Source: Spirosoma rigui (GTDB lineage: Bacteria > Bacteroidota > Bacteroidia > Cytophagales > Spirosomataceae). From it: DNA of 64,000 nt. How positions within the stretch are numbered: position 1 is the first letter of the stretch; the number at the start of each line of letters is the position of its first letter. The notes below the pieces were generated by a model, which worked only from the letters and a program-made list of their open reading frames with translations, made no database searches and was not told the DNA's origin. The translations under genes and the position numbers were made by a program. The stretch is from the NCBI RefSeq assembly GCF_002067135.1, contig NZ_CP020105.1, positions 1,364,001-1,428,000 of the forward strand, given 5' to 3'. Shown here in pieces: positions 1 to 64,000 of the stretch.

Positions 1-922
1 CGTTATGGTTCCAGTAGTCAGATTGTATGGTTTTCTTTAGAACGGCCCGGGAGGTCAGAAGGTTGTCTTTGCTCTTATAGGTTTCTTCCCAGCCCACGAT
101 TTTGTGCGGAAAAGCCGATTCAAAAACGATCATCAGCGTACGATCATCGGTAGGGTACTGAACGGTGTATGATTTGAGTAGCTTGCCCGGAAACAGTATT
201 CCTTCATAATCACTCAGTTTCGTTTTAACCGGCAGCGGTTCCAGCCGCTTGTGCCGAAGCCGGGCTGCCATTGTACCCGAAATCAGCCGGGTTTCGCCAA
301 CGGGTAGCTGGTCGGGTGCCAGCCGGATACGGTTCCAGAGCTCGTCCTCCAGCATGACCTTTTCCACTTCGTAGTCTTCGCTTACTTCGCTCTCGAAATA
401 CGATTTACTATCGACATGGTAGGCATTAGTCGCGTAATTGAGTTGAAGGTAGCTATGTCCGCACCATTCCTGCGCTGATGTGCTGACTTTCAGGGTATTG
501 GGAAATAGAGTCGGCTGGCTATTGCCGTGGCTGATGGGCGTGAACACCGATGTAAACAGTGAGTAGTCGTAGATGCCGGTCGTGAACTTCTTCGACAGAT
601 TCGTTTTGAGAACCGGAACGGATTTATCGTGGCTCTCGGGCGTTTCTGCTTTCACCTGCTTGTCGGTCCGGAAGTCTTCGGTTACAAAAATCAATACGGC
701 TTCGCCCGCGTTGAGCGACCCATATTGCGCCTGTTGAAGCGTGTAGCTGTTCAGTTCGGCTTTTCCCGCGAACCAGTAAGCCGCAAAGTTGGCGGGTGGG
801 GGCGAAGCTGGTACGGTTGCCGACACGGGATTCTGGAAAATGGTTGCTTTCATCGCGAAAGCGAAAACGACGGCGATGGCCAGAACAATAAGCAAGAAGT
901 TTTTTGTGATGGTTTGTTTCAT
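1..922 (-). CDS. Conserved Bacteroidota protein annotated as septum formation inhibitor Maf (partial)
   Basis: The gene runs off the left edge, so its C-terminus is missing. The start is the ATG at 922, which gives an N-terminal hydrophobic stretch (about residues 9-26) typical of a signal peptide or membrane anchor. The mature part contains a stretch reading 'YWFAGKAELNSYTLQQAQYG' and 'QEWCGHSYLQLN', which I recognise from a secreted Bacteroidota family that databases label 'septum formation inhibitor Maf'. It is not the nucleotide pyrophosphatase Maf, and no enzymatic motif is evident, so the label is probably a misnomer. It is divergent from the amidohydrolase at 1002, with 79 bases between the two starts. 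Confidence 0.7.
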   Translation of the reverse strand, partial: MKQTITKNFLLIVLAIAVVFAFAMKATIFQNPVSATVPASPPPANFAAYWFAGKAELNSYTLQQAQYGSLNAGEAVLIFVTEDFRTDKQVKAETPESHDKSVPVLKTNLSKKFTTGIYDYSLFTSVFTPISHGNSQPTLFPNTLKVSTSAQEWCGHSYLQLNYATNAYHVDSKSYFESEVSEDYEVEKVMLEDELWNRIRLAPDQLPVGETRLISGTMAARLRHKRLEPLPVKTKLSDYEGILFPGKLLKSYTVQYPTDDRTLMIVFESAFPHKIVGWEETYKSKDNLLTSRAVLKKTIQSDYWNHN

Positions 923-941
923 CGACACGCCAATTTTTCGT

Positions 942-949
942 CAAATCTA
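942..949 (-). promoter_or_regulatory. Possible -7 promoter element (TAGATTTG)
   Basis: On the minus strand this octamer fits the Bacteroidota -7 consensus TAnnTTTG and lies about 20 bases before the ATG at 922. No convincing TTG -33 element is present at 18-20 bases, so only half of the promoter is supported. Confidence 0.3.
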
Positions 950-1001
950 CTATCTAACTCTGTATCTTGCTGGAAGACTTTATTTTGTAACACCGGTAAC
1001 T

Positions 1002-2639
1002 ATGCTCAAAAAATTACGCACGCTACTCCCTGTCTGCTTCCTGCTCACGATACAATTATCCAGCAGTATGGCGCAGGTCGTTAAAGCGCCGAACCGGAAA
1101 CCGGGCGAAGGTGACGGGCCTTATAACCGGCTTATCATTCGGGGCGTCACGCTAATCAACAGCACGGGTGCGCCACCCTACGGGCCGGTCGATATTGTGG
1201 TCGAGAAAAACAAGATCGTTGCCATTCGGCAAGTTGGTTACCCCGGCGTAGCTATTGACGCCAAAAGCCGACCAGCAGCGAACGCGGGTGATAAAGAACT
1301 AAACTGCGAAGGAATGTACCTTATGCCTGGCTTTGTGGACATGCACGGCCACATTGGCGGGCAGGCGCAGGGAGCCAATGCCGAGTATGTATTTAAACTC
1401 TGGCTCGGTCACGGGATCACGACCATTCGCGACCCAAGTTGCGGAAACGGTCTGGACTGGGTGCTTGAGCACCGCGCCAGGAGCCTCAAAAACGAGATTG
1501 TAGCGCCCCGTATTTTGGCTTACACCGTGTTTGGCCAAGGAGCGAAAGAGCCGATATCGTCCCCTGAACAGGCCCGGGCGTGGGTGCAGCAAAACGCCAA
1601 ACGCGGTGCCGATGGTATCAAGTTTTTTGGCGCTGAACCCGTTCTATTCCGGGCGGCACTGGACGAGAACAAGAAACTGGGGCTGCGGTCGGCCTGCCAC
1701 CACGCCCAGTTGGAAGTAGCCCGGATGAATGCGTTGGCTACTGCTAAAGCCGGGCTAACGTCACTGGAGCACTGGTACGGTCTGCCCGAAGCGCTGTTCG
1801 ACGATAAAACCGTTCAGGCTTACCCCGCCGACTACAACTACAACAATGAGCAGAACCGGTTTGAACAGGCCGGAAATCTCTGGCAGCAGGCTGCTAAACC
1901 AGGCACCGATCGCTGGAACAAAGTGATGGACGAGTTAATCGCGCTGGATTTTACCCTCGATCCTACCTTTAATATCTACGAAGCTAACCGCGAACTAATG
2001 CTGGCCCGGCGGTCTGAGTGGCACGAGGAATACACCTTACCGAGCCTGTGGCGTTTTTACGGACCCAGCCGGGTCTCGCACGGGTCTTACTGGCACAACT
2101 GGGGTACGGAACAGGAGGTAGCCTGGAAAAAGAACTACCAACTCTGGATGGCGTTCATCAATGAATACAAAAACCGCGGAGGGCGCGTTACGGCGGGTTC
2201 TGACTCAGGTTTCATCTATCAGCTGTACGGGTTTGCCTACATCCGGGAACTGGAACTCCTGCGCGAAGCTGGTTTTCATCCGCTCGAAGTAATCCGGGCG
2301 GCTACGCTGAAAGGGGCCGAAGCGCTCGGTATGGCCGATCAGATCGGCTCGGTCGAGGTAGGGAAACTGGCCGACTTTGTCATCGTCAAAGAAAATCCAC
2401 TGGCTAATCTGAAAACGCTCTACGGAACAGGGGCCATCTACCTGAACGAGAAGAACGAAGTGGAACGCATTGGCGGGGTTACCTACACCGTGAAGGATGG
2501 TGTGGTATACGACGCGAAAAAACTCCTTGCCGACGTACGGGCGATGGTTACTGACGCCAAACAGACCGAGCACTTCGAGATCACCCAGCCGGGCGTTCCT
2601 GCCAAAGCCGGAAAAGTGTCTGGCAGCGGCAAGAACTAG
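1002..2639 (+). CDS. Secreted amidohydrolase family protein
   Basis: Predicted metal-dependent amidohydrolase of 545 residues. I chose the ATG at 1002 over an in-frame ATG at 789 because it places a clear signal peptide (residues 1-24, ending SSMAQ) at the N-terminus. The metal-binding HxH is at H115-G-H117 in 'GFVDMHGH', a possible bridging lysine is K207 ('GIKFF'), further ligands are H233/H234 and H257, and the late aspartate lies in 'TAGSDSGF'. The C-terminal 'GSVEVGKLADFVIVKENPL' is the usual closing strand of the composite beta domain. The substrate is unknown; cyclic amides, imidazolones and dipeptides are typical for secreted members. It is followed by a terminator at 2662 and appears monocistronic. 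Confidence 0.88.
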   Translation: MLKKLRTLLPVCFLLTIQLSSSMAQVVKAPNRKPGEGDGPYNRLIIRGVTLINSTGAPPYGPVDIVVEKNKIVAIRQVGYPGVAIDAKSRPAANAGDKELNCEGMYLMPGFVDMHGHIGGQAQGANAEYVFKLWLGHGITTIRDPSCGNGLDWVLEHRARSLKNEIVAPRILAYTVFGQGAKEPISSPEQARAWVQQNAKRGADGIKFFGAEPVLFRAALDENKKLGLRSACHHAQLEVARMNALATAKAGLTSLEHWYGLPEALFDDKTVQAYPADYNYNNEQNRFEQAGNLWQQAAKPGTDRWNKVMDELIALDFTLDPTFNIYEANRELMLARRSEWHEEYTLPSLWRFYGPSRVSHGSYWHNWGTEQEVAWKKNYQLWMAFINEYKNRGGRVTAGSDSGFIYQLYGFAYIRELELLREAGFHPLEVIRAATLKGAEALGMADQIGSVEVGKLADFVIVKENPLANLKTLYGTGAIYLNEKNEVERIGGVTYTVKDGVVYDAKKLLADVRAMVTDAKQTEHFEITQPGVPAKAGKVSGSGKN

Positions 2640-2661
2640 CCTGCCGTACCGACAAAAGTAG

Positions 2662-2712
2662 AACCTACCCATCCGAAAAGCCTTTTTGGACGTTTCGGAT
2701 GGGTAGGTTTTT
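2662..2712 (+). terminator. Intrinsic terminator after the amidohydrolase
   Basis: Perfect 17-base arms (2662-2678 and 2693-2709) with a 14-base loop, followed by a T run. It lies 22 bases after the stop codon at 2639 and 55 bases before the next start. Confidence 0.85.
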
Positions 2713-2767
2713 AGTGGCATGGTAGTTGCCAACTACGTACCTGCCGTCCTGCTCTTAAAGACAATCG

Positions 2768-3853
2768 ATGAAAAAGTTTTGCCTGTTGCTGCTCCTGTCT
2801 CATCGCTTGTTTGCCCAGTCGGCGGTAGACGACAAGCGCATTGAGTTTACCGTCGGTACCTTCCGAACCGAAGGCGGTGTTATCCTGCCCGAAGCCCGTA
2901 TCGTGTACGGCACATATGGCCGGCTGAACGCTGCCCGTGACAATGCGATCCTGCTGCCGTCGCATTACATGGCTACATTTCGGGGCTATGAATGGCTGAT
3001 TGGGCCGGGGAAGGCGCTGGATACGACCAGATACTTTCTGGTGGCGACGGAACTCTTCGGCAACGGCCGATCATCGTCGCCCAGCAACACGCCCGAGCCG
3101 TATCACGGCCCCCGGTTTCCCACCATGACCATTCGGGACAATGTAAACGCCGTTCATCGATTGTTGACCGAATCGCTGAAGATTACCCACCTTCGGGCAA
3201 TTATTGGTTTTTCAATGGGCGCGCAGCAGGCATTCCAGTGGGCGGTGAGTCATCCCAGCTTTGCCGATCGTATTGTGGCTACGGCCGGTACCGCCAAAAA
3301 TTACCCCCATGGCGTGGTTCGGCTGGAAGGACAAATCGCGGCTTTGACCGCCGATGCAGCCTTTATGGAAGGCAATTACAAGACGCCACCCACCAAGGGG
3401 TTGCAGGCGTTTGCGGTGGTGTGGACCGGCTGGCTTTACTCGCAGGAGTGGTGGCGTAAAGAACTGTGGCGCGCCCGCGCCAAGCCGGGTACTACGTTCG
3501 AGCAGATACTCACTAATTACCGGACTCATTTCATCGATGGTGCCGATGCAAACGACCTGATTCTGCAAATGCGCACCTGGCAGTACCATGACGTAGGTAC
3601 GACGGCGGGTTTCGGAGGAAACGTTGAACAGGCACTACGTTCTATCAGGGTTCCTGTCCTGTATATGCCGTCCGAAACGGATCTGTATTTCCCGCTGGGC
3701 GACGCCCGCTACGAGGCCACTTTTATCCCCGGTGTGTCGCTGGTGCCCATCCCCTCCCTGTGGGGCCATACGGCCGGGGCCGCCAGCAACCCAGCCGATG
3801 CCGAATTTCTCAATGGGCATATTCGTGATTTTCTGGTCAGGAACAGAAAATAG
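2768..3853 (+). CDS. Secreted alpha/beta hydrolase, MetX (homoserine O-acetyltransferase)-like
   Basis: This 361-residue alpha/beta hydrolase has a short signal peptide (residues 1-17, ending LFAQ). It resembles the MetX branch: 'VYGTYGRLN' near residue 47, the nucleophile elbow 'GFSMGAQQ' with S149, D305 in 'PSETDLYFP' and H334 in 'LWGHTAG', giving a complete Ser-Asp-His triad. True MetX enzymes are cytoplasmic and sit with methionine genes; the export signal and the lack of such neighbours suggest a periplasmic esterase or acyltransferase of unknown substrate. A role in methionine synthesis is therefore unlikely, though it cannot be excluded from sequence alone. Confidence 0.82.
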   Translation: MKKFCLLLLLSHRLFAQSAVDDKRIEFTVGTFRTEGGVILPEARIVYGTYGRLNAARDNAILLPSHYMATFRGYEWLIGPGKALDTTRYFLVATELFGNGRSSSPSNTPEPYHGPRFPTMTIRDNVNAVHRLLTESLKITHLRAIIGFSMGAQQAFQWAVSHPSFADRIVATAGTAKNYPHGVVRLEGQIAALTADAAFMEGNYKTPPTKGLQAFAVVWTGWLYSQEWWRKELWRARAKPGTTFEQILTNYRTHFIDGADANDLILQMRTWQYHDVGTTAGFGGNVEQALRSIRVPVLYMPSETDLYFPLGDARYEATFIPGVSLVPIPSLWGHTAGAASNPADAEFLNGHIRDFLVRNRK

Positions 3854-3943
3854 TGGCGAACAGGTCGTTGTGACGGGTTACCGTTAAATAACAGTACCGA
3901 AAGTTAACGGGTGCATTGCAACGCTTATCGACATTATAGACTC

Positions 3944-3967
3944 TTTATAATCGATAGAGATTATAAA
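3944..3967. promoter_or_regulatory. Inverted repeat upstream of the DUF433 gene, possible operator
   Basis: Perfect 9-base arms (3944-3952 and 3959-3967) around a 6-base spacer in an AT-rich stretch, 24 bases before the ATG at 3991. Its placement over the expected promoter suits an autoregulatory operator of an antitoxin-type protein; there is no T run that would make it a terminator. Confidence 0.4.
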
Positions 3968-3990
3968 TATCAGTAAGATAACATATCCAC

Positions 3991-4224
3991 ATGAGAACGT
4001 TACAGCGCAGTTGGGAAGAAGAAGTCAAACAAAGCCGCATCGTTATTGCGGGTAATGATAATGTTTACCTGAAAGATATAGGGTTGAACGTCTGGGATGT
4101 GTTGCATCATCTGGCCAATGGATTGGGAGAGCAGGCGCTTCGGCAACGGTATCCTAGCCTGACGGAGGCAGATTTACGCGCTTGCGGCCTGTTTGGTTAT
4201 TTGCGTGCCATCAAAAAACTGTAG
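3991..4224 (+). CDS. DUF433 (VapB-type antitoxin-like) protein
   Basis: Small 77-residue protein. The segments 'IVIAGNDNVYLKDIGLNVWDVL' (read here in two parts, residues 17-38), 'LANGLGEQALRQRYP' and 'LTEADLRACGLFGYL' match the DUF433 fold, a winged-helix-like family usually acting as the antitoxin beside a DUF5615 PIN-like toxin. No toxin gene is present on either side: upstream is the hydrolase and the next gene downstream, 20 bases away, is an OmpA protein. It may therefore be an orphan. The inverted repeat at 3944 is a candidate self-binding site. Confidence 0.75.
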   Translation: MRTLQRSWEEEVKQSRIVIAGNDNVYLKDIGLNVWDVLHHLANGLGEQALRQRYPSLTEADLRACGLFGYLRAIKKL

Positions 4225-4244
4225 TGTTTTCAGGTCCGCAACAC

Positions 4245-4715
4245 ATGCACCTATCAACTGCCTGGGTTTTGGCTTTCGTGGTTTGCCTGTCTCTGCACGG
4301 TCAGGCTCAGGACCGTCCGTGGGCTGCCCAACGGGCTTCGAACGCCACCGTGGCTGCTTCCGGCTCCCGTGGGGCCGACCTGCCGCTGAGCATTGCCATT
4401 TTGTACTTCGACCAAAGCAGTGACCGGCTAAGGTCGGGGGTAAAAGCAAGTCTGGATTCCATTGCCCGCGTACTGGTGAGCCAGCCCGGACTGGTAGCTG
4501 CCGTAACGGGCTATACCGATACCATTGGCAAGCGGGAGTTGAACCTGGCTCTGGCCGAGCGCCGGGCTAAAACCATACAGCACTATTTACGGCGAAATGG
4601 GGTACCCGCCGGGCAAATTCTGGCCAGCTGGGAAGGACCGGATAACGCAACAGCGGCCAACGACTCTGGGCGCACAATCAGCCGCCGGGCTGTGATTCAG
4701 CTCTACCCCCGGTAA
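4245..4715 (+). CDS. Small OmpA-family protein
   Basis: The 156-residue product has a signal peptide (residues 1-21, ending GQAQ) and one OmpA C-like peptidoglycan-binding domain spanning about residues 50-155. The conserved features are 'ILYFDQSSDRL', 'VTGYTDTIGKRELNLALAERRA' (split at the usual TDxxG site) and 'SRRAVIQL' at the end. I chose the ATG at 4245, not the in-frame ATG at 4182, because it directly precedes the signal peptide. It lacks a beta-barrel and is likely a periplasmic or lipid-free anchor binding diaminopimelate in the cell wall. Confidence 0.8.
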   Translation: MHLSTAWVLAFVVCLSLHGQAQDRPWAAQRASNATVAASGSRGADLPLSIAILYFDQSSDRLRSGVKASLDSIARVLVSQPGLVAAVTGYTDTIGKRELNLALAERRAKTIQHYLRRNGVPAGQILASWEGPDNATAANDSGRTISRRAVIQLYPR

Positions 4716-4911
4716 TAACCACGGGTAGTCGCCCCCACCCCTTCCCATTTTTCTCATCCCCCGGATCGAAGCCATCCGGTGTCGGGTTTCGTTTGGGTTA
4801 AACCTCTTAATATATATACGGCAAATAGACTCCTCATACGCTCAATAACCTACTGGTAGTCAGCGGAGAAATTCGGTATATTTCACAAAAAAATATATCT
4901 GCATCCGGGTT

Positions 4912-6897
4912 ATGGCTAAAGTTGTTATCCTTGGAGGGGGCGTTGCCGGATTGAGCGCAGCCCATGAACTGATTGAGCGCGGTTTTGCGGTTGATGTCTA
5001 CGAGAAAAAACCGCTTTACCTTGGTGGCAAAGCCCGGAGTGTGAACGTTCCCGGCTCCGACCCGGACGACCCCCAGGGACGTAGTCCGGAGGCCCCTGGC
5101 CGTAGTGAGCGGTCGCTCCCCGGCGAACACGGATTCCGCTTTTTTCCCGGCTTCTACCGGCATATTACCGATACCATGAAACGGATTCCGTTCACGGACG
5201 CAACGGGCCGTAAAAACGCGCTGGGTGTTTTCGACAACCTCGTTGATGTGAATCGGGTCGGTATTATGCAGAACGGTAAAAAGCCGATTGTCACCATCGT
5301 CAGTTTCCCCAAATCGCTGGCCGATATCGAAGCGGCTCTGTCCGTGCTACACCAGAGCCATGATACCCAACTGCAACAGGGCGAAGCCCGATTCTTTGCG
5401 GGTAAGGTCTGGCAACTAATGACGTCCTGCCGACGCCGGCGAGAACTGGAATATGAAAAAGTGGGCTGGTGGCAGTTTATGGATGCCGATAACCACAGCA
5501 ACGCTTACCGGCATCTGCTGGTGGAAGGACTTACGCGTACCCTCGTAGCGGCCAATGCCAAACTGGCCAGCACCAAAACGGGGGGCGACATTTTTATTCA
5601 GCTGCTGTTTAACATCGCCAACCCGGGCATGCACACCGACCGAGTACTCAACGGCCCCACCAACGAAGTCTGGCTGAAGCCTTGGGAGGATTACCTGGTT
5701 AGCAAAGGTGTTCGGTTTTTCAAGAGTGCACTGGTGCGGGAGGTGGTCTGTACTAACGGGAAAGTAACATCGGTTCGCATCCAGGACTGGCAGAATCCAG
5801 AGCATACGTTTCCGCCCGCGCAGGGCGATTTTTACCTGCTGGCGACACCGGTAGAAGTCACGGCTACTCTGTTGTCGGAGGAGGTCAAGGAGAACATCGG
5901 CAGTTTACAGGGAATTGACGATCTGGTGAAAGATACGGCTTGGATGAATGGTATTCAGTTTTACTTGAATGTGGAGCTGGATGTAGTGAAAGGCCATTGC
6001 ATCTACGTAGATAGCGAATGGGCGCTGACGTCCATTTCGCAGTTGCCGTTCTGGGATGGTTACGACATGACTCATCGGGGTACCGGCAGGGTGAAAACGA
6101 TTCTGTCGGTTGATATTTCGGACTGGGATGCGCTCAGCCCCGCCGGAAACGGATTTCCCGAGCCCATGAAAGCAAAGGACTGTACCACTTTCGACCAGAT
6201 CAAGGATCGTGTCTGGGTGCAGCTCCAGCGCAGCCTGCTGGACAATAACGGGCAACAAATTCTAAAGTCGGACATGCTGGAGGGTGTTTATGAGGATCAT
6301 GGTACGCCGTATCACGGCTACTACCTCGATCATTCGCTCAATGAGCAGCAGCCCCCTACGGCCGCCGACCCCAAGGCTTCCACGGTAGGCGAAGCGCCCG
6401 CCGACCCGTCGGTGCTGATCAACCACGAGCCGTTGCTGGTCAATACCGTAAATAGCTGGGCCAAACGACCTGATGCGTTTTTGCCGGGTATTCCTAACTT
6501 GTTGCTGGCATCGGACTACGTCCGGACCAATACCGACCTGGCCACGATGGAAGGGGCTAACGAAGCCGCCCGCCGGGCCGTAAACTGCATCATTGACCGG
6601 AGTGCTGACCAACCCGACATCGACCATCGTCCCTGTCAGATCTGGGATCTTCACGAACCGGCTTTCTTCGTGCCCTTCAAATGGTACGACGCCTGGCGCT
6701 ACCGGAAAGGAATGCCGTACCGAAAACCGCCGGGCTGGTTCGATGCCCTGATGGTCGTCTGGGGTGTTATATATGGCAGCTGGTTTCTGCTCTATACCGC
6801 TTGGACCGCCCTGACTTCCTGGGGAAAACCCGCTTCAAAAGCTCCTGTCAAATCGTCCGTCAAGCCATTGCCAACCCATGAGCCAACCCCTGCTTAA
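4912..6897 (+). CDS. FAD-dependent oxidoreductase, hydroxysqualene dehydroxylase/phytoene desaturase-like
   Basis: A 661-residue flavoprotein of the amine oxidase/carotenoid desaturase superfamily. The N-terminal dinucleotide-binding loop is G8-G-G-V-A-G13 with the ribose-binding E31, and 'YLGGKARSV' follows as in squalene and phytoene-modifying enzymes. 'GEHGFRFFPGFYRHI' (near residue 65) is typical of proteins annotated as hydroxysqualene dehydroxylase. The C-terminal flavin motif is 'LASDYVRTNTDLATMEGANE'. Unusually, a hydrophobic segment (about 612-637) near the C-terminus suggests a membrane anchor. The last 20 bases overlap the start of the seven-helix protein, implying co-translation. 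It probably acts on a polyprenyl or squalene-type lipid; the exact substrate is inference. Confidence 0.8.
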   Translation: MAKVVILGGGVAGLSAAHELIERGFAVDVYEKKPLYLGGKARSVNVPGSDPDDPQGRSPEAPGRSERSLPGEHGFRFFPGFYRHITDTMKRIPFTDATGRKNALGVFDNLVDVNRVGIMQNGKKPIVTIVSFPKSLADIEAALSVLHQSHDTQLQQGEARFFAGKVWQLMTSCRRRRELEYEKVGWWQFMDADNHSNAYRHLLVEGLTRTLVAANAKLASTKTGGDIFIQLLFNIANPGMHTDRVLNGPTNEVWLKPWEDYLVSKGVRFFKSALVREVVCTNGKVTSVRIQDWQNPEHTFPPAQGDFYLLATPVEVTATLLSEEVKENIGSLQGIDDLVKDTAWMNGIQFYLNVELDVVKGHCIYVDSEWALTSISQLPFWDGYDMTHRGTGRVKTILSVDISDWDALSPAGNGFPEPMKAKDCTTFDQIKDRVWVQLQRSLLDNNGQQILKSDMLEGVYEDHGTPYHGYYLDHSLNEQQPPTAADPKASTVGEAPADPSVLINHEPLLVNTVNSWAKRPDAFLPGIPNLLLASDYVRTNTDLATMEGANEAARRAVNCIIDRSADQPDIDHRPCQIWDLHEPAFFVPFKWYDAWRYRKGMPYRKPPGWFDALMVVWGVIYGSWFLLYTAWTALTSWGKPASKAPVKSSVKPLPTHEPTPA

Positions 6898-7564
6898 CCT
6901 GCGCAACTATACACCACTCGAGCTGATCACGTTCGGCGTTGGATGTTTCCTCTGGATTATGGTGTATTTCTATACCCTGCGGAGCCTCCGGACAAAGCAG
7001 TTCATTGAGATTCCCATTGTCACCATCACGGGTAATATTGTCTGGGAGTTTTTGTGGAGCTGGGTGTTCGTAACCGATATGGGTAGCCTGTTTATGTGGG
7101 GCTACCGGATTTGGTTTTTTATGGACTGCGTCATCGTATACGGCGCTTTCCGATACGGCTACAAGCAGATCTCGATTCCAACCCTGTCGAAGCGAACCCC
7201 CTGGTTGATGGTATTCGGGATAGCAGCCTGGGCACCGGCTCTATACTACTACATCAAATTATATGACGCGCCCATCAGCCATATGGGGGCCTATTCGGGC
7301 TATATTCTTAACGTCATGATTTCGGCCACCTACATACCGCTGGCTTTGCGGCTGTGTGACTGGAGCTTATTTTCGTATCCGGCCAGTTGGTGCAAGGCCA
7401 TCGGTAATCTGCTCATTAACCTATTCTGCTTTTTACACTTTACCGATGGTTTTTTGCTTTCCCTGTGTGTATTAACGACCGTTTTTGACGTAATTTTCAT
7501 CTACCTGTTCACTGTTGCCCGCCGGCAGTTTGCTACAAGCACTCAAAAGGCCATTCCTGCATGA
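6878..7564 (+). CDS. Seven-helix membrane protein, Pyr4/PaxB terpene cyclase-like
   Basis: This 228-residue protein is almost entirely hydrophobic with about seven predicted helices. 'GNIVWEFLW' (residues 52-60, E57) at the end of helix 2 and 'VFDVIFIYLF' (D204) in the last helix resemble the essential Glu and Asp of Pyr4-family integral membrane terpene cyclases, whose length (about 240) and spacing are similar. The match comes from memory of the family, not from an alignment. It overlaps the flavoprotein by 20 bases and the histidine kinase by 4, so all three are likely translated together. Alternatives are an uncharacterised 7TM sensor or carotenoid-modifying protein. Confidence 0.5.
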   Translation: MSQPLLNLRNYTPLELITFGVGCFLWIMVYFYTLRSLRTKQFIEIPIVTITGNIVWEFLWSWVFVTDMGSLFMWGYRIWFFMDCVIVYGAFRYGYKQISIPTLSKRTPWLMVFGIAAWAPALYYYIKLYDAPISHMGAYSGYILNVMISATYIPLALRLCDWSLFSYPASWCKAIGNLLINLFCFLHFTDGFLLSLCVLTTVFDVIFIYLFTVARRQFATSTQKAIPA

Positions 7565-8985
7565 CCGCGACTGCATTTTGGAAGACGTATCTCTGGAACC
7601 ATCTGGGCTTTACCGGCCTGGACAGCGAAGAGTACAACCGACGCACCACCGCTGTTCAACTGGGTTTTTTTACGGCAATTTCCGGACTCATTTATTCGCT
7701 CATCTACGTCTGGCTGGGGTTTCCGGGTATGACGGTGCCGTCACTTACGTATGTCGTGCTATTTTTTCTGGCGCTGGGCTACCTGGCTCTGACCCGAAAA
7801 TTTCACGTGTACAAGTATATTCAACTGGGACTGATTTTACTGCTCCCGCTGGCTAACCACCTCTACGTAGGTGGATTTGTTGAAAGCAGCGTCGTTATCC
7901 TGGCGAGTTTTATTACCCCCGTCATTGCCCTGACGTTCGTAAGCCGAAACACATCCCGGCTTTTCTTCTACCTGTTCATTGCCGTTATTCTCATCGGTGG
8001 TCTTTGGGAGCTGTTCATCTTCCCCCCCGCAAGGCAGTTGCCCGATTTCGTTATCTCGACCTTTTTTACGGCCAACATCATCTTTATTTCGGTAATTATT
8101 TACCTGCTGATCGATGGTTTTCTTAAAAAACAGGAGGAACTGCGTCGCGAACTACGGCAGTCGCTGGATACACTTCGTACTACGCAGAATCAGCTGATCC
8201 AGGCCGAAAAAATGGCTAGTCTGGGCGAGCTGACAGCGGGTATTGCCCACGAGATTCAAAACCCGCTCAACTTTGTCAATAACTTCTCCGATGTTTCGGT
8301 CGAGTTGCTCGATGAGTTGACCGATGAGCAGCAAAAAGCGGAGCGTGACCCGGGTCTGGAAGCCGATCTACTGGCCGATTTGCGGCAGAACCTCCAGAAA
8401 ATTGCGCAGCACGGCGGGCGGGCCAGCAGCATTGTACATGGTATGCTCGAACACAGCCGGACCAGCACCGGCCGGCGCGAACCCACCGATATTAACATCC
8501 TGGCCGAAGAATATTTTCACCTGGCCTATCATGGTCTGCGGGCCAAAGACGAGAACGTAGCAACGGGGCGCTTCAGCTGCGAGCTGGTCCGGAACTTTTC
8601 CCCCAACCTGGGGCTGGTTACGATCGTCCCGCAGGATATTGGCCGGGTATTGCTTAACCTGTTTAACAACGCGTTTTACGCCGTACGGCAGCGCCAGAAA
8701 TCGGCACTGGCCGGTTACCAGCCTACCGTTACGGTCAGTACCGTTCTGGGCAAAGACACGGTCGAAATCCGGATCGCTGATAACGGGTCGGGCATCCCTG
8801 AATCGGTAAAGGATAAAATCTTTCAGCCTTTTTTCACTACCAAGCCCACCGGTCAGGGTACGGGTCTGGGGCTTTCGCTGAGCTACGACATCATTACAAA
8901 AGGGCACCTGGGGGCGTTGCTGGTTCACAGTCAGGAGGGGCAAGGCTCCGAGTTCGTCATTCAGTTACCCATAACCCCGGCCTGA
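7561..8985 (+). CDS. Membrane sensor histidine kinase
   Basis: The 474-residue kinase has about six transmembrane helices (residues 33-185), a short coiled coil (188-216), a HisKA dimerisation domain with the phospho-acceptor H230 in 'AGIAHEIQNPLN', and a HATPase domain with the N box 'LLNLFNNAFYAV', G1 'IADNGSGIPE' and G2 'GQGTGLGLSLSY'. It belongs to the common Bacteroidota class lacking PAS and receiver domains. No response regulator lies nearby, so the partner must be encoded elsewhere. The 4-base ATGA overlap with the seven-helix protein suggests that it senses something produced or bound by the two preceding proteins. Confidence 0.9.
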   Translation: MTATAFWKTYLWNHLGFTGLDSEEYNRRTTAVQLGFFTAISGLIYSLIYVWLGFPGMTVPSLTYVVLFFLALGYLALTRKFHVYKYIQLGLILLLPLANHLYVGGFVESSVVILASFITPVIALTFVSRNTSRLFFYLFIAVILIGGLWELFIFPPARQLPDFVISTFFTANIIFISVIIYLLIDGFLKKQEELRRELRQSLDTLRTTQNQLIQAEKMASLGELTAGIAHEIQNPLNFVNNFSDVSVELLDELTDEQQKAERDPGLEADLLADLRQNLQKIAQHGGRASSIVHGMLEHSRTSTGRREPTDINILAEEYFHLAYHGLRAKDENVATGRFSCELVRNFSPNLGLVTIVPQDIGRVLLNLFNNAFYAVRQRQKSALAGYQPTVTVSTVLGKDTVEIRIADNGSGIPESVKDKIFQPFFTTKPTGQGTGLGLSLSYDIITKGHLGALLVHSQEGQGSEFVIQLPITPA

Positions 8986-9061
8986 GAATAGCGAGTAAAA
9001 CACCGAAGCCCGACCGATGAACTACCATCGGTCGGGCTTCGGTGTTTTACTCGCTATTCTC
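8984..9061. terminator. Bidirectional terminator, 36-base perfect palindrome arms
   Basis: Arms 8984-9019 and 9026-9061 are perfectly complementary around a 6-base loop. The left arm begins inside the kinase stop codon, and the right arm ends 13 bases before the stop of the convergent M28 peptidase gene. A/T-rich outer segments give T-rich ends in both directions. The stem is much longer than a terminator needs. Confidence 0.75.
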
Positions 9062-9074
9062 AAGTCTGATTTAC

Positions 9075-10670
9075 CTACTGCTTGTTGCTGTCGACAACCA
9101 GGCGCTGGTCGCGGTTGGCAATTTCCCAGGCGGTATAGAAGACAAGCCGGGCTGATTTCTCGGCCAGCTTAAAATCTATTTTTTCGACATCGTCCGTTGG
9201 CTTGTGGTAATCGGCGTGGAGTCCGTTGAAATAGAAGATAATTGGAATCTGGTGCTTGGCGAAGTTGTAATGGTCGGAGCGGTAATAAATGCGCTGAGCA
9301 TCTTTGGGATCGTTGTACTTGTAATCCAGCTCCATGTTGATGTGTTTCTTATTAGTCTCTTCGCTAATCTTGTGCAGGTCCGACGAAAGTTTGTCGGAGC
9401 CAATGACGTAGATGTAATTAGTCGATTTGCCCTCATGCAGATCATCGATCCGGCCAACCATGTCGATATTCAGATCAGCAACCGTCTTGTCGAGGGGTAG
9501 CACCGGGCTCATGTCAGCGTAGTATTCGGAGCCGAGCAGGCCCTTTTCTTCGCCGGATACGGTCAAGAACAAAATGGATCGGCGGGGACCTTTGCCGGCC
9601 GCTTTCGCTTTCGCAAAAGCCTGTGCAATTTCCAGTACCGACACCGTACCCGATCCGTCGTCATTAGCACCGTTGTTAATCTGTCCATCGGCGCTGATGC
9701 CAATGTGGTCGTAGTGCGATGAGACGATCAGGACTTCATCCTTTTTATCGGTCCCTTCGATAAAGCCCAGTACGTTCGATGATTCTGTTTTTTCGTCAAT
9801 CCGGTCGGCCTTGACGGCTACATTGCCCGTAAGCGCTGCCGTTGCTGGCTTCTCTGCTTTTGCCGTCTGCGCGATTACCTGGTTCAAGGCTGTTTCGGTC
9901 GTGTTCAGCAAGGCAGAAGCCATGTTGGTCGAGACCAGAAAAACACCCACTGAGCTAACGTTTTCCGTACCCGGCTTGAGGCTCATTCGGTTGAATCGGG
10001 CCATCATCGCGCTACGTTGCGTAAGCAGCTGCTTAAACGCATCGGCCGATTCTGCCGCAATAATAAAAACCTGAGCCGCCCCTTTCTCTTTAGCCAGCAC
10101 GCTCTTGGCCCGCCACCCGTTTGGTCCGCCCCATTTCGAAGATTCGGTCGTGCCACCAATCCGGTTTTTGCCGTCGGTGGTCTTTGGCTCATCATCCAGA
10201 ATGACTACTGCTTTACCTTTGACATCGCGACCGGCGTAGTCGTCATAGGCTGCGTCGCCGATGCCGTACCCGACAAATACAGTTTCGTAACTGGTTTCGG
10301 TGGGCAGGTAGAGCAGGCCGTTGGGCAGAAAATCTTTCTGAACCTCAAAGCGTTTGTCGCCTGCTTTGACGTAGACTTCTCCCCAGGTTTTTTTGTAGAG
10401 CGTGTACGGTTGCTGGTAGCCCAGCTTACCGTCGGCGGCTTTAACGAGTGGTTTCAGGCCCTCGGCCGCAAACTGGCTGGCAATGTACTCGGCGGCTTTA
10501 CGCTGGCCACGCGTACCTGTTTCGCGGCCCTCCATATCGTCAGCGGCCAGCACCCGCAGGTGCTTTTCCAGGTCAGCGGCTGTGATTGTACTGGCAAATT
10601 TATCCTGTGCGCGGCTGGCAAAGGGCAGGGCAAGCAGCCCGGCAGCCAGCATTAGTTGTTGATAGGTCAT
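9075..10670 (-). CDS. M28 family zinc aminopeptidase, secreted
   Basis: The 531-residue product starts at the ATG at 10670, giving a signal peptide (about 1-20, ending ASRAQ). Metal ligands of clan MH are visible: His in 'SSHYDHIG', Asp in 'NNGANDDGSG', the Glu pair in 'VSGEEKGLLGS', Asp in 'LNIDMVGR' and the final His in 'GLHADYHKPTDDVEKI'. A PA-like insert (roughly residues 110-250) lies between the N-terminal segment and the catalytic core. It is expected to act in the periplasm or outside the cell, releasing N-terminal amino acids from peptides. It is convergent with the histidine kinase and separated from the next minus-strand gene by 115 bases. Confidence 0.92.
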   Translation of the reverse strand: MTYQQLMLAAGLLALPFASRAQDKFASTITAADLEKHLRVLAADDMEGRETGTRGQRKAAEYIASQFAAEGLKPLVKAADGKLGYQQPYTLYKKTWGEVYVKAGDKRFEVQKDFLPNGLLYLPTETSYETVFVGYGIGDAAYDDYAGRDVKGKAVVILDDEPKTTDGKNRIGGTTESSKWGGPNGWRAKSVLAKEKGAAQVFIIAAESADAFKQLLTQRSAMMARFNRMSLKPGTENVSSVGVFLVSTNMASALLNTTETALNQVIAQTAKAEKPATAALTGNVAVKADRIDEKTESSNVLGFIEGTDKKDEVLIVSSHYDHIGISADGQINNGANDDGSGTVSVLEIAQAFAKAKAAGKGPRRSILFLTVSGEEKGLLGSEYYADMSPVLPLDKTVADLNIDMVGRIDDLHEGKSTNYIYVIGSDKLSSDLHKISEETNKKHINMELDYKYNDPKDAQRIYYRSDHYNFAKHQIPIIFYFNGLHADYHKPTDDVEKIDFKLAEKSARLVFYTAWEIANRDQRLVVDSNKQ

Positions 10671-10785
10671 TAAGGTATTTTTTGGTAACGTAGGGAATTG
10701 CGACAACCAATATACGGTACAGAACTGACATGAGCGAAATTGGACTCGGCTTATCCGCATTACGTGCTCATGAACTGAATCTCGG

Positions 10786-11817
10786 TCAGCGCCGGTAAAC
10801 CGATTGATCGGGCGTTGGTGAATGCCTCTGACGCAGCAACAAGGGCAAAATAAAGAAGCTCAGGCTGCTCAGCAGGAGCGAAAATCCCATTTGAACGGCA
10901 TGCAGAAACGTAGCGGTAATGACGGCGCCGGTCTCGTTCAGGCCATAGAGCATCAGCACTCGGCTCACCAGGAAGTGGTACGTGCCCAGACCGCCCTGCG
11001 TGGGAACGGCCAGCCCACCCAGTGAACTGACGGTCAAGACGGTCAGGGCAGCCGTGGGTGGTAAGGTCGTTGTTTGGGGCGACGCAAAGAAGAGTACGTA
11101 GGTGATCAGGAAAACCCACACGTTCGACAGCACCGTGAGCGTAACAAACAAGCCGGGTTGTTGCAACTGGCGGATGCCCATGAACCCCTGCCCAACGTCG
11201 CGCCCGATGCCCAACAGGCGACGAGTAAGTGTATGCTGACGAATTACTTCCTGCCGGGCCAGTCCGTAGAGGATACCAGCCAGGATTGCCAGTCCCATGA
11301 CCAGCACCCCCGCCAGTACGCCCGACCGGCTGAACAGCGCAAACCGATCTTGCAGCGGAGCCAGCAGGTTGACAATATACTGACCTACCCGGTCGAATGC
11401 CAGTAGCAGCGTCAGGCCAATAAGCAACGCCAGCATAACGAGGTCGATAACGCGCTCGGCAACGACCGAGCCAATTCCCTGGGCAATAGGAACACCATCA
11501 GTACGCTGGAGCGTGCCGCAACGGGTAAGCTCACCAGCCCCGGGCACAATCATGCTCGCCAGTGTACCCGCCAGCAGGGCGATAACGGTACGAAAAAGTG
11601 AAGGGCGGTACCCCAGCGCCTGTAACGTCAGCTGCCACCGCAGGGCCCGCGTGAGGTGATACAGGCTAATCAGTATCCCTACCAGCGCCAGCCAGTAATA
11701 GTTAGCCCGTCGGAACTGCCTCGCCAATTCAGTCAGTGGTACGTCTTTCAGGACGTAGTATAAAAGACCGATAGCCAGCGCAATAGACGCCAGCTGGCGG
11801 AAAAGAGGCTTGTTCAT
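10786..11817 (-). CDS. Flippase-like integral membrane protein (LPG synthase TM region family)
   Basis: A 343-residue membrane protein with about eight helices. It matches the lysylphosphatidylglycerol synthase transmembrane/UPF0104 family: 'FRRANYYWLALVGILISL', 'RALRWQLTLQALG', 'GAGELTRCGTL', 'ERVIDLVML' and 'QGGLGTYHFLVSRVL'. The ATG at 11817 was chosen because upstream in-frame codons encode a charged, poorly conserved stretch. There is no C-terminal aminoacyl transferase domain, so lipid lysylation is unlikely; members near glycan genes are thought to handle lipid-linked intermediates. It is divergent from the 699-residue membrane protein at 11948 and may belong to the same glycan region. 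Confidence 0.82.
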   Translation of the reverse strand: MNKPLFRQLASIALAIGLLYYVLKDVPLTELARQFRRANYYWLALVGILISLYHLTRALRWQLTLQALGYRPSLFRTVIALLAGTLASMIVPGAGELTRCGTLQRTDGVPIAQGIGSVVAERVIDLVMLALLIGLTLLLAFDRVGQYIVNLLAPLQDRFALFSRSGVLAGVLVMGLAILAGILYGLARQEVIRQHTLTRRLLGIGRDVGQGFMGIRQLQQPGLFVTLTVLSNVWVFLITYVLFFASPQTTTLPPTAALTVLTVSSLGGLAVPTQGGLGTYHFLVSRVLMLYGLNETGAVITATFLHAVQMGFSLLLSSLSFFILPLLLRQRHSPTPDQSVYRR

Positions 11818-11947
11818 GTGGGCAAGTTCGGTATTTTTGTAAACAGATGATTCGCCACGTATCGATCTGGCACGGTATTCGTAGTTTTGATTAGTACGTA
11901 TCCCATTGGTACGCTTCCCATACAATAATCCTTCCGTAGCCTAACTC

Positions 11948-14047
11948 ATGTCGAAAAAAAGGAAAGGTTCGCCCGTTGGATCGGTACCCCCTTCAGCCAA
12001 CCGACCTGCCCCGCTCCCGCATAAATCTCCGACCGTATCGGCTTCTGCGCCAGTGGCAACATCCGCCAGCCGCATTGCTGAAGACGATACCACCCGGCCC
12101 TTTGAGCTGATCCGGTTCGACAAGCGGGTGAAATGGTTCATCGGTATTTGTATTGGGCTGTTCATCATCTTGACGCTGGCGAAAATTAATTATTCGTCCA
12201 TCGGTATGTGGAATACGGTCCTGCCCGACGGGTCCGATGCCAAACGCGGGGTTGTCTCGGGAACGCCTAAATCCATCCGAATCGATGAATGGGCTATCGT
12301 GACGCCATTTATGCTCTCGCAGGCTCATCAGGGATTTCCACTAGAAAATACGGCTATCGGGGGCGAGCGGGTGAGCTTACTGGGGTACTACCCGGTTAAG
12401 CATTTTGTTACCGTCTTCCGGCCTGACTACTGGGGCTTTCATATACTGGATATTGAGCGGGCTTTTGCCTGGCATTGGAACTTCGTCATCTTTTTCAACC
12501 TGATTGCGGTTACGCTGGTGTTTCTGCTACTGACACGTAATCAATTCTGGTTGTCCCTACTTGGTGCCTGCTGGCTTATATTTTCGCCGGGCTTTGCCTG
12601 GTGGTCCTTCTTTTTACTGACCAGTATTTTTGGCGGATGCGTGCTGTTATTATCGTCGGCATACGTTTTCTACGCTAGATCAACCCGGACAATCCTGATC
12701 GCGAGTCTGGCATTTACGTGGTCCCTGGCAACATTTGCCCTTATCATATACCCGCCTTATCAGGTACCTCTCGGCTACCTGCTCATGTTCCTGTTAGCCG
12801 GTTTTGTGTGGCGCGACTTTAATAAAGTTGCTCTATTCGACAAAATAGGATTAAAGCTCGGTTCCTTCGCGGTTGCTTTTGCGTTGCTGGGCCTGATCTT
12901 CTATTTCTTCTACGTCGATGCTAAATCGACTATCGATGTCATGTCGAATACGGCTTACCCCGGTAAACGGAGTGAGTTGGGTGGTACCGGTTTTGTTGCC
13001 AATTGGTTTTCTGAGTATTACTCAGGCTGGTTGGTGACCAACGAAAAGTTTCCGCAGGGTTGGCTTAATATCTGCGAACTATCCCATTTTATTACATTCA
13101 CGCCGATCATTGCGCTGTGCCTGGGTGTCTATTTTATGAGGCTGCGTAAGGTTGACCCCCTACTGATGATCCTGCTGGTATATGTCTTGTTTCAACTGGT
13201 CTGGATTGAGGTTGGCTTCCCGGCTTGGCTGGCAAAGGCGACCCTGTTTGATGTTAGCCCCACCCGACGAACTCAGATTCCGTTTGGCATTGCCAATGTT
13301 ATTCTGACGGTACTGTACCTGAATTACATCAGAATACACTCCGTAAAACTAAGTAGTGGCCTATCGGCCTTGTTAATAGCGGCTGTTGTGGGCGTTATGG
13401 TTTTCGCGGCCTGGCTCAACCTGACGGATGCCAATGGGTTTTATAAAGTACACCAGCTGGTTTTGCCAACGGCTTTCTTTCTGGCGCTAAACTACCTGCT
13501 GTTGCCTGTTGCGTCGCTTCGGCATAAAGAGCTAATCGTAGCCGGATCGCTGGTGCTGTTTACGCTGCCAAATCTTAAGGTCAATCCGGTTAGTAAAGGT
13601 CTTTCACCCATCACCGACAATGCCCTCTACAAAAAAGTACTTGAAGTTCATGAGCAGGACCCGAAAGCGCGCTGGCTGGTGCTGGGGAGTCAATACATCA
13701 CCTACCTGGTAACGGCAACGGGCGTCAATCAATTGAGTGGCGTAAAGAGCGTGCCGGACTTTACAACGATGAAGGTGCTGGATCCCGGTATGAAGCGGCA
13801 GGTGGCCTACAATCGTTACGCACACTCAGTATATAATTCATACATTGATCCAGCCCATCCCGACTCGGTTCTCATCCAGAATACGTTTGAAGATGGCTAC
13901 CAGGTAGGACTGGACCCCTGTTCGCCGAAGTTGCAGAGTCTGAACGTACGCTACTTCGTGTTCGACCACCAGCCCCAGCCGGTTGAAATTCGCTGTCTTA
14001 CGCCGGTTGCTACGCTTGGCGGCTTATCAATTTATAAACGGCAGTAA
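11948..14047 (+). CDS. Large multi-pass membrane protein, GT-C-like candidate
   Basis: A 699-residue protein with a Pro/Ser-rich cytoplasmic tail (residues 1-55), then about twelve to thirteen hydrophobic helices and a C-terminal soluble segment (about 560-699). The loop after helix 1 contains 'SIRIDEWAIVTPFMLSQ' and 'DYWGFHILD', acidic motifs often found in the first extracytoplasmic loop of GT-C transferases and DUF7657-like proteins. I cannot name the family with certainty. The next genes, a dolichol-phosphate-mannose-synthase-like GT2 and a DUF2304 protein, commonly accompany GT-C enzymes that use polyprenyl-phosphate sugars, so transfer of a sugar on the periplasmic face is the best inference. 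Confidence 0.6.
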   Translation: MSKKRKGSPVGSVPPSANRPAPLPHKSPTVSASAPVATSASRIAEDDTTRPFELIRFDKRVKWFIGICIGLFIILTLAKINYSSIGMWNTVLPDGSDAKRGVVSGTPKSIRIDEWAIVTPFMLSQAHQGFPLENTAIGGERVSLLGYYPVKHFVTVFRPDYWGFHILDIERAFAWHWNFVIFFNLIAVTLVFLLLTRNQFWLSLLGACWLIFSPGFAWWSFFLLTSIFGGCVLLLSSAYVFYARSTRTILIASLAFTWSLATFALIIYPPYQVPLGYLLMFLLAGFVWRDFNKVALFDKIGLKLGSFAVAFALLGLIFYFFYVDAKSTIDVMSNTAYPGKRSELGGTGFVANWFSEYYSGWLVTNEKFPQGWLNICELSHFITFTPIIALCLGVYFMRLRKVDPLLMILLVYVLFQLVWIEVGFPAWLAKATLFDVSPTRRTQIPFGIANVILTVLYLNYIRIHSVKLSSGLSALLIAAVVGVMVFAAWLNLTDANGFYKVHQLVLPTAFFLALNYLLLPVASLRHKELIVAGSLVLFTLPNLKVNPVSKGLSPITDNALYKKVLEVHEQDPKARWLVLGSQYITYLVTATGVNQLSGVKSVPDFTTMKVLDPGMKRQVAYNRYAHSVYNSYIDPAHPDSVLIQNTFEDGYQVGLDPCSPKLQSLNVRYFVFDHQPQPVEIRCLTPVATLGGLSIYKRQ

Positions 14048-14058
14048 TCCTCACAGCC

Positions 14059-14796
14059 ATGAAGAACGGGCCGCGCATACTGATTATCATACCGTGTTAC
14101 AACGAGGAGAAAACGATTGCCTCAGTGGTGGATCAGATCGCTCAATGCCGGGCGCGACACGGTCTTAATCTCGACATTCTGGTTGTCAATGACTGCTCAC
14201 GGGATAATACGCTGGCCCGGATTCAGGAGTTGGACTGCATGTACCTGGACCTGCCCATCAATCTGGGCATTGGAGGAGCCATGCATAGTGGCTATCGGTT
14301 TGCTTATCGGCACGGCTATGCTATTGCCGTTCAGGTCGACGGGGATGGCCAGCACCCGGCCGATAAGCTACCTGTTTTGCTGGCACCGCTGCTGAACGAC
14401 GAAGCGGATATTGTTATTGGCTCCCGGTTCCTGAACCGCGTGGGCTTTCAGTCGACCTTCGCGCGCCGGGCGGGTATCGGCTTTTTCATGTATTTAAACT
14501 GGCTGCTCATTGGCCAGACTATCCGGGATAGTACGTCGGGTTTCCGGGCCATGAACAGCCGGACGCTCGCCATCGTTGATCGCTACTACCCGGACGAGTA
14601 TCCTGAGCCGGAAGCCATTGTCCAGTTTGGTCTGCATAAACTGCGTATTCTGGAGGTACCGGTTGAAATGCTGGAGCGCCAGGGGGGAGTGTCCTCCATT
14701 ACGTCGCTGAACTCCATTTACTACATGATGAAGGTGACACTTGGGTCCCTGTTTATCTTTCTGAGATTAAAAAATAGTCGCCGGCAATGGATATAA
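14059..14796 (+). CDS. Glycosyltransferase family 2, polyprenyl-phosphate glycosyl transferase-like
   Basis: This 245-residue GT-A enzyme begins 'ILIIIPCYNEEKTI' and has the donor-binding 'VQVDGDGQHP' (residues 91-100), 'IVIGSRF' and 'DSTSGFRAMN', all typical of the DPM1/polyprenyl-phosphate mannosyl or glucosyl transferase branch. It has only one hydrophobic segment near the C-terminus (about 222-238), so it needs a membrane partner. The last 10 bases overlap the DUF2304 gene, a frequent small membrane companion of these enzymes. Together with the 699-residue protein 11 bases upstream it likely builds lipid-linked sugar donors for surface glycans. Confidence 0.88.
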   Translation: MKNGPRILIIIPCYNEEKTIASVVDQIAQCRARHGLNLDILVVNDCSRDNTLARIQELDCMYLDLPINLGIGGAMHSGYRFAYRHGYAIAVQVDGDGQHPADKLPVLLAPLLNDEADIVIGSRFLNRVGFQSTFARRAGIGFFMYLNWLLIGQTIRDSTSGFRAMNSRTLAIVDRYYPDEYPEPEAIVQFGLHKLRILEVPVEMLERQGGVSSITSLNSIYYMMKVTLGSLFIFLRLKNSRRQWI

Positions 14797-15170
14797 TACC
14801 TTTCAAGGTGCAGATAATCAGTATACTGAGTGTGCTGGTCTTCATGTATGTCGTAATCCGGTTAATTGTCCGCGGTAAGCTTCGGGAAGAATACTCTATC
14901 GTCTGGATACTGGGCACATTCGTACTGATTATCTTTTCAATCTGGCGACAGGGTCTGCAAAAAATATCGGCATTGCTGAACGTATCTTACGCGCCTTCTC
15001 TGCTGTTCCTGATCGCTATTTTTGCCATCATCTGTTTCCTGCTTCACATATCGGTTGTGATATCTAAACTTCAGTCGCAGATAAAAGACCTGGCGTACGA
15101 ACTGGCGATTCTCAAACAGCAGGCCAGCCAAGGCAAGCCAATCGATCCGCTAACAGGGGAGCAGCGTTGA
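14787..15170 (+). CDS. DUF2304 small membrane protein
   Basis: A 127-residue protein with three helices (about 8-28, 37-57 and 71-92) followed by a charged helical tail with heptad spacing. The motif 'RGKLREEYSIVWILG' between helices 1 and 2 is characteristic of DUF2304. Family members sit next to DPM-like glycosyltransferases and probably anchor or stabilise them, similar in principle to DPM2/DPM3. The gene overlaps the GT2 gene by 10 bases, supporting a shared complex. It ends the plus-strand glycan operon and is convergent with the GT11 gene. Confidence 0.82.
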   Translation: MDIIPFKVQIISILSVLVFMYVVIRLIVRGKLREEYSIVWILGTFVLIIFSIWRQGLQKISALLNVSYAPSLLFLIAIFAIICFLLHISVVISKLQSQIKDLAYELAILKQQASQGKPIDPLTGEQR

Positions 15171-15206
15171 ATTTACCGCAGTGAAGGTGGTGGAGGAAGT
15201 CGCTCA

Positions 15207-15228
15207 AAACGGGCTGCATGGACCGTTT
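15207..15228. terminator. Weak hairpin between convergent glycan genes
   Basis: Six-base arms (15207-15212 and 15223-15228) with a 10-base loop, in the 110-base gap between the DUF2304 gene and the convergent GT11 gene. There is no long T run, so termination by this hairpin is only a possibility. Confidence 0.25.
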
Positions 15229-15280
15229 CTAATAAATTTAGGTCAATTCTGATGCTGGTGATTGTTGAGATTCACCTTGT

Positions 15281-16135
15281 TTATAGGCTCACCCAGTGGT
15301 TAGGCAGTAATTGATCCGATGTTTTTGCGGTGAACCAGTTTCTGGGCGCAATCACAATTCGGCTGGGTTCAGCGTTAAGCCAAGCCCCCCACCAACTGAA
15401 TGAACTATTAGCAATGATGGCGTGACGGCACTGGCTCATCAGAAACATATCCTGCCAGCTATCAGGGCCTCGGTTTCCGTCTACATAGGTTGCCTGACCC
15501 AAAAGTGGTCCGAGTTCTTGCCTGACCCAGTCCAGGTCATCGGAGAAGACATAAAAGTCAGGACTGTCGATCTGTTTATTCACAACTGCAATAGCCTTCT
15601 TGTAATAATCTATGCCGCAGACCCCGTGATGTTGACTAGCATTGGTGTTGGTAACGTAATCGCCCCGCCGAACATGAACAAACACCGGGTTAGGTGAGCC
15701 AGCTATACAATCCTTAACCCGCCGGGTGAAATCGTTGATAGGCTTACGAAAAGTAAACTGTTGACGAACCGCGGACTTGACTGTTTTGAAGTAGTGTTCA
15801 GATTGCCAGTAGCCTACACATACGATGTGTTCTGCATAGGGTGGTAAGGGGAGAACGGCGGTTCCGGTGGTGGTCTCACGCAACAGAACCATACTCTGCG
15901 GAATAGGCAGTATTGCGCGCACAAGGTTGACCGGTGATGAACTCGGCTCTGCAATGCCAAAAGCATCTAACTCAAAGTGCCGGTATGTATAGTGCCGAAG
16001 TTTAGCCAGTAGCCTGTTCTTTAGCAAAAAACCGCTGGCTACAAGTTCTGTCTGGCGTTCGGTAGCTAGCCGGATACCAAATGCATATTGAAACATCTGA
16101 TTTCCCAGGCCGCCAATCAGTTCAACGACAATCAT
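15281..16135 (-). CDS. Alpha-1,2-fucosyltransferase (GT11)
   Basis: The 284-residue product opens with 'IGGLGNQMFQYAFG' and contains the GT11 motif 'VHVRRGDYV' (motif I, binding GDP-fucose), 'FYVFSDDLDWV' and 'ANSSFSWWGAWL', a complete set of family motifs. It transfers fucose from GDP-fucose to a galactose-type acceptor in a surface glycan; the acceptor is unknown. It is the last gene of a minus-strand group after GT2 and DUF268, with 40 bases to the preceding gene. The donor pathway is represented elsewhere in the window by manC (31949) and gmd (59512). Confidence 0.92.
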   Translation of the reverse strand: MIVVELIGGLGNQMFQYAFGIRLATERQTELVASGFLLKNRLLAKLRHYTYRHFELDAFGIAEPSSSPVNLVRAILPIPQSMVLLRETTTGTAVLPLPPYAEHIVCVGYWQSEHYFKTVKSAVRQQFTFRKPINDFTRRVKDCIAGSPNPVFVHVRRGDYVTNTNASQHHGVCGIDYYKKAIAVVNKQIDSPDFYVFSDDLDWVRQELGPLLGQATYVDGNRGPDSWQDMFLMSQCRHAIIANSSFSWWGAWLNAEPSRIVIAPRNWFTAKTSDQLLPNHWVSL

Positions 16136-16175
16136 AATGGGCTTTGACTTCGGCTTCTCATGCGATAAATTTTGC

Positions 16176-16952
16176 TTATTCGTGTTTGATCAGTTCAAAA
16201 ATGCCGCAGCCGTATGTGCAGCCGAAATTGGAACGCACAGCATCAGATGTCCAGTCGACATTCGCCACGAATTGCTCATTATCGTCAATATAAGAAAGGG
16301 ATTCGATGCGGTAGTCTTTGCTGAATAGCTGAATCAAGTAAGAGAGGTCAAAAACCCGGTGGGCGTTATAAACAATACCCTGAGGACCAATAGGAGAAGA
16401 AAAATAAAACCGCCCGCCCGGCTTCAGGATCTGGTGGATATTAGCCAATGCCTTTAAATGGCCGTCAACATCGATAGGATCACCATAGCGACCCAGTCCA
16501 AAATGTTCGATAGCATGTAAGGCTGAAATCGAATCCGTGTAATGAAGAAGGTCAGGTGGTAGTGCCATCAGATCCGCCTGCCGAAAGCGAACATTTGGAA
16601 TTACTTTGTTGAGCGGGCGTATATCAACGATTTCAATCGGCCTGAATGTCGCAACGTGCGCTACAAAGCCGTCGATACGTGAGCCAATATCCACATGTCG
16701 TATGGGTGTGTTGTGGAAGATTCGTTGTGCTACGTATAAATCCTGCTGAAAATAGTGTTTCACCAGATGGCCGCTTTCTGCGTAGCGATCGAATAGTGCC
16801 GGATAGTAGCCTCGTACAGGGAAATCGGAGCGCCCTTTCAACTGCTTTTTCAAGGCAGAGTAGTCACTGAAATAAGGCGGAACAGCCTTTAATCCACTCC
16901 AGATCACTTGCGTTCCAATTTTAAGTATTCGGCTAATCATACCTTCAGGCAT
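16176..16952 (-). CDS. DUF268 methyltransferase-like protein
   Basis: A 258-residue protein matching DUF268: 'RHVDIGSRIDGFVAHVATF' (a Rossmann-like first strand), 'RFRQADLMALP', 'SALHAIEHFGLGRYGDPID' and 'LKPGGRFYFSSPIG'. The layout is that of class I SAM-dependent methyltransferases, but the activity of DUF268 has not been shown as far as I know. The ATG at 16952 overlaps the end of the preceding GT2 gene by 8 bases; a second ATG at 16940 (five residues in) is equally possible. Its place between GT2 and GT11 suggests a role in modifying the same glycan. Confidence 0.8.
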   Translation of the reverse strand: MPEGMISRILKIGTQVIWSGLKAVPPYFSDYSALKKQLKGRSDFPVRGYYPALFDRYAESGHLVKHYFQQDLYVAQRIFHNTPIRHVDIGSRIDGFVAHVATFRPIEIVDIRPLNKVIPNVRFRQADLMALPPDLLHYTDSISALHAIEHFGLGRYGDPIDVDGHLKALANIHQILKPGGRFYFSSPIGPQGIVYNAHRVFDLSYLIQLFSKDYRIESLSYIDDNEQFVANVDWTSDAVRSNFGCTYGCGIFELIKHE

Positions 16953-17787
16953 TCAATAGTTTACGGGTTCTATTCATGATGCGTATCAAAAAGCGTTCCG
17001 GAAAGGTGTGGATACCTGCCGATATCAGGCCGACCAGTAACCGGTGGGTGAAGGGTGGGGTGTAGCCAAACTCCCGGATAAAGCTCCGTTTTACGTCCAT
17101 ATTGATGTCCCATTTCGCCCGCAGATTGGTAAATACCGTGTTGCGGTCGTGGACCCGGTAGCGCGTGAGTGGCTCGGGCAGGTTGGCAAAGGCGAGCCCA
17201 CCATGAAGGTACACAAACAAGCTGTAGTAGTCATCCGTGAACAGCTTGTTGCGTAGCTGGTAAAAATCACCCTCAACAACGCCGTTTCGGTACATGATAG
17301 CCGGATTCGCTACGGGAAACCGAAGATAAAATTCGCGGTAAATGGCATCACTCGACAACGGATAGGTACGGATGCCCTTCGACTGCCCCGCGCCGTCGAT
17401 AAGCTCCAGGTAACTGCCAACAAGAAATATGTCAGGGTTTCCTTCCAGAAAAGCTACCTGTTTTTCAATACGGCTGGAAACGGCCAGATCGTCTGCGTCC
17501 AGTTTGGCAATGTACTGACCCTTAGCTTGCCTGCTCGCCATGTTAGAAGCGGCTTCTCCGGCATGACCAAGGGGTTCCGGGTGGAACAGACAGTGAACTC
17601 GTGGATCCTGTTCGGCATAGTTCCGGAGAATGGCGGCCGTTCCGTCGGTAGAGCCGTTATCAAGTACCAGCAACTCCAGGTGTGTATACGTCTGGGTAAG
17701 AATGCTCTCAATGGCCTGCGCTACGTATCGCTCTCCGTTGTAAACGGGCATGATAACCGAAACCAGCGGAGTGTTCTGCGCATTCAT
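16945..17787 (-). CDS. Glycosyltransferase family 2
   Basis: This 280-residue GT-A enzyme starts '[16 protein letters not shown]', has the '[13 protein letters not shown]' loop and the metal-binding 'AKLDADDLA' near residue 96, and an acceptor region with '[12 protein letters not shown]'. The ATG at 17787 is preferred because the 54 residues encoded upstream in frame lack family similarity and would overlap the divergent gcvP start. It is the first gene of the minus-strand glycan group and overlaps the DUF268 gene. The sugar it transfers cannot be read from the sequence. Confidence 0.87.
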
Positions 17788-17855
17788 TGGTGTAAACAAG
17801 GCAATTATCGCACCACAATAGTCGTAAGTTTTACCGGAGTTCGCACCTTCTGCCG

Positions 17856-17863
17856 TAAATTTG
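17856..17863 (+). promoter_or_regulatory. Possible -7 element of the gcvP promoter (TAAATTTG)
   Basis: Exact match to TAnnTTTG, 38 bases before the gcvP ATG. A T-rich tetramer at 17829-17832 is the only -33 candidate and is somewhat far upstream. Confidence 0.35.
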
Positions 17864-17901
17864 AGTTTCCATTGAAACGAAAAAACGTGGGATACCCCGG
17901 C

Positions 17902-20790
17902 ATGAAACTGAATCTTCAGCAAACAGACTTTTTTGAAGACCGTCATCATGGTCAGACTGATGCGGCTCTCGCCGAAATGCTAACCACCATTGGCATTGAC
18001 TCCATCGACGAACTCATCGATCAGACCGTTCCAGCCCTCATCCGGCTCCCCCGTCCGCTCGATCTGCCAGCCCCCAAATCGGAGAATCAGTTTCTGACTG
18101 ATTTCAAAAAGCTGGCCAGCCAGAACAAGGTAGTTAAATCGTATATCGGAACGGGCTACTACGACACTATCACGCCGAATGTTATCCTGCGTAATATCCT
18201 CGAAAATCCAGCCTGGTATACGGCCTATACCCCTTACCAGGCCGAAATTGCTCAGGGACGGCTCGAAGCGCTGCTCAATTTTCAGACGGTCGTCTGCGAC
18301 CTGACGGGACTACCCATCGCCAACGCGTCGCTGCTCGACGAGTCGACGGCTGCTGCCGAAGCGATGACCATGCTGTACAGCCAGCGCCCGGCTGCCAAGA
18401 AAAGTGCGAATGCATTCTTCGTATCGGAACGGTGCCATCCGCAAACCATCGATGTTGTCCGGACCCGCGCTACCCCGCTTAATATCGACGTGATCGTTGG
18501 TGATCACCGCACCGCCGACCTCACCAACAGTGCTATTTTCGCCGTATTACTGCAATACCCGGCTTCGGATGGTGAAGTATTCAACTACACCGATCTGATC
18601 GCGGCCGCCCACGAATTGAACATTACAGTTGCCGTTGCCGCTGATCTGCTGGCGCTGACACTCCTGACCCCTCCGGGCGAAATGGGTGCCGACGTCGTAG
18701 TCGGTTCGGCGCAGCGGTTCGGCGTACCCATGGGCTTCGGTGGTCCGCACGCGGCTTACTTTGCTACGCGGGATGCCTTCAAACGCCAGATTCCGGGTCG
18801 TATTATTGGTGTATCGGTCGATGCAGAAGGAAACTCGGCACTACGGATGGCCCTGCAAACCCGGGAGCAACACATCCGCCGGGAAAAAGCGACCTCTAAT
18901 ATCTGTACAGCACAGGTACTGCTGGCTGTAATGGCGGGCAGCTACGCCGTTTACCACGGTCCCCAGCGCCTTCGCCAGATTGGCGAGCGCGTTCATGGAT
19001 TAACCAAAGCGTTTGCTACGGCGCTGCGCTGGAGTGGCCGTGAGGTGACGACCGAGCACTATTTCGACACCGTTACGGTGAAAGTCGACGACACCGAGTC
19101 GTTGAAGAAGTCGGCCCGGGCTGCTCAGATTAATCTGCGGTACCTGGCCGATGGCGAACATGTGGGTATCTCGTTCGACGAAACAAAAACGCTCGATGAC
19201 GTTCGGCAACTGCTGGATATCTTTGGCGTGAAAGCCGATCTTGACTCGATCGTAGCCGATCTGGAACTGGCCTGGCCCGAGCAACTCGTTCGGCAGTCGG
19301 ACTACCTGACGCATCCCGTTTTCAATACGCACCATACCGAACACGAGATGCTGCGTTATCTGAAATCGCTGGAAGAAAAAGACCTGTCGCTGGTTCATTC
19401 TATGATTTCGCTCGGTAGCTGCACCATGAAGCTGAACGCTACGGCCGAAATGATCCCTGTGACCTGGCCGGAGTTTGGCCGGATTCACCCGTTCGCACCG
19501 AAAGACCAGACGCTGGGTTACCAGCAGCTTTTTGCCGACCTGAATACCTGGCTGTGCGAGATTACAGGCTTTGCGGCTATGTCGCTGCAACCGAACTCGG
19601 GCGCCCAGGGTGAATATGCCGGGCTGATGGTGATCCGGGCGTACCACGAAAGCCGCAACGAGCACCACCGGAACATTGCCCTGATTCCGCAGTCGGCGCA
19701 CGGAACGAACCCGGCCAGCGCCGTTATGGCCGGCATGAAAGTAGTGATTGTTAAGTGCGACGAGCGCGGCAACATCGACGTTGCCGACCTGACCGCCAAA
19801 GCTGAGCAGTACAGCAACGACCTGTCCTGCCTGATGGTGACCTATCCATCGACGCACGGCGTTTTTGAAGAAAGCATCAAGGAAATCTGTAACACCATCC
19901 ACCAGCACGGCGGTCAGGTATACATGGATGGAGCGAATATGAACGCCCAGGTTGGTTTGACCTCACCGGCAGCCATTGGAGCCGATGTGTGCCACCTGAA
20001 TCTGCACAAAACGTTCTGCATTCCCCACGGCGGTGGCGGTCCCGGCATGGGTCCCATCGGCGTAGCTCCGCAGTTGGTGCCCTTCCTGCCCGGTCACGTC
20101 GATCTGGGTGGCAAAGGTGCTATTTCGGCTGCTCCCTACGGATCGGCCAGTATCCTGACCATCTCCTATGCCTACATCGCTATGATGGGTGGTGAGGGAC
20201 TGACCAACGCTACCAAGCGGGCTATCCTGAACGCCAACTACATCAAGGCACGGCTGGATGGCCACTACGATACACTTTACACCGGCAAAAACGGTCGCGC
20301 GGCTCACGAAATGATCATCGACTGCCGGCCGTTCAAATCGGCGGTGGGCGTAGAGGTTGAGGACATTGCCAAGCGGCTGATGGACTACGGTTTCCACGCG
20401 CCAACGGTGTCGTTTCCGGTAGCGGGTACGATGATGATTGAGCCAACGGAATCGGAGTCGAAAGCCGAGCTGGACCGTTTCTGTGACGCCATGATTGCCA
20501 TTCGGGACGAAATTCGGGAGATCGAAGCGGGTACCGCCGACCGGACCAGTAACGTACTCAAACACGCGCCCCATACGGCCACGGTGGCCCTGGCTACTGA
20601 CTGGAACCGGCCGTATAGCCGGGAGAAAGCGGTTTATCCATTGCCACAGGTGCGCGCCCGGAAGTTCTGGCCGAGTGTGAGCCGGATCGACTCCGCCTAT
20701 GGCGACCGTAACCTGGTCTGCTCCTGCGTGCCTACCGACGCGTATGCGACTGAGGTAGCCGAGGAAGTGGGGTTAGCGCAGGAAGCGTAA
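17902..20790 (+). CDS. gcvP: Glycine dehydrogenase (decarboxylating), P-protein of the glycine cleavage system
   Basis: A full-length, single-chain P-protein of 962 residues. It decarboxylates glycine using pyridoxal phosphate and passes the aminomethyl group to the lipoyl H-protein. The start at 17902 gives '[17 protein letters not shown]', matching the family N-terminus. Hallmarks are '[18 protein letters not shown]', '[12 protein letters not shown]', '[11 protein letters not shown]', '[16 protein letters not shown]' and the PLP-binding lysine K703 in '[18 protein letters not shown]'. Both the N-terminal and C-terminal fold-type I halves are present, as in proteobacterial and plant enzymes. 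No gcvT or gcvH lies nearby, and the gene stands alone between divergent GT2 and the large palindrome at 20807. Confidence 0.97.
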
Positions 20791-20806
20791 CCTACGTAGC
20801 GAAACT

Positions 20807-20908
20807 CGAAACCCTGGCAGCGGCAGAAAGCCCTGCCAGTGGTTGAGTGGATCTTTTTTGATCTGTTCTCAACCACTGGCAGGGCTTTCTGCCGCTGCCA
20901 GGGTTTCG
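20807..20908. terminator. Very long perfect inverted repeat after gcvP
   Basis: Arms 20807-20847 and 20868-20908 are perfectly complementary over 41 bases, with a small nested GATC-T6-GATC hairpin in the 20-base centre. It starts 17 bases after the gcvP stop. It may terminate gcvP, but the length is far beyond that need and there is no T run after the right arm. Confidence 0.6.
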
Positions 20909-21020
20909 GGTTTGGGAGCGAAACAATCCTCAATAAAAAGCATTTGTAATCGTTAAAAGTAAGTCCCGCCGGTATTGTGTTTATATTGGCGGGGAAGATC
21001 ATATTTGCTCGCTGACCTTT

Positions 21021-23012
21021 ATGAAAACCAATACGTTGTCTGCGTTGCTGGTCGCGTTGTGTGTAACCGTTGGCCTAACGGGTTGCAACTCGGCCATGCA
21101 GGCGTATAAAAAAGGCGTTCGCCATTACGACGCCGGGGAGTACAATCTGGCGTTGACGCAGTTTCAGAAGGCCGGGGGCGGTGGGATCGACCCCGCCCGG
21201 CTCAACTACTACACTGCCGAGTCCTACCGCTTATCGAACCGCTTTGGGGAGGCCGTTCCTTTCTACCAGAAAGCGCTGGAAGCCAACACAACGGAGCCCA
21301 ACGCCCGCTTTAATTACGCTTACGCGCTGAAATCGCAGGGGAATTACCCCGCTGCGCTGGAACAGCTACAGCAATTCGTAGCCAGTGCGCCCAAAACCAC
21401 GGCCAAGGCTACCCTGGATAAGGCAAAACGCGAGGTTGAAACGCTGCGCGCGATCGATGTCATTGCTAAGAACAAATCGCTTATCACGCTCCGCAATATG
21501 GGCAACCTCAACTCCACGGGGTCGGAGTTTGCGCCGGTTGTGCGGGGTGAGGAACTGGTGTTTACGGCGTCGCGCAAAGAGCAGACCTACAAGAACAACG
21601 GCTTGCCGATGCTGGGTCTCTATAAAACAAAACTGAATCAGAACCCCGACGAGACGGGAACGTCGCCCGCGCCGGAACCCTTCAGCACCAACGTGTTTCA
21701 GGGTGATGTGAACGAAGGAACGCCCGCTTTCTCGAAAGATGGCAAAACCATGATTCTGGCGCGTGGCAACAACGGCAAGCGGAAGGGCGGGCTGGATGTC
21801 GATCTGTACATCAGCCGCCTGGGTGAGGGAAATGCCTGGAGCCAGCCGCAGCGGCTGCCCATCAGCGATTCGCTGGCCTGGGACGGGTCTCCTGCTTTTT
21901 CGGCCGACGGTAAAACCCTGTATTTTGCCTCCAACCGGGCTGGCGGGGTAGGGGGTATCGACCTCTACCGGACCAGTATTGATGCGTCGGGCCGGTTCAG
22001 TCGCCCGGTCAACATGGGCCGCGACATTAATACGCCCGGCGACGAGATGTTCCCCTACGTAGCACCCAATGCCAAGCTGTATTTTGCTTCCGACGGTCAC
22101 CCGGGCCTGGGCAAACTGGACGTTTTCGTGGCAACGCGCTCCGGTGGTGTTACCCGAGTGGAGAATATGGGCCAGCCCATCAACTCGCCCGCCGACGATT
22201 TTGGCCTGATCTACACCGAACCAACGAAGGGATTTCTGGCCTCGAACCGCGGAGGTGGTAAAGGCGACGACGATATCTACTTTTTCCAGGAAGGGCCAGC
22301 GGCCGATACCACAACCATTGCCCAGAACCCGCCCAATGCGCCCAAAACGGTCCGTTATTTTATTGCCGGAACGGTTTCGGTGAATGAAACGCCCGTTGTG
22401 CCGCTCGATTCGGCCCGGGTGCGGATTCTGGATGATGCGACCGGCCAGCCCATTGCCGAAGTGACAACCGGCGAAACGGGTACGTTCGGTAAATATCCGC
22501 TGCAGGAAGGAAAGGACTATACCATCCTGGCCGAACGCCGGGGCTACCTCACCCGCCGGGAAACGTTTACAATGCAGGGAAAAAGTATCCCGCAGATCTT
22601 CCTGACCAAGCCGCAAACCGACACGACGTTCTACGTGCCGCTGCTGCTGGATAAATCGCTGCTGAACAAAACGTTTGTGCTCGAAAACATCTACTACGAT
22701 CTGGACAAGTATAACATCCGGGCCGATGCTGCGCCGGAGCTTGACAAAATTGTTGTTATCCTGAAAGATAACCCAACGCTCAAACTCGAACTAAGCTCGC
22801 ACACCGACGTTCGGGCACCGGACGCTTATAACCTGCGCCTGTCGCAGAACCGGGCCAAGGCGGCTGTGGATTATATCGTGTCGCAGGGAATCTCGGCCGA
22901 TCGGCTGGTTGCCAAAGGCTACGGCGAAACACAACTGGTGGTCAAAAACGCCAAAACTGAAGAGGAGCACCAGCGAAACCGACGTACAGAAATCAAGATT
23001 CTGGAATTGTAA
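21021..23012 (+). CDS. PorE-like lipoprotein: TPR, WD40-like (PD40) propeller, carboxypeptidase-regulatory and OmpA domains
   Basis: The 663-residue protein has a lipoprotein signal with lipobox LTGC (C22). Domain order: TPR repeats (about 25-140), a beta-propeller of PD40 repeats (about 165-425, with 'EGTPAFSKDGKTM', 'GSPAFSADGKTLYFASNR' and 'GDEMFPYVAPNAKLYFASDG'), a carboxypeptidase-regulatory-like beta sandwich (about 440-525), and an OmpA C-like domain (about 545-660, 'NIYYDLDKYNIRADA', 'LSSHTDVRAPDAYN', 'QRNRRTEIKIL'). This is the architecture of PorE, the peptidoglycan-binding component of the type IX secretion system. A second protein of the same layout is at 42232, so which one is the true PorE orthologue cannot be decided here. 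Confidence 0.85.
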   Translation: MKTNTLSALLVALCVTVGLTGCNSAMQAYKKGVRHYDAGEYNLALTQFQKAGGGGIDPARLNYYTAESYRLSNRFGEAVPFYQKALEANTTEPNARFNYAYALKSQGNYPAALEQLQQFVASAPKTTAKATLDKAKREVETLRAIDVIAKNKSLITLRNMGNLNSTGSEFAPVVRGEELVFTASRKEQTYKNNGLPMLGLYKTKLNQNPDETGTSPAPEPFSTNVFQGDVNEGTPAFSKDGKTMILARGNNGKRKGGLDVDLYISRLGEGNAWSQPQRLPISDSLAWDGSPAFSADGKTLYFASNRAGGVGGIDLYRTSIDASGRFSRPVNMGRDINTPGDEMFPYVAPNAKLYFASDGHPGLGKLDVFVATRSGGVTRVENMGQPINSPADDFGLIYTEPTKGFLASNRGGGKGDDDIYFFQEGPAADTTTIAQNPPNAPKTVRYFIAGTVSVNETPVVPLDSARVRILDDATGQPIAEVTTGETGTFGKYPLQEGKDYTILAERRGYLTRRETFTMQGKSIPQIFLTKPQTDTTFYVPLLLDKSLLNKTFVLENIYYDLDKYNIRADAAPELDKIVVILKDNPTLKLELSSHTDVRAPDAYNLRLSQNRAKAAVDYIVSQGISADRLVAKGYGETQLVVKNAKTEEEHQRNRRTEIKILEL

Positions 23013-23022
23013 GCAGGAGTCG

Positions 23023-23115
23023 TAGAACGCGGATACCGCGGAGTAGACTGATTTACACGGATTTTTACAACATTTATCCGTCTAAATCAGTCTACTCCGC
23101 GGTATCCGCGTTCTA
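23023..23115. repeat. Long inverted repeat between the PorE-like and TspO-like genes
   Basis: Outer arms 23023-23055 and 23083-23115 match perfectly over 33 bases; after one mismatch the stem continues for six more pairs (to 23062 and 23076), leaving a 13-base loop. It ends five bases before the ATG at 23121, so a transcript reading through would hide that start region. The sequence contains a 'TTTACACGGATTT' stretch that I recall from dispersed intergenic repeats in several phyla. Confidence 0.65.
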
Positions 23116-23120
23116 TTCCT

Positions 23121-23930
23121 ATGCAAAACGATAAACTCCGCCAATTCCTCGTCGTCTTCAGTGTCATCACCATGATCGTGATGAACTATCTCTCTAACGC
23201 CCGTGTGTTTGGCGGGTTAACCAACGGAGACATATCCGATAAGTACCACACACTGATTACTCCGGCGGGTTATGCCTTCGCTATCTGGGGTATCATCTTT
23301 CTGGGTTTACTGGCCTTCGCCATATACCAGGCTTTACCGTCACAACGAACGAATCCCCGATTTCGGGCTATTGGGTGGCTGGTGGTGATCAATACGCTCT
23401 GTAATGGCATCTGGAGCCCGCTGTTCAACAACGAACTGATCGGTGTGGCGCTGATCGTAATTCTGGTCATGCTGTTCACCGTCGCCATGATTGAGCAACG
23501 CCTGCTCATGCGAATGCGTGTCCCCATCGTAGCGCCCGACCTGGATGCTACCCTGCCCGAATCGCCGGCATCGGCAACCGAAACCTGGCTGGCCCGGATT
23601 CCCTTTTCGATCTACTTCGGATGGCTTACGGTAGCCACGATCCTGAACGTTACCGTTTACCTGACCGCAACAGACTTCAGTCTGCTCAATCTAAGCGAAC
23701 AGACGTGGGCCATTGCAATATTGATTGTTGGTTTGGTGGTAGGGGCCTGGGTGTTTAACCGCTACCGAAGTGTGGCCTACATACTGGTCTTTGCCTGGGC
23801 CTACGTGGCTATTGCCGCCGAACAATCGGCTTACGGCTCCATCAAAATTGCCGCGTACGCAGGTGCTATCGTAGCTGCACTACTGGCCCTGAGTGGATTC
23901 ATTTCCCGTAAGACGCCGAGCTATAGCTAA
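23121..23930 (+). CDS. TspO/MBR family (tryptophan-rich sensory) membrane protein
   Basis: A 269-residue protein with about eight hydrophobic helices. The N-terminal half resembles the long TspO/MBR-related family found in Bacteroidota: 'YLSNARVFGG', 'ISDKYHTLITPAGYAFAIWG' and 'LCNGIWSPLFNNE'. It is longer than classical TspO (about 160 residues). TspO proteins bind porphyrins and affect tetrapyrrole or stress responses; the function of this longer form is not established. The gene is bracketed by two inverted repeats (23023-23115 and 23935-23988) and has no obvious operon partner. Confidence 0.75.
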   Translation: MQNDKLRQFLVVFSVITMIVMNYLSNARVFGGLTNGDISDKYHTLITPAGYAFAIWGIIFLGLLAFAIYQALPSQRTNPRFRAIGWLVVINTLCNGIWSPLFNNELIGVALIVILVMLFTVAMIEQRLLMRMRVPIVAPDLDATLPESPASATETWLARIPFSIYFGWLTVATILNVTVYLTATDFSLLNLSEQTWAIAILIVGLVVGAWVFNRYRSVAYILVFAWAYVAIAAEQSAYGSIKIAAYAGAIVAALLALSGFISRKTPSYS

Positions 23931-23934
23931 AAAG

Positions 23935-23988
23935 GGAGTAGGGGTTTGAGAGACAGTTTCTTAAAGCTGTCTCTCAAACCCCTACTCC
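23935..23988. terminator. Bidirectional terminator, 22-base perfect arms
   Basis: Arms 23935-23956 and 23967-23988 with a 10-base loop, four bases after the TspO-like stop and 15 bases before the end of the convergent cyclophilin gene. The placement between convergent genes suits termination in both directions, although flanking T runs are short. Confidence 0.65.
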
Positions 23989-24003
23989 ATGTCACGTCAT
24001 TAC

Positions 24004-24450
24004 TTACGCCTGCTCGTCTTCCAGCACTGTAATGCTGTTGATTTTATCGCCCTGCTTGATCTGATCGATCACGTCCAGGCCGTCGACAACCTTACCAAAA
24101 ACCGTGTGAACGCGGTCGAGGTGGGCGGTATTTTGACGGTTGTGGCAGATGAAGAACTGCGAGCCACCCGTGTTAGGACCCCGGTGTGCCATGGATAATA
24201 CACCCCGGTCGTGGTACTGGTTGTCGCCCGTGAGTTCACAGTCGATGGTGTAACCCGGACCACCCGCACCCGTACCCGTTGGGTCGCCCCCCTGGATCAT
24301 GAAGTTGGGAATAACGCGGTGGAATTTAACGCCATCGTAGAATCCCTTCTTGGCCAGCGTAATGAAATTGTTGACTGCTTTTGGTGCGTCTTTCTCGTAA
24401 AACTCGATAAGCATGGTACCCTTATCGGTATTCATTTGTGCCTTAGGCAT
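24004..24450 (-). CDS. Cyclophilin-type peptidyl-prolyl cis-trans isomerase
   Basis: The 148-residue product is a minimal single-domain cyclophilin with no signal peptide, so it is probably cytoplasmic. Catalytic landmarks are 'FHRVIPNFMIQGGDPTGTG' (the active-site Arg, Phe and Gln), 'MAHRGPNTGGSQFFICH' and 'LDRVHTVFGKVVDGLDV'. It catalyses proline isomerisation during protein folding. The length is shorter than the 160-170 residues of PpiB but no core motif is missing. A minus-strand -7-like octamer at 24476-24483 lies just upstream of the ATG at 24450. Confidence 0.93.
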   Translation of the reverse strand: MPKAQMNTDKGTMLIEFYEKDAPKAVNNFITLAKKGFYDGVKFHRVIPNFMIQGGDPTGTGAGGPGYTIDCELTGDNQYHDRGVLSMAHRGPNTGGSQFFICHNRQNTAHLDRVHTVFGKVVDGLDVIDQIKQGDKINSITVLEDEQA

Positions 24451-24475
24451 AGTTGAATTCTGTTTGTTTGACGGA

Positions 24476-24483
24476 CAAAATTA
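24476..24483 (-). promoter_or_regulatory. Possible -7 element of the cyclophilin promoter (TAATTTTG)
   Basis: Minus-strand match to TAnnTTTG, 26 bases before the ATG at 24450. The nearest TTG (24498-24500) is only 14 bases upstream, so the -33 element is doubtful. Confidence 0.35.
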
Positions 24484-24580
24484 CGACGTTTTCCGGTCAA
24501 TATGAGTATAATACTATTCGGCGGGGTAAACGGAATATTTGACCTGTGGCAACCGGTAAAGCATGCACAGAATTCTTTAT

Positions 24581-24588
24581 TACCTTTG
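24581..24588 (+). promoter_or_regulatory. Possible -7 element of the AraC gene promoter (TACCTTTG)
   Basis: Exact TAnnTTTG match lying downstream of the ATG at 24502 and 40 bases upstream of the GTG at 24628. If used, the transcript starts after 24590 and the longer reading frame cannot be translated. Confidence 0.4.
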
Positions 24589-24627
24589 ATTGTTGCTTGT
24601 TTGTTTGGACTGACGTGCGTGGCTCCC

Positions 24628-25560
24628 GTGGAAAACCAATCGATACCCTACTACGATAATCTGCCCGATTTTCTGAAGGCAGTGAAGTCCATCGATTCGA
24701 CGAACCGGTGTTTCGCTACGTTTCCGTTCGAGGACTTTGGCGGGCCGGGCGAAATCATTCCACCCTTTCGCAGCAGTACCTATGTGGCCGCCCTGGTAAC
24801 GGAGGGTACGGGCACCATCTATCTGGACGGTGTTCCCTACTACGTGCAGCCCGGTACCATCTATTTCCTGCGTCCCTGGACCGTCCGGTCTATTCATAAA
24901 CAGGACCAGTGGTATGGACACGTGCTGATGTTCACGGCTGAGTACGTATCAAAACGATCGGTCCTGCCGGACCCCATGCGGGAGTATCCCTTTTACCGGA
25001 AAGGAGCACAGCCACTCATCCATATTACGCCAGATGAGACCAGCGAACTGAGGACCCAGTTCGACCTTATTGCCAGTGAGTTTGCCCATCCAGCCCGTTC
25101 CAAGGCCGACCGGCTGGAGCTGACGTATCATCTGCTGCAGGCGTTGCTGGTCAAAAGCCGCCATATCTACCGACAGAACCTGTCGGCTATCGACTATTCG
25201 CAGCCGGTGTCGCTGGTGGAGCGGTTTCTGAGCCTGCTGCAAACGTATCATCTGCATAACAACCCGCAGGAAGCACCGGTATTGCTGACGGTACACGAAG
25301 CCGCTGATCGCTTACGGATTCATCCGCATTACATGAGCGACATCCTCAAGAAATACACGGGTAAAACAGCCTCGCAGCATATTCGCGAGCGTACGGCGCA
25401 GGAAGCGCAGAACCTGTTGCAGAGTACCGAAATGACCGTAGCTGAAATAGGGTACCACCTATGTTTCGATGACCCGTCGAACTTCACGAAATTCTTCAAG
25501 AGCGTAACCGGTCTGACACCCCGTGCCTATCGGGAAAAACAAGCTGCGGTACTCGTTTAA
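24628..25560 (+). CDS. AraC family transcriptional regulator
   Basis: DNA-binding regulator of about 310 residues. The C-terminal 100 residues form the two helix-turn-helix units of AraC/XylS proteins: 'LTVHEAADRLRIHPHYMSDI' and 'TVAEIGYHLCFDDPSNFTKF', ending 'VTGLTPRAYR'. The N-terminal part is a cupin-like sensor ('GTGTIYLDGVPYYVQPGTIYF'). The frame is open from an ATG at 24502, but that would add a hydrophobic 42-residue leader not seen in the family and would lie upstream of the -7 element at 24581; I prefer the GTG at 24628. The RND efflux operon starts 182 bases downstream on the same strand and is the most likely target. Confidence 0.87.
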   Translation: MENQSIPYYDNLPDFLKAVKSIDSTNRCFATFPFEDFGGPGEIIPPFRSSTYVAALVTEGTGTIYLDGVPYYVQPGTIYFLRPWTVRSIHKQDQWYGHVLMFTAEYVSKRSVLPDPMREYPFYRKGAQPLIHITPDETSELRTQFDLIASEFAHPARSKADRLELTYHLLQALLVKSRHIYRQNLSAIDYSQPVSLVERFLSLLQTYHLHNNPQEAPVLLTVHEAADRLRIHPHYMSDILKKYTGKTASQHIRERTAQEAQNLLQSTEMTVAEIGYHLCFDDPSNFTKFFKSVTGLTPRAYREKQAAVLV

Positions 25561-25649
25561 CAGATTCGCTTTCGTTGCTGGTGGTAATTGCAGAGGAGTT
25601 AATTCTGTCAATCTGCACTTTTTACCAGTGATTCTCTAAAAACTACCTG

Positions 25650-25678
25650 TTGCAGGGCGATTCGGAGTGCTAATTTTG
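25650..25678 (+). promoter_or_regulatory. Promoter of the RND efflux operon
   Basis: TTG at 25650-25652, 18 bases, then TAATTTTG at 25671-25678, a full match to the Bacteroidota -33/-7 pattern. It leaves a leader of about 58 bases before the ATG at 25743 and separates the efflux operon from the AraC gene. Confidence 0.5.
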
Positions 25679-25742
25679 GCTCGTTAACCGTCGCCTGTTA
25701 ACGCCTAATTATGTAGGCAATCAACCACTTACCACGCCTACC

Positions 25743-28700
25743 ATGTGGATTGTCCGATTAGCTTTAGAAAAAAAGTATACGATTGCGGTTATGGCGCTGC
25801 TCATCATGATCATGGGCGGGCTGTCGATATCGCAGATGCCGACGGACATTTTTCCGCGCATTAATATTCCCGTCGTATCGGTTTTGTGGGGCTACAACGG
25901 CCTGTCGACGAACGAAATGGAGAAGATGATCACCAACTTCTCCGAAACGTCGATCATCAACAACGTAGGGGATATCCAGCGGGTAGAGTCGCAAACGTAT
26001 AATGGCACGGCTGCGATCAAGCTGTATTTTCAACCCACGGTTAAAATTGAAGAGGCTATTGCGCAGGTGACGGCTATTTCGCAGACCATTCTGGTCAGGA
26101 TGCCACCCGGTACCCAGCCCCCGCTCATTGTTCGCTACAACGCGACCGACGTACCCGTGCTCCAACTGGGCCTGTCGTCCGACAGCCTGACCGAACCCCA
26201 GATTACCGACTACGCCCAGACCCGCGTCCGGCCGCAGATTTCCACGGTACCGGGCAGCCGGTTGTCGCAGGCGTTTGGTGGTAAAACACGCCAGATTGCG
26301 GTCGATCTGGAGCCCGATCAGCTGGTTGCCTACAACGTAACACCCGAGGAAGTGGTGGCTGCCGTTTCGGCCCAGAACCTGACCCTGCCGAGTGGATCGC
26401 TACGGTTGTCAGATCGTGAGTACAATGTCCGGCTCAACTCCAAGCCCGACGTCATCAGCACGCTCAACGATGTACCCATCAAGGTGGTTGGCGGGACTAC
26501 GGTGCACATGCGGGATGTAGCTAATGTACACGACGGAGCCGCCGTGCAGTCCAACATTGTCAAGCAGGACGGCAGCAAGGGCGTGCTCATGAGCATCGTT
26601 AAAACGGGCAATGCCTCGACCACGCAGATCGTTGACAAAATCCGCAACCAGATCCTGCCTACCGTTCGGGCGGCTGCCCCGGCCAACCTACGCATCGAAG
26701 AACTCTTCGACCAATCCGTTTTTGTGCGGGCGTCGATCAAGGGCGTCCTCGTGGAGGGACTGATTGCCGGTCTGCTGACAGCGGCCATGATTCTACTGTT
26801 TCTGGGCAGCTGGCGCAGTACGTTCATCGTGGCCGTTTCCATCCCGCTGTCGATTCTGTCGTCGCTCATTGCGCTGTACCTGCTGGGTGAAACCCTGAAC
26901 ATCCAGACGCTGGGCGGTCTGGCGCTGGCCATCGGTATTCTGGTCGATGATGCTACGGTAACCATCGAGAATATTCACCGCAATGAGGAATTGGGCATGC
27001 CGCTCCGGCAGGCCATCATTGAAGGCGCGCAGCAGATTGCTACGCCTACGCTAGTGTCGACCCTGACGATCTGCATCGTTTTTACGTCGGTTCTTTTCCT
27101 CGAAGGCCCCGCCCGCTTCCTATTCGGTCCGCTGGCGGAAGCCGTGGTTTTTGCCATGCTGGCTTCCTACCTGCTGTCCCGTACGCTGGTCCCCGCCTTG
27201 GCTGATCTGATGCTGAAAGGCGAGTTGCACGGAACCGTGCCCGTGGGTGGAACCCCTGCCAGCGGTCATGCTTTAACTTACTCTGCCGACAACCAACCAT
27301 TACAAGGAGCTACGCCCACGGGCAGGGTTAAGCAAAACGCGTTTACGCGTTTCTACAACAGTTTCAACCGGGGTTTTGACCGGTTTCAGGATCGCTACAT
27401 CGGGGCGCTGACGTGGGTGCTCAACAACCGCCGGACGGTGCTGGCCGTTTTTGTCGCCGTTGTCGCGTTCACGGCTGTGCTGCTACCTTTCGTGGGTCGC
27501 GACTTCTTCCCCCGGGTCGATGCCGGGCAGATCAAGTTGCATATGCGGGCCCCGGCGGGTACGCGGTTGGAAGCGACGGAACAGGTTGCTGCGCAAACGG
27601 CTGAGATCGTGCGGGGTATCATTCCCGAAGAGGAAGTTGGCTCAATCATCAGCAACATTGGCCTGACCTCGGAACGGTACAACTTTATTTTTACCGACAA
27701 CTCATCACTCGGAGCTGCCGATGCTGAGTTGCTCATCTCGCTCTCGGAGGAGCGGTCGCGCCCAACAGACGACTATATCCGGGAATTACGGGCCCGGCTG
27801 CGCGAAGAAATGCCCGACGTGACGTACTTCTTCCTGCCCGCCGACATCGTGAGCCAGATTCTGAACTTCGGCCTGACATCGGCCATCGACGTGCAGGTAT
27901 CGGGTTTCGACCGGGCCAATAACCTGACCGTAGCCCGTGAACTGCGGGACAGGATCGCGCAGGTGCCCGGTGCCGTCGATGTGCACCTGCACCAGGTTCT
28001 CGATGCGCCGGAGATTTTCCTCGATGTCGACCGGGAGCGGGCCGCGCAATTTGGCCTGACCGAACAGCGGGTGGCTACGAACATGAACATTTCGCTAAGC
28101 GGCACCGGTCAGACGCGGCCTAACTTCTGGCCCGATCCGGTAACGGGTTTCCCCTACCTGATTGCTGTCCAGACCCCGCCATATCGGCTGGACTCGTACG
28201 AAAAGCTGCTCCGGACGCCTATCGTGCCGGGTCAGGTGACGCCCCAGCTGCTGAGCAACGTAACAACGGTGAAACGAACCAGCGCGCCGGTCATCATTAA
28301 CCGGGTGAACACCCAGCCCACCTATGACGTCTATGCGTCGGTGGAGAAAACCGATCTGGGTTCGGTGGCGAAAGAGCTGAACGCGCTGGCGGCCGAATAC
28401 AAAACCCGTCTCAAGCCTGGCAATCTTATTTCCATCCGGGGGCAGGTCGAAAGTATGGAGAGCGCCTTCAGCCGGTTGGGCCTCGGTATTGTCTTTGCCG
28501 CCTTGCTGGTGTATTTGCTGATGGTCGTTAATTTTCAGTCGTTCCGGTATCCATTCATCATTATTACGGCGCTGCCCGGAGCCCTCTGCGGTATGGTCTG
28601 GATGCTGTACTTGACCGGAACCACCTTCAGTATTCCGTCGTTGATGGGGGCCATCATGAGCGTTGGCGTGGCTACGGCTAACAGTATCCTGCTCATCAGC

Positions 28701-28988
28701 TTTGCTAAAGATCATCTGCCCGCGGTGGGTGGTAACGCCTACGAAGCGGCTCTGGAAGCGGGTCGGACGCGGTTACGGCCCATTCTGATGACGGCTATTG
28801 CCATGATCATCGGTATGCTGCCTATGTCGCTGGGTCTGGGCGAGGGGGGCGAACAGAACGCTCCGCTTGGCCGGGCAGTCATTGGTGGCCTGTTGATGGC
28901 AACCTTTACCACTCTATTGTTCGTACCGGTCGTTTTCAGCTATCTGGCGCGGAAAAAAGGACCTCAAACAAACTCCCATACCGCCTGA
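25743..28988 (+). CDS. RND efflux transporter permease subunit (AcrB-like)
   Basis: A 1081-residue inner-membrane pump with the RND plan of twelve helices and two large periplasmic loops. 'LGGLALAIGILVDDATVTIENIHRN' (cited here as residues about 390-414) carries the paired aspartates of helix 4 that relay protons, and 'MSVGVATANSILLISFAKDH' marks helix 10-11. The N-terminus 'MWIVRLALEKKYTIAV' is typical for this Bacteroidota subgroup. A variable cytoplasmic linker rich in Gly and Pro (about 500-530) separates the two halves. The stop codon overlaps the DUF952 start by one base. Substrates are unknown; multidrug or solvent export is likely. Confidence 0.93.
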   Translation: MWIVRLALEKKYTIAVMALLIMIMGGLSISQMPTDIFPRINIPVVSVLWGYNGLSTNEMEKMITNFSETSIINNVGDIQRVESQTYNGTAAIKLYFQPTVKIEEAIAQVTAISQTILVRMPPGTQPPLIVRYNATDVPVLQLGLSSDSLTEPQITDYAQTRVRPQISTVPGSRLSQAFGGKTRQIAVDLEPDQLVAYNVTPEEVVAAVSAQNLTLPSGSLRLSDREYNVRLNSKPDVISTLNDVPIKVVGGTTVHMRDVANVHDGAAVQSNIVKQDGSKGVLMSIVKTGNASTTQIVDKIRNQILPTVRAAAPANLRIEELFDQSVFVRASIKGVLVEGLIAGLLTAAMILLFLGSWRSTFIVAVSIPLSILSSLIALYLLGETLNIQTLGGLALAIGILVDDATVTIENIHRNEELGMPLRQAIIEGAQQIATPTLVSTLTICIVFTSVLFLEGPARFLFGPLAEAVVFAMLASYLLSRTLVPALADLMLKGELHGTVPVGGTPASGHALTYSADNQPLQGATPTGRVKQNAFTRFYNSFNRGFDRFQDRYIGALTWVLNNRRTVLAVFVAVVAFTAVLLPFVGRDFFPRVDAGQIKLHMRAPAGTRLEATEQVAAQTAEIVRGIIPEEEVGSIISNIGLTSERYNFIFTDNSSLGAADAELLISLSEERSRPTDDYIRELRARLREEMPDVTYFFLPADIVSQILNFGLTSAIDVQVSGFDRANNLTVARELRDRIAQVPGAVDVHLHQVLDAPEIFLDVDRERAAQFGLTEQRVATNMNISLSGTGQTRPNFWPDPVTGFPYLIAVQTPPYRLDSYEKLLRTPIVPGQVTPQLLSNVTTVKRTSAPVIINRVNTQPTYDVYASVEKTDLGSVAKELNALAAEYKTRLKPGNLISIRGQVESMESAFSRLGLGIVFAALLVYLLMVVNFQSFRYPFIIITALPGALCGMVWMLYLTGTTFSIPSLMGAIMSVGVATANSILLISFAKDHLPAVGGNAYEAALEAGRTRLRPILMTAIAMIIGMLPMSLGLGEGGEQNAPLGRAVIGGLLMATFTTLLFVPVVFSYLARKKGPQTNSHTA

Positions 28989-29287
28989 TGATGATTTTCC
29001 ACGTTGTCTCGTCCGAAGACTGGTCGAAGTTTGAGGGTAAGTCGATCTACGAAGCTGACAGCCTGCAAACCGAAGGCTTCATTCACCTCTCCGAACGGCA
29101 CCAGGTGGCCGGGGTGTTGGATCGGTACTACCGAAACGTACCGGATCTGCTGCTGCTGCACGTCGACCCGGCCCGGCTGACGCACGAAGCAACCTACGAA
29201 GCGGCACCCAACGGGGAGCTGTTCCCGCACGTGTATGGACCCATCAACAAAGACGCCATAGTACAAATAGAAACGATAGATCAGTAA
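28988..29287 (+). CDS. DUF952 family protein
   Basis: A small soluble protein of 99 residues with the DUF952 signature: 'IFHVVSSEDW' at the start, 'LQTEGFIHLSERHQ' in the middle and 'ELFPHVYGPINKDAIV' at the end. The family is related in fold to ADP-ribosyl-type and RES-like small enzymes by some predictions, but its function is not known to me. It overlaps the pump gene by one base and lies 6 bases before the adaptor gene, so it is firmly inside the efflux operon. That position is unusual, because such operons normally run adaptor, pump and outer-membrane factor without insertions. Confidence 0.85.
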   Translation: MMIFHVVSSEDWSKFEGKSIYEADSLQTEGFIHLSERHQVAGVLDRYYRNVPDLLLLHVDPARLTHEATYEAAPNGELFPHVYGPINKDAIVQIETIDQ

Positions 29288-29293
29288 CGACAA

Positions 29294-30391
29294 ATGAAAT
29301 TCCTCAAAGTAGTTATCCCACTGCTGCTGTTGGTTGCGCTGTTCGTCTTCGCGGGCGTCCTGCCCCGGATGCGCAACGCCAGCGAACTCAAAGCCGAAGC
29401 CAGCGCTGAGAAGAACCGGGACCCCATCGTGAACGTAGTGCCGCTGAAACAGGCCTCCGATACAACCGGACTAACGCTGCCCGGTCAGATCCAGCCTTAC
29501 CGCCAGACGCCCCTATATGCCCGTACGCAGGGTTTTCTCCGGCGGTGGTACGTCGATATCGGCGCTCAGGTGAAACAGGGTCAGTTGCTGGCAACCATCG
29601 ACGCGCCGGAACTTGACCAGGACATCGCGCGCGCCAAAGCCGATCAGGAGCTGGCCCAGACTAACCTCGATCGTCTGGAAAGCGTGAAGCTGCCGGGGGC
29701 CGTAGCCACGCAGGATATTGACACCCGCCGGTCGGGTGTATCGGTGGCGAAAGCGAATTTAGGCCGTTTGCAGGCCTTGAAAGATCTGCAGCAGGTGCGG
29801 GCTCCCTTCAGTGGTGTTATCACCAGCCGTACGGCCGAGAATGGAACCATTGTATCGCCGGGGTCAGGCCAGCCACTTTTTACCATTTCTGAGTTGGGTA
29901 CGCTGCGGGTATTTGTGGACGTTCCCCAGACCTACTATCGCTACGTTAAAGTGGGTATGCCCGCTACGGTGGTCGTTCCCGAACTGAAAAAGGTCCTTCC
30001 CGGAAAAGTCGTGCGTACATCGGGTACGTTACGCAGTGAATCCCGGACGTTGCTGGCCGAAATTGCCATTCCAAATCCAAAGCAGGAATTGCCATCGGGC
30101 CTGTATAGCCAGGTGAAATTCGACATGATATCGACCAGTGCGCCAGTGCTGATTCCCGCCAATGCGTTGCAGATTACACCACAAGGACCCCGCGTGGTGG
30201 TGGTAGAGCCCAATCAGCATATTAAGTTTGTACCCATTACGCTCGGTCGGGATTATGGAACGACTATTGAAGCTGCCACGGGATTAACCGGACAGGAGCG
30301 CGTAGTGACCAACCCCAACGATCGACTGCGCGACGGTCAGAAAGTACGCTTTCGGACGCCAGTCGCCGAAAAAACTATAGTTCAACGATGA
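29294..30391 (+). CDS. RND efflux periplasmic adaptor subunit
   Basis: The 365-residue membrane-fusion protein has an N-terminal signal anchor (about 5-24), a split biotinyl/lipoyl-like domain ('YARTQGFLRRWYVDIGAQVK' and 'VRAPFSGVITSRTAENGTIV'), a long alpha-helical hairpin between them (about 95-150), a beta-barrel domain and a membrane-proximal domain. It joins the pump to the outer-membrane channel. Its stop overlaps the start of the outer-membrane factor gene by four bases (ATGA). No Cys lipobox is seen, so it is probably held by its N-terminal helix. Confidence 0.92.
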   Translation: MKFLKVVIPLLLLVALFVFAGVLPRMRNASELKAEASAEKNRDPIVNVVPLKQASDTTGLTLPGQIQPYRQTPLYARTQGFLRRWYVDIGAQVKQGQLLATIDAPELDQDIARAKADQELAQTNLDRLESVKLPGAVATQDIDTRRSGVSVAKANLGRLQALKDLQQVRAPFSGVITSRTAENGTIVSPGSGQPLFTISELGTLRVFVDVPQTYYRYVKVGMPATVVVPELKKVLPGKVVRTSGTLRSESRTLLAEIAIPNPKQELPSGLYSQVKFDMISTSAPVLIPANALQITPQGPRVVVVEPNQHIKFVPITLGRDYGTTIEAATGLTGQERVVTNPNDRLRDGQKVRFRTPVAEKTIVQR

Positions 30392-31859
30392 AGCAACGAG
30401 TAATTTGTGGTGTATGGCTTGTAGTAAGTAGTGTTTGTGCGCAGGCGCAGACCGCCCCCGTTACGCCCGCGAGCGGTTCTGTTACGCTCCAGCCCGGTGC
30501 CGGAACGGTTCAGCCGTCGACGCCCGCCGTGGACCCGGCCACGGTGCCACCCGCTGCCACCGCCGGTGCGTCGGGCGTACCAACGGCCGATTTGTTCGTT
30601 GCCGGATTCAATCGATTCGCCGATCCTACCCTCGAATCGCTCATTCAACAGGGGATCAGTAACAGCCCCAATCTGCGGGCGGCCCTGAGCCGGCTGGAAG
30701 AAGCCCGGGTTCGGGTGCGCATTGCCCAGTCCTTTCTGCTGCCCTCCATCCGCAGCTCGGCCCTGGTGACAACTCAGAGCCTCTCGGAACACCGGCCCGT
30801 CACGATCCCAACTGTTTCCGACCGGCTGCCCCGTTTTCAGCTGAGCACGTTCCAGCTCCTGCCCATTGATGCTACTTATGAACTCGATCTGTTTAAGCGC
30901 ATCCGGGGGGGATTACCATTGCCGATCTGCAGGCGCAGGCGTCTGATGCCGATTACCGGGCTTTCCGGCTTACGTTAGCTGCGGATATTGCCCGGACGTA
31001 TTTGCTCATTCGCGGTAACGACGCCGAGCAGGCCGTTTTTCAGCGGAACTTACAGGCCCGGGATACGACTCTGTCTATCCTGCGGGAGCGGTTTCGGGTT
31101 GGGCTTATCAATCAGATTGACGTGCAGCGTGCCGAAACGGATTATGCCGGTTTGCGGGTAACGCTCAAAGGACTTCAGCGCGCCCGTACTGAACTGGTCA
31201 ACGGGCTGGCCCAACTGTGTGGGCAGGACCCAGCTTCCTTTACGGTTGCCTCCGGTACTCTGCCTGCCGCAACTCCCACATTTCCCTACGCCAGCCTGAC
31301 AACCGACCTGTTGCTACGTCGGCCCGACCTGCAGCAGTTTGCGCGGCAGATTCAGGTTGTCGACGCTCAGGCGATTGTGCAGCAGGCTACCACCCGCCCG
31401 CGGGTCAGCCTGGTTGGTTCCGGCGGATTGCTGTCCGGGCAGATTGGTCCGTGGCTAAATCCGAGTAGTGCTACGTATCTGGTTGGGGTCAACGCATCGG
31501 TGCCGCTGTATGAAGGGCGTCGCAACCGGGAGCTGGTAGCCCTGGCGCGTCAGCAGGTGCAAACGAATCAGCAAACCTACCAGCAGCAGCTTCAGGTGGC
31601 GCAACGCGAAGCAGAAACGGCGCTCGATAACCTCGGGTTGCTTCGGGAACAGATCAGTTTACAAAATCAGACTATTGTGCTGGCCCGCCGGACGGAGCAG
31701 TACAACCGTGAGCTATACGTGCGGGGATTGGCTACCTATCTTGAAGTGCTGGATGCCCAGCGCACCATTCTGACCAACGAACAGCAACTGGTGCAGTTGC
31801 GCAGTCAGGAGGCTCAATATGTTGTACTCTTGCTGCGCGCCGTTGGCGGAGACTGGTAA
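30388..31859 (+). pseudogene. Outer-membrane efflux factor (OprM/NodT family), frameshifted
   Basis: Two reading frames together encode one TolC-like protein of about 490 residues. The first part (30388 to about 30911) has a signal peptide and 'FADPTLESLIQQGISNSPNL'; the second part continues from about 30912 with 'ITIADLQAQASDADYRAF', 'DIARTYLLIRGNDAE' and the C-terminal OEP repeat 'RGLATYLEVLDAQRTILT'. The break falls in a run of seven G at 30905-30911; one extra G would restore the frame. This may be a true mutation, a homopolymer sequencing error or a slippage site. The first frame otherwise ends at 30978 after 22 unrelated residues, and the second would have to restart at 31002. Confidence 0.85.
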
Positions 31860-31948
31860 GCGAGCCAATGGGTAAGAATCCTGAACTTTTCTGGTCTAAA
31901 TCGGTAGGATAGTAGCAAATTGCGCCATTACTACTTCGTTCAGTACCA

Positions 31949-33034
31949 ATGAATCATACGTATGTCATCATTATGGCTGGGGGCGTCGGAACGCGGTTCT
32001 GGCCCTTTAGCCGAACCAGTTATCCAAAGCAGTTCCACGACGTACTCGGCACCGGCCGGACGTTGCTCCAGCAGACTGCCGATCGTTTCGACGGCGTTTG
32101 CCCCCCCGAGAATATATTTATCGTTACCAGTGCTCTTTATAAAGACCTTTGCCAGCAGCAGCTTCCCCAGCTGACCGACGATCAGGTACTGTGCGAACCC
32201 GTTGCCCGCAACACCGCGCCCTGTATTGCCTATGCCTGCTATAAAATTGCCCAGCGTGATCCGGAAGCCAACATCGTTGTCGCCCCCGCCGATCACATCA
32301 TACTGAAAGAAGAAGAATTCAAGCGGACTATCCGGGTAGCGCTCGACGCTACCAAAGATCAGGATATCCTGGTGACGCTGGGTATCCAGCCCAGCCGCCC
32401 TGATACGGGTTATGGCTATATCCAATACGTATCTGATGAGGAGACGGAGGAGAGTGGCTCGGCCGTTCGGAAGGTGAAGAGCTTCATGGAAAAGCCAAAC
32501 CTCGATCTGGCCCGGCAGTTTGTCGACAGTGGTGAGTTTGTCTGGAACGCGGGTATCTTCGTCTGGAACGTACAGGCCATTATCAATGCCTTCACGACCC
32601 ACCTGCCCGAAGTGGCCGAAATTTTCGTGGAAGGGAACGATGCCTATTATACCGACCACGAGAAGGCTTTTGTTGACAAAGCGTACTCGCTGACCAAAAG
32701 CATTTCCATCGACAACGGTGTGATGGAAAAAGCACATAACGTTTACGTTGTGCTGAGCGATTTTGGCTGGTCTGACCTGGGTACCTGGAAGTCACTCTAC
32801 GAAGCGTCGGACAAAAACGCCGACCAGAACGTAGTTGACGGCCATGTCATGCTCTACGACACAAAGAACTGCATCATTAAAACGCCCAAAAACCGACTGG
32901 TAGCCATTAACGGTCTGGACGGTTTTATCGTGGCCGAATATGACAACGTACTTATGATCTGCCGTAAGGAAGACGAGCAGAAGGTTAAAGCCTTCGTTGC
33001 CGACGCTAAAGACCAGGGTGCCGAGTTCGTGTAA
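31949..33034 (+). CDS. manC: Mannose-1-phosphate guanylyltransferase
   Basis: A 361-residue nucleotidyltransferase that makes GDP-mannose from mannose-1-phosphate and GTP. The pyrophosphorylase signature 'MAGGVGTRFWPFSRTSYPKQ' is at residues 10-29, followed by 'EPVARNTAPCIAYACYKI', 'VVAPADHII', the 'SFMEKPN' loop and 'LSDFGWSDLGTWKSLYE'. It is the short form without the phosphomannose isomerase domain. A clear terminator follows at 33061. The product feeds Gmd (59512), encoded 26 kb away, and thereby the GDP-fucose used by the GT11 enzyme at 15281. Confidence 0.94.
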   Translation: MNHTYVIIMAGGVGTRFWPFSRTSYPKQFHDVLGTGRTLLQQTADRFDGVCPPENIFIVTSALYKDLCQQQLPQLTDDQVLCEPVARNTAPCIAYACYKIAQRDPEANIVVAPADHIILKEEEFKRTIRVALDATKDQDILVTLGIQPSRPDTGYGYIQYVSDEETEESGSAVRKVKSFMEKPNLDLARQFVDSGEFVWNAGIFVWNVQAIINAFTTHLPEVAEIFVEGNDAYYTDHEKAFVDKAYSLTKSISIDNGVMEKAHNVYVVLSDFGWSDLGTWKSLYEASDKNADQNVVDGHVMLYDTKNCIIKTPKNRLVAINGLDGFIVAEYDNVLMICRKEDEQKVKAFVADAKDQGAEFV

Positions 33035-33060
33035 CCGGACGGGTAACGCTGGAAGGATAT

Positions 33061-33097
33061 AGCTGGTCAATCATTTCGCGATTGACCAGCTTTTTTT
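33061..33097 (+). terminator. Intrinsic terminator after manC
   Basis: Perfect 12-base arms (33061-33072 and 33080-33091), a 7-base loop and a run of seven T. Confidence 0.9.
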
Positions 33098-33148
33098 ATG
33101 CAGATAGCTGCCATTACTAGTAGAAGCTGTTACCATTACAAGGGACTT

Positions 33149-33186
33149 CAACCACTACCAGTGGGCGAAGCCTCTGGTAGTGGTTG
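33149..33186. repeat. Inverted repeat related to the gcvP palindrome
   Basis: Perfect 13-base arms (33149-33161 and 33174-33186), extended by a few G-C pairs in the centre. There is no following T run. The arm resembles the inner part of the repeat at 20807-20908, both containing CAACCACT followed by a CAG. Confidence 0.55.
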
Positions 33187-33388
33187 CAATACGGATCATT
33201 ACCTGACGACGCCCCTGTAGTATCCCGCATTCGCGCGAATGAACAAAGCACCAGCCATATTGTGCCTGAATGGGAACCCGTGCGAAAACGTAACAATACC
33301 TTCATAACCAGCTTGCCTTTCTTCATACTGGCGTAATAGCGCAGACCGACTTTTGTGGTTTTTCACCCCTACGTTCTGACGATTAGTT

Positions 33389-34705
33389 ATGAAGTATCTA
33401 TCCCTCTTTGGTGCCGTATCGATGGCTACGGCTCTTGCCCTGCTGACCAGCGCCTGCGAAGACCACCGACTGGAATCGGCGCCGGGCTTTCCGGCGGCCG
33501 TTGATGCCGAAAACAGAGGTACCTTCCTGCCAACGGTTTTGACGACAGTTGGTAATGTGCAGGTGTTCAATGGCGGTTTTGGCTCGGCAATCGCGGCTGA
33601 CCCCAATGATCCCGGTGCTTTTTTCATGCTGACCGACCGGGGACCCAACATCGACGGTACCCTGTCGAATTCGAAGGTCTTCGCGGTGCCCGGTTTTGCC
33701 CCCCAGATCGGGAAATTCCGGGTGAAAAACGGGCAGATGGTACTCGAAAGCATCATTGAACTTAAGAACAGTGCTGGCAGCAAGCTGAACGGGTTGCCCA
33801 ACCCGGCTAACCAGGGCGGTACCGGCGAAACCGCGCTCGATGTAAACGGCAACAACATTGGTACCAGCGCCGATGGCCTTGATTCGGAAGGACTGGCCGT
33901 AGCGTCGGATGGGACGTTTTGGGTGAGTGATGAATATGGTCCGCATATTGTTCACTTCGACGCAACGGGCCGGACTCTCGAACGAATCAACCCTTTTGGC
34001 AGTGGTACCGGTGGCCGAACCATTCCACTGGTGTTCGCTACACGCCGGGCTAACCGCGGTATGGAAGGGTTAACCCTCACGCCCGACGGCAAAACGCTGG
34101 TTGGGATCATGCAGTTTCCCCTATACAATCCGTCGTCAGCGGCCGTATCCGGTTCGCTGGTTACCCGTATCCTGACGTTCGATATTGCTACCGGCGCTAC
34201 CAAACAGTTCGTATACCTTATTGAACGCGCCAACCTGCAGGCGATCAGCGAAATCACGGCCATTACGAACACGACCTTTCTGGTGCTTGAGCGCGACGGC
34301 GAATACGGTACGGAGGCCAACAAAAACACACTCGTCAAGCGAGTTTACAAGATTGACCTGGCGGGAGCCACTGATATTTCCGATCCGGCCAACGGAGCCA
34401 ACGGCAAGCTGTACGGCGGCAAGACAGTGGAGGAACTCAAGACGGCAGCTGCCTTACAAACTAATGGTATTACGCCCGTTACAAAAACACTCGCGCTGGA
34501 TCTGGCAACCGAAACGTCGCCAGTTTATCCCCACGACAAGGCAGAAGGTATAGCGTTGATTAGTCCAACCTTGCTGGCTGTTTCGAACGACGATGATTTT
34601 GGGGTTACCGGTACGGGTACTTACGTAGCGAAAATTTTGCCCGCTACGAACACGATTGACCGAAATCGCGTGTACTTCGTTACACTGAAGAAGGCTGTAA
34701 AATAA
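33389..34705 (+). CDS. Esterase-like activity of phytase family lipoprotein
   Basis: The 438-residue product begins with a lipoprotein signal peptide (lipobox TSAC, Cys at residue 23). The core 'FFMLTDRGPNIDG', 'DSEGLAVASDGTFWVSDEYG' and 'NRGMEGLTLTPDGKTLVGIMQ' fits the 'esterase-like activity of phytase' beta-propeller family (PF13449), ending in 'EGIALISPTLLAVSNDDDFG'. Family members are exported and are linked to phosphate or organic ester metabolism, but few have been tested. Acidic residues in the propeller loops could bind calcium. It is followed by a terminator and stands alone. Confidence 0.85.
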   Translation: MKYLSLFGAVSMATALALLTSACEDHRLESAPGFPAAVDAENRGTFLPTVLTTVGNVQVFNGGFGSAIAADPNDPGAFFMLTDRGPNIDGTLSNSKVFAVPGFAPQIGKFRVKNGQMVLESIIELKNSAGSKLNGLPNPANQGGTGETALDVNGNNIGTSADGLDSEGLAVASDGTFWVSDEYGPHIVHFDATGRTLERINPFGSGTGGRTIPLVFATRRANRGMEGLTLTPDGKTLVGIMQFPLYNPSSAAVSGSLVTRILTFDIATGATKQFVYLIERANLQAISEITAITNTTFLVLERDGEYGTEANKNTLVKRVYKIDLAGATDISDPANGANGKLYGGKTVEELKTAAALQTNGITPVTKTLALDLATETSPVYPHDKAEGIALISPTLLAVSNDDDFGVTGTGTYVAKILPATNTIDRNRVYFVTLKKAVK

Positions 34706-34760
34706 TCGATTAGCTCAGCTACGTGCCCTCTTGCCCGTCATAAGACGTATAGGGATACAG

Positions 34761-34800
34761 AAAAAGGTGGTGTACTCCGGCCAGGGGCATCACCTTTTTT
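34761..34800 (+). terminator. Intrinsic terminator after the phytase-family gene
   Basis: Twelve-base arms (34761-34772 and 34788-34799) with one G-T pair, ending in a T run. It lies 55 bases after the stop codon. Confidence 0.8.
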
Positions 34801-34881
34801 GTTGTGGACACCTGCGGGAAATTTGCGGGTAAGTCCGTAAAACTCAACCTCAGAAACAGACAATTCAGTCATTGATTGTTA

Positions 34882-34889
34882 TATATTTG
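34882..34889 (+). promoter_or_regulatory. Possible -7 element upstream of the Tat subunit gene (TATATTTG)
   Basis: Exact TAnnTTTG match, 47 bases before the ATG at 34937. A correctly spaced TTG is not visible. Confidence 0.35.
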
Positions 34890-34936
34890 TACTCCCTTGC
34901 ATCGTTCTTATTGAAAATATAATTCATCTCACGCTC

Positions 34937-35566
34937 ATGAACAGAAGAGACGCCCTCATGCGAGTGGCCATGCTGGCAGGTGCTACCATGACGCTGCCCG
35001 CGCTGGCGGATACACTTGAGGCCTCGGCGGCCCGGCGTACCCTCACCGGCAAACCGGTCTTCTTTACCGCCGACCAGGATGCGACGGTTGCTGAACTGGC
35101 CGACACCATCATTCCAACAACCAGTACACCGGGGGCTAAAGCCGCGAAGGTGAACGAAATCATTGATGTCATTCTGAAAGACTGCTACAAAGAAGCTGAT
35201 CAGAAGCGCTTCCTTGAAGGGTTGGCTCAAACCAACAAGATGAGCCAGGATGCCTACGGAAAAGCGTTTGCGCAGCTCGATTCTCCGCAGCGGATTGAGA
35301 TTGTGAAAAAGCTGGAAGCGGAAGCGAAACAGCAGAAGAAGGATATGGCCAGTATGCAGTCGGCTGGTGCACAGGCCGATGCGCAGATGCCAAAAGCCAA
35401 AGCACAACGGTTCTCTCCTTTCTTCACGATTCTGAAAGACCTGACCCTGACGGGCTATTTTACTTCGGAAATCGGATGTACGCAGGCACTTGAGTACGTA
35501 GCGGTTCCGGGTCGTTATGACGGTTGCGTGCCGCTTAAGGCTGGTCAAAAAGCGTGGGCTATCTAA
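34937..35566 (+). CDS. Gluconate 2-dehydrogenase subunit 3 family protein with Tat signal
   Basis: The 209-residue small subunit carries a twin-arginine signal at its N-terminus ('MNRRDALMRVAMLAGATM') and the family motif 'ATVAELADTIIPTTSTPGAK'. A Lys/Gln-rich helix (about 120-155) precedes the C-terminal 'LTLTGYFTSEIGCTQALEYV'. In characterised systems this subunit carries the Tat signal for export of a folded flavin-containing partner. That partner is encoded 111 bases downstream and has no signal of its own, so the pair is probably exported together. A cytochrome c subunit, the third part of gluconate dehydrogenases, is not adjacent. Confidence 0.88.
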   Translation: MNRRDALMRVAMLAGATMTLPALADTLEASAARRTLTGKPVFFTADQDATVAELADTIIPTTSTPGAKAAKVNEIIDVILKDCYKEADQKRFLEGLAQTNKMSQDAYGKAFAQLDSPQRIEIVKKLEAEAKQQKKDMASMQSAGAQADAQMPKAKAQRFSPFFTILKDLTLTGYFTSEIGCTQALEYVAVPGRYDGCVPLKAGQKAWAI

Positions 35567-35677
35567 TTCAGTAACCAGGCGCGAGTCGCAGCAAGTCGGG
35601 GGTCATTCTGACGCATCCACAAGGTGTCAGCAACTCCTTCCTTTTACGCTCCTCGCTCCTCACTTTTTCATAAAGAT

Positions 35678-37402
35678 ATGAATCTTAATATAGATGCAGT
35701 AAAAGATATGACCTACGATGCTATCGTCGTAGGCTCAGGAATATCGGGTGGCTGGGCTGCCAAAGAGCTGACACAGAAGGGTCTTAAAGTCCTCATGCTG
35801 GAGCGCGGGCGCGATATCAAGCACATCGAAGGCTACGAAACGGCTACTAAAAACCCCTGGGAGTTTCCACACCGCGGCCGGGTAACGACGCAGGCCGCCG
35901 AGGAATACTGGGCAAACATGCGTACCGGTTACACGGCCAACGAAGAGTGGCGTCACCATTTCGAGAACGACAAGGAAAACCCGTATCTCGAAAAGCCAAA
36001 CCGTCAGGTCGACTGGATTCGTGGGTACCACGTTGGTGGTCGGTCGCTGATGTGGGGTCGTCAGAGCTACCGCTGGAATAAAGAAGACTTTATGGCCAAT
36101 GCCAAAGAAGGCATCGGTGTCGACTGGCCCATCCGGTACGAAGACCTGGCTCCCTGGTACACCTACGTTGAAGGCTTTGCCGGTATCTCGGGCAACAAAG
36201 ACGGGCTCGACGTGCTGCCAGACGGAAACTTCCTGCCGCCCATGCAACTCAACTGCCTGGAGAAAGAAGCAAAAAAACGGATCGAGAAAATGTTTCCGGC
36301 CCGTACCCTGACCATTGGCCGGGTTGCTCACTTAACGGCACCCAAGCAGCAACACTACGATCTGGGTCGGGCGGCCTGCCAGTTCCGGAACCAGTGTATG
36401 CGTGGTTGCCCCTACGGTGCTTATTTCAGCACGCAGGCGGCTACCCTGCCAGCGGCCATGAAAACGGGCCGTTTAACGCTGCGTCCCGATTCGATCGTAT
36501 CAGAGATATTGTACGACGAGAAGAAAGGCAAAGCGACCGGCGTTCGGGTCATTGACCAGAACACGAAGCAGGTGCGGGAATACTACGCCAAAATCATCTT
36601 CCTGAACGCGTCGGCCTTTGCGAGTACGTCGATCCTGATGAACTCCAAGTCGCACCGCTTCCCGAACGGGATGGGTAACGAATCGGATCAGCTAGGCCGT
36701 AACATTATGGACCACCACCTGGCCGTAGGAGCTGCCGGTACGTTCGAAGGCATGGAAGACCAGTACTACTACGGTCGCCGGGCAAACGGTGTCTATGTAC
36801 CACGCTACCGGAACTGGGGCAACGACAAGCGCGACTACGTCCGGGGCTTCGGCTACCAGGGTGGTGCCGGTCGGGGCGGCTGGAACCGGGGTAACGGCAT
36901 GGACGGTTTCGGTGCTGACTTCAAAGAAAGCCTGACAACGCCAGGCCCATGGACAATGAGCCTGGGTGGATTTGGTGAGATGATTGCCGATCCAAACAAC
37001 CGTATGACCCTCTCGCCCGACCAGAAAGACAAGTGGGGTCTGCCCTTGATCGTATTCGATGCAGCCTACGGCGAGAACGAGAAGAAGATGCGGAAAGACA
37101 TGATGAACGACGCAGCCGAAATGCTCGAAGCGGCTGGTCTTAAAAATGTAACTGCCTACAACGACGAATCGAAGCACCCCGGTATCGGTATCCACGAAAT
37201 GGGAACCGCCCGCATGGGTCGTGACCCTAAAACGTCGGTGCTGAACGCCCACAACCAGATTCACTCGGTGAAAAACGTATTCAACACCGATGGTGCCTGT
37301 ATGACGTCGGCTTCGTGCGTGAACCCGTCGCTGACCTACATGGCACTGACGGCCCGGGCGGCAGACTTTGCGGTGAAAGAGATGAAAAAAGGGAACCTGT
37401 AA
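35678..37402 (+). CDS. GMC family oxidoreductase (large subunit)
   Basis: A 574-residue FAD enzyme of the glucose-methanol-choline family. The dinucleotide loop is G19-S-G-I-S-G24 with E42 at the end of strand 2. 'HVGGRSLMWGRQSYRW' is the flavin-proximal segment, 'CMRGCPYGAYFSTQA' is the Cys-rich region of gluconate/fructose dehydrogenase-like members, and the C-terminal catalytic part has 'IHEMGTARMG' and 'CVNPSLTYMALT'. I chose the ATG at 35678 because the 18 residues upstream are not conserved. It has no signal peptide and most likely rides on the Tat signal of the preceding subunit. It likely oxidises a sugar or sugar acid in the periplasm. Confidence 0.92.
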   Translation: MNLNIDAVKDMTYDAIVVGSGISGGWAAKELTQKGLKVLMLERGRDIKHIEGYETATKNPWEFPHRGRVTTQAAEEYWANMRTGYTANEEWRHHFENDKENPYLEKPNRQVDWIRGYHVGGRSLMWGRQSYRWNKEDFMANAKEGIGVDWPIRYEDLAPWYTYVEGFAGISGNKDGLDVLPDGNFLPPMQLNCLEKEAKKRIEKMFPARTLTIGRVAHLTAPKQQHYDLGRAACQFRNQCMRGCPYGAYFSTQAATLPAAMKTGRLTLRPDSIVSEILYDEKKGKATGVRVIDQNTKQVREYYAKIIFLNASAFASTSILMNSKSHRFPNGMGNESDQLGRNIMDHHLAVGAAGTFEGMEDQYYYGRRANGVYVPRYRNWGNDKRDYVRGFGYQGGAGRGGWNRGNGMDGFGADFKESLTTPGPWTMSLGGFGEMIADPNNRMTLSPDQKDKWGLPLIVFDAAYGENEKKMRKDMMNDAAEMLEAAGLKNVTAYNDESKHPGIGIHEMGTARMGRDPKTSVLNAHNQIHSVKNVFNTDGACMTSASCVNPSLTYMALTARAADFAVKEMKKGNL

Positions 37403-37427
37403 GCCTTGATTCACCCACTATAAAGTG

Positions 37428-37468
37428 AAAACGGGGAGCTGCCAGCCGGTAGCTCCCCGTTTTTTTTT
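37428..37468 (+). terminator. Intrinsic terminator after the GMC gene
   Basis: Perfect 13-base arms (37428-37440 and 37451-37463) followed by a long T run. Confidence 0.92.
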
Positions 37469-37585
37469 AGGCTTTTTTGGGCATAGAACGCACATTTTCA
37501 GATGAATTGTCATATAAAACAAACAATTCTATAGGGTTAGTGTTCTATAGGGGAATATCAAGTAATTGATAACAATAACTCAACT

Positions 37586-38182
37586 ATGAAAAAAGTAATG
37601 ATAATGGGTTGGATGCTGGTAGCCGGCATGACCCTCAACGCAAACGCGCAGACAACGAACTCAACCACAGGTACAGGTTCGACCGGAACGACGGGCACGG
37701 GTACAACCGGCACGACGACGGGTACTATGAATAACGGTACTAACACCGGCACGGCGACGGGTACCTACCAAACCCAGCCACCAACCACAAATAGTGGCAC
37801 AACGATGGGCACGGGTACCACAACAGGTACTGGCACGACGTCGGGCATGGGTACACAAACCGGATCAGGTTCGACGACGGGTACCACTATGGGAACTGGT
37901 ACAACGACCGGCACGGGTACTACCTCGGGCATGGGTACATCAACCGGATCAGGTACATATCAGTCGCAGCCAACAACCGGTACTACTACGGGAACGAGCA
38001 ATAACGGCTCTTACTCGACGGGTACGGGTAGCATGAACAGCGGTACGAGCACAACGACCGGTACGTCTGATTCGATGAACACGACCGACCGGATGAAAGG
38101 TGGATCGACCGGCAACAATAGCCGTCGTACGAAACGTTCGTCGTCCTCTTCGACTACGACAACGACTCCGCCAAGAAAGTAA
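37586..38182 (+). CDS. Secreted Thr/Gly-rich repeat protein
   Basis: The 198-residue protein has a signal peptide (1-22, ending ANAQ) and a mature part made almost only of Thr, Gly, Ser, Met and Asn, ending in a basic tail ('RRTKRSSSSS'). A unit of 28 residues containing 'MGTGTTTGTGTTSGMGT' occurs twice in tandem, encoded by an 84-base duplication, and is flanked by two copies of a TYQ[TS]QP motif. No known domain is present. It may be a disordered, possibly O-glycosylated surface or periplasmic protein: many sites are Thr or Ser, but a clear D-[ST]-[AILMV] sequon is lacking. It precedes the double ABC gene but is separated by a hairpin. Confidence 0.75.
   Translation: MKKVMIMGWMLVAGMTLNANAQTTNSTTGTGSTGTTGTGTTGTTTGTMNNGTNTGTATGTYQTQPPTTNSGTTMGTGTTTGTGTTSGMGTQTGSGSTTGTTMGTGTTTGTGTTSGMGTSTGSGTYQSQPTTGTTTGTSNNGSYSTGTGSMNSGTSTTTGTSDSMNTTDRMKGGSTGNNSRRTKRSSSSSTTTTTPPRK
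37799..37966 (+). repeat. 84-base tandem duplication inside the Thr/Gly-rich gene
   Basis: Equivalent ATG codons at 37805 and 37889 lie exactly 84 bases apart and the two units encode nearly the same 28 residues, with scattered third-base differences. The duplication is in frame. Confidence 0.75.
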
Positions 38183-38196
38183 GCAAGTCATAGTAC

Positions 38197-38247
38197 TTGA
38201 GATAAGGAAACGGGTCAATACCTTTGTAAAAGGGTGTTGACCCGTTT
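38197..38247 (+). promoter_or_regulatory. Promoter embedded in a hairpin before the ModF-like gene
   Basis: TTG at 38197-38199, 19 bases, then TACCTTTG at 38219-38226 gives a full Bacteroidota promoter. The -7 element lies within the loop side of an inverted repeat (arms 38208-38218 and 38237-38247) whose right arm runs into six T and then the ATG at 38251. The repeat may be the terminator of the upstream gene, an operator over the promoter, or both. Confidence 0.5.
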
Positions 38248-38250
38248 TTT

Positions 38251-39654
38251 ATGGCTGAATCCATCGTACTGCTGGACGTAGCAGACTTAACCCTTAAGCG
38301 GGCTGCTAACCAGATTCTTCATCAGGTATCCCTCCAGATCCGTTCGGATCAATGCTGGGCCGTAGTGGGTCCGATAGGCAGTGGCAAGACAACCTTTTTG
38401 CAGGCACTGGCCGGGAATTTATCCGTACGACCGGGTATGATTCAGCGTCATTCGGCGGTGGCGTTCGTATCATTCAAAGAAGAATCACGCCAGTTTTCGT
38501 ACGGGAGCTATTTCTATCAGCAGCGTTATCAGGCGACGATGAGTGACGATTCACTCTCGCTGCGAACTTACCTGCAACTCCCCGAAACGCCCGCTACCAA
38601 TGACCTGATTCGGCAACTTGGGTTGGAACCCCTGCTCGATTTGTCATTTATGAAGCTTTCGAACGGGCAAACCCGCAAGGCCCGCATTGCTAAAGCACTG
38701 GTCAAACGTCCTCCTTTACTACTGCTCGACAATCCATTCGTGGGTCTGGACAGTGCGTCCCGGCATGACCTGACCACCTGGTTGAGTGGTATGGCTGAGC
38801 GGGGTTCGGCTATGGTACTGGTAACGGAGCCGACAGACATACCGGCTTTTATCACCCACGTACTACGGCTCGATGACGAAGGAAGTTGGGCCGGACCTAA
38901 AGAAACGTACAAACCTGTTGACGAGGCTAGTCCGAACGGACCCATCCCCTCCCTGCAGACAGCGTACAAGGAACCGGATTTTACGACCATTTTCCAGTTG
39001 AACGATATAACCGTACGCTACGGAGATCGACTCATTCTGGACGACTTGAACTGGACTGTAGAAGCCGGTCAGAAATGGGCGTTATTGGGGCCTAACGGTG
39101 CCGGGAAATCGGTGCTTTTAAGTTTGTTGTACGGCGATCATCCACAAGCGTACGCCAATGACGTTCGGGTGTTTGGCCACCGGCGCGGTAAGTCCGGTGA
39201 AAGTATCTGGGATGTAAAACGTCGGATCGGGTTCGTTTCTCCCGAGCTACATCTTTACTTTCCGCAGCAGCTTACGGCCCGGCAGGTCATACAGAGTGGG
39301 CTAACAGATACCCTGGTTGTGCCCCGAACGATAGCTGTCGAGGCCGAGACTGACCTGGCGGCCCTGGCGCATTATTTTGGGGTAACTCCCCTTCTCGATC
39401 GGTCGTTTGGCACGTTATCTACGGGGGAGCAGCGACTGACGCTATTTATCCGGGCTCTGATCAAGAATCCGCCCGTTTTGTTACTCGACGAACCTTTCCA
39501 GGCATTTGACAAACGTAGTATCTGCCTGGCCCGTGAACTGATAGATACGCTGCAGCAGACAGGACTGCTCTTTGTTACGCACGACCGCGCTGAATTGCCC
39601 GCGACCGTAGACCATGTCTTTGCGCTTCACCGACCGGCACCCACCGGACCGTAA
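38251..39654 (+). CDS. Double ABC ATPase, ModF-like
   Basis: Two ABC ATP-binding domains in 467 residues with no membrane segment. Domain 1 (about 5-205) has Walker A 'GPIGSGKTT' (K46), signature 'LSNGQTRKA' and Walker B 'LLLLDNPF'; domain 2 (about 245-460) has Walker A 'GPNGAGKS', signature 'LSTGEQRL' and Walker B 'VLLLDEPF'. The layout matches ModF/PhrA (YbjD-type annotation 'photorepair'), a cytoplasmic ABC family of uncertain role once linked to molybdate transport. The first Walker B has Asn where Glu is usual (DN instead of DE), so domain 1 may bind but hydrolyse ATP poorly. There are no transport genes nearby. Confidence 0.88.
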   Translation: MAESIVLLDVADLTLKRAANQILHQVSLQIRSDQCWAVVGPIGSGKTTFLQALAGNLSVRPGMIQRHSAVAFVSFKEESRQFSYGSYFYQQRYQATMSDDSLSLRTYLQLPETPATNDLIRQLGLEPLLDLSFMKLSNGQTRKARIAKALVKRPPLLLLDNPFVGLDSASRHDLTTWLSGMAERGSAMVLVTEPTDIPAFITHVLRLDDEGSWAGPKETYKPVDEASPNGPIPSLQTAYKEPDFTTIFQLNDITVRYGDRLILDDLNWTVEAGQKWALLGPNGAGKSVLLSLLYGDHPQAYANDVRVFGHRRGKSGESIWDVKRRIGFVSPELHLYFPQQLTARQVIQSGLTDTLVVPRTIAVEAETDLAALAHYFGVTPLLDRSFGTLSTGEQRLTLFIRALIKNPPVLLLDEPFQAFDKRSICLARELIDTLQQTGLLFVTHDRAELPATVDHVFALHRPAPTGP

Positions 39655-39755
39655 ACAAAGTCCTGTTCCTGATAACATACTGATCATAGGTAGTGACTAA
39701 TCATATATTCTATAGTCTTTACAGACATGGATGGGATTGTGTCAAAAGTATCTGG

Positions 39756-39775
39756 CATGATTTATGCAAATCATG
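39756..39775. promoter_or_regulatory. Inverted repeat upstream of the T9SS-sorted protein
   Basis: Perfect 8-base arms (39756-39763 and 39768-39775) with a 4-base centre in the 278-base gap before the gene at 39933. It resembles a transcription factor site; no T run follows. Confidence 0.3.
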
Positions 39776-39932
39776 ATGTTGTCGTTTTTTCAAAAAAGTA
39801 AACGTCTCTTTTCCGTTCCTTCCCTTGATAATGGACCTAAACAGTATACCATACGGTAATAGCAGGGTAAGCCTGGTTTATGTTCGTGCTTGGCATGATA
39901 TTAGTTTTATGGGTACTGGTTTACATGGGCTT

Positions 39933-42113
39933 ATGAAAAAATGGCTATATAGGGGGTTTGTTGGCATCGGGTCGTCAGTTTTACTGACGCTGCTGGTACC
40001 GGTTACCATTGTGGCTGGGACACAGATGCCGACCGATTCGTGCCAGCATCCGGAAGCGCCCGTCATTACGGGTTCCGCAAAAACGGTATGCCGTTCGGAA
40101 ACGGTCGTGTTAACGGCCACGGGCTGTACAGGAACGGTCGTTTGGTCAACGGGAGAAACCGGTAGTCAGATCACGGTTGGGCCACAGCAAACGACAACCT
40201 ACACCGCTATTTGCCGCGCTCACCAGGGCTGCATCAGCTGTTTTGCCGATGGCTGGAAAATAACCGTTGCTACACCGGTGGCGCCAATACTGACGGTATC
40301 GACAGCTCTGGTCTGCGCGGGCGATCCCGTTACGCTGACTGCAGACAACTGCGCCGGCACTGTTCGCTGGCTGGATCTGGCCGATGCGAGCGGTCCGACA
40401 CCGGGTTTGTCCCGAACGGTCCGACCACGCCAGACTACGGCTTACCGGGCCATCTGCGAAACAAAAACCTGCGTCAGTAATCCGTCAACGGTACAGGTGG
40501 TGCAGGTAGCAGCACCCGATAAACCGGTCATTTCAGTCGATAAGAACGAGATATGCCTTGGCCAGGCGGTTCACTTGACTGCTTCAAACTGTCTGGGAGT
40601 TGTTCGATGGTCGGATGGTGGAACGGGATTGACGCGTACCGTAGCGCCTGAACAAACGACGTCTTACCGCGCCAGTTGCCAGATTGGCACCTGCCAGAGT
40701 GATAGCTCGGTGGCTGTGTTGGTGGCAGTTCGATCAGCAGCCGAGACGGAACCCCTGACAAAGACCATTACTAATGGCTGCCCATTTCAAACGGCCGATC
40801 TGTCAGCCAGTATAGCGGGTATACCCGCTTTTTCGGCTGGGCTACAGGTTGTATTTCGTACGCAGCCCACGCCTAACAGCCCTGCTGTTCAGTCGCCCGG
40901 CGCCGTTACGGCCGGGACTTATTATGTGCTGGGTCGTACGGCTGAGGGTTGCTATACCGAGCCTATTACGGTTGCTGTGGCGATTACGGCTTGCCAGCAG
41001 GCCGTAGCGGCCTGCTTGAGCAATCCGGCTACCCTTGTAACCCGGCTCGACTCGCTCGACTGGACGAAAGGGGTTGTCCGACTGCAGGGTGAATTGGGTG
41101 GCTCGGCCCGCGCGGCTGCCTGGCAGAGCACCGGTGATGGCATATTTACCGACGCTGGCCTGAACGCCCGTTACGTGTTGTCGGAAGGTGACCGGCGGAG
41201 GGGGGCGGCTACGTTTACGCTCACGGCGCCCGATCCGGACGGTAGCGGACCCTGCGTGGGGGCCGTATCGCACGTAGTCGTGACTGCTCCCCTGGCCGGC
41301 GGGGAGATGATAGGGTTGAGTAAGCGGGCCGATGAACCGATCGTAGTTACGGAAGCCGGTAAGCAACTCGTTGAACTCACCTACCAGATGACGATCAGTA
41401 ACATGGGTAAAAATGGCCTGACGCAAGTACAGATTTCCGATAATCTGGCCGCAGCTTTTCCGTCGACCGGTGTGCAGTTGAGATCGGTGGCCGTGCGGGC
41501 CGACAGCGGTCTGGTTATTAACGCCAGTTATACGGGCCGGGGGCGGGATACGACACTGATTGTTGGGGGACGGTTACCGGTTGGGGGCAGTAAAAACATC
41601 TGGCTGACGGTACGGCTGGATGTCAGCCAGTCATTAACGTCATTGAACCGAGCCACAGCCGAAGCCATCGACAGTAATGGTCTGCGCGTCCGGGACGTGT
41701 CTACAGCGGGCACAAGTGCCGATCCGGACAAGAATGGCAACCCCGGCGATAACAGTGAACCAACGGCCGTGACGCTGAATGCGATTCCGCAGGTTCCCGG
41801 TCCTGGACCCGGTCCGGGAACTACAGATACTGTCTTTATCCCGGAAGGATTCTCGCCCAATGGTGATGGTATAAATGACCGGTTCGTGATCCAGCGCTTA
41901 CCCGTCGGCGTTACGGTACAACTCGAGATACTGAATCGTTGGGGGCACATCGTTTACCGGAATGACGACTACAAAAACGACTGGGATGGAACCGCCAACC
42001 AGGGCACAACTGTAGGGGGCAATGGGGCAATTCTACCCGAAGGTACCTACTATTATCAGGTTCGGCTCAGTGATGGCAGTACATTTTCCCGCTTCCTAAC
42101 CCTGGTCCGATGA
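39933..42113 (+). CDS. T9SS type B sorting-domain (CHU_C/gliding motility-associated) surface protein
   Basis: A 726-residue secreted protein. From the ATG at 39933 a signal peptide (1-30) is followed by three Ig-like repeats of about 75 residues, each with paired Cys and a 'QTT[TAS]Y[TR]A' strand, then a mixed region, a DUF11-like repeat ('LSKRADEPIVVTEAGKQ'), a Gly-Pro spacer ('PGPGPGPG') and the C-terminal CHU_C domain ('IPEGFSPNGDGINDRF', 'LEILNRWGHIVYRND', 'LPEGTYYYQVRL'). This C-terminal domain directs export through the type IX secretion system and keeps the protein at the surface. It is followed 118 bases later by a PorE-like gene. An adhesin role is likely but not shown. Confidence 0.9.
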   Translation: MKKWLYRGFVGIGSSVLLTLLVPVTIVAGTQMPTDSCQHPEAPVITGSAKTVCRSETVVLTATGCTGTVVWSTGETGSQITVGPQQTTTYTAICRAHQGCISCFADGWKITVATPVAPILTVSTALVCAGDPVTLTADNCAGTVRWLDLADASGPTPGLSRTVRPRQTTAYRAICETKTCVSNPSTVQVVQVAAPDKPVISVDKNEICLGQAVHLTASNCLGVVRWSDGGTGLTRTVAPEQTTSYRASCQIGTCQSDSSVAVLVAVRSAAETEPLTKTITNGCPFQTADLSASIAGIPAFSAGLQVVFRTQPTPNSPAVQSPGAVTAGTYYVLGRTAEGCYTEPITVAVAITACQQAVAACLSNPATLVTRLDSLDWTKGVVRLQGELGGSARAAAWQSTGDGIFTDAGLNARYVLSEGDRRRGAATFTLTAPDPDGSGPCVGAVSHVVVTAPLAGGEMIGLSKRADEPIVVTEAGKQLVELTYQMTISNMGKNGLTQVQISDNLAAAFPSTGVQLRSVAVRADSGLVINASYTGRGRDTTLIVGGRLPVGGSKNIWLTVRLDVSQSLTSLNRATAEAIDSNGLRVRDVSTAGTSADPDKNGNPGDNSEPTAVTLNAIPQVPGPGPGPGTTDTVFIPEGFSPNGDGINDRFVIQRLPVGVTVQLEILNRWGHIVYRNDDYKNDWDGTANQGTTVGGNGAILPEGTYYYQVRLSDGSTFSRFLTLVR

Positions 42114-42231
42114 GGGCCAGGTACAGCGCCGAAGACACTAACGTTTGATACAACCCATATACGTTGATAACCAGTAATTCTCAGTCAGCTCCACACAGTG
42201 CGTAAAGCACACGTCAGGAATAGAAGTAAGC

Positions 42232-44712
42232 ATGAGATCAATGCATCGTAACCGGATTAAGCAAATTGTGAGTATAGTGCTGTGGCTGAGCTGTTCAACA
42301 GCCTGGGCGCAGGTCGATTCGCTACTGCAACAGGCCGACCGTCTGCTGAGTTACAAAGCCTATGGCCGGGCCATAGAAGCCTACACCCAGTTATTGACCG
42401 AGCCGCAGTTCAAGCTATCGACGGCCCAGCAGGCAGCCGCGCAGGGACAACTGGCCTTTGCCTACAAGCAAGTAGGCGAAGGGGCCAAGGCGGAGCGCTT
42501 CTATCGGGAATCGGTAAACAATAGTGAGGACGACAACGCGCAGCTTACGTTGAATTTTGCCCAGACGCTTGCCGCCAATGGTAAGTTTAGGGAAGCCCAG
42601 CAGCAGTATGAGCGATACCTGGTTCAGAAGGAGAAGCTGGCGCTTAAGCAGCCGCTTGCGCCCGTCGCTGAGCCAGCAAAACCAGCGGGTAAGGGAAAAG
42701 GGGGCGTCCGCTACCGACTCGATTACCTGGCGCTCAACTCAGCGGGTGAAGAATTTAGCCCTGCCTTTTACCGGGATGGGCTGGTGTATGTGTCGGGCAG
42801 CAAGGGGCGAACGACCATCGAAACGTCGGGCCGGGGGGGCGGATCAGCTTACCTTGACCTGTTCTACGCGCCCAACCGCAACAACCTGCAGGCAACGAGC
42901 AGCATTGGACCGGACGGCGCGGTAACGAAGGTCGCAGCGGTGCGCACAAAAACCACTGGTCAGGCCACCCGGCCGGGGGGCAGCGGGCGGGCGTCGGCCA
43001 ATGACTCGCGAACGGTTCCTAACTTCGACGCCGGTATTAACATTACGGACGGGCTGGGCTACAAAGAACGGCCGGCGAGTGCCGCGCAGCGGTTTGGTGA
43101 GGCCATCAACTCGCGGTACCATGAAGGACCTGCTACGTTTTCCCGGGACGGTTCGACCATAATTTTTACCCGTAACAACTACAGCGAGGGGCGGGCCAAA
43201 AAAAGTGCAGAAGGAGTTACCAAACTTAAACTCTACACTGCCCGGCAGCAGAATGGTACCTGGACCAACGTAACCGAACTGCCTTTTAACAACGATGAGT
43301 ACTCCGTAGGGCATCCGGCGCTAAGCCGGGATGAGCAACTGCTTTTCTTTGCGTCGGATATGCCCGGTGGGTTTGGTGGAACGGACCTGTACGTGAGTCG
43401 CTATCAGAATGGGCGCTGGGGCCGGCCGGTTAATCTGGGTGAGGACATCAACACGAAAGGAAACGAGTTATTTCCCTTCGTAGACAACGCCGGTAATCTG
43501 TATTTCTCGACCAACGGCCGCAAGGGGCTTGGCGAACTGGATATCTACTACGCTACCCTGACTACCCTGGCAACGGGCCTTATCGTGCAGTCGATCGAGC
43601 ACCTGGACGCTCCTATCAACTCACCCAAAGATGATTTTGGTATTATTACGGATGCAGACCGGCGGGGTGGCTTTTTTAGTAGTAACCGGCGGGACGGCAA
43701 CGATGATATTTACCGGTTCGTTCGGGAAAGTTCGCTTTACGCGTGCCGCGATCTGACCGTACGGCTTTACGACATGAAGTCGAATGCGGGTCTGGACAGC
43801 TCCAGTGTAGTTGTCAGAGCGAAAGGGGAGGGGCGGGCCGACCAGACGCTGAAAACCGATGCCAACGGCTACGTGCGGTTGTGCCTCGACGATGATAACG
43901 AATTTGTCTTTCAGGCCAGCCGGGATGGCTATATCAACAGTACGGTTGGTTTCACAACACAATCGTTGACCGACGATCAGCCCAGCCAGCTGGAGATCGG
44001 GATGATCCAGCCAACCGTTGTGGTCGATACGGTCACGATGGTTGAAGCCAAAACGACGCCACCCATCAAGGTGCTAACCCGATCCCATATTTGGGGAATT
44101 GTTGTTAGCGAACGCGACCGAAAGCCCATTGAGGGCGTAACGGTCACCCTGCGCAACGAGTGCAATTTTAAGCAGCTCGAATACGTCACTGGTGCCGATG
44201 GCAGCTACACATTCGAACTTGACGAAGGCTGTGATTACACGTTGGTTGCTTCCAAACCAGCATTTGGGACAAACACAAACCGGATTAAACGCCTGCCCAG
44301 GAAAGAAAAACCCAAGATCCTGTCGGCCGACCTGCGTATGCTGAGCGTGGGCGATGTGGTAAAGATCGATAATATCTACTACGATCTGGACCGGTTCAGC
44401 CTGCGCCCCGATGCCGCCCGTGAATTGGAAAAACTACTCGCCACCATGCGTAAATACCCTTCGCTGATCATCGAAATCCGGTCGCATACCGACAGCCGGG
44501 GGAGCGCCGAGAGCAACAAGCAACTGTCGACCCAGCGGGCCAGAGCCGTAGCCGACTACCTGGCCAGCAAGGGTATCAGCCGGAAGCGGATGTCGGCGGT
44601 GGGCATGGGCGAATCACAGCTGGTCAATAACTGCACCGACGACGTGATCTGCACGGAGGGCGAACATCAGCGTAACCGCCGAACGGAGTTTCGGGTTGTC
44701 GACATCAAATAA
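42232..44712 (+). CDS. PorE-like OmpA family protein with TPR, WD40-like and carboxypeptidase-regulatory domains
   Basis: This 826-residue protein has a signal peptide (about 1-26, ending AWAQ), TPR repeats (about 30-140), a PD40 beta-propeller (about 165-490, with 'SAGEEFSPAFYRDG', 'HEGPATFSRDGSTIIFTRNN' and 'ELFPFVDNAGNLYFSTNG'), a carboxypeptidase-regulatory beta sandwich (about 615-690, 'PIEGVTVTLRNEC') and an OmpA C-like domain (about 710-825, 'NIYYDLDRFSLRPDA', 'IRSHTDSRGSAESN'). It has no lipobox, unlike the 663-residue paralogue at 21021, which shares the same order. The position after a T9SS-sorted protein suggests a dedicated partner at the cell envelope. A second in-frame ATG at 42241 could also be the start. 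Confidence 0.88.
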   Translation: MRSMHRNRIKQIVSIVLWLSCSTAWAQVDSLLQQADRLLSYKAYGRAIEAYTQLLTEPQFKLSTAQQAAAQGQLAFAYKQVGEGAKAERFYRESVNNSEDDNAQLTLNFAQTLAANGKFREAQQQYERYLVQKEKLALKQPLAPVAEPAKPAGKGKGGVRYRLDYLALNSAGEEFSPAFYRDGLVYVSGSKGRTTIETSGRGGGSAYLDLFYAPNRNNLQATSSIGPDGAVTKVAAVRTKTTGQATRPGGSGRASANDSRTVPNFDAGINITDGLGYKERPASAAQRFGEAINSRYHEGPATFSRDGSTIIFTRNNYSEGRAKKSAEGVTKLKLYTARQQNGTWTNVTELPFNNDEYSVGHPALSRDEQLLFFASDMPGGFGGTDLYVSRYQNGRWGRPVNLGEDINTKGNELFPFVDNAGNLYFSTNGRKGLGELDIYYATLTTLATGLIVQSIEHLDAPINSPKDDFGIITDADRRGGFFSSNRRDGNDDIYRFVRESSLYACRDLTVRLYDMKSNAGLDSSSVVVRAKGEGRADQTLKTDANGYVRLCLDDDNEFVFQASRDGYINSTVGFTTQSLTDDQPSQLEIGMIQPTVVVDTVTMVEAKTTPPIKVLTRSHIWGIVVSERDRKPIEGVTVTLRNECNFKQLEYVTGADGSYTFELDEGCDYTLVASKPAFGTNTNRIKRLPRKEKPKILSADLRMLSVGDVVKIDNIYYDLDRFSLRPDAARELEKLLATMRKYPSLIIEIRSHTDSRGSAESNKQLSTQRARAVADYLASKGISRKRMSAVGMGESQLVNNCTDDVICTEGEHQRNRRTEFRVVDIK

Positions 44713-44772
44713 GTACGGTGTGGGTACCGGTTGGCTATTGGGTATTTATGAGACGATACCCGATATTCGCGC

Positions 44773-45597
44773 ATGCTCACTTTCCCCAACGCGAAAATTA
44801 ATCTAGGCCTGCGCATCACCGAAAAGCGGCCTGATGGCTTCCATAACCTGCAATCCTGTTTTTTCCCAGTTGGCTGGAGTGATGTGCTCGAAGTAATTCC
44901 CGCCGACTCTTTCCGCTTTAGCAGCAGCGGCCTGCCCATTCCCGGCGACGCAGGCAGTAACCTGTGCGTGCGGGCTTACGAACGGCTGAGAGCCGATTTT
45001 GACCTGCCGCCGGTGCAGCTGCATCTGCATAAGAATGTACCGATTGGCGCGGGTCTAGGGGGCGGTTCGGCCGATGCGGCCTTTACCCTCAAACTCTTGA
45101 ACGAGCGTTTTGCCCTGGGGTTAAGTACGGCAACGTTAGAAGATTATGCCCGGCCCCTGGGCAGCGACTGTGCCTTTTTCATCCAAAACCGTCCCATGTA
45201 CTGTACCGAAAAAGGGGATGTTTTTGATGAGATTGCACTTGATTTGACCGGCTATCATCTGCTGCTGGTTTATCCAAACCTGGCTATTTCGACGGCCGAA
45301 GCCTATGCCTCCATCCGGCCCCACCAGCCCGAAGTGCCACTGAATCAATTATTACGGGCTCCCGTAGATACGTGGCGGTCTACCGTCCATAATGATTTTG
45401 AGGATAGTTTATTCCCGGCGTACCCGCTGCTGGCCGCCATAAAGCAGCAACTCTACGAGGCCGGGGCGGTCTATGCCAGCATGAGCGGGTCTGGATCAAC
45501 GGTATATGGTATTTTCGACGCGCCTGTCGCATGCCCAAACCAATTTGCAGATTACAGCGTTTGGCAAGGTAACTGTAGTACCGTTACGGCCAGGTGA
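44773..45597 (+). CDS. ispE: 4-diphosphocytidyl-2-C-methyl-D-erythritol kinase
   Basis: The 274-residue GHMP kinase phosphorylates 4-diphosphocytidyl-methylerythritol in the non-mevalonate isoprenoid pathway. It begins 'MLTFPNAKINLGLRITEKRP' with the catalytic K8, has the ATP-binding 'PIGAGLGGGSADAA' (90-103), D132 in 'LGSDCAFF' and 'MSGSGSTVYGIF' near the C-terminus. All family motifs are intact. It stands between the PorE-like gene and a cytochrome oxidase subunit gene, with no other isoprenoid genes close by. The lipid-modifying flavoprotein at 4912 would depend on this pathway for substrate. Confidence 0.95.
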   Translation: MLTFPNAKINLGLRITEKRPDGFHNLQSCFFPVGWSDVLEVIPADSFRFSSSGLPIPGDAGSNLCVRAYERLRADFDLPPVQLHLHKNVPIGAGLGGGSADAAFTLKLLNERFALGLSTATLEDYARPLGSDCAFFIQNRPMYCTEKGDVFDEIALDLTGYHLLLVYPNLAISTAEAYASIRPHQPEVPLNQLLRAPVDTWRSTVHNDFEDSLFPAYPLLAAIKQQLYEAGAVYASMSGSGSTVYGIFDAPVACPNQFADYSVWQGNCSTVTAR

Positions 45598-45633
45598 GGC
45601 CATCCTGCCAGCTCACTGCCACTACATCCTCTA

Positions 45634-46242
45634 ATGAGCAACTTCGTCACGAAACGGCGGGAGCCGTTCCGATTCATGGTTTGGTTAGGTATTGCAAGCA
45701 GTATTATGCTGTTTACAATCTTACTGGCCATGTATGTCATTCGCCGTACCGCATCCGACTGGACCGACGTCCGGTTGCCGAATGTATTTCTGATCAGCAC
45801 CGTCGCCATTCTGCTCAGCAGTCTAACCCTGCACAATGCTAATCAAGCGTTCCGGCATGAGCGATTCGACAGTTACCGGACCAATCTGGCGACGACGCTG
45901 GTGCTGGGTACGCTGTTCATACTCCTGCAAGGGTGGGGTTGGCGGCAGATGATCCGCTCAGGTATTGGGTTCACCGGTAATCCCTCGGGAAGTTTCGTCT
46001 ACATTATCTCCGGGGTTCACTTGCTCCACATTTTGATTGGCCTGATTTTTATCGTCATCGCGCTGGTTGAAGCGCTTCGTCGACGGCCTTATATCGATTC
46101 ATTCGTCTACAGCGTGAATCCTCCCAATCAACTTAAAATAAAGCTGATTACGCTGTATTGGCATTTTGTCGATATCCTCTGGATTGCCCTGTTCATCTTT
46201 CTGGTTATCCACCACGGCCTTGACCTGCGGTTGTCTCTCTAG
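45634..46242 (+). CDS. Cytochrome c oxidase subunit III-like protein
   Basis: A 202-residue membrane protein with five predicted helices. The C-terminal 'ITLYWHFVDILWIALF' and 'SGVHLLHILIGLIF' are the characteristic subunit III segments, with 'TLHNANQAF' in the middle. It is short, like the form used by Bacteroidota caa3 or alternative oxidases. No subunit I or II gene is adjacent; in this group a second subunit III copy often sits apart from the main oxidase cluster. It starts 36 bases after ispE, so co-transcription with that gene is possible. Confidence 0.85.
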   Translation: MSNFVTKRREPFRFMVWLGIASSIMLFTILLAMYVIRRTASDWTDVRLPNVFLISTVAILLSSLTLHNANQAFRHERFDSYRTNLATTLVLGTLFILLQGWGWRQMIRSGIGFTGNPSGSFVYIISGVHLLHILIGLIFIVIALVEALRRRPYIDSFVYSVNPPNQLKIKLITLYWHFVDILWIALFIFLVIHHGLDLRLSL

Positions 46243-46336
46243 CCGGGTTGCTGACTTTACGGACTAAGCCCTGACCTGTTATCAGCTTTTGGGGAGTTAT
46301 GGCGTTATTTGTAAGAAATCTGTTTTTCTATACTTC

Positions 46337-48289
46337 ATGAAGAAAATCGCTATTTGGGCGGGTCTCTGGTTGGTAAGCCTCACGACCTTCGCCCAAACCG
46401 CCGGATCAAAATACGATCCCCTCGCGCTGTTTCACCCCCTGTTTAACATGCAGCCGGGCAACGATTACCGCACTGGCAGTGGCGCACCTGGCCCACGATA
46501 CTGGCAAAACCGCGCTGATTACCAGATCAATGTTACCCTCGATGATCAGCAGAATACCATAACGGGTGAGGTGACGATCGCTTACAAAAACAACTCGCCG
46601 GAGACGCTTTCGTATTTATGGCTTCAGCTCGATCAGAATGCCTTTAGTGATACGTCGCGGGCGGCCAAGACAACGCCCGTTTCGGGTGGCCGGTTCGGTA
46701 ACCTGGGCTTTGCGGGTGGGCTGACCATTAAAAGCGTAACGACCGACCAGGGTAAGGCAAAATTCAACGCGACACCCTACGAGATCACGGATACCCGCAT
46801 GCAGGTGCGGTTGCCGGAAGCGGTGAAGCCCGGTGGCGACGTGAAAGTAAAAGTGGCTTACTCGTTCAAGATTCCGGAATATGGCTCGGACCGCATGGGT
46901 CAGCTGAAGCGTAAGGATGGTATCATCTACGAAATTGCCCAGTGGTATCCACGCATGTGTGTTTACGACGACATTGAAGGCTGGAACGTATTGCCTTACC
47001 TGGGCGCGGGTGAGTTTTACCTCGAATACGGCGACTATGAATACAACGTCACCGTTCCCTGGGATCATATCGTGGCCGGTTCGGGCGAGTTGCTCAACCC
47101 CAACGACGTGCTGACCGCTGAGCAAATCAAACGGCTGGCGCAGGCCCGTCAGAGCGACAAGACGGTCATGATCCGTAGTAAAGATGAAGTAACCAATGCG
47201 GACACGCGGCCCAAAAAGTCGGGTATGCTGACCTGGAAATTCCGCTGCCTGAACACCCGCGACGTAGCCTGGGCTTCGAGCCGGGCGTTTGTCTGGGATG
47301 CTGCCAAAATGAATCTGCCCAGTGGCAAGCCTGCTCTGGCACAATCGATGTATCCGGCCGAGAGCGCTACCAACGATTCGTGGAACCGCTCGACGGAATA
47401 CGTGAAAGGCTGTGTGGAGTTCTATTCTAAATATCTCTATGAGTTCAGCTACCCCGTGGCAACCAACATCGCCGGTATTGTGGGGGGGATGGAGTATCCG
47501 GGCATCATCTTCTGCGACCACAAAGACAAGCGGGATGCGCTGTGGGGCGTAACCGATCACGAATTTGGCCACAACTGGTTCCCGATGATTGTGGGTAACA
47601 ACGAGCGCAAGTTTCCGTGGATGGATGAAGGTTTCAATACGTTCATCAACACGTTATCGACGGCTAACTTCAACAAAGGGGAGTATGACCGCGAGCGGGG
47701 CACGATGCATGACATTGCACCCGCCCTGTTCAGCCCCGTTGAGCCGATCATGACTATTCCTGATGTGCAGCAACCGCGTGCTCTGGGTATCCTGGCCTAT
47801 TACAAGCCGGGTATGGGGCTGAAGCTGCTGCGGGAGTCGATCCTCGGCCCTGAGCGGTTCGATTTCGCGTTCAAACACTACGTCGATCGCTGGGCGTTCA
47901 AACACCCCACGCCTTACGATTTCTTCCGGAGTATGGAAGATGGGGCCGGCGAAGATCTGGGCTGGTTCTGGCGGGGTTTCTTTTACGAAACCTGGAAACT
48001 CGACCAGGGCATGAAAGATGTCAAGTACGTCGATGGCTCGGCCGAGAAAGGCTCGCTCATTACGATTGAGAACCTCGAAAAGATGGCCATGCCGGTAACG
48101 ATCGAGGTGACCGAGTCGAATGGGAAGAAAGGCCGGGTAACGCTGCCCGTTGAAGTATGGCAGCGGGGCGGTAGCTGGACGTTGCGCTACAACTCAACGT
48201 CGTCGCTGAAAACGGTTGTCATCGACCCCGATCAGAAACTACCGGACGTGAACAGCAAGAACAATACCTGGCGCGCAGAAGCGCAATAG
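46337..48289 (+). CDS. M1 family zinc metallopeptidase
   Basis: The 650-residue product has a signal peptide (about 1-20, ending TTFAQ). The zinc site is H408-E-F-G-H412 with the third ligand E431, exactly the spacing of clan MA(E) M1 enzymes; '[10 protein letters not shown]' provides the GxMEN-like exopeptidase loop in variant form (MEYP instead of MEN). The N-terminal beta domain has '[20 protein letters not shown]'. It probably degrades peptides in the periplasm or outside the cell. The start at 46337 is preferred to the ATG at 46289 because it directly precedes the signal peptide. Its stop codon lies inside the palindrome at 48286. Confidence 0.94.
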
Positions 48290-48367
48290 ACGAAGTAAAA
48301 GGCGGAGGGGGACGAAGGAATTGCTGACGCAAGCCTTTCGTCCCCCTCCGCCTTTTACTTCGTCTAT
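48286..48367. terminator. Bidirectional terminator, 31-base arms containing both stop codons
   Basis: Perfect arms 48286-48316 and 48337-48367 with a 20-base centre. The left arm includes the stop codon of the M1 gene (48287-48289) and the right arm the stop of the convergent KAS III gene (48364-48366). T-rich outer parts allow termination in both directions. Confidence 0.7.
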
Positions 48368-49302
48368 CGTTCGATCAACATCGCACCGTAGGAGTAGCCA
48401 CCACCGAAAACGGTCAGGACAATACGTTGCCCTTTCTGGAACATATCCCAGTTTTCAGACAGGGCAATGGCGCAACCGGCACAGCCGGTATTACCCAGTA
48501 CCTGAATGTTGGAAATAAGCTTCTCTTCGGGGAGCCCCAGCGTCTTCATCACATTACGCGAGATGCGCAGGTTGGCCTGGTGGGGTAGCACGTAGTCAAT
48601 ATCGTCGACTGTGAGGCCACAACGCTCCAGCACCTGAAGGCTGGCTTTGGGCATATACTGACAGGCGTTGATGAAAACATCCCGGCCGAAGGGCATCGTT
48701 ACCCCCCCCTCATTGGGTTTCATCATAACCGCCGTCGTCGCTTTGGCCGTGTGGGCGGCTCCGCCCGTCAGCAGCGCTTTAACGGCAAAATCGTCATCGC
48801 TCTGGCGTTCTTTCGTGATGAGTAGCGCAGCTGCGCCATCGCCCCATAAATGGCCTGAAATAGTATCCTCGTCGTTGTTGTAGGCTGTATTGTGTTCCGA
48901 TACAATGACCAGCGCCCGACTAGCCTTGTTGAGGGCAAAATAGCCTTCCACAACTTCAATGGCATTAAGAAGCGAAGAGCAGGCCGTTGACACGGATATG
49001 ACGGGGATATCTGCTATTTCGAGGTAGTGCTGGGCTTCGTGGGCAAGCGAAACGATTGTATCGTAAGGGGTATAGGTAGCACCAACAATTAAATCGACTG
49101 TCGACAAATCAACCTTTTCCTGCAACCGGCGCACAACGTCGATCGTCATCGTATTCGTATTCTCACCAGGGGCCGCTTTACGTCGCTCCTGGATGCCGGT
49201 GCGCTCAATTATCCAGTCGCTGGACAAGCCATTCAACTGGGTAAAATGTTCATTGCCAACTACCGCCGTAGGGAGGTAATGGCTTACTGTATGAATGTAC
49301 AT
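48364..49302 (-). CDS. 3-oxoacyl-ACP synthase III family protein
   Basis: A 312-residue thiolase-fold enzyme. The catalytic triad is C108 ('VSTACSSLLNA'), H241 ('VLPHQANLRI') and N271 ('LGNTGCAG'), and 'WIIERTGIQER' near residue 30 is the usual FabH N-terminal motif. It condenses an acyl-CoA with malonyl-ACP. It is divergent from a housekeeping FabH in several loops and is not near fatty-acid genes, so it may be a second copy with its own substrate; I therefore give no gene symbol. It is convergent with the M1 peptidase. Confidence 0.9.
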   Translation of the reverse strand: MYIHTVSHYLPTAVVGNEHFTQLNGLSSDWIIERTGIQERRKAAPGENTNTMTIDVVRRLQEKVDLSTVDLIVGATYTPYDTIVSLAHEAQHYLEIADIPVISVSTACSSLLNAIEVVEGYFALNKASRALVIVSEHNTAYNNDEDTISGHLWGDGAAALLITKERQSDDDFAVKALLTGGAAHTAKATTAVMMKPNEGGVTMPFGRDVFINACQYMPKASLQVLERCGLTVDDIDYVLPHQANLRISRNVMKTLGLPEEKLISNIQVLGNTGCAGCAIALSENWDMFQKGQRIVLTVFGGGYSYGAMLIER

Positions 49303-49446
49303 CAGGCTAAAAAAATATGGCTAACGTGGGCAGTTCCCAAATCAGTACCGAAAGTTAAATACTTCCGGGAAAACATAGTATTGGACATTAGATCAATACC
49401 ATAATGTGTTCGAAATGTTAAATAATATCATTAATTCCAGCTTAAT

Positions 49447-50586
49447 TTATTTCCCTTCTAAAATTAAGCTATAGAACTTAACGAGTTTTTTAGCTTCACT
49501 CGACCAGTTGTACTCCGTCTCTACGGCTGCCCGACCGCGTTCGCCCATCTGTCGTGCTTCTTCGGGATGTTCAATCAGAAACGTCATGACACTGGCCAGT
49601 TGCGCGGAATCGTAAGGCGACAGGCAAAACCCGCACTGGTGCCGTTCTACTACGTCCTGATAGAGTGGAAAATCGGAGGTGATAACGGGTATTCCCAGTG
49701 CCATGTATTCAAACAGTTTGGTCGTGTAGGAGTCCGGGTAGTCGCCAACGGGCTTAAGCAGGGCCAGTCCAGCGGTAGCATGAGCCGCGTAGGGAAATGC
49801 CTGCCGCTGATCGGTGTAGCCATGGAAGTGAACATTACTACGTATGCTATCGAAGGCATGTAGCCGGTTCAATGCCGTGTTGTTAAACGTGCGTCGGCCA
49901 AAAAAATGGGCAACAAAGTTTGGATACCGTTGCTTTAATCCGGCAAACCCATCGATCAGCGTATCAAACGCCCGCTCAAAACTGATCCAGCCAATGTAAA
50001 AGAACGTAGGGTTGACCGGGTCAGGTTGGTACGGCTGCCGAAACGGCTCTATCAAGCTCAATAGCGGGTAGTTATAAATAACAACGTAGGGTTTGGTCAG
50101 CCCGGTATACGTATCCAGATAGCCGTGTTCGGTGAAGATCAGGTAGCAGTACCGGCGGGCCATCGAATCGAACGTTTGGAAGGCCCTTTCCAGTAGAAAA
50201 CCCCGGTTGACCTGCTTGAGGTGCATCTTTTTGAACAGGTTTTCCTGCACTTCATAGATCACCACCACCCCTGACAGCCGCAGCAGGAAGGCAAATGGGA
50301 TAAACTCGGGCACGTACACATGCACGATGGCGGGACGCAGCAGCAGGCCGCGCAGGAGCACGTAAGGACAGGTGATCAACGCCCGCCAGATGACCCGCCT
50401 GAAGTAAGGCAACCGGATAAAGTGAATGGTGGGCGCAATGACCGGGTCGGCCCGGGGGATGGCACAAAATACCTCGTACTGGTCCGACAGGGTCTGGCAT
50501 TGCTTGAAGACTACCCGCGGGTCCTGGGGCTGATGGGCGGTGCTGACGTGTAACACCCGAATCTTACCCGTTCTGGTTAAGCGCAC
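49447..50586 (-). CDS. Glycosyltransferase family 4 (GT-B)
   Basis: The 379-residue GT-B enzyme has an N-terminal Rossmann part ('IRVLHVSTAHQPQDPRVV', 'PAIVHVYVPEFIPFAF') and a donor-binding C-terminal half ('NPTFFYIGWISFERAFDTLI', 'DSYTTKLFEYMALGIPVITS') with the conserved Glu in the EYMALG helix. It most likely adds a sugar to a surface polysaccharide or lipid carrier. It lies 48 bases after the DUF922 gene on the same strand, so the two may be co-transcribed. The sugar donor cannot be told. Confidence 0.88.
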   Translation of the reverse strand: MRLTRTGKIRVLHVSTAHQPQDPRVVFKQCQTLSDQYEVFCAIPRADPVIAPTIHFIRLPYFRRVIWRALITCPYVLLRGLLLRPAIVHVYVPEFIPFAFLLRLSGVVVIYEVQENLFKKMHLKQVNRGFLLERAFQTFDSMARRYCYLIFTEHGYLDTYTGLTKPYVVIYNYPLLSLIEPFRQPYQPDPVNPTFFYIGWISFERAFDTLIDGFAGLKQRYPNFVAHFFGRRTFNNTALNRLHAFDSIRSNVHFHGYTDQRQAFPYAAHATAGLALLKPVGDYPDSYTTKLFEYMALGIPVITSDFPLYQDVVERHQCGFCLSPYDSAQLASVMTFLIEHPEEARQMGERGRAAVETEYNWSSEAKKLVKFYSLILEGK

Positions 50587-50634
50587 TGCGGTTGTTTTTT
50601 GGCAAGTTTGGTCATAAACAGGACTACAGATGTA

Positions 50635-51735
50635 TCATTTTTTGACGCCGAAACTGCGGAGTTCGGCATCGATCTTCTGGTTCCATTGTTCCTGAGCGGC
50701 CTGGTTCAGGCTGTGATTCGTTTCGCCGTCATACTGTTTCTGCATCCGGTTCATTTCCCGGAACGACTCAATAAACTGGTACTGGATCAGGCTATTGTAA
50801 TCCTCCACGGTCAGACTATCGGGCTGAATGGCTCGTTTGAACCGTTCGGCTATCAGTTTCGTAATATCGAAATGGCGTTGTTCGTGGTTAAGAGCGTAGG
50901 CATTCTTGGCATCGGCACGCGCCCAGGACGATTTTTTTAGCACGTAACTCTTGACGCTTAAATTGAGCGTTATCACTCCGTCCTTGACCGAGCTTTTCCC
51001 CTCGTAGGCGAAGCTGGTGAAGACTTCGGCCGCGTAGTGACTGGTTCGGCGGGGTTCGGCCCGGAAGTCGTCCCAGGTCAGGAGCCGTTCGGGGTTATAG
51101 TGGACCGTATCGTCGGTCGTGATGCGGGTGTCGTCCGTAAACACAACCCGGATGCCGGTTGCCAGTTTCTCGTTTTGCTTCGCTTCCCGGTTCATGTAGT
51201 CGTTTAAACTACGTAGCGAAGCCGTAATTGCCTGCCGGATGGTTGGCTCAATGACCGTTATCTGGTTCAGGGGACGGGTGTAGGTGGCACTGCCGCTATA
51301 CTCGGTCAGGCGGGTACCGGTTTCGACACCATAATCGTCTTTGCTGATCAGGTCGAAAGCGACATCGTAGATAAACTCCCCAATTACGCGGTTACCCACG
51401 GCTTTCTCCGTTATGCGGCATTTGTTGATTCGCATGGCAATGGGCCGCAATGACTTATTCTGTTTCAGACTCTGGTTGATAAAAGCCCGAAAGCTGTACA
51501 GAATACCCCCATCGAGGTCAACGGGCTGTGGTGCCTGATTGAGCGTTAGCGCCAGTCTGGCAACGGGACCTTTATCGGAGCGCACGTCCGTAACATTGGC
51601 GATATAAAACTCCTTCGGCGTAAAGGGCAGCGACTGGGGCTGGAGCCGAATGGGTTCTGGCGCTAACCCAACGAAAAGCGCAATACGAATGAGCAGCTGA
51701 AGGGATAGGATTGTGCTCATCAGATTGACAGACAC
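50635..51735 (-). CDS. DUF922 family putative secreted zinc protease
   Basis: A protein of about 361-366 residues; ATG codons at 51735 and 51720 are both possible, the second giving a compact signal peptide. The C-terminal part contains an HExxH motif ('NHEQRHFDI', about residue 284) preceded by 'LLTWDDFRAEP', both typical of DUF922, predicted secreted Zn-dependent proteases. The N-terminal half (about 40-200) has no recognisable domain. Family function is predicted, not shown. The secA terminator at 51769 lies just upstream, so the gene must have its own promoter; no exact TAnnTTTG was found. Confidence 0.78.
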   Translation of the reverse strand: MSVNLMSTILSLQLLIRIALFVGLAPEPIRLQPQSLPFTPKEFYIANVTDVRSDKGPVARLALTLNQAPQPVDLDGGILYSFRAFINQSLKQNKSLRPIAMRINKCRITEKAVGNRVIGEFIYDVAFDLISKDDYGVETGTRLTEYSGSATYTRPLNQITVIEPTIRQAITASLRSLNDYMNREAKQNEKLATGIRVVFTDDTRITTDDTVHYNPERLLTWDDFRAEPRRTSHYAAEVFTSFAYEGKSSVKDGVITLNLSVKSYVLKKSSWARADAKNAYALNHEQRHFDITKLIAERFKRAIQPDSLTVEDYNSLIQYQFIESFREMNRMQKQYDGETNHSLNQAAQEQWNQKIDAELRSFGVKK

Positions 51736-51763
51736 GGGATATAGTTGTCGAACGGCTGTACAA

Positions 51764-51821
51764 GGAAAAAAATCAACCCCGGATTTCGTCCAGCTAATGT
51801 ACGAATTCCGGGGTTGATTTT
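51764..51821 (-). terminator. Terminator of secA
   Basis: Perfect 15-base arms (51769-51783 and 51807-51821) extended inside after one mismatch; on the minus strand the hairpin is followed by a run of T ending near 51764. Confidence 0.85.
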
Positions 51822-51869
51822 AAGGGGTTCCAGTTCTTCATCATGCTACCCGATGAAGCGCCGGGTCAT

Positions 51870-54800
51870 TTATTCGATCAGCATCGCTTTGCCGCTCATA
51901 ACGTCGTTTTCCACGTTTTTGAACTTCACATCACGCTTCACAGAGCCATCAGCGTACTGTACGTTCACGCGGGCATTGCGGTCCAGTTTAGCAACGCGTA
52001 CCGGCTCCTGACGCTGCATTGGAGGGGCACCCGCGCCCATCGCATTGTTTTCGGCCATACGACGCGCATACTCTTCGGGACCCGTAGCGAGGTGATCGTC
52101 GTCAAAATCCTCCATGTTAGTATGGAGTTCAGGCTGGGGCTCAGGCCGATGCTGGGCTGGTGCCTGACGGATTTCCTGCTGAACTTCTTCTGCGTCCTGG
52201 GCCGGAATATCGGCTTTGCTGAGGAAGCTGATCGTATCGAAGTTGACTTTGTTCAGGAAGCGTTTGAACAACTCAACTGATTCGAATTTATAGACCAGCA
52301 ACGGATCTTTTTGCTCGAATACGGCATTCTGAACCGACTGCTTCAAGTCGTCCATTTCGCGCAGGTGTTCTTTCCACTCCTGGTCAATAACCGACAGCGT
52401 TACGGCTTTTTCCATCTCGGTGACCAGATCGCGTCCGCCCGATTCAACGGCTTTACGCAGGTCTGATACGACCGTCAACTCGTGCATTCCATCGCTGAAA
52501 GGCACAACGATATTTTTGATCTGATGGCCCTGCTCGTTCAAGACCTGTGTGAGTACAGGCAATGCTTTGTCGGCAATGGCGTGGTTCTTGGCCATATACT
52601 GCGACTCGGCTTCGTCGTACAGGCGCCGAACCTGATCGGCTTTCTTCAATTTGTTAAACTCTTCGGCGGTCAACGCTGGTGAAACACCCATCGTTGTCAG
52701 CAACTGCAGTTTAATTTCTTCGTAGTTGCCTTCGGCGTTAGTAACGGTTTCTTCCACTACGTCGTACATCGTGTTGGCGATGTCGAGCGGTAAACGGTCG
52801 CCGAACAGGGCATTCCGACGGCGTTTGTAAATCGCTTCCCGCTGGTAGTTCATTACGTCGTCGTATTCCAGCAGCCGTTTCCGAATACCGAAGTTGTTTT
52901 CTTCGACTTTCTTCTGCGCCCGCTCAATTGACTTCGTAATCATGGAGTGCTGAATCACTTCACCCTCTTCCAGTCCCATGCGGTCCATGACCTTCGCGAT
53001 CCGGTCGGAACCGAACAAACGCATCAGGCTGTCTTCGAGCGACACAAAGAACTGCGACGTACCGGGGTCTCCCTGACGACCGGCCCGACCACGCAGCTGC
53101 CGGTCGACCCGGCGCGACTCGTGCCGTTCCGTACCGATGATGGCCAGACCGCCCGCTGCTTTCGACTCGGGTGTTAGCTTAATGTCGGTACCACGACCAG
53201 CCATGTTCGTGGCAATGGTAACGGTACCGGGATGACCAGCCGACGCCACGATCTCGGCTTCGCGCTGGTGGTATTTGGCGTTCAAAACCTGGTGCTGGAT
53301 CTTACGCAGGGTAAGCAGGCGGCTCAGCAGCTCGGAGTTTTCGACCGAAGTCGTACCCACCAGTACCGGCCGGCCTTTTTCGACCAGCGTGGTGATCTCA
53401 TCGACCACCGCATTGTACTTCTCCCGTACCGACCGGTACACTTTGTCTTCTTCATCGGCGCGGCTGATGGCCCGGTTGGTTGGAATCACAACCACATCCA
53501 TCTTGTAGATCTGCCAGAATTCGGAGGCTTCGGTTTCGGCCGTACCGGTCATACCCGACCGTTTGTGGTACATCCGGAAGTAGTTTTGCAGGGTAACCGT
53601 AGCGTAGGTCTGCGTGGCATCTTCGACTTTCACGTTTTCCTTGGCTTCAACGGCCTGGTGCAATCCATCCGACCACCGGCGACCTTCCATGATCCGCCCC
53701 GTCTGCTCATCAACGATCTTCACCTTGCCGTCCATAATAACGTACTCGGTATCTTTCTCGAAGAGCGTGAACGCTTTGAGGAGCTGGTTTACGGTGTTGA
53801 TGCGCTGCGTTTTAACGGCGTAGTCCCGGATGACGGCTTCCTTGTGCAAAATTTTCTCCTGTTCCGTCAGCGCATCATCTTTGTCGACTACGTTGAGGTC
53901 GATCGACAGATCGGGCAGGATAAAGAAGTTCGGATCTTCGCCCGAACCCGTAATGAAGTCGATTCCTTTTTCGGTCAGGTCAATACCGTTGTTCCGTTCG
54001 TCGATGGTAAAGTACAGGGGTGCGTCGGCTTCGGGCATCAGTTTCTGGTTTTCGGCCAGATAAATTGATTCCGTTTTTTGCAACAGCGCTTTGTTTCCCG
54101 TTTCGGTCAGGTACTTAATAAGCGGTTTGTGCTTGGGCAGGCCCCGGTAGGCCCGGAACAGCGACAGCCCTCCTTCTTTCTCGTCGCCGGCGGCAATTTT
54201 CTTTTTCGCGTCGTTCAGGAAGTCATACACGAGTTTCCGCTGGGCTTCAACCACGCGGGCTACGCGGGGCTTCAGCTCAATATAATCCTGCTCATCACCG
54301 CGGGGTACCGGGCCGCTGATGATCAGGGGCGTACGCGCATCATCGATCAGGACGGAGTCAACCTCATCCACCATCGCGTAGTGGTGTTTACGCTGCACCA
54401 GCTCACCCGGTTCGCGGGCCATATTGTCGCGCAGGTAGTCAAAACCAAATTCGTTATTGGTACCGTACGTAATATCAGCCAGATACGCCTGTTTACGCTG
54501 TTCGGAGTTGGGCTGGTGTTTATCAATGCAGTCGACGCGCAGTCCGTGGAATTCGAACAGCGGAGCCATCCATTCGGAGTCACGTTTTGCCAGGTAGTCG
54601 TTCACCGTTACAATGTGAACACCCCGACCGGCGAGGCCGTTAAGGAAAGCGGGGAACGTAGCAACCAGCGTTTTACCTTCGCCCGTCGCCATCTCGGCAA
54701 TTTTACCCTGGTGAAGCACAACACCCCCAATGATCTGCACATCATAGTGGATCATGTCCCAGCGAATGGGGGTTCCGGCCGCATCCCAGGTGTTTGCCCA

Positions 54801-55259
54801 GTGCGCTTGGTCGCCATCGATGACAACATTTCGCTTGCGCGAGGCAATCTCCCGGTCAAAGTTTGTAGCGGTAACGCTAAGCTGTTCGTTCTGAGTGAAC
54901 CGGCGGGCGGTTTCTTTCACGACGGCAAAGGCACGGGGCAGAATATCGAGCAGTACGCGCTCAAGCTCGGTATTGCGATCGGTTTCGAGTTTGTCGATCC
55001 GGTTAAAAATCTGCTCTTTCTCATTGACGTCCACATCGGGATGGCTCGCGTGTTCGGTCAGTTCGGCAAGCTGACCGTCAATGTCCGACAGTTCGGCAGC
55101 GATCTGCGCTTTCAAATCGGCCGAGAACTGGCGTAACTCATCGTTGGACAGATCTTTCAACCGGGTAAATTCGGCGTTTACCTTCTCGACATAGGGGAGC
55201 AGTTCCTTGATGTCCCGCTGCGATTTGGTACCGAAGAACTTGGCTATGAGATTAATCAT
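51870..55259 (-). CDS. secA: Preprotein translocase ATPase SecA
   Basis: The 1129-residue motor drives secretory proteins through SecYEG. Walker A is '[11 protein letters not shown]', the DEAD-type box '[17 protein letters not shown]', and helicase motifs '[12 protein letters not shown]' and '[18 protein letters not shown]' are intact. It is longer than the E. coli enzyme (901), as usual for Bacteroidota, because of inserts in the nucleotide-binding and helical regions. The C-terminus ends '[11 protein letters not shown]' without the Cys zinc-binding tail of proteobacterial SecA. It is divergent from the SLBB export gene. A promoter and a terminator-like hairpin precede the start. Confidence 0.97.
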
Positions 55260-55277
55260 TTTTTGAATCGTAAATTG

Positions 55278-55305
55278 AAAAAAAGCCGAAACGTACCTGT
55301 TCGGC
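55278..55305 (-). promoter_or_regulatory. Terminator-like hairpin in the secA leader, possible attenuator
   Basis: On the minus strand GCCGAA (55305-55300) pairs with TTCGGC (55290-55285) across a 9-base loop and is followed by seven T (55284-55278), 19 bases before the secA ATG. It lies downstream of the predicted promoter, so it is within the leader. No leader peptide longer than two codons is seen. Confidence 0.45.
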
Positions 55306-55391
55306 GGTTATGTATCAGGGAAGCCACCTAGTACTAACGTATGGGTATGCGGTAGTGATTGCTCCAGTAGTCTGTAACTACATCATTTATG

Positions 55392-55421
55392 CAAATTTAG
55401 TGGATTGCGGTGGTACTGCAA
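55392..55421 (-). promoter_or_regulatory. secA promoter
   Basis: On the minus strand TTG (55421-55419), 19 bases, then TAAATTTG (55399-55392), a full match to the Bacteroidota pattern. The leader would be about 125 bases. Confidence 0.5.
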
Positions 55422-55483
55422 GGTTCAGACAATCAGACAGGCGTACCTTACTGAAAGGGAATAACGTTTAATGAGTATTATAT

Positions 55484-55491
55484 TACTTTTG
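55484..55491 (+). promoter_or_regulatory. Possible -7 element of the polysaccharide export operon (TACTTTTG)
   Basis: Exact TAnnTTTG match, 32 bases before the ATG at 55524. The upstream T-rich element is only 13 bases away, so the -33 box is uncertain. Confidence 0.4.
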
Positions 55492-55523
55492 CGAATCAAT
55501 TATTGGCCCAATAGCCACTATTC

Positions 55524-57941
55524 ATGCGTACCACCGACAAATTGTCATACTTATTGACCCGCTTACCATCTCTGAAAGTTGCTTTAAGTGTATTTTTTTT
55601 GATAACTGCACTTCAGGTTGTCGCTCAGCAAACGGGGTCGCGAGTCGATCAGTTAAATGACGAACAGGTGCAGGAGTTCTACAATCGCGCTCAGGCCAGT
55701 GGTCTTAGTGAAGCCCAGGTCGAACAGGCTGCCATGTCGCAGGGCTACACGCTGACTGACATTGCTAAAATGCGTAAACGCATTGCCGATATCCGATCCC
55801 AATCCGGTAACAGACGTGGTCAGACCGTTTCTGACACCAGCCGGGGCCGGACGCTGCCAAACGACTTGTCGCGACGGTACCCTACTGATTCGCTTCCTTA
55901 CGATAAACGTCTGGACACGACTAAGCGGCTTAAAGTATTTGGGGCATCACTGTTCGAAAATGCAAACCTGTCCTTCGAACCAAACCTGCGTATAGCCACC
56001 CCCCGTAACTACATTGTGGGGCCTGATGATGAAATCACCATTGACGTATCTGGTGCTTCATCCGACAATTTCAAACTACGGGTGTCGCCCGAGGGCTCCG
56101 TCAAGGTACCCAACATCGAACCCATTTTTGTGAGTGGCCTGACCATCGAACAGGCTGAACAACGCATTATTGCCCGACTGCGCCGAGGTGGTTACCAGGG
56201 CCTGGGTGTGCCCGGTAGTGGTGTAACAGCCAATGTAGCGCTTACCAATATCCGTAGTATCCGGGTTACGCTCGTTGGGGAGGTCGTCCGGCCCGGAACC
56301 TATACCATCTCATCGCTTGGCTCAGCCTTCAACGCGCTCTACCTGGCGGGTGGCCCTAACCCGGAAACGGGATCGTTTCGTAAAATCAGTATCATCCGGG
56401 GTAATCGGGTCGTTCGTACCATTGACCTCTACGATTTCATTCTCCGTGCTGATCAGCGCGATAATATCCGATTACAGGACCAGGACGTCATACGGGTGGC
56501 CGATTACCAGACCCGGGTTGAGATAACGGGCGAAGTTCGCCGGCCGGCCATTTTTGAGGTACTGCCGGGAGAGACCTTCAAGAATCTGCTGGCGTTTGCG
56601 GGCGGATTCGGTGATGACGCTTATCGGGCTAGTATTACCCTCCGGCGCAATACCAGCCGTGAACGCCGTATCGTCACCATCAGCGAAAACCAGATCGATG
56701 CCTTCGTACCGCAGCGGGGTGATAAATACAGCGTTGGCAAAATTCTGGAACGGTACGAAAACCGCGTTCAGGTAGCCGGTGCCGTCATGCGGCCGGGTGA
56801 TTACGCACTCGAGCCTGGCCTGGAAACGGTACGCCAACTCATTAACCGGGCCGAGGGGTTGAGCAAGGACGCGTTTACGAACCGGGCTATTATTATTCGG
56901 GAACGGCCGGACCGGGACAGCGAGAATCTGTCATTCGATCTGGGTAAGGTGATGCGGGGCGAAGTGGCCGATATTCCGCTGGTGGCGCAGGATAGTTTAA
57001 CGGTTCTGTCAATCCGTGATTTGCGGGAGGACTATTACATCATCGTGGAAGGCGCAGTGAATCGGCCCGATACGGTTAAGTTCGTCAGTAACATGAGCGT
57101 CGCTGATCTGATCGCTTCGGCGGGTGGATTCTCAGAAGGAGCAACACCAAATCGAATCGAGGTGGCTCGCCGAATTCGGCAGGACTCGGCGGGTGTCCGT
57201 AATATGACACTTGAAATGTACCAGTTTGCCATCGACCGTAACCTGCAGATATCCTCTCTGGATACACAGTCGGGAGGTACGAAGAATATGCCGGCAACTG
57301 CCTTTCGGTTACAGCCTTTCGACATCGTTTACGTACGGACATCGCCCAACTACGAAACCCAGCGCCAGGTGTACGTGTGGGGCGAAATTATGCATCCGGG
57401 TAACTATGCCATTGCCAGTCGTGATGAGCGTATTGCCGATGTAATCAAGCGGGCGGGTGGACTACGGCCGGGTGCATACATGGCTGGTGCCCAGTATAAA
57501 CGCGTTGGTCAGGTGGTAGGTGGTGATCTGCAGCGTATTATGGAAAGTCCTGATGCCGAGGAAAACCTGCTGCTCAGTGATGGCGACACACTGTTTATTC
57601 CTCGCCAGTCGGAAATTGTCGATATTCAGGGTGCGGTGTTGAATCCGTCATCAATAAGTTACAAGTCGGGTTATAAATTCGATGACTACATCAGTGAGGC
57701 TGGCGGCTTTACCGATAATGCCCGCCATCGTAAAGGGTACGTGATCTATCCGAACGGCCGTAAAGACCGAACCCGGCAATTTTTGTTTTTCAACCGTCGC
57801 CCTTACGTCGAGCCCGGTTCGACAATCGTGGTACCCTTCAAACCGCTGGATACAAACCGAATGAGCGCGGCTGAACGAATTGGTATTTTGTCGTTGCTTA
57901 CAACGGTGTCCATTGCGTTGGTAAACATTCTTCTTCGCTAA
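55524..57941 (+). CDS. Polysaccharide biosynthesis/export protein with SLBB repeats (Wza-like)
   Basis: The 805-residue product has an N-terminal signal (about 18-35), a Bacteroidota-specific helical region (about 40-100, 'LSEAQVEQAAMSQGYTLTDI'), the Wza-type polysaccharide export domain ('NYIVGPDDEITIDVSGASS') and several SLBB repeats ('VRVTLVGEVVRPGTYTISSL', 'QVYVWGEIMHPGNYAIAS'), with a C-terminal transmembrane helix. It forms the outer-membrane/periplasmic channel of a capsule or exopolysaccharide exporter. The Wzz-like gene follows 17 bases later. Confidence 0.93.
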   Translation: MRTTDKLSYLLTRLPSLKVALSVFFLITALQVVAQQTGSRVDQLNDEQVQEFYNRAQASGLSEAQVEQAAMSQGYTLTDIAKMRKRIADIRSQSGNRRGQTVSDTSRGRTLPNDLSRRYPTDSLPYDKRLDTTKRLKVFGASLFENANLSFEPNLRIATPRNYIVGPDDEITIDVSGASSDNFKLRVSPEGSVKVPNIEPIFVSGLTIEQAEQRIIARLRRGGYQGLGVPGSGVTANVALTNIRSIRVTLVGEVVRPGTYTISSLGSAFNALYLAGGPNPETGSFRKISIIRGNRVVRTIDLYDFILRADQRDNIRLQDQDVIRVADYQTRVEITGEVRRPAIFEVLPGETFKNLLAFAGGFGDDAYRASITLRRNTSRERRIVTISENQIDAFVPQRGDKYSVGKILERYENRVQVAGAVMRPGDYALEPGLETVRQLINRAEGLSKDAFTNRAIIIRERPDRDSENLSFDLGKVMRGEVADIPLVAQDSLTVLSIRDLREDYYIIVEGAVNRPDTVKFVSNMSVADLIASAGGFSEGATPNRIEVARRIRQDSAGVRNMTLEMYQFAIDRNLQISSLDTQSGGTKNMPATAFRLQPFDIVYVRTSPNYETQRQVYVWGEIMHPGNYAIASRDERIADVIKRAGGLRPGAYMAGAQYKRVGQVVGGDLQRIMESPDAEENLLLSDGDTLFIPRQSEIVDIQGAVLNPSSISYKSGYKFDDYISEAGGFTDNARHRKGYVIYPNGRKDRTRQFLFFNRRPYVEPGSTIVVPFKPLDTNRMSAAERIGILSLLTTVSIALVNILLR

Positions 57942-57958
57942 CTTAATTTTTTACAATC

Positions 57959-59047
57959 ATGTCAGTTACGGAGGGGAAGTCAACGGAACCTAAAAGCCAT
58001 GAAATTGAAATTCGGCTGAGTGACATTGTTCAATTCCTGAAAAGTAGTCGTCGGACAGTAATTAGTTGGGCACTGGGCGGGCTTGTCGTAGGGGGAGTAT
58101 ATGCTGCCTTTCAGCCTAACCAGTTTACGTCCTATGTCACAGTAATGCCGGAACTGCAGGCGAGGGGGACCAGTAGCCTGGGTAACTTAGGAGCCATTGC
58201 TGGTCTGGCTGGTATCAATCTGGAGTCCGGTGCTGGTGGACCCGACGCGATTCGACCCGATTTATACCCTAGTATGTTGCAAAGTATTCCCTTCGGTCTG
58301 TACATGCTGAAGCAGCCGGTTCGGGTTGAAAACCGACTGTTTACGATAGAAAGTTACTTGGATTGGGCCGATAAGAACAGCCTTGGCAGCCGTATTGATA
58401 ATGCGCTGTTTGGCTGGCTCTCATCAGATGAGCCCGCAACGTCCAAAAGTACAAAGGAACCTGCCCCTAACCCATCACAGCCTTTGGTGCTGAGTAGAGA
58501 TCAGGAAGGAATGGTCTTGAATATGACCAAACGCGTTGTTGCTGAGATAGACAAGAAGACAGGTGTCATTACTATTACGGCTAAAATGCCGGATCCGGTG
58601 GTGGCAGCAACCGTCGCTCGCTTGTCTTTGGACTATTTAACCAACTACGTTACTAGCTATCGGACAGGAAAATCCCGCCAGCAGGTTACGTTTCTGGACA
58701 AGCAGGTTACTGGTGCACGTCGGCGATACGAAGCTGCTGAGTACAATTTGTCGGCTTATCGGGACCGGAACCGGAGCGTGTTCCTGAACACGGCGAAAAT
58801 CGAAGAGCAACGGCTCCAAGCCGATTATTTACTGGCACAAACCGTTTATAACGACCTATCGAAGCAACTGGAACAGGCACGTATAAAAGTACAGGAAGAA
58901 GCACCCGTTTTTCAGGTGCTCGAACCAGCTCGTGTGCCTGTAAACAAGAGTGAGCCCAAACGAACCATTATTGCGCTGGGTTTCGCCATATTCGGCGCTA
59001 TAATAGGTCTTGCCATATTCCTTGTTCGATGGCTAACCCGGCTTTAG
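57959..59047 (+). CDS. Wzz/chain-length determinant family protein
   Basis: A 362-residue membrane protein with two helices (about 32-54 and 335-357) enclosing a periplasmic coiled-coil domain (about 195-300), the plan of Wzz/PCP co-polymerases. 'EIEIRLSDIVQFLKSSRRTV' opens the protein and 'VPVNKSEPKRTIIALGFAIF' is the Pro-rich segment before helix 2. There is no C-terminal kinase domain, so it is a PCP-1-type or a split PCP-2 protein. It regulates chain length of the polysaccharide made by this locus and likely contacts the SLBB channel encoded just upstream. Confidence 0.9.
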   Translation: MSVTEGKSTEPKSHEIEIRLSDIVQFLKSSRRTVISWALGGLVVGGVYAAFQPNQFTSYVTVMPELQARGTSSLGNLGAIAGLAGINLESGAGGPDAIRPDLYPSMLQSIPFGLYMLKQPVRVENRLFTIESYLDWADKNSLGSRIDNALFGWLSSDEPATSKSTKEPAPNPSQPLVLSRDQEGMVLNMTKRVVAEIDKKTGVITITAKMPDPVVAATVARLSLDYLTNYVTSYRTGKSRQQVTFLDKQVTGARRRYEAAEYNLSAYRDRNRSVFLNTAKIEEQRLQADYLLAQTVYNDLSKQLEQARIKVQEEAPVFQVLEPARVPVNKSEPKRTIIALGFAIFGAIIGLAIFLVRWLTRL

Positions 59048-59511
59048 AACTGTCTTTCTGTAGAAAGAACACTTTGGGTCTTTGCCATAGCGTGGTTACC
59101 TACAATAAGTGCACGAGTGTATTGATAGCGTCTACCAGACGAAGCGTGACAAGATGCATCACTTAATGGTATAGTGGTAGCAATCAGTAGGGCGTAATCG
59201 GGATAAAAATCCAGATTATTTATTCTGGCTAACACTTAGCTGCTTCATAATTCGGGTTTGTGAAGCCATCCATCCCACTTATTGCTGAATATTACCTTAC
59301 CCTCTCCAGACAGTATATGGATAAATCTTATACAAAAAGAAGCAAAGGCACATTCTGAGAAAGTCCGCAAAATAAACATCTTTTGTTTGGGCCACTAGCT
59401 AATAGTAAAGTTTAGATAGCCTTGTGTTGGAGTGACATTTTCTACCTTTGAGGTGCGAATGGGGTTAATGAATGTCGTTAACTCAGATGTATGCGTTGGC
59501 AAAATGGTCGT
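59048..59511. other. Gene-free gap at the composition boundary
   Basis: These 464 bases between the Wzz-like gene and gmd contain no recognisable gene. A minus-strand frame of 63 codons (59044-59235) has no family resemblance. A full promoter lies at 59422-59450. From here to the end of the window the sequence is visibly richer in A and T. Confidence 0.55.
59422..59450 (+). promoter_or_regulatory. Promoter of the gmd gene group
   Basis: TTG at 59422-59424, 18 bases, then TACCTTTG at 59443-59450, matching the Bacteroidota pattern, 61 bases before the ATG at 59512. Confidence 0.5.
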
Positions 59512-60480
59512 ATGAAAACAGCCTTAATCTGTGGAGTATCAGGGCAAGATGGCGCTTATTTAGCGAAATTACTGCTTGGTAAGGGGTATAAAGTTTACGG
59601 AGGTTCTCGAGACGCTCAAATGTCTTCATTCCGTAATCTAAGTAGATTGGGGATTCGCAAGGATGTTGATTTGCTCTCCATAAATATCAACGATTTCAGA
59701 AGTGTACTACAGACGTTGCTTAGAACAAAGCCTGACGAAGTATACAACCTTGCTGGCCAAAGCTCGGTAGGGCTTTCCTTTGAACAACCTGTCGAAACGC
59801 TTGAAAGCATAAGTGTAGGCACGCTTAATCTACTGGAAGCGATCCGCTTTAGTAACCTTCCAATAAAGTTTTACAACGCCGGTTCCAGTGAGTGCTTTGG
59901 CGATACGGGAAGCCTGGCTGCAAACGAAATGACGCCTTTCAGGCCTCGAAGTCCTTATGGTGTAGCCAAAGCAGCGGCTTTTTGGCAAGTTGCCAATTAC
60001 CGCGAAGCCTATACGATACAGGCCAGTACAGGAATTTTATTTAACCATGAATCGCCGTTACGACCTGAGCGCTTTGTCACACAGAAAATTGTCGCAACGG
60101 CTTGCCGTATTGCTGATAGCAGTGGTGAAGTATTAACATTGGGCAACATAGATATTGCACGGGACTGGGGGTGGGCTCCTGATTACGTAGAGGCAATGTG
60201 GCTGATGCTCCAGCAGGAGCAACCAGACGATTACGTTATAGCAACCGGACAAACGAACAAACTACGAGATTTTATTCGCGTTGTTTTTGAAACGGTTGGT
60301 TTACGCTGGGAAGATCATGTGCGAACTGATGCTTCCTTTCTTCGACCTACTGACATTGCTGAAGGTCATGCCGATCCTGGAAAAGCTCGCACCCAACTCA
60401 ATTGGGAAGCTAATCGAAAAATGGAAGACGTAGCAAGGCTTATGGTAGAAGAAAAGATGGCTGCTCTTGAGCGATCATAA
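59512..60480 (+). CDS. gmd: GDP-mannose 4,6-dehydratase
   Basis: The 322-residue short-chain dehydrogenase family enzyme converts GDP-mannose to GDP-4-keto-6-deoxymannose. The NADP loop is 'ICGVSGQDGAYLAKLL' at the N-terminus, the catalytic YxxxK is in 'SPYGVAKAAAFW', and 'FNHESPLRPERFVTQKI' and 'RDWGWAPDYVEAMWLML' are Gmd hallmarks. The ATG at 59512 was preferred to 59491 because it matches the family N-terminus. It is somewhat shorter than E. coli Gmd (373). ManC at 31949 supplies its substrate. The next enzyme, GDP-fucose synthase or a GDP-rhamnose reductase, is not in the window. Confidence 0.93.
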   Translation: MKTALICGVSGQDGAYLAKLLLGKGYKVYGGSRDAQMSSFRNLSRLGIRKDVDLLSININDFRSVLQTLLRTKPDEVYNLAGQSSVGLSFEQPVETLESISVGTLNLLEAIRFSNLPIKFYNAGSSECFGDTGSLAANEMTPFRPRSPYGVAKAAAFWQVANYREAYTIQASTGILFNHESPLRPERFVTQKIVATACRIADSSGEVLTLGNIDIARDWGWAPDYVEAMWLMLQQEQPDDYVIATGQTNKLRDFIRVVFETVGLRWEDHVRTDASFLRPTDIAEGHADPGKARTQLNWEANRKMEDVARLMVEEKMAALERS

Positions 60481-60502
60481 TTGACTCTTCACAATACTTT
60501 TA

Positions 60503-60541
60503 TATTCATACACAACATACTGGATAGTTTTCGTATGAATA
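60503..60541. repeat. Inverted repeat between gmd and the next gene
   Basis: Nine-base arms (60503-60511 and 60533-60541) with a 21-base loop in an AT-rich gap. There is no T run; it could be a weak terminator or a regulatory site. Confidence 0.3.
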
Positions 60542-60576
60542 AGGGTTGCATTGCTTCATTATAAAATTAGCTGTGT

Positions 60577-61962
60577 ATGCTTATTTACAATAAGTTGATA
60601 AAATATTTTTATCATTCTATAGCTTCATCACCAGCTAATAGACCATCCGCTGCTCAAATTATATTGACTTTTTTTACGCCGGTCACTACATTATTAATAA
60701 TAATTTTGTACTCGACTAACGTTCCATTTTATGATCAATGGCGATTTGTACCACTTTTGGGTCAAATGTATGATCAAAATATAAGTTTCTCCAGTTTGTG
60801 GGAGCAGCATAATGAGCATAGAATTATATTCCCACGCATCTTGATGTTGGCCCTAGCTGCATTGAGCCATTGGGACATTCGAGTCGAAATAGGAGCGATT
60901 TGGATAATGGCAATGGGACTTTTTTTTGTTTTATGTCGAGCTGCTGACCGGCAATTTGGATCACGGGAAAAATCGGGGAAGCTAAATCGCCCTTATGCGA
61001 TATACGTAGCTTTCTCTTTTCTAATTTTTTCTATGGTACAATCCGAGAATTGGTTTTGGGGATGGCAGATAACAATATTTATGAGCGTTCTTTCAACTGT
61101 GTGCGGATATTATATACTAATATTCAAGCCATTCGGGACGAACGTATCGTTGTTAGCTTCCATAGCTTGTGGTACCATTGCCATGTTTTCGTTTGCCAAC
61201 GGGTTCCTGTATTGGCCCGTAGGACTATTTGTAATGCTAATGGATAGTTCTAAAGACAAATATTCACCCAAAGAGTATCTATTATGGATAATAACAGCTA
61301 CACTCCTATATGGTAGCTACTTTTATAATTACAAACAGGTTGCTCACCACCCTTCTTTCTTATATGGATTTTCTAATCCGATCAATTTGATTGGATACTT
61401 TATTGCTTTTGTCGGAAGTCCTATTTTTCAGGCTGGCCGTTATATTACTATAAGCTTAATAGTAGGTTTTTTGGGTTTAAGCGCAGTAATTTATCTCGTA
61501 CTTACTTTACTTAGGCAGCAACGGCTATTTGATCATAAACTTTTGTTTTGGCATAGTTTGCTTTTATATGTTTTCTCAACTGATGTAGTGACTGCTCTGG
61601 GACGAAGCGGTTTCGGTGTGGAACAAGCGTTGTCTAGCCGATATGTGACTATAAGTAATTTACTCTGGATATGGATACTTGTTATCACTTATGAAGTAGT
61701 GAATTATCATACGTATCGCAGGGGATACAAGCTTTTTCCATTAGTATTCTTTGCAGCATGTATGTTAATACTCCTATCAGGAGTAAGAAACATTAAAGTT
61801 AGTAGACTTGATCAGCAAAAACTGCTGTCGCATGAAAAGCAACTTCGCAGCGGAAAACTTGATAAGATGACATTGACAAAAATATATCAAGAGTCACCTG
61901 AGCTAGTTTTATATGGCAATGCTATACTGAAAAAACATCATCTGTCTTTCTACGCACACTAG
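60577..61962 (+). CDS. Multi-pass membrane protein of unknown function in the polysaccharide locus
   Basis: A 461-residue protein with about ten to eleven hydrophobic helices and an AT-rich coding sequence unlike the genes before 59000. The loop after helix 1 reads 'WEQHNEHRIIFPRILMLAL'; a similar QHNEHR..FPR motif occurs in other membrane proteins of polysaccharide loci that I recall without a function. It could be a GT-C glycosyltransferase or polymerase: the position between gmd and a methyltransferase, two bases from the latter, suits either. No catalytic residues can be assigned. Confidence 0.65.
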   Translation: MLIYNKLIKYFYHSIASSPANRPSAAQIILTFFTPVTTLLIIILYSTNVPFYDQWRFVPLLGQMYDQNISFSSLWEQHNEHRIIFPRILMLALAALSHWDIRVEIGAIWIMAMGLFFVLCRAADRQFGSREKSGKLNRPYAIYVAFSFLIFSMVQSENWFWGWQITIFMSVLSTVCGYYILIFKPFGTNVSLLASIACGTIAMFSFANGFLYWPVGLFVMLMDSSKDKYSPKEYLLWIITATLLYGSYFYNYKQVAHHPSFLYGFSNPINLIGYFIAFVGSPIFQAGRYITISLIVGFLGLSAVIYLVLTLLRQQRLFDHKLLFWHSLLLYVFSTDVVTALGRSGFGVEQALSSRYVTISNLLWIWILVITYEVVNYHTYRRGYKLFPLVFFAACMLILLSGVRNIKVSRLDQQKLLSHEKQLRSGKLDKMTLTKIYQESPELVLYGNAILKKHHLSFYAH

Positions 61963-61963
61963 G

Positions 61964-62614
61964 ATGAACTACGAGCGAATTTACCAGTACCGGTTTCAAC
62001 AGGTTTCTCGCGGGAAGAAAAAAGCTATTTGGAAAGAAATATCTGAGTTTTTTTATAGCAAGTTAAATCGTCCAGAGCGTATTCTTGATTCTGCTGGTGG
62101 AATGTGTGAATTTATTAACGCTGTGCCTGCAAGTGAGAAATGGGTAATTGACATTTCACATACAGTGCATGATTTTGCCGCTTCAGATGTAAAAATAGTT
62201 GTAGGAGACTCATTGAAAGTTGAACTTCCCTTAAATTACTTCGATGCAGTATTTATTTCTAATTTTCTTGAACATTTGCACAGTCAGGAAGAGGTGGCTG
62301 ATTTTTTGGAACGAACCTATGCTGTACTGAGGCCTGGAGGTAAAATCGCTATTATCGGTCCAAATTTTAAATATGCATTTCGTGAATATTTTGATTTTGC
62401 CGACCATACAGTTGTGTTGTCTGAATTAGGTGTTGAGGAGCATTTATACGGAGCTGGATTCACAATTCAGCAAAGTTATCCTCGTTTCCTGCCTTTGTCG
62501 TTTAGAGGTGGACTACCAGTACATAGAATTTTAGTTCGCCTATATCTTAACTTACCTATTGTTTGGTTTTTATTTGGTAAACAATTTTTAATTATCGCTG
62601 AAAAACCTGAATGA
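61964..62614 (+). CDS. Class I SAM-dependent methyltransferase
   Basis: A 216-residue protein of the Methyltransf_11 type. Motif I is degenerate ('RILDSAGGMCEFI' where DxGxGxG is usual), motif II 'VVGDSLKVELPLNYFDAVF' and post-motif 'RPGGKIAIIGPN' are normal, and 'NFLEHLHSQEEVADFL' is the typical helix. It likely methylates a sugar of the polysaccharide or a lipid-linked precursor. The start is one base after the stop of the preceding gene, so the two are surely in one operon. AT-rich composition. Confidence 0.82.
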   Translation: MNYERIYQYRFQQVSRGKKKAIWKEISEFFYSKLNRPERILDSAGGMCEFINAVPASEKWVIDISHTVHDFAASDVKIVVGDSLKVELPLNYFDAVFISNFLEHLHSQEEVADFLERTYAVLRPGGKIAIIGPNFKYAFREYFDFADHTVVLSELGVEEHLYGAGFTIQQSYPRFLPLSFRGGLPVHRILVRLYLNLPIVWFLFGKQFLIIAEKPE

Positions 62615-62673
62615 CACTTTAAGTCTATTCGAGTCAGCATACAAAATTTAGATCATGGGAGTGATTGTGTAGG

Positions 62674-63999
62674 ATGGTAGAACGAATAAAGGATAAGTAC
62701 CGGATTGTTGTGCATGATATGCTAGGGAAAGATCGTAGGTTTTACACGAACTTACTTGCGTTAGGTCTTGTGCAGGCTACTAATTTTATCATACCCTTGA
62801 TCACACTACCTTATCTGGTACGTACAATCGGTATTGAAAAGTTTGGAGCTGTATCATATGCATTAACCATAATGGCATATATTGCTATTCTGATTGATTA
62901 CGGTTTTATGATGTCAGCTACTCGTCAAGTTGCTATATACCGTACTGATTTGGTGAAGTTATCCGCACTATTCTCAACAGTGACTATTGCTAGAATGATT
63001 CTCTTCTTTATTGGCGCTTTATGCTTGTTTTTCCTTACTCAATTCGTACCACGGTTTAGCGGAAGCAAATCGCTCTATTTATATGGGATAGTATTTCCAT
63101 TAGGTATTGCCTTAATGCCAACTTGGTTATATCAAGGACTAGAGCAGATGCGACAAATCACTTATTTAAATATAGTAGCAAAACTGATCACTATTGTACT
63201 ATTATTTAGTGTAGTAAATAGTCCAAATGACTATAAATATATATTGGGAATTTATGGTATTGCAAATGTTGTCTCAGGCGTTTATGGGTTGATTATGGCC
63301 GTACGTCGATATAAATTGACCTTCGATATTCCAAAATCACATGAGATCATTGGACAATACAAAATAGGATTTAACCTATTTCTAACAAGTGTAACGGTGG
63401 CTCTCGTAAATAATGTAAATTTATTGATTTTAGCAGGCTACGTTGATAACCATTCTTTAGGAAATTATGGGTTGGCAGAAAAAATTATTTTTGCTGTCTG
63501 GCAAGTGCTAGCCGTATTCTCAACAGCAATATATCCCGTGCTTTGTCGATTGGCTCAAGAGTCGCATGAGCTACTACGTCGGTTTCTTATACGTACTTTC
63601 GTACCTTTTTGTGGATGTGTATTAGCTGGATGTATTGGGATCTGCTTTTTTGCAGAAGAAATTATATATTTGATTGCAAAAACGTCAAATTTAGAGGCTG
63701 TAAATATCTTGAGAATAATGATTTTCGTGCCGTTTATTGTTTGCCTGAACATACCTACTTATCAAACTCAGTTGGCAAATTCTATAACACAGGAAAATAC
63801 AAGAATCTATGGCTATGCGGCTGTTTTGAATGTTATACTTTGTGTTACGCTTGTATCAATATGGGGAACTGTAGGTGCTGCTATCACTATGCTCATTACT
63901 CAATTCATAATTACTGGATCTCTCTATTTTGTTACTGAAGTTAAATTTCCACAATATTCTTTGTTGAGATTTCATACTTCAAGAGAAATTAACGTGTAG
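62674..63999 (+). CDS. Oligosaccharide flippase family protein (Wzx-like)
   Basis: The 441-residue protein has about twelve helices and the polysaccharide transporter (MATE-like/Wzx) signature near its start: 'GLVQATNFIIPLITLPYLVR', followed by 'IGIEKFGAVSYALTIMAYI'. It flips lipid-linked repeat units across the inner membrane. I chose the ATG at 62674; an upstream TTG at 62665 is less likely. It ends one base before the window edge, and the locus almost certainly continues with glycosyltransferases and a polymerase. Composition is AT-rich like the preceding genes. Confidence 0.92.
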   Translation: MVERIKDKYRIVVHDMLGKDRRFYTNLLALGLVQATNFIIPLITLPYLVRTIGIEKFGAVSYALTIMAYIAILIDYGFMMSATRQVAIYRTDLVKLSALFSTVTIARMILFFIGALCLFFLTQFVPRFSGSKSLYLYGIVFPLGIALMPTWLYQGLEQMRQITYLNIVAKLITIVLLFSVVNSPNDYKYILGIYGIANVVSGVYGLIMAVRRYKLTFDIPKSHEIIGQYKIGFNLFLTSVTVALVNNVNLLILAGYVDNHSLGNYGLAEKIIFAVWQVLAVFSTAIYPVLCRLAQESHELLRRFLIRTFVPFCGCVLAGCIGICFFAEEIIYLIAKTSNLEAVNILRIMIFVPFIVCLNIPTYQTQLANSITQENTRIYGYAAVLNVILCVTLVSIWGTVGAAITMLITQFIITGSLYFVTEVKFPQYSLLRFHTSREINV

Positions 64000-64000
64000 C

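What the first reader, a model, noticed from the sequence alone, without database searches (positions are those of the whole stretch)
6878..7564. Bacterial seven-helix protein resembling Pyr4/PaxB membrane terpene cyclases
The 228-residue protein has about seven helices, Glu57 in a 'GNIVWEF' segment and Asp204 in the last helix. In fungal Pyr4-family meroterpenoid cyclases the two essential acids sit in the same places with similar spacing and total length. The gene before it encodes a squalene/carotenoid-type flavoprotein, as would suit an oxidised isoprenoid substrate. If correct, this would be a bacterial membrane terpene cyclase pathway outside actinomycetes. The resemblance comes from memory, not an alignment.
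Basis: partly seen in the sequence, partly recalled or inferred. Interest (0 to 1): 0.72.

Follow-up and report, generated by a model that had tools for sequence, protein, structure and literature searches.

The report
Terpene-cyclase and membrane-receptor signalling operon
A seven-helix membrane protein of a Spirosoma-group bacterium belongs by sequence to the Pyr4 terpene-cyclase family and is encoded in one gene block with a flavoenzyme and a membrane sensor kinase, a type of arrangement that recurs in dozens of related loci with different signalling outputs; together the three proteins are predicted to make a cyclic terpenoid and sense it as a signal.

Summary
The 228-aa protein passes the curated cut-off of Pfam Pyr4-TMTC (E 3e-11), its AlphaFold2 model has seven long helices (pLDDT 94.9), and it keeps six residues shown by mutation to matter in the bacterial cyclase DmtA1 (W26, Y30, N53, W56, E57, D204). 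NCBI already names relatives 'transmembrane-type terpene cyclase', and bacterial Pyr4-like cyclases are published (PMC13307353). In 83 cyclase loci, one clade of 59 has this FAD enzyme or an MpaB/Lcp-type oxygenase directly upstream in 49 and a signalling protein directly downstream in 44; the other 24 have neither. Outputs vary: histidine kinase, SpoIIE phosphatase, adenylate cyclase, giant Ser/Thr kinase. A related six-helix membrane domain is found on the first three, though not in every cassette. In the genus the window's domain occurs in exactly the 5 of 36 genomes with the FAD-type cyclase. I propose a terpenoid synthase-receptor cassette; ligand sensing is inferred, not shown.

The parts
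4912..6897 (+). FAD-dependent amine-oxidase/desaturase-type flavoenzyme (661 aa), likely isoprenoid-oxidising; first gene of the cassette
   Evidence: Pfam Amino_oxidase 5.7e-10, NAD_binding_8 1.1e-8; HpnE 67.7 bits, below the cut-off of 283.05; some relatives named hydroxysqualene dehydroxylase by NCBI; conserved upstream of the cyclase
6878..7564 (+). Pyr4-like transmembrane terpene cyclase (228 aa), overlaps the FAD gene by 20 nt
   Evidence: PF25129 3e-11; AF2 seven long helices; catalytic residues conserved
6953..6967 (+). W26 and Y30 codons (helix 1); counterparts, by spacing, of DmtA1 W29 and Y33
   Evidence: 58 of 58 each in the signalling clade; W29A, Y33A and Y33F inactive in DmtA1 (PMC6173783 section 11)
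7034..7048 (+). N53, W56 and E57 codons (helix 2); counterparts, by spacing, of DmtA1 N56, W59 and E60 (the proposed acid)
   Evidence: 57, 57 and 58 of 58
7487..7489 (+). D204 codon (helix 7); counterpart of DmtA1 D214
   Evidence: D in 55 of 58, N in 3; D214N partly active in DmtA1
7561..7564 (+). ATGA stop/start overlap of cyclase and kinase genes (translational coupling inferred)
   Evidence: sequence; gap -4
7561..8985 (+). Sensor histidine kinase (474 aa)
   Evidence: HATPase_c 8.4e-21, HisKA 3e-7; conserved downstream of the cyclase
7561..8145 (+). Six-helix membrane (6TM) sensor domain of the kinase
   Evidence: same domain on SpoIIE outputs; in the genus only in the 5 genomes with the FAD-type cyclase; VIA top rows are adenylyl-cyclase membrane domains, on a model of pLDDT 70.9

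Best explanation
The protein at 6878-7564 is, by sequence, a Pyr4-family membrane terpene cyclase that likely cyclises an isoprenoid oxidised by the flavoenzyme encoded just before it, and the product is predicted to be the ligand of the six-helix membrane domain of the histidine kinase encoded just after it. Shown: family membership, intact catalytic residues, overlapping genes, conservation of the cassette, swapping of the oxidase (FAD enzyme or MpaB/Lcp-type oxygenase) and of the output (histidine kinase, SpoIIE phosphatase, adenylate cyclase, giant Ser/Thr kinase), and occurrence of related membrane sensor domains on different outputs. Inferred: protonation-initiated cyclisation by E57 assisted by D204 (by analogy with DmtA1), use of a housekeeping polyprenyl, squalene/phytoene or quinone-type lipid as substrate (no prenyltransferase was found in the cassette), and binding of the lipophilic product within the membrane domain. 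The cassette would then work like the CqsA/CqsS autoinducer pair, with a terpenoid in place of CAI-1; whether the signal leaves the cell is unknown.
For: Pfam membership and residues. FAD-cyclase-kinase order conserved in Spirosoma, Fibrella, Dyadobacter and Adhaeribacter. Census: 49 of 59 signalling-clade loci have FAD or MpaB directly upstream and 44 of 59 a signalling gene directly downstream, against 33 of 401 other codirectional neighbour pairs (23 of 384 without three kinase-rich loci) and 0 of 24 loci on the other side of the tree. In the order survey alone, whose loci were picked by the Pfam profile and not by likeness to the window, 35 and 28 of 41. Output type needs 9 changes on the cyclase tree. 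The same 6TM domain sits on kinase and SpoIIE outputs (blastp 2e-20 to 5e-34; hhalign 99.9%) and, in a related set, on kinase, SpoIIE and adenylate-cyclase outputs beside either oxidase (89-99.6%; set I against set II 97% as merged profiles). In the genus the 6TM domain is found in exactly the 5 of 36 genomes with the FAD-type cyclase. L140 has a cytochrome P450 between cyclase and 6TM-SpoIIE, an extra tailoring enzyme inside the sensory operon. Two genomes of the genus without the cyclase still have a flavoenzyme relative directly before a 6TM kinase.
Against: No activity, product or ligand has been seen. No prenyltransferase or polyprenyl synthase was found in the cassette, so the substrate is a guess. 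15 of 59 clade members lack a directly downstream signalling gene by the census rule. L049, L056 and L130 end at or near a contig end; L114 has a kinase on the other strand; L103 has a 7TMR-DISM sensor and then SpoIIE; L140 a P450 and then 6TM-SpoIIE; L133 and L137 an FAD-type enzyme and then SpoIIE. L108, L116, L117, L118, L119, L121 and L125 have none. The receptor is not the same everywhere: L103 and L126 have 7TMR-DISM domains, and my 6TM profile finds nothing on the giant kinases. Distant 6TM relatives occur away from any cyclase in 13 of 390 order genomes, 7 of which have a cyclase elsewhere. Six of eight single comparisons between the two 6TM sets are under 3%. D204 is Asn in 3 of 58. 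DmtA1's important D94 and E133 were not mapped. The 6TM model is of middling confidence.
Confidence: 0.6

Rival explanations
1. Ordinary natural-product or membrane-lipid operon with its own regulator: the flavoenzyme and cyclase make a terpenoid that is the end product, and the linked sensor responds to an outside cue to switch the pathway.
For: Histidine kinases are often linked to biosynthetic genes (general knowledge). On the other side of the tree three Pyr4-like cyclases sit with a UbiA prenyltransferase (L039, L044, L102; Pfam-confirmed), as in meroterpenoid pathways.
Against: The outputs include adenylate cyclases and SpoIIE phosphatases, which do not switch genes directly; related sensor domains are kept while the output is swapped; in the first 31 loci I saw no other gene family shared widely in this clade, though most neighbours were not annotated.
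Confidence: 0.2
2. The modified isoprenoid is a bound cofactor or chromophore of the receptor, so that the unit senses light, oxygen or redox state rather than a signal molecule.
For: The swapped oxidases belong to families acting on carotenoid/squalene-type or rubber/prenyl substrates; a membrane helix bundle with an isoprenoid recalls rhodopsin systems (analogy only).
Against: Pfam hits of the three window proteins contain no rhodopsin or carotenoid-cleavage family. The cyclase's only lysine kept in 85% or more is K96, at the end of helix 3; the kinase domain's only invariant lysine among nine rows, K190, lies in the last long helix, by my reading past the membrane. Nothing points to light.
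Confidence: 0.12
3. In this clade the seven-helix protein is no longer an enzyme but a membrane receptor or transport subunit that passes a signal to the kinase.
Against: The six mapped residues that matter in DmtA1 are retained: W26, Y30 and E57 in 58 of 58, N53 and W56 in 57, D204 in 55. F207 stands where DmtA1 has Y217; relatives have Tyr in 47 and Phe in 11 of 58, and Y217F kept some activity. The other side of the tree keeps mostly the same residues (E57 in 21 of 23).
Confidence: 0.05

Closest known systems
Pyr4-like transmembrane terpene cyclases (PF25129): fungal Pyr4; bacterial DmtA1, XiaH, TylF, GroF, ZigF
   Same: Profile match, size, seven helices, essential Trp/Tyr/Asn/Trp/Glu with the same spacing and a later Asp
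   Different: Lies on one side of a branch (SH-aLRT 100, unrooted tree of 81 rows) linked to signalling proteins rather than to UbiA prenyltransferases; characterised members were not in that tree
CqsA/CqsS and LqsA/LqsS autoinducer synthase and 6TM histidine-kinase receptor pairs
   Same: Synthesis gene(s) beside a kinase with a six-helix membrane domain; receptors of this type are known to take lipophilic ligands (PMC4821796, passages; the synthase names are recalled)
   Different: Terpene cyclase plus flavoenzyme or oxygenase instead of an alpha-hydroxyketone synthase (recalled); outputs of four kinds; sequence relation of the 6TM domains to CqsS not tested
Membrane adenylyl cyclase 6TM domains (human AC9/AC8, mycobacterial Cya)
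   Different: Here the domain is on a kinase and tied to predicted lipid-modifying enzymes; model pLDDT only 70.9
HpnE hydroxysqualene dehydroxylase
   Same: FAD desaturase-like superfamily; NCBI uses this name for several relatives
   Different: Score 67.7 against a cut-off of 283.05; no squalene-hopene cyclase match in the genome

Membership tests
Pyr4-like transmembrane terpene cyclase (PF25129) | Score above curated profile cut-off | tested here: met
   43.9 bits against 27, residues 21-187 aligned
Pyr4-like transmembrane terpene cyclase (PF25129) | Compact seven-helix membrane protein of about 220-250 aa | tested here: met
   228 aa, seven long helices, pLDDT 94.9
Pyr4-like transmembrane terpene cyclase (PF25129) | Catalytic Glu (DmtA1 E60) with W29, Y33, N56, W59 | tested here: met
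   W26, Y30, N53, W56, E57; 58, 58, 57, 57, 58 of 58. Mapped by identical spacing to positions in PMC6173783; DmtA1's own sequence was not fetched
Pyr4-like transmembrane terpene cyclase (PF25129) | Second acid in helix 7 (DmtA1 D214) | tested here: met
   D204; D in 55 of 58, N in 3
Pyr4-like transmembrane terpene cyclase (PF25129) | The two acids face one pocket | not testable with these tools
   model coordinates are not given
Pyr4-like transmembrane terpene cyclase (PF25129) | Cyclises a prenyl chain | not testable with these tools
   needs an enzyme assay
Pyr4-type meroterpenoid gene cluster | UbiA-type prenyltransferase adjacent | tested here: not met
   none beside the window gene; UbiA hits adjacent to 3 of 83 cyclases, all on the other side of the tree (Pfam-confirmed)
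HpnE hydroxysqualene dehydroxylase (the flavoenzyme) | Score above NCBIfam cut-off | tested here: not met
   67.7 against 283.05 bits
CqsA/CqsS-type synthase-receptor pair (works like) | Biosynthetic gene adjacent to a kinase with a six-helix membrane domain | tested here: met
   4-nt overlap and Pfam kinase domains; six long helices after a short one, at pLDDT 70.9
CqsA/CqsS-type synthase-receptor pair (works like) | Product of the synthase controls the receptor | not testable with these tools
   needs ligand and kinase assays
CqsA/CqsS-type synthase-receptor pair (works like) | Receptor domain homologous to CqsS | not tested
   CqsS was not fetched
Membrane adenylyl-cyclase 6TM domain | Same fold of the membrane domain | tested here: inconclusive

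The most novel reading that the evidence does not exclude
Bacteroidota, and at least one Leptospiraceae MAG, carry a modular terpenoid-hormone system in which Pyr4-family cyclases and swappable isoprenoid oxidases make the native ligands of adenylyl-cyclase-type six-helix membrane receptors, which pass the signal to kinases, cyclases or phosphatases; it would give natural synthase-ligand-receptor sets for a receptor fold whose ligands have been an open question.
Probability: 0.4. Interest if true: 0.88.

Novelty: new variant of a known kind. Interest (0 to 1): 0.72.

Why it matters
If true, membrane terpene cyclases, known from natural-product pathways, also serve signalling, and terpenoids join the known classes of bacterial signal lipids. 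It would also bear on the unsettled role of the six-helix membrane domains of adenylyl cyclases (called a 'signal transduction blind spot' in the title of PMC12414865): here a domain of apparently that type is genetically tied to the enzymes that would make its ligand, so the ligand can be looked for directly by knocking out or expressing two or three genes.

Tried and rejected
Sequence search of the PDB with the protein (three hits, best E 0.56, unrelated) and with its profile (none) found no relative, so no solved Pyr4-like structure could be used; the flavoenzyme found none at E<=1e-3. The E57-D204 distance could not be measured because no model file is given. HpnE identity of the flavoenzyme was rejected on score. 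A UbiA-type meroterpenoid cluster was rejected for the window and its clade. A rhodopsin reading was dropped: profile and fold matches point elsewhere. A single-linkage grouping of sensor N-termini joined 35 of 37 but mixes membrane domains with linkers, so it is not used as evidence. Foldseek with the 6TM model gave no match below E 0.48.

Literature: searches for a link between such cyclases and signalling returned none among the papers listed: searches (2 of 2 listed; 30 of 155; 20 of 61; 4 of 4), and none at all in 58, 59 and 96. (catalytic residues; 10 of 13 listed) was unhelpful, and none of the 8 of 62 papers listed (fold) mentions a terpene cyclase. Only open-access papers are held; preprints and subscription papers were not searched. 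The 843 bacterial candidates set aside by PMC13307353 may include these proteins; its supplement was not available to me.

Limits of the census: family labels come from profiles I built from seeds in the same loci; Pfam bore out 23 of the 24 labelled genes given to it, the rest were not checked. The exception is 'GGR', my label by reading: Pfam shows only FAD-binding domains in L044. Gene calls are mechanical. Of the 20 non-window places of the phylum survey, 17 were fetched with flanks (those in G036, G229 and G244 left out); of 61 places of the order survey, 55 (left out: the window, two already held and three short fragments). Eight loci, the window included, and three more of the genus came from likeness to the window protein. 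Two short cyclases (L046, L056) were left out of the tree and assigned to a side by context. Neighbour pairs are not independent, so the Fisher value is only a guide. For the 6TM comparison stretches were cut around a motif found by pattern, and one of nine MpaB-kinase rows (L101) fell out. In one search only up to 7 candidates per genome were scored, so its counts of weak matches are lower bounds.
Full report
WHAT IS THERE. The ORF at 6878-7564 (+) encodes 228 aa. It passes the curated cut-off of Pfam PF25129, Pyr4-like transmembrane terpene cyclases, with 43.9 bits against 27 and E 3e-11; the only other Pfam row is QCR10 at 0.062, below its cut-off, and NCBIfam has none. The genome (5.83 Mb, one contig) holds one member above the cut-off. 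A protein search found 161 relatives at E<=1e-3 and a search with a more diverse profile 1635 (the best 120 listed each time). NCBI labels some of them 'transmembrane-type terpene cyclase' (Fibrella, Dyadobacter).

CATALYTIC RESIDUES. In the Streptomyces cyclase DmtA1, E60A/Q, W29A, W59A and Y33A/F abolish activity, N56A is poorly active, D214A nearly inactive and D214N partly active (PMC6173783, section 11 read). The window protein has W26, Y30, N53, W56, E57 and D204. The spacing W-4-Y-23-N-3-W-1-E is identical; the Glu-Asp distance is 147 against 154. Among 58 relatives on its side of the tree (itself included) these are kept in 58, 58, 57, 57, 58 and 55. F207 stands at DmtA1's Y217 (Tyr in 47, Phe in 11). 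DmtA1's sequence was not fetched, so the mapping rests on spacing, and its D94 and E133, which also matter there, were not mapped. D83 is kept in 58 of 58 and in 23 of 23 on the other side.

THE OPERON. The flavoenzyme gene (4912-6897) overlaps the cyclase gene by 20 nt, and the cyclase stop overlaps the start of a histidine-kinase gene (7561-8985) as ATGA. The order FAD-cyclase-kinase is conserved in Spirosoma, Fibrella, Dyadobacter and Adhaeribacter records and in a Cytophagaceae MAG, with 48-74% identity for the flavoenzyme, 53-76% for the cyclase and 53-68% for the kinase. In the Bacteroidia MAG L011 only the membrane part of the third protein matches (28%), because its output is a SpoIIE phosphatase.

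CENSUS. PF25129 is found above the cut-off in 21 of 392 sampled genomes of the phylum, and at E<=1e-3 in 57 of 390 of the order (55 above the cut-off); the window protein finds a relative in 6 of 36 of the genus. I fetched flanks for most of these and classified neighbours in 83 cyclase loci, the window included. On an unrooted tree of 81 cyclases (two short fragments left out) a branch with SH-aLRT 100 separates 58 rows from 23. Adding one fragment to each side by context gives 59 and 24. Of the 59, 26 have the FAD enzyme and 23 an MpaB/Lcp-type oxygenase directly upstream (PF09995 confirmed in L050, L052, L104 and L126), and 44 a signalling protein directly downstream; 40 have both. Of the 24 others none has either. 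As a background, 33 of 401 other codirectional neighbour pairs in the same loci have a signalling protein downstream, 23 of 384 without the three kinase-rich loci L048-L050. In the 55 order-survey loci alone, which were not chosen by likeness to the window, 41 fall on this side; 35 have the oxidase, 28 the output and 27 both. Pairings: FAD with kinase 12, with SpoIIE 5, with giant Ser/Thr kinase-SpoIIE 2, with adenylate cyclase 1; MpaB with kinase 12, SpoIIE 5, giant kinase-SpoIIE 2, giant kinase-adenylate cyclase 1. On the cyclase tree the upstream label needs 10 changes and the output 9. Further variants: a P450 between cyclase and 6TM-SpoIIE in L140; an FAD-type enzyme of another kind after the cyclase in L133, L116 and L137; 7TMR-DISM sensor domains in L103 and L126; a TPP enzyme in L108. 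In L012 the MpaB gene lies three genes on, on the other strand, and in L115 one gene further upstream.

A TWO-GENE FORM. Two genomes of the genus without a cyclase match (G396, G397) have a relative of the flavoenzyme (39-40% identity) directly followed, 5 and 14 nt on, by a kinase-type protein whose membrane domain matches the second set (98% with the MpaB-kinase profile, 97% with FAD-SpoIIE; weaker with others). So the flavoenzyme family is tied to this kind of sensor even where the cyclase is absent.

MECHANISM. The enzymes come from families that oxidise isoprenoid chains and cyclise them by protonation; the usual partner is a membrane receptor-like domain with a swappable output. The simplest account is that the enzymes make the receptor's ligand. 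The nearest working example is CqsS, a 6TM histidine kinase whose lipophilic ligand CAI-1 can also drive an adenylyl cyclase when its membrane domain is transplanted (PMC4821796, abstract and passages seen). The function of adenylyl-cyclase membrane domains is still debated (PMC12414865, passages seen). The genome has one squalene/phytoene-synthase-type gene, two polyprenyl synthases and no squalene-hopene cyclase match, so the substrate is probably a general isoprenoid lipid; this is a guess.

WHAT IS KNOWN. Kakumu and Helfrich 2026 (PMC13307353; parts 1 and 2 of 3 of the main text read) mined bacterial Pyr4-like cyclases (1107 candidates, 264 after requiring terpenoid genes nearby, 69% Actinomycetota) and characterised ZigF; XiaH, TylF and GroF are also known. 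[quoted passage not shown] I saw no report of a link to signalling in the listings.

VERDICT. The cyclase assignment is sound and, as an annotation, already in databases. The conserved signalling cassette is the finding; its comparative evidence is strong, its biochemistry untested.

Noticed in passing
   Followed up: partly
L140:4791-6137 (-): Cytochrome P450 gene between cyclase and 6TM-SpoIIE gene, an apparent extra tailoring step inside the cassette.
   Followed up: partly
L012, L013, L040, L043, L115, L134, L135: Cyclase followed by giant (1668-1783 aa) Ser/Thr kinase proteins ending in adenylate cyclase, SpoIIE or kinase domains, without a hit to my 6TM profile; kinase, AAA and GAF domains confirmed by Pfam in L012, L043 and L134.
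   Followed up: partly
L110:8594-10011 (+); similar lengths in L005, L053, L101, L122: A 124-aa response regulator and a 348-aa receiver-adenylate cyclase (Pfam-confirmed in L110) next to the cassette, which may link the kinase to cyclic nucleotide output.
   Followed up: partly
Function not clear.
   Followed up: no
window 6878-7564: The predicted cyclase model resembles SWEET/KDEL-receptor/cystinosin folds, suggesting that the Pyr4 family may share the PQ-loop (transporter-opsin-GPCR) type of fold.
   Followed up: partly
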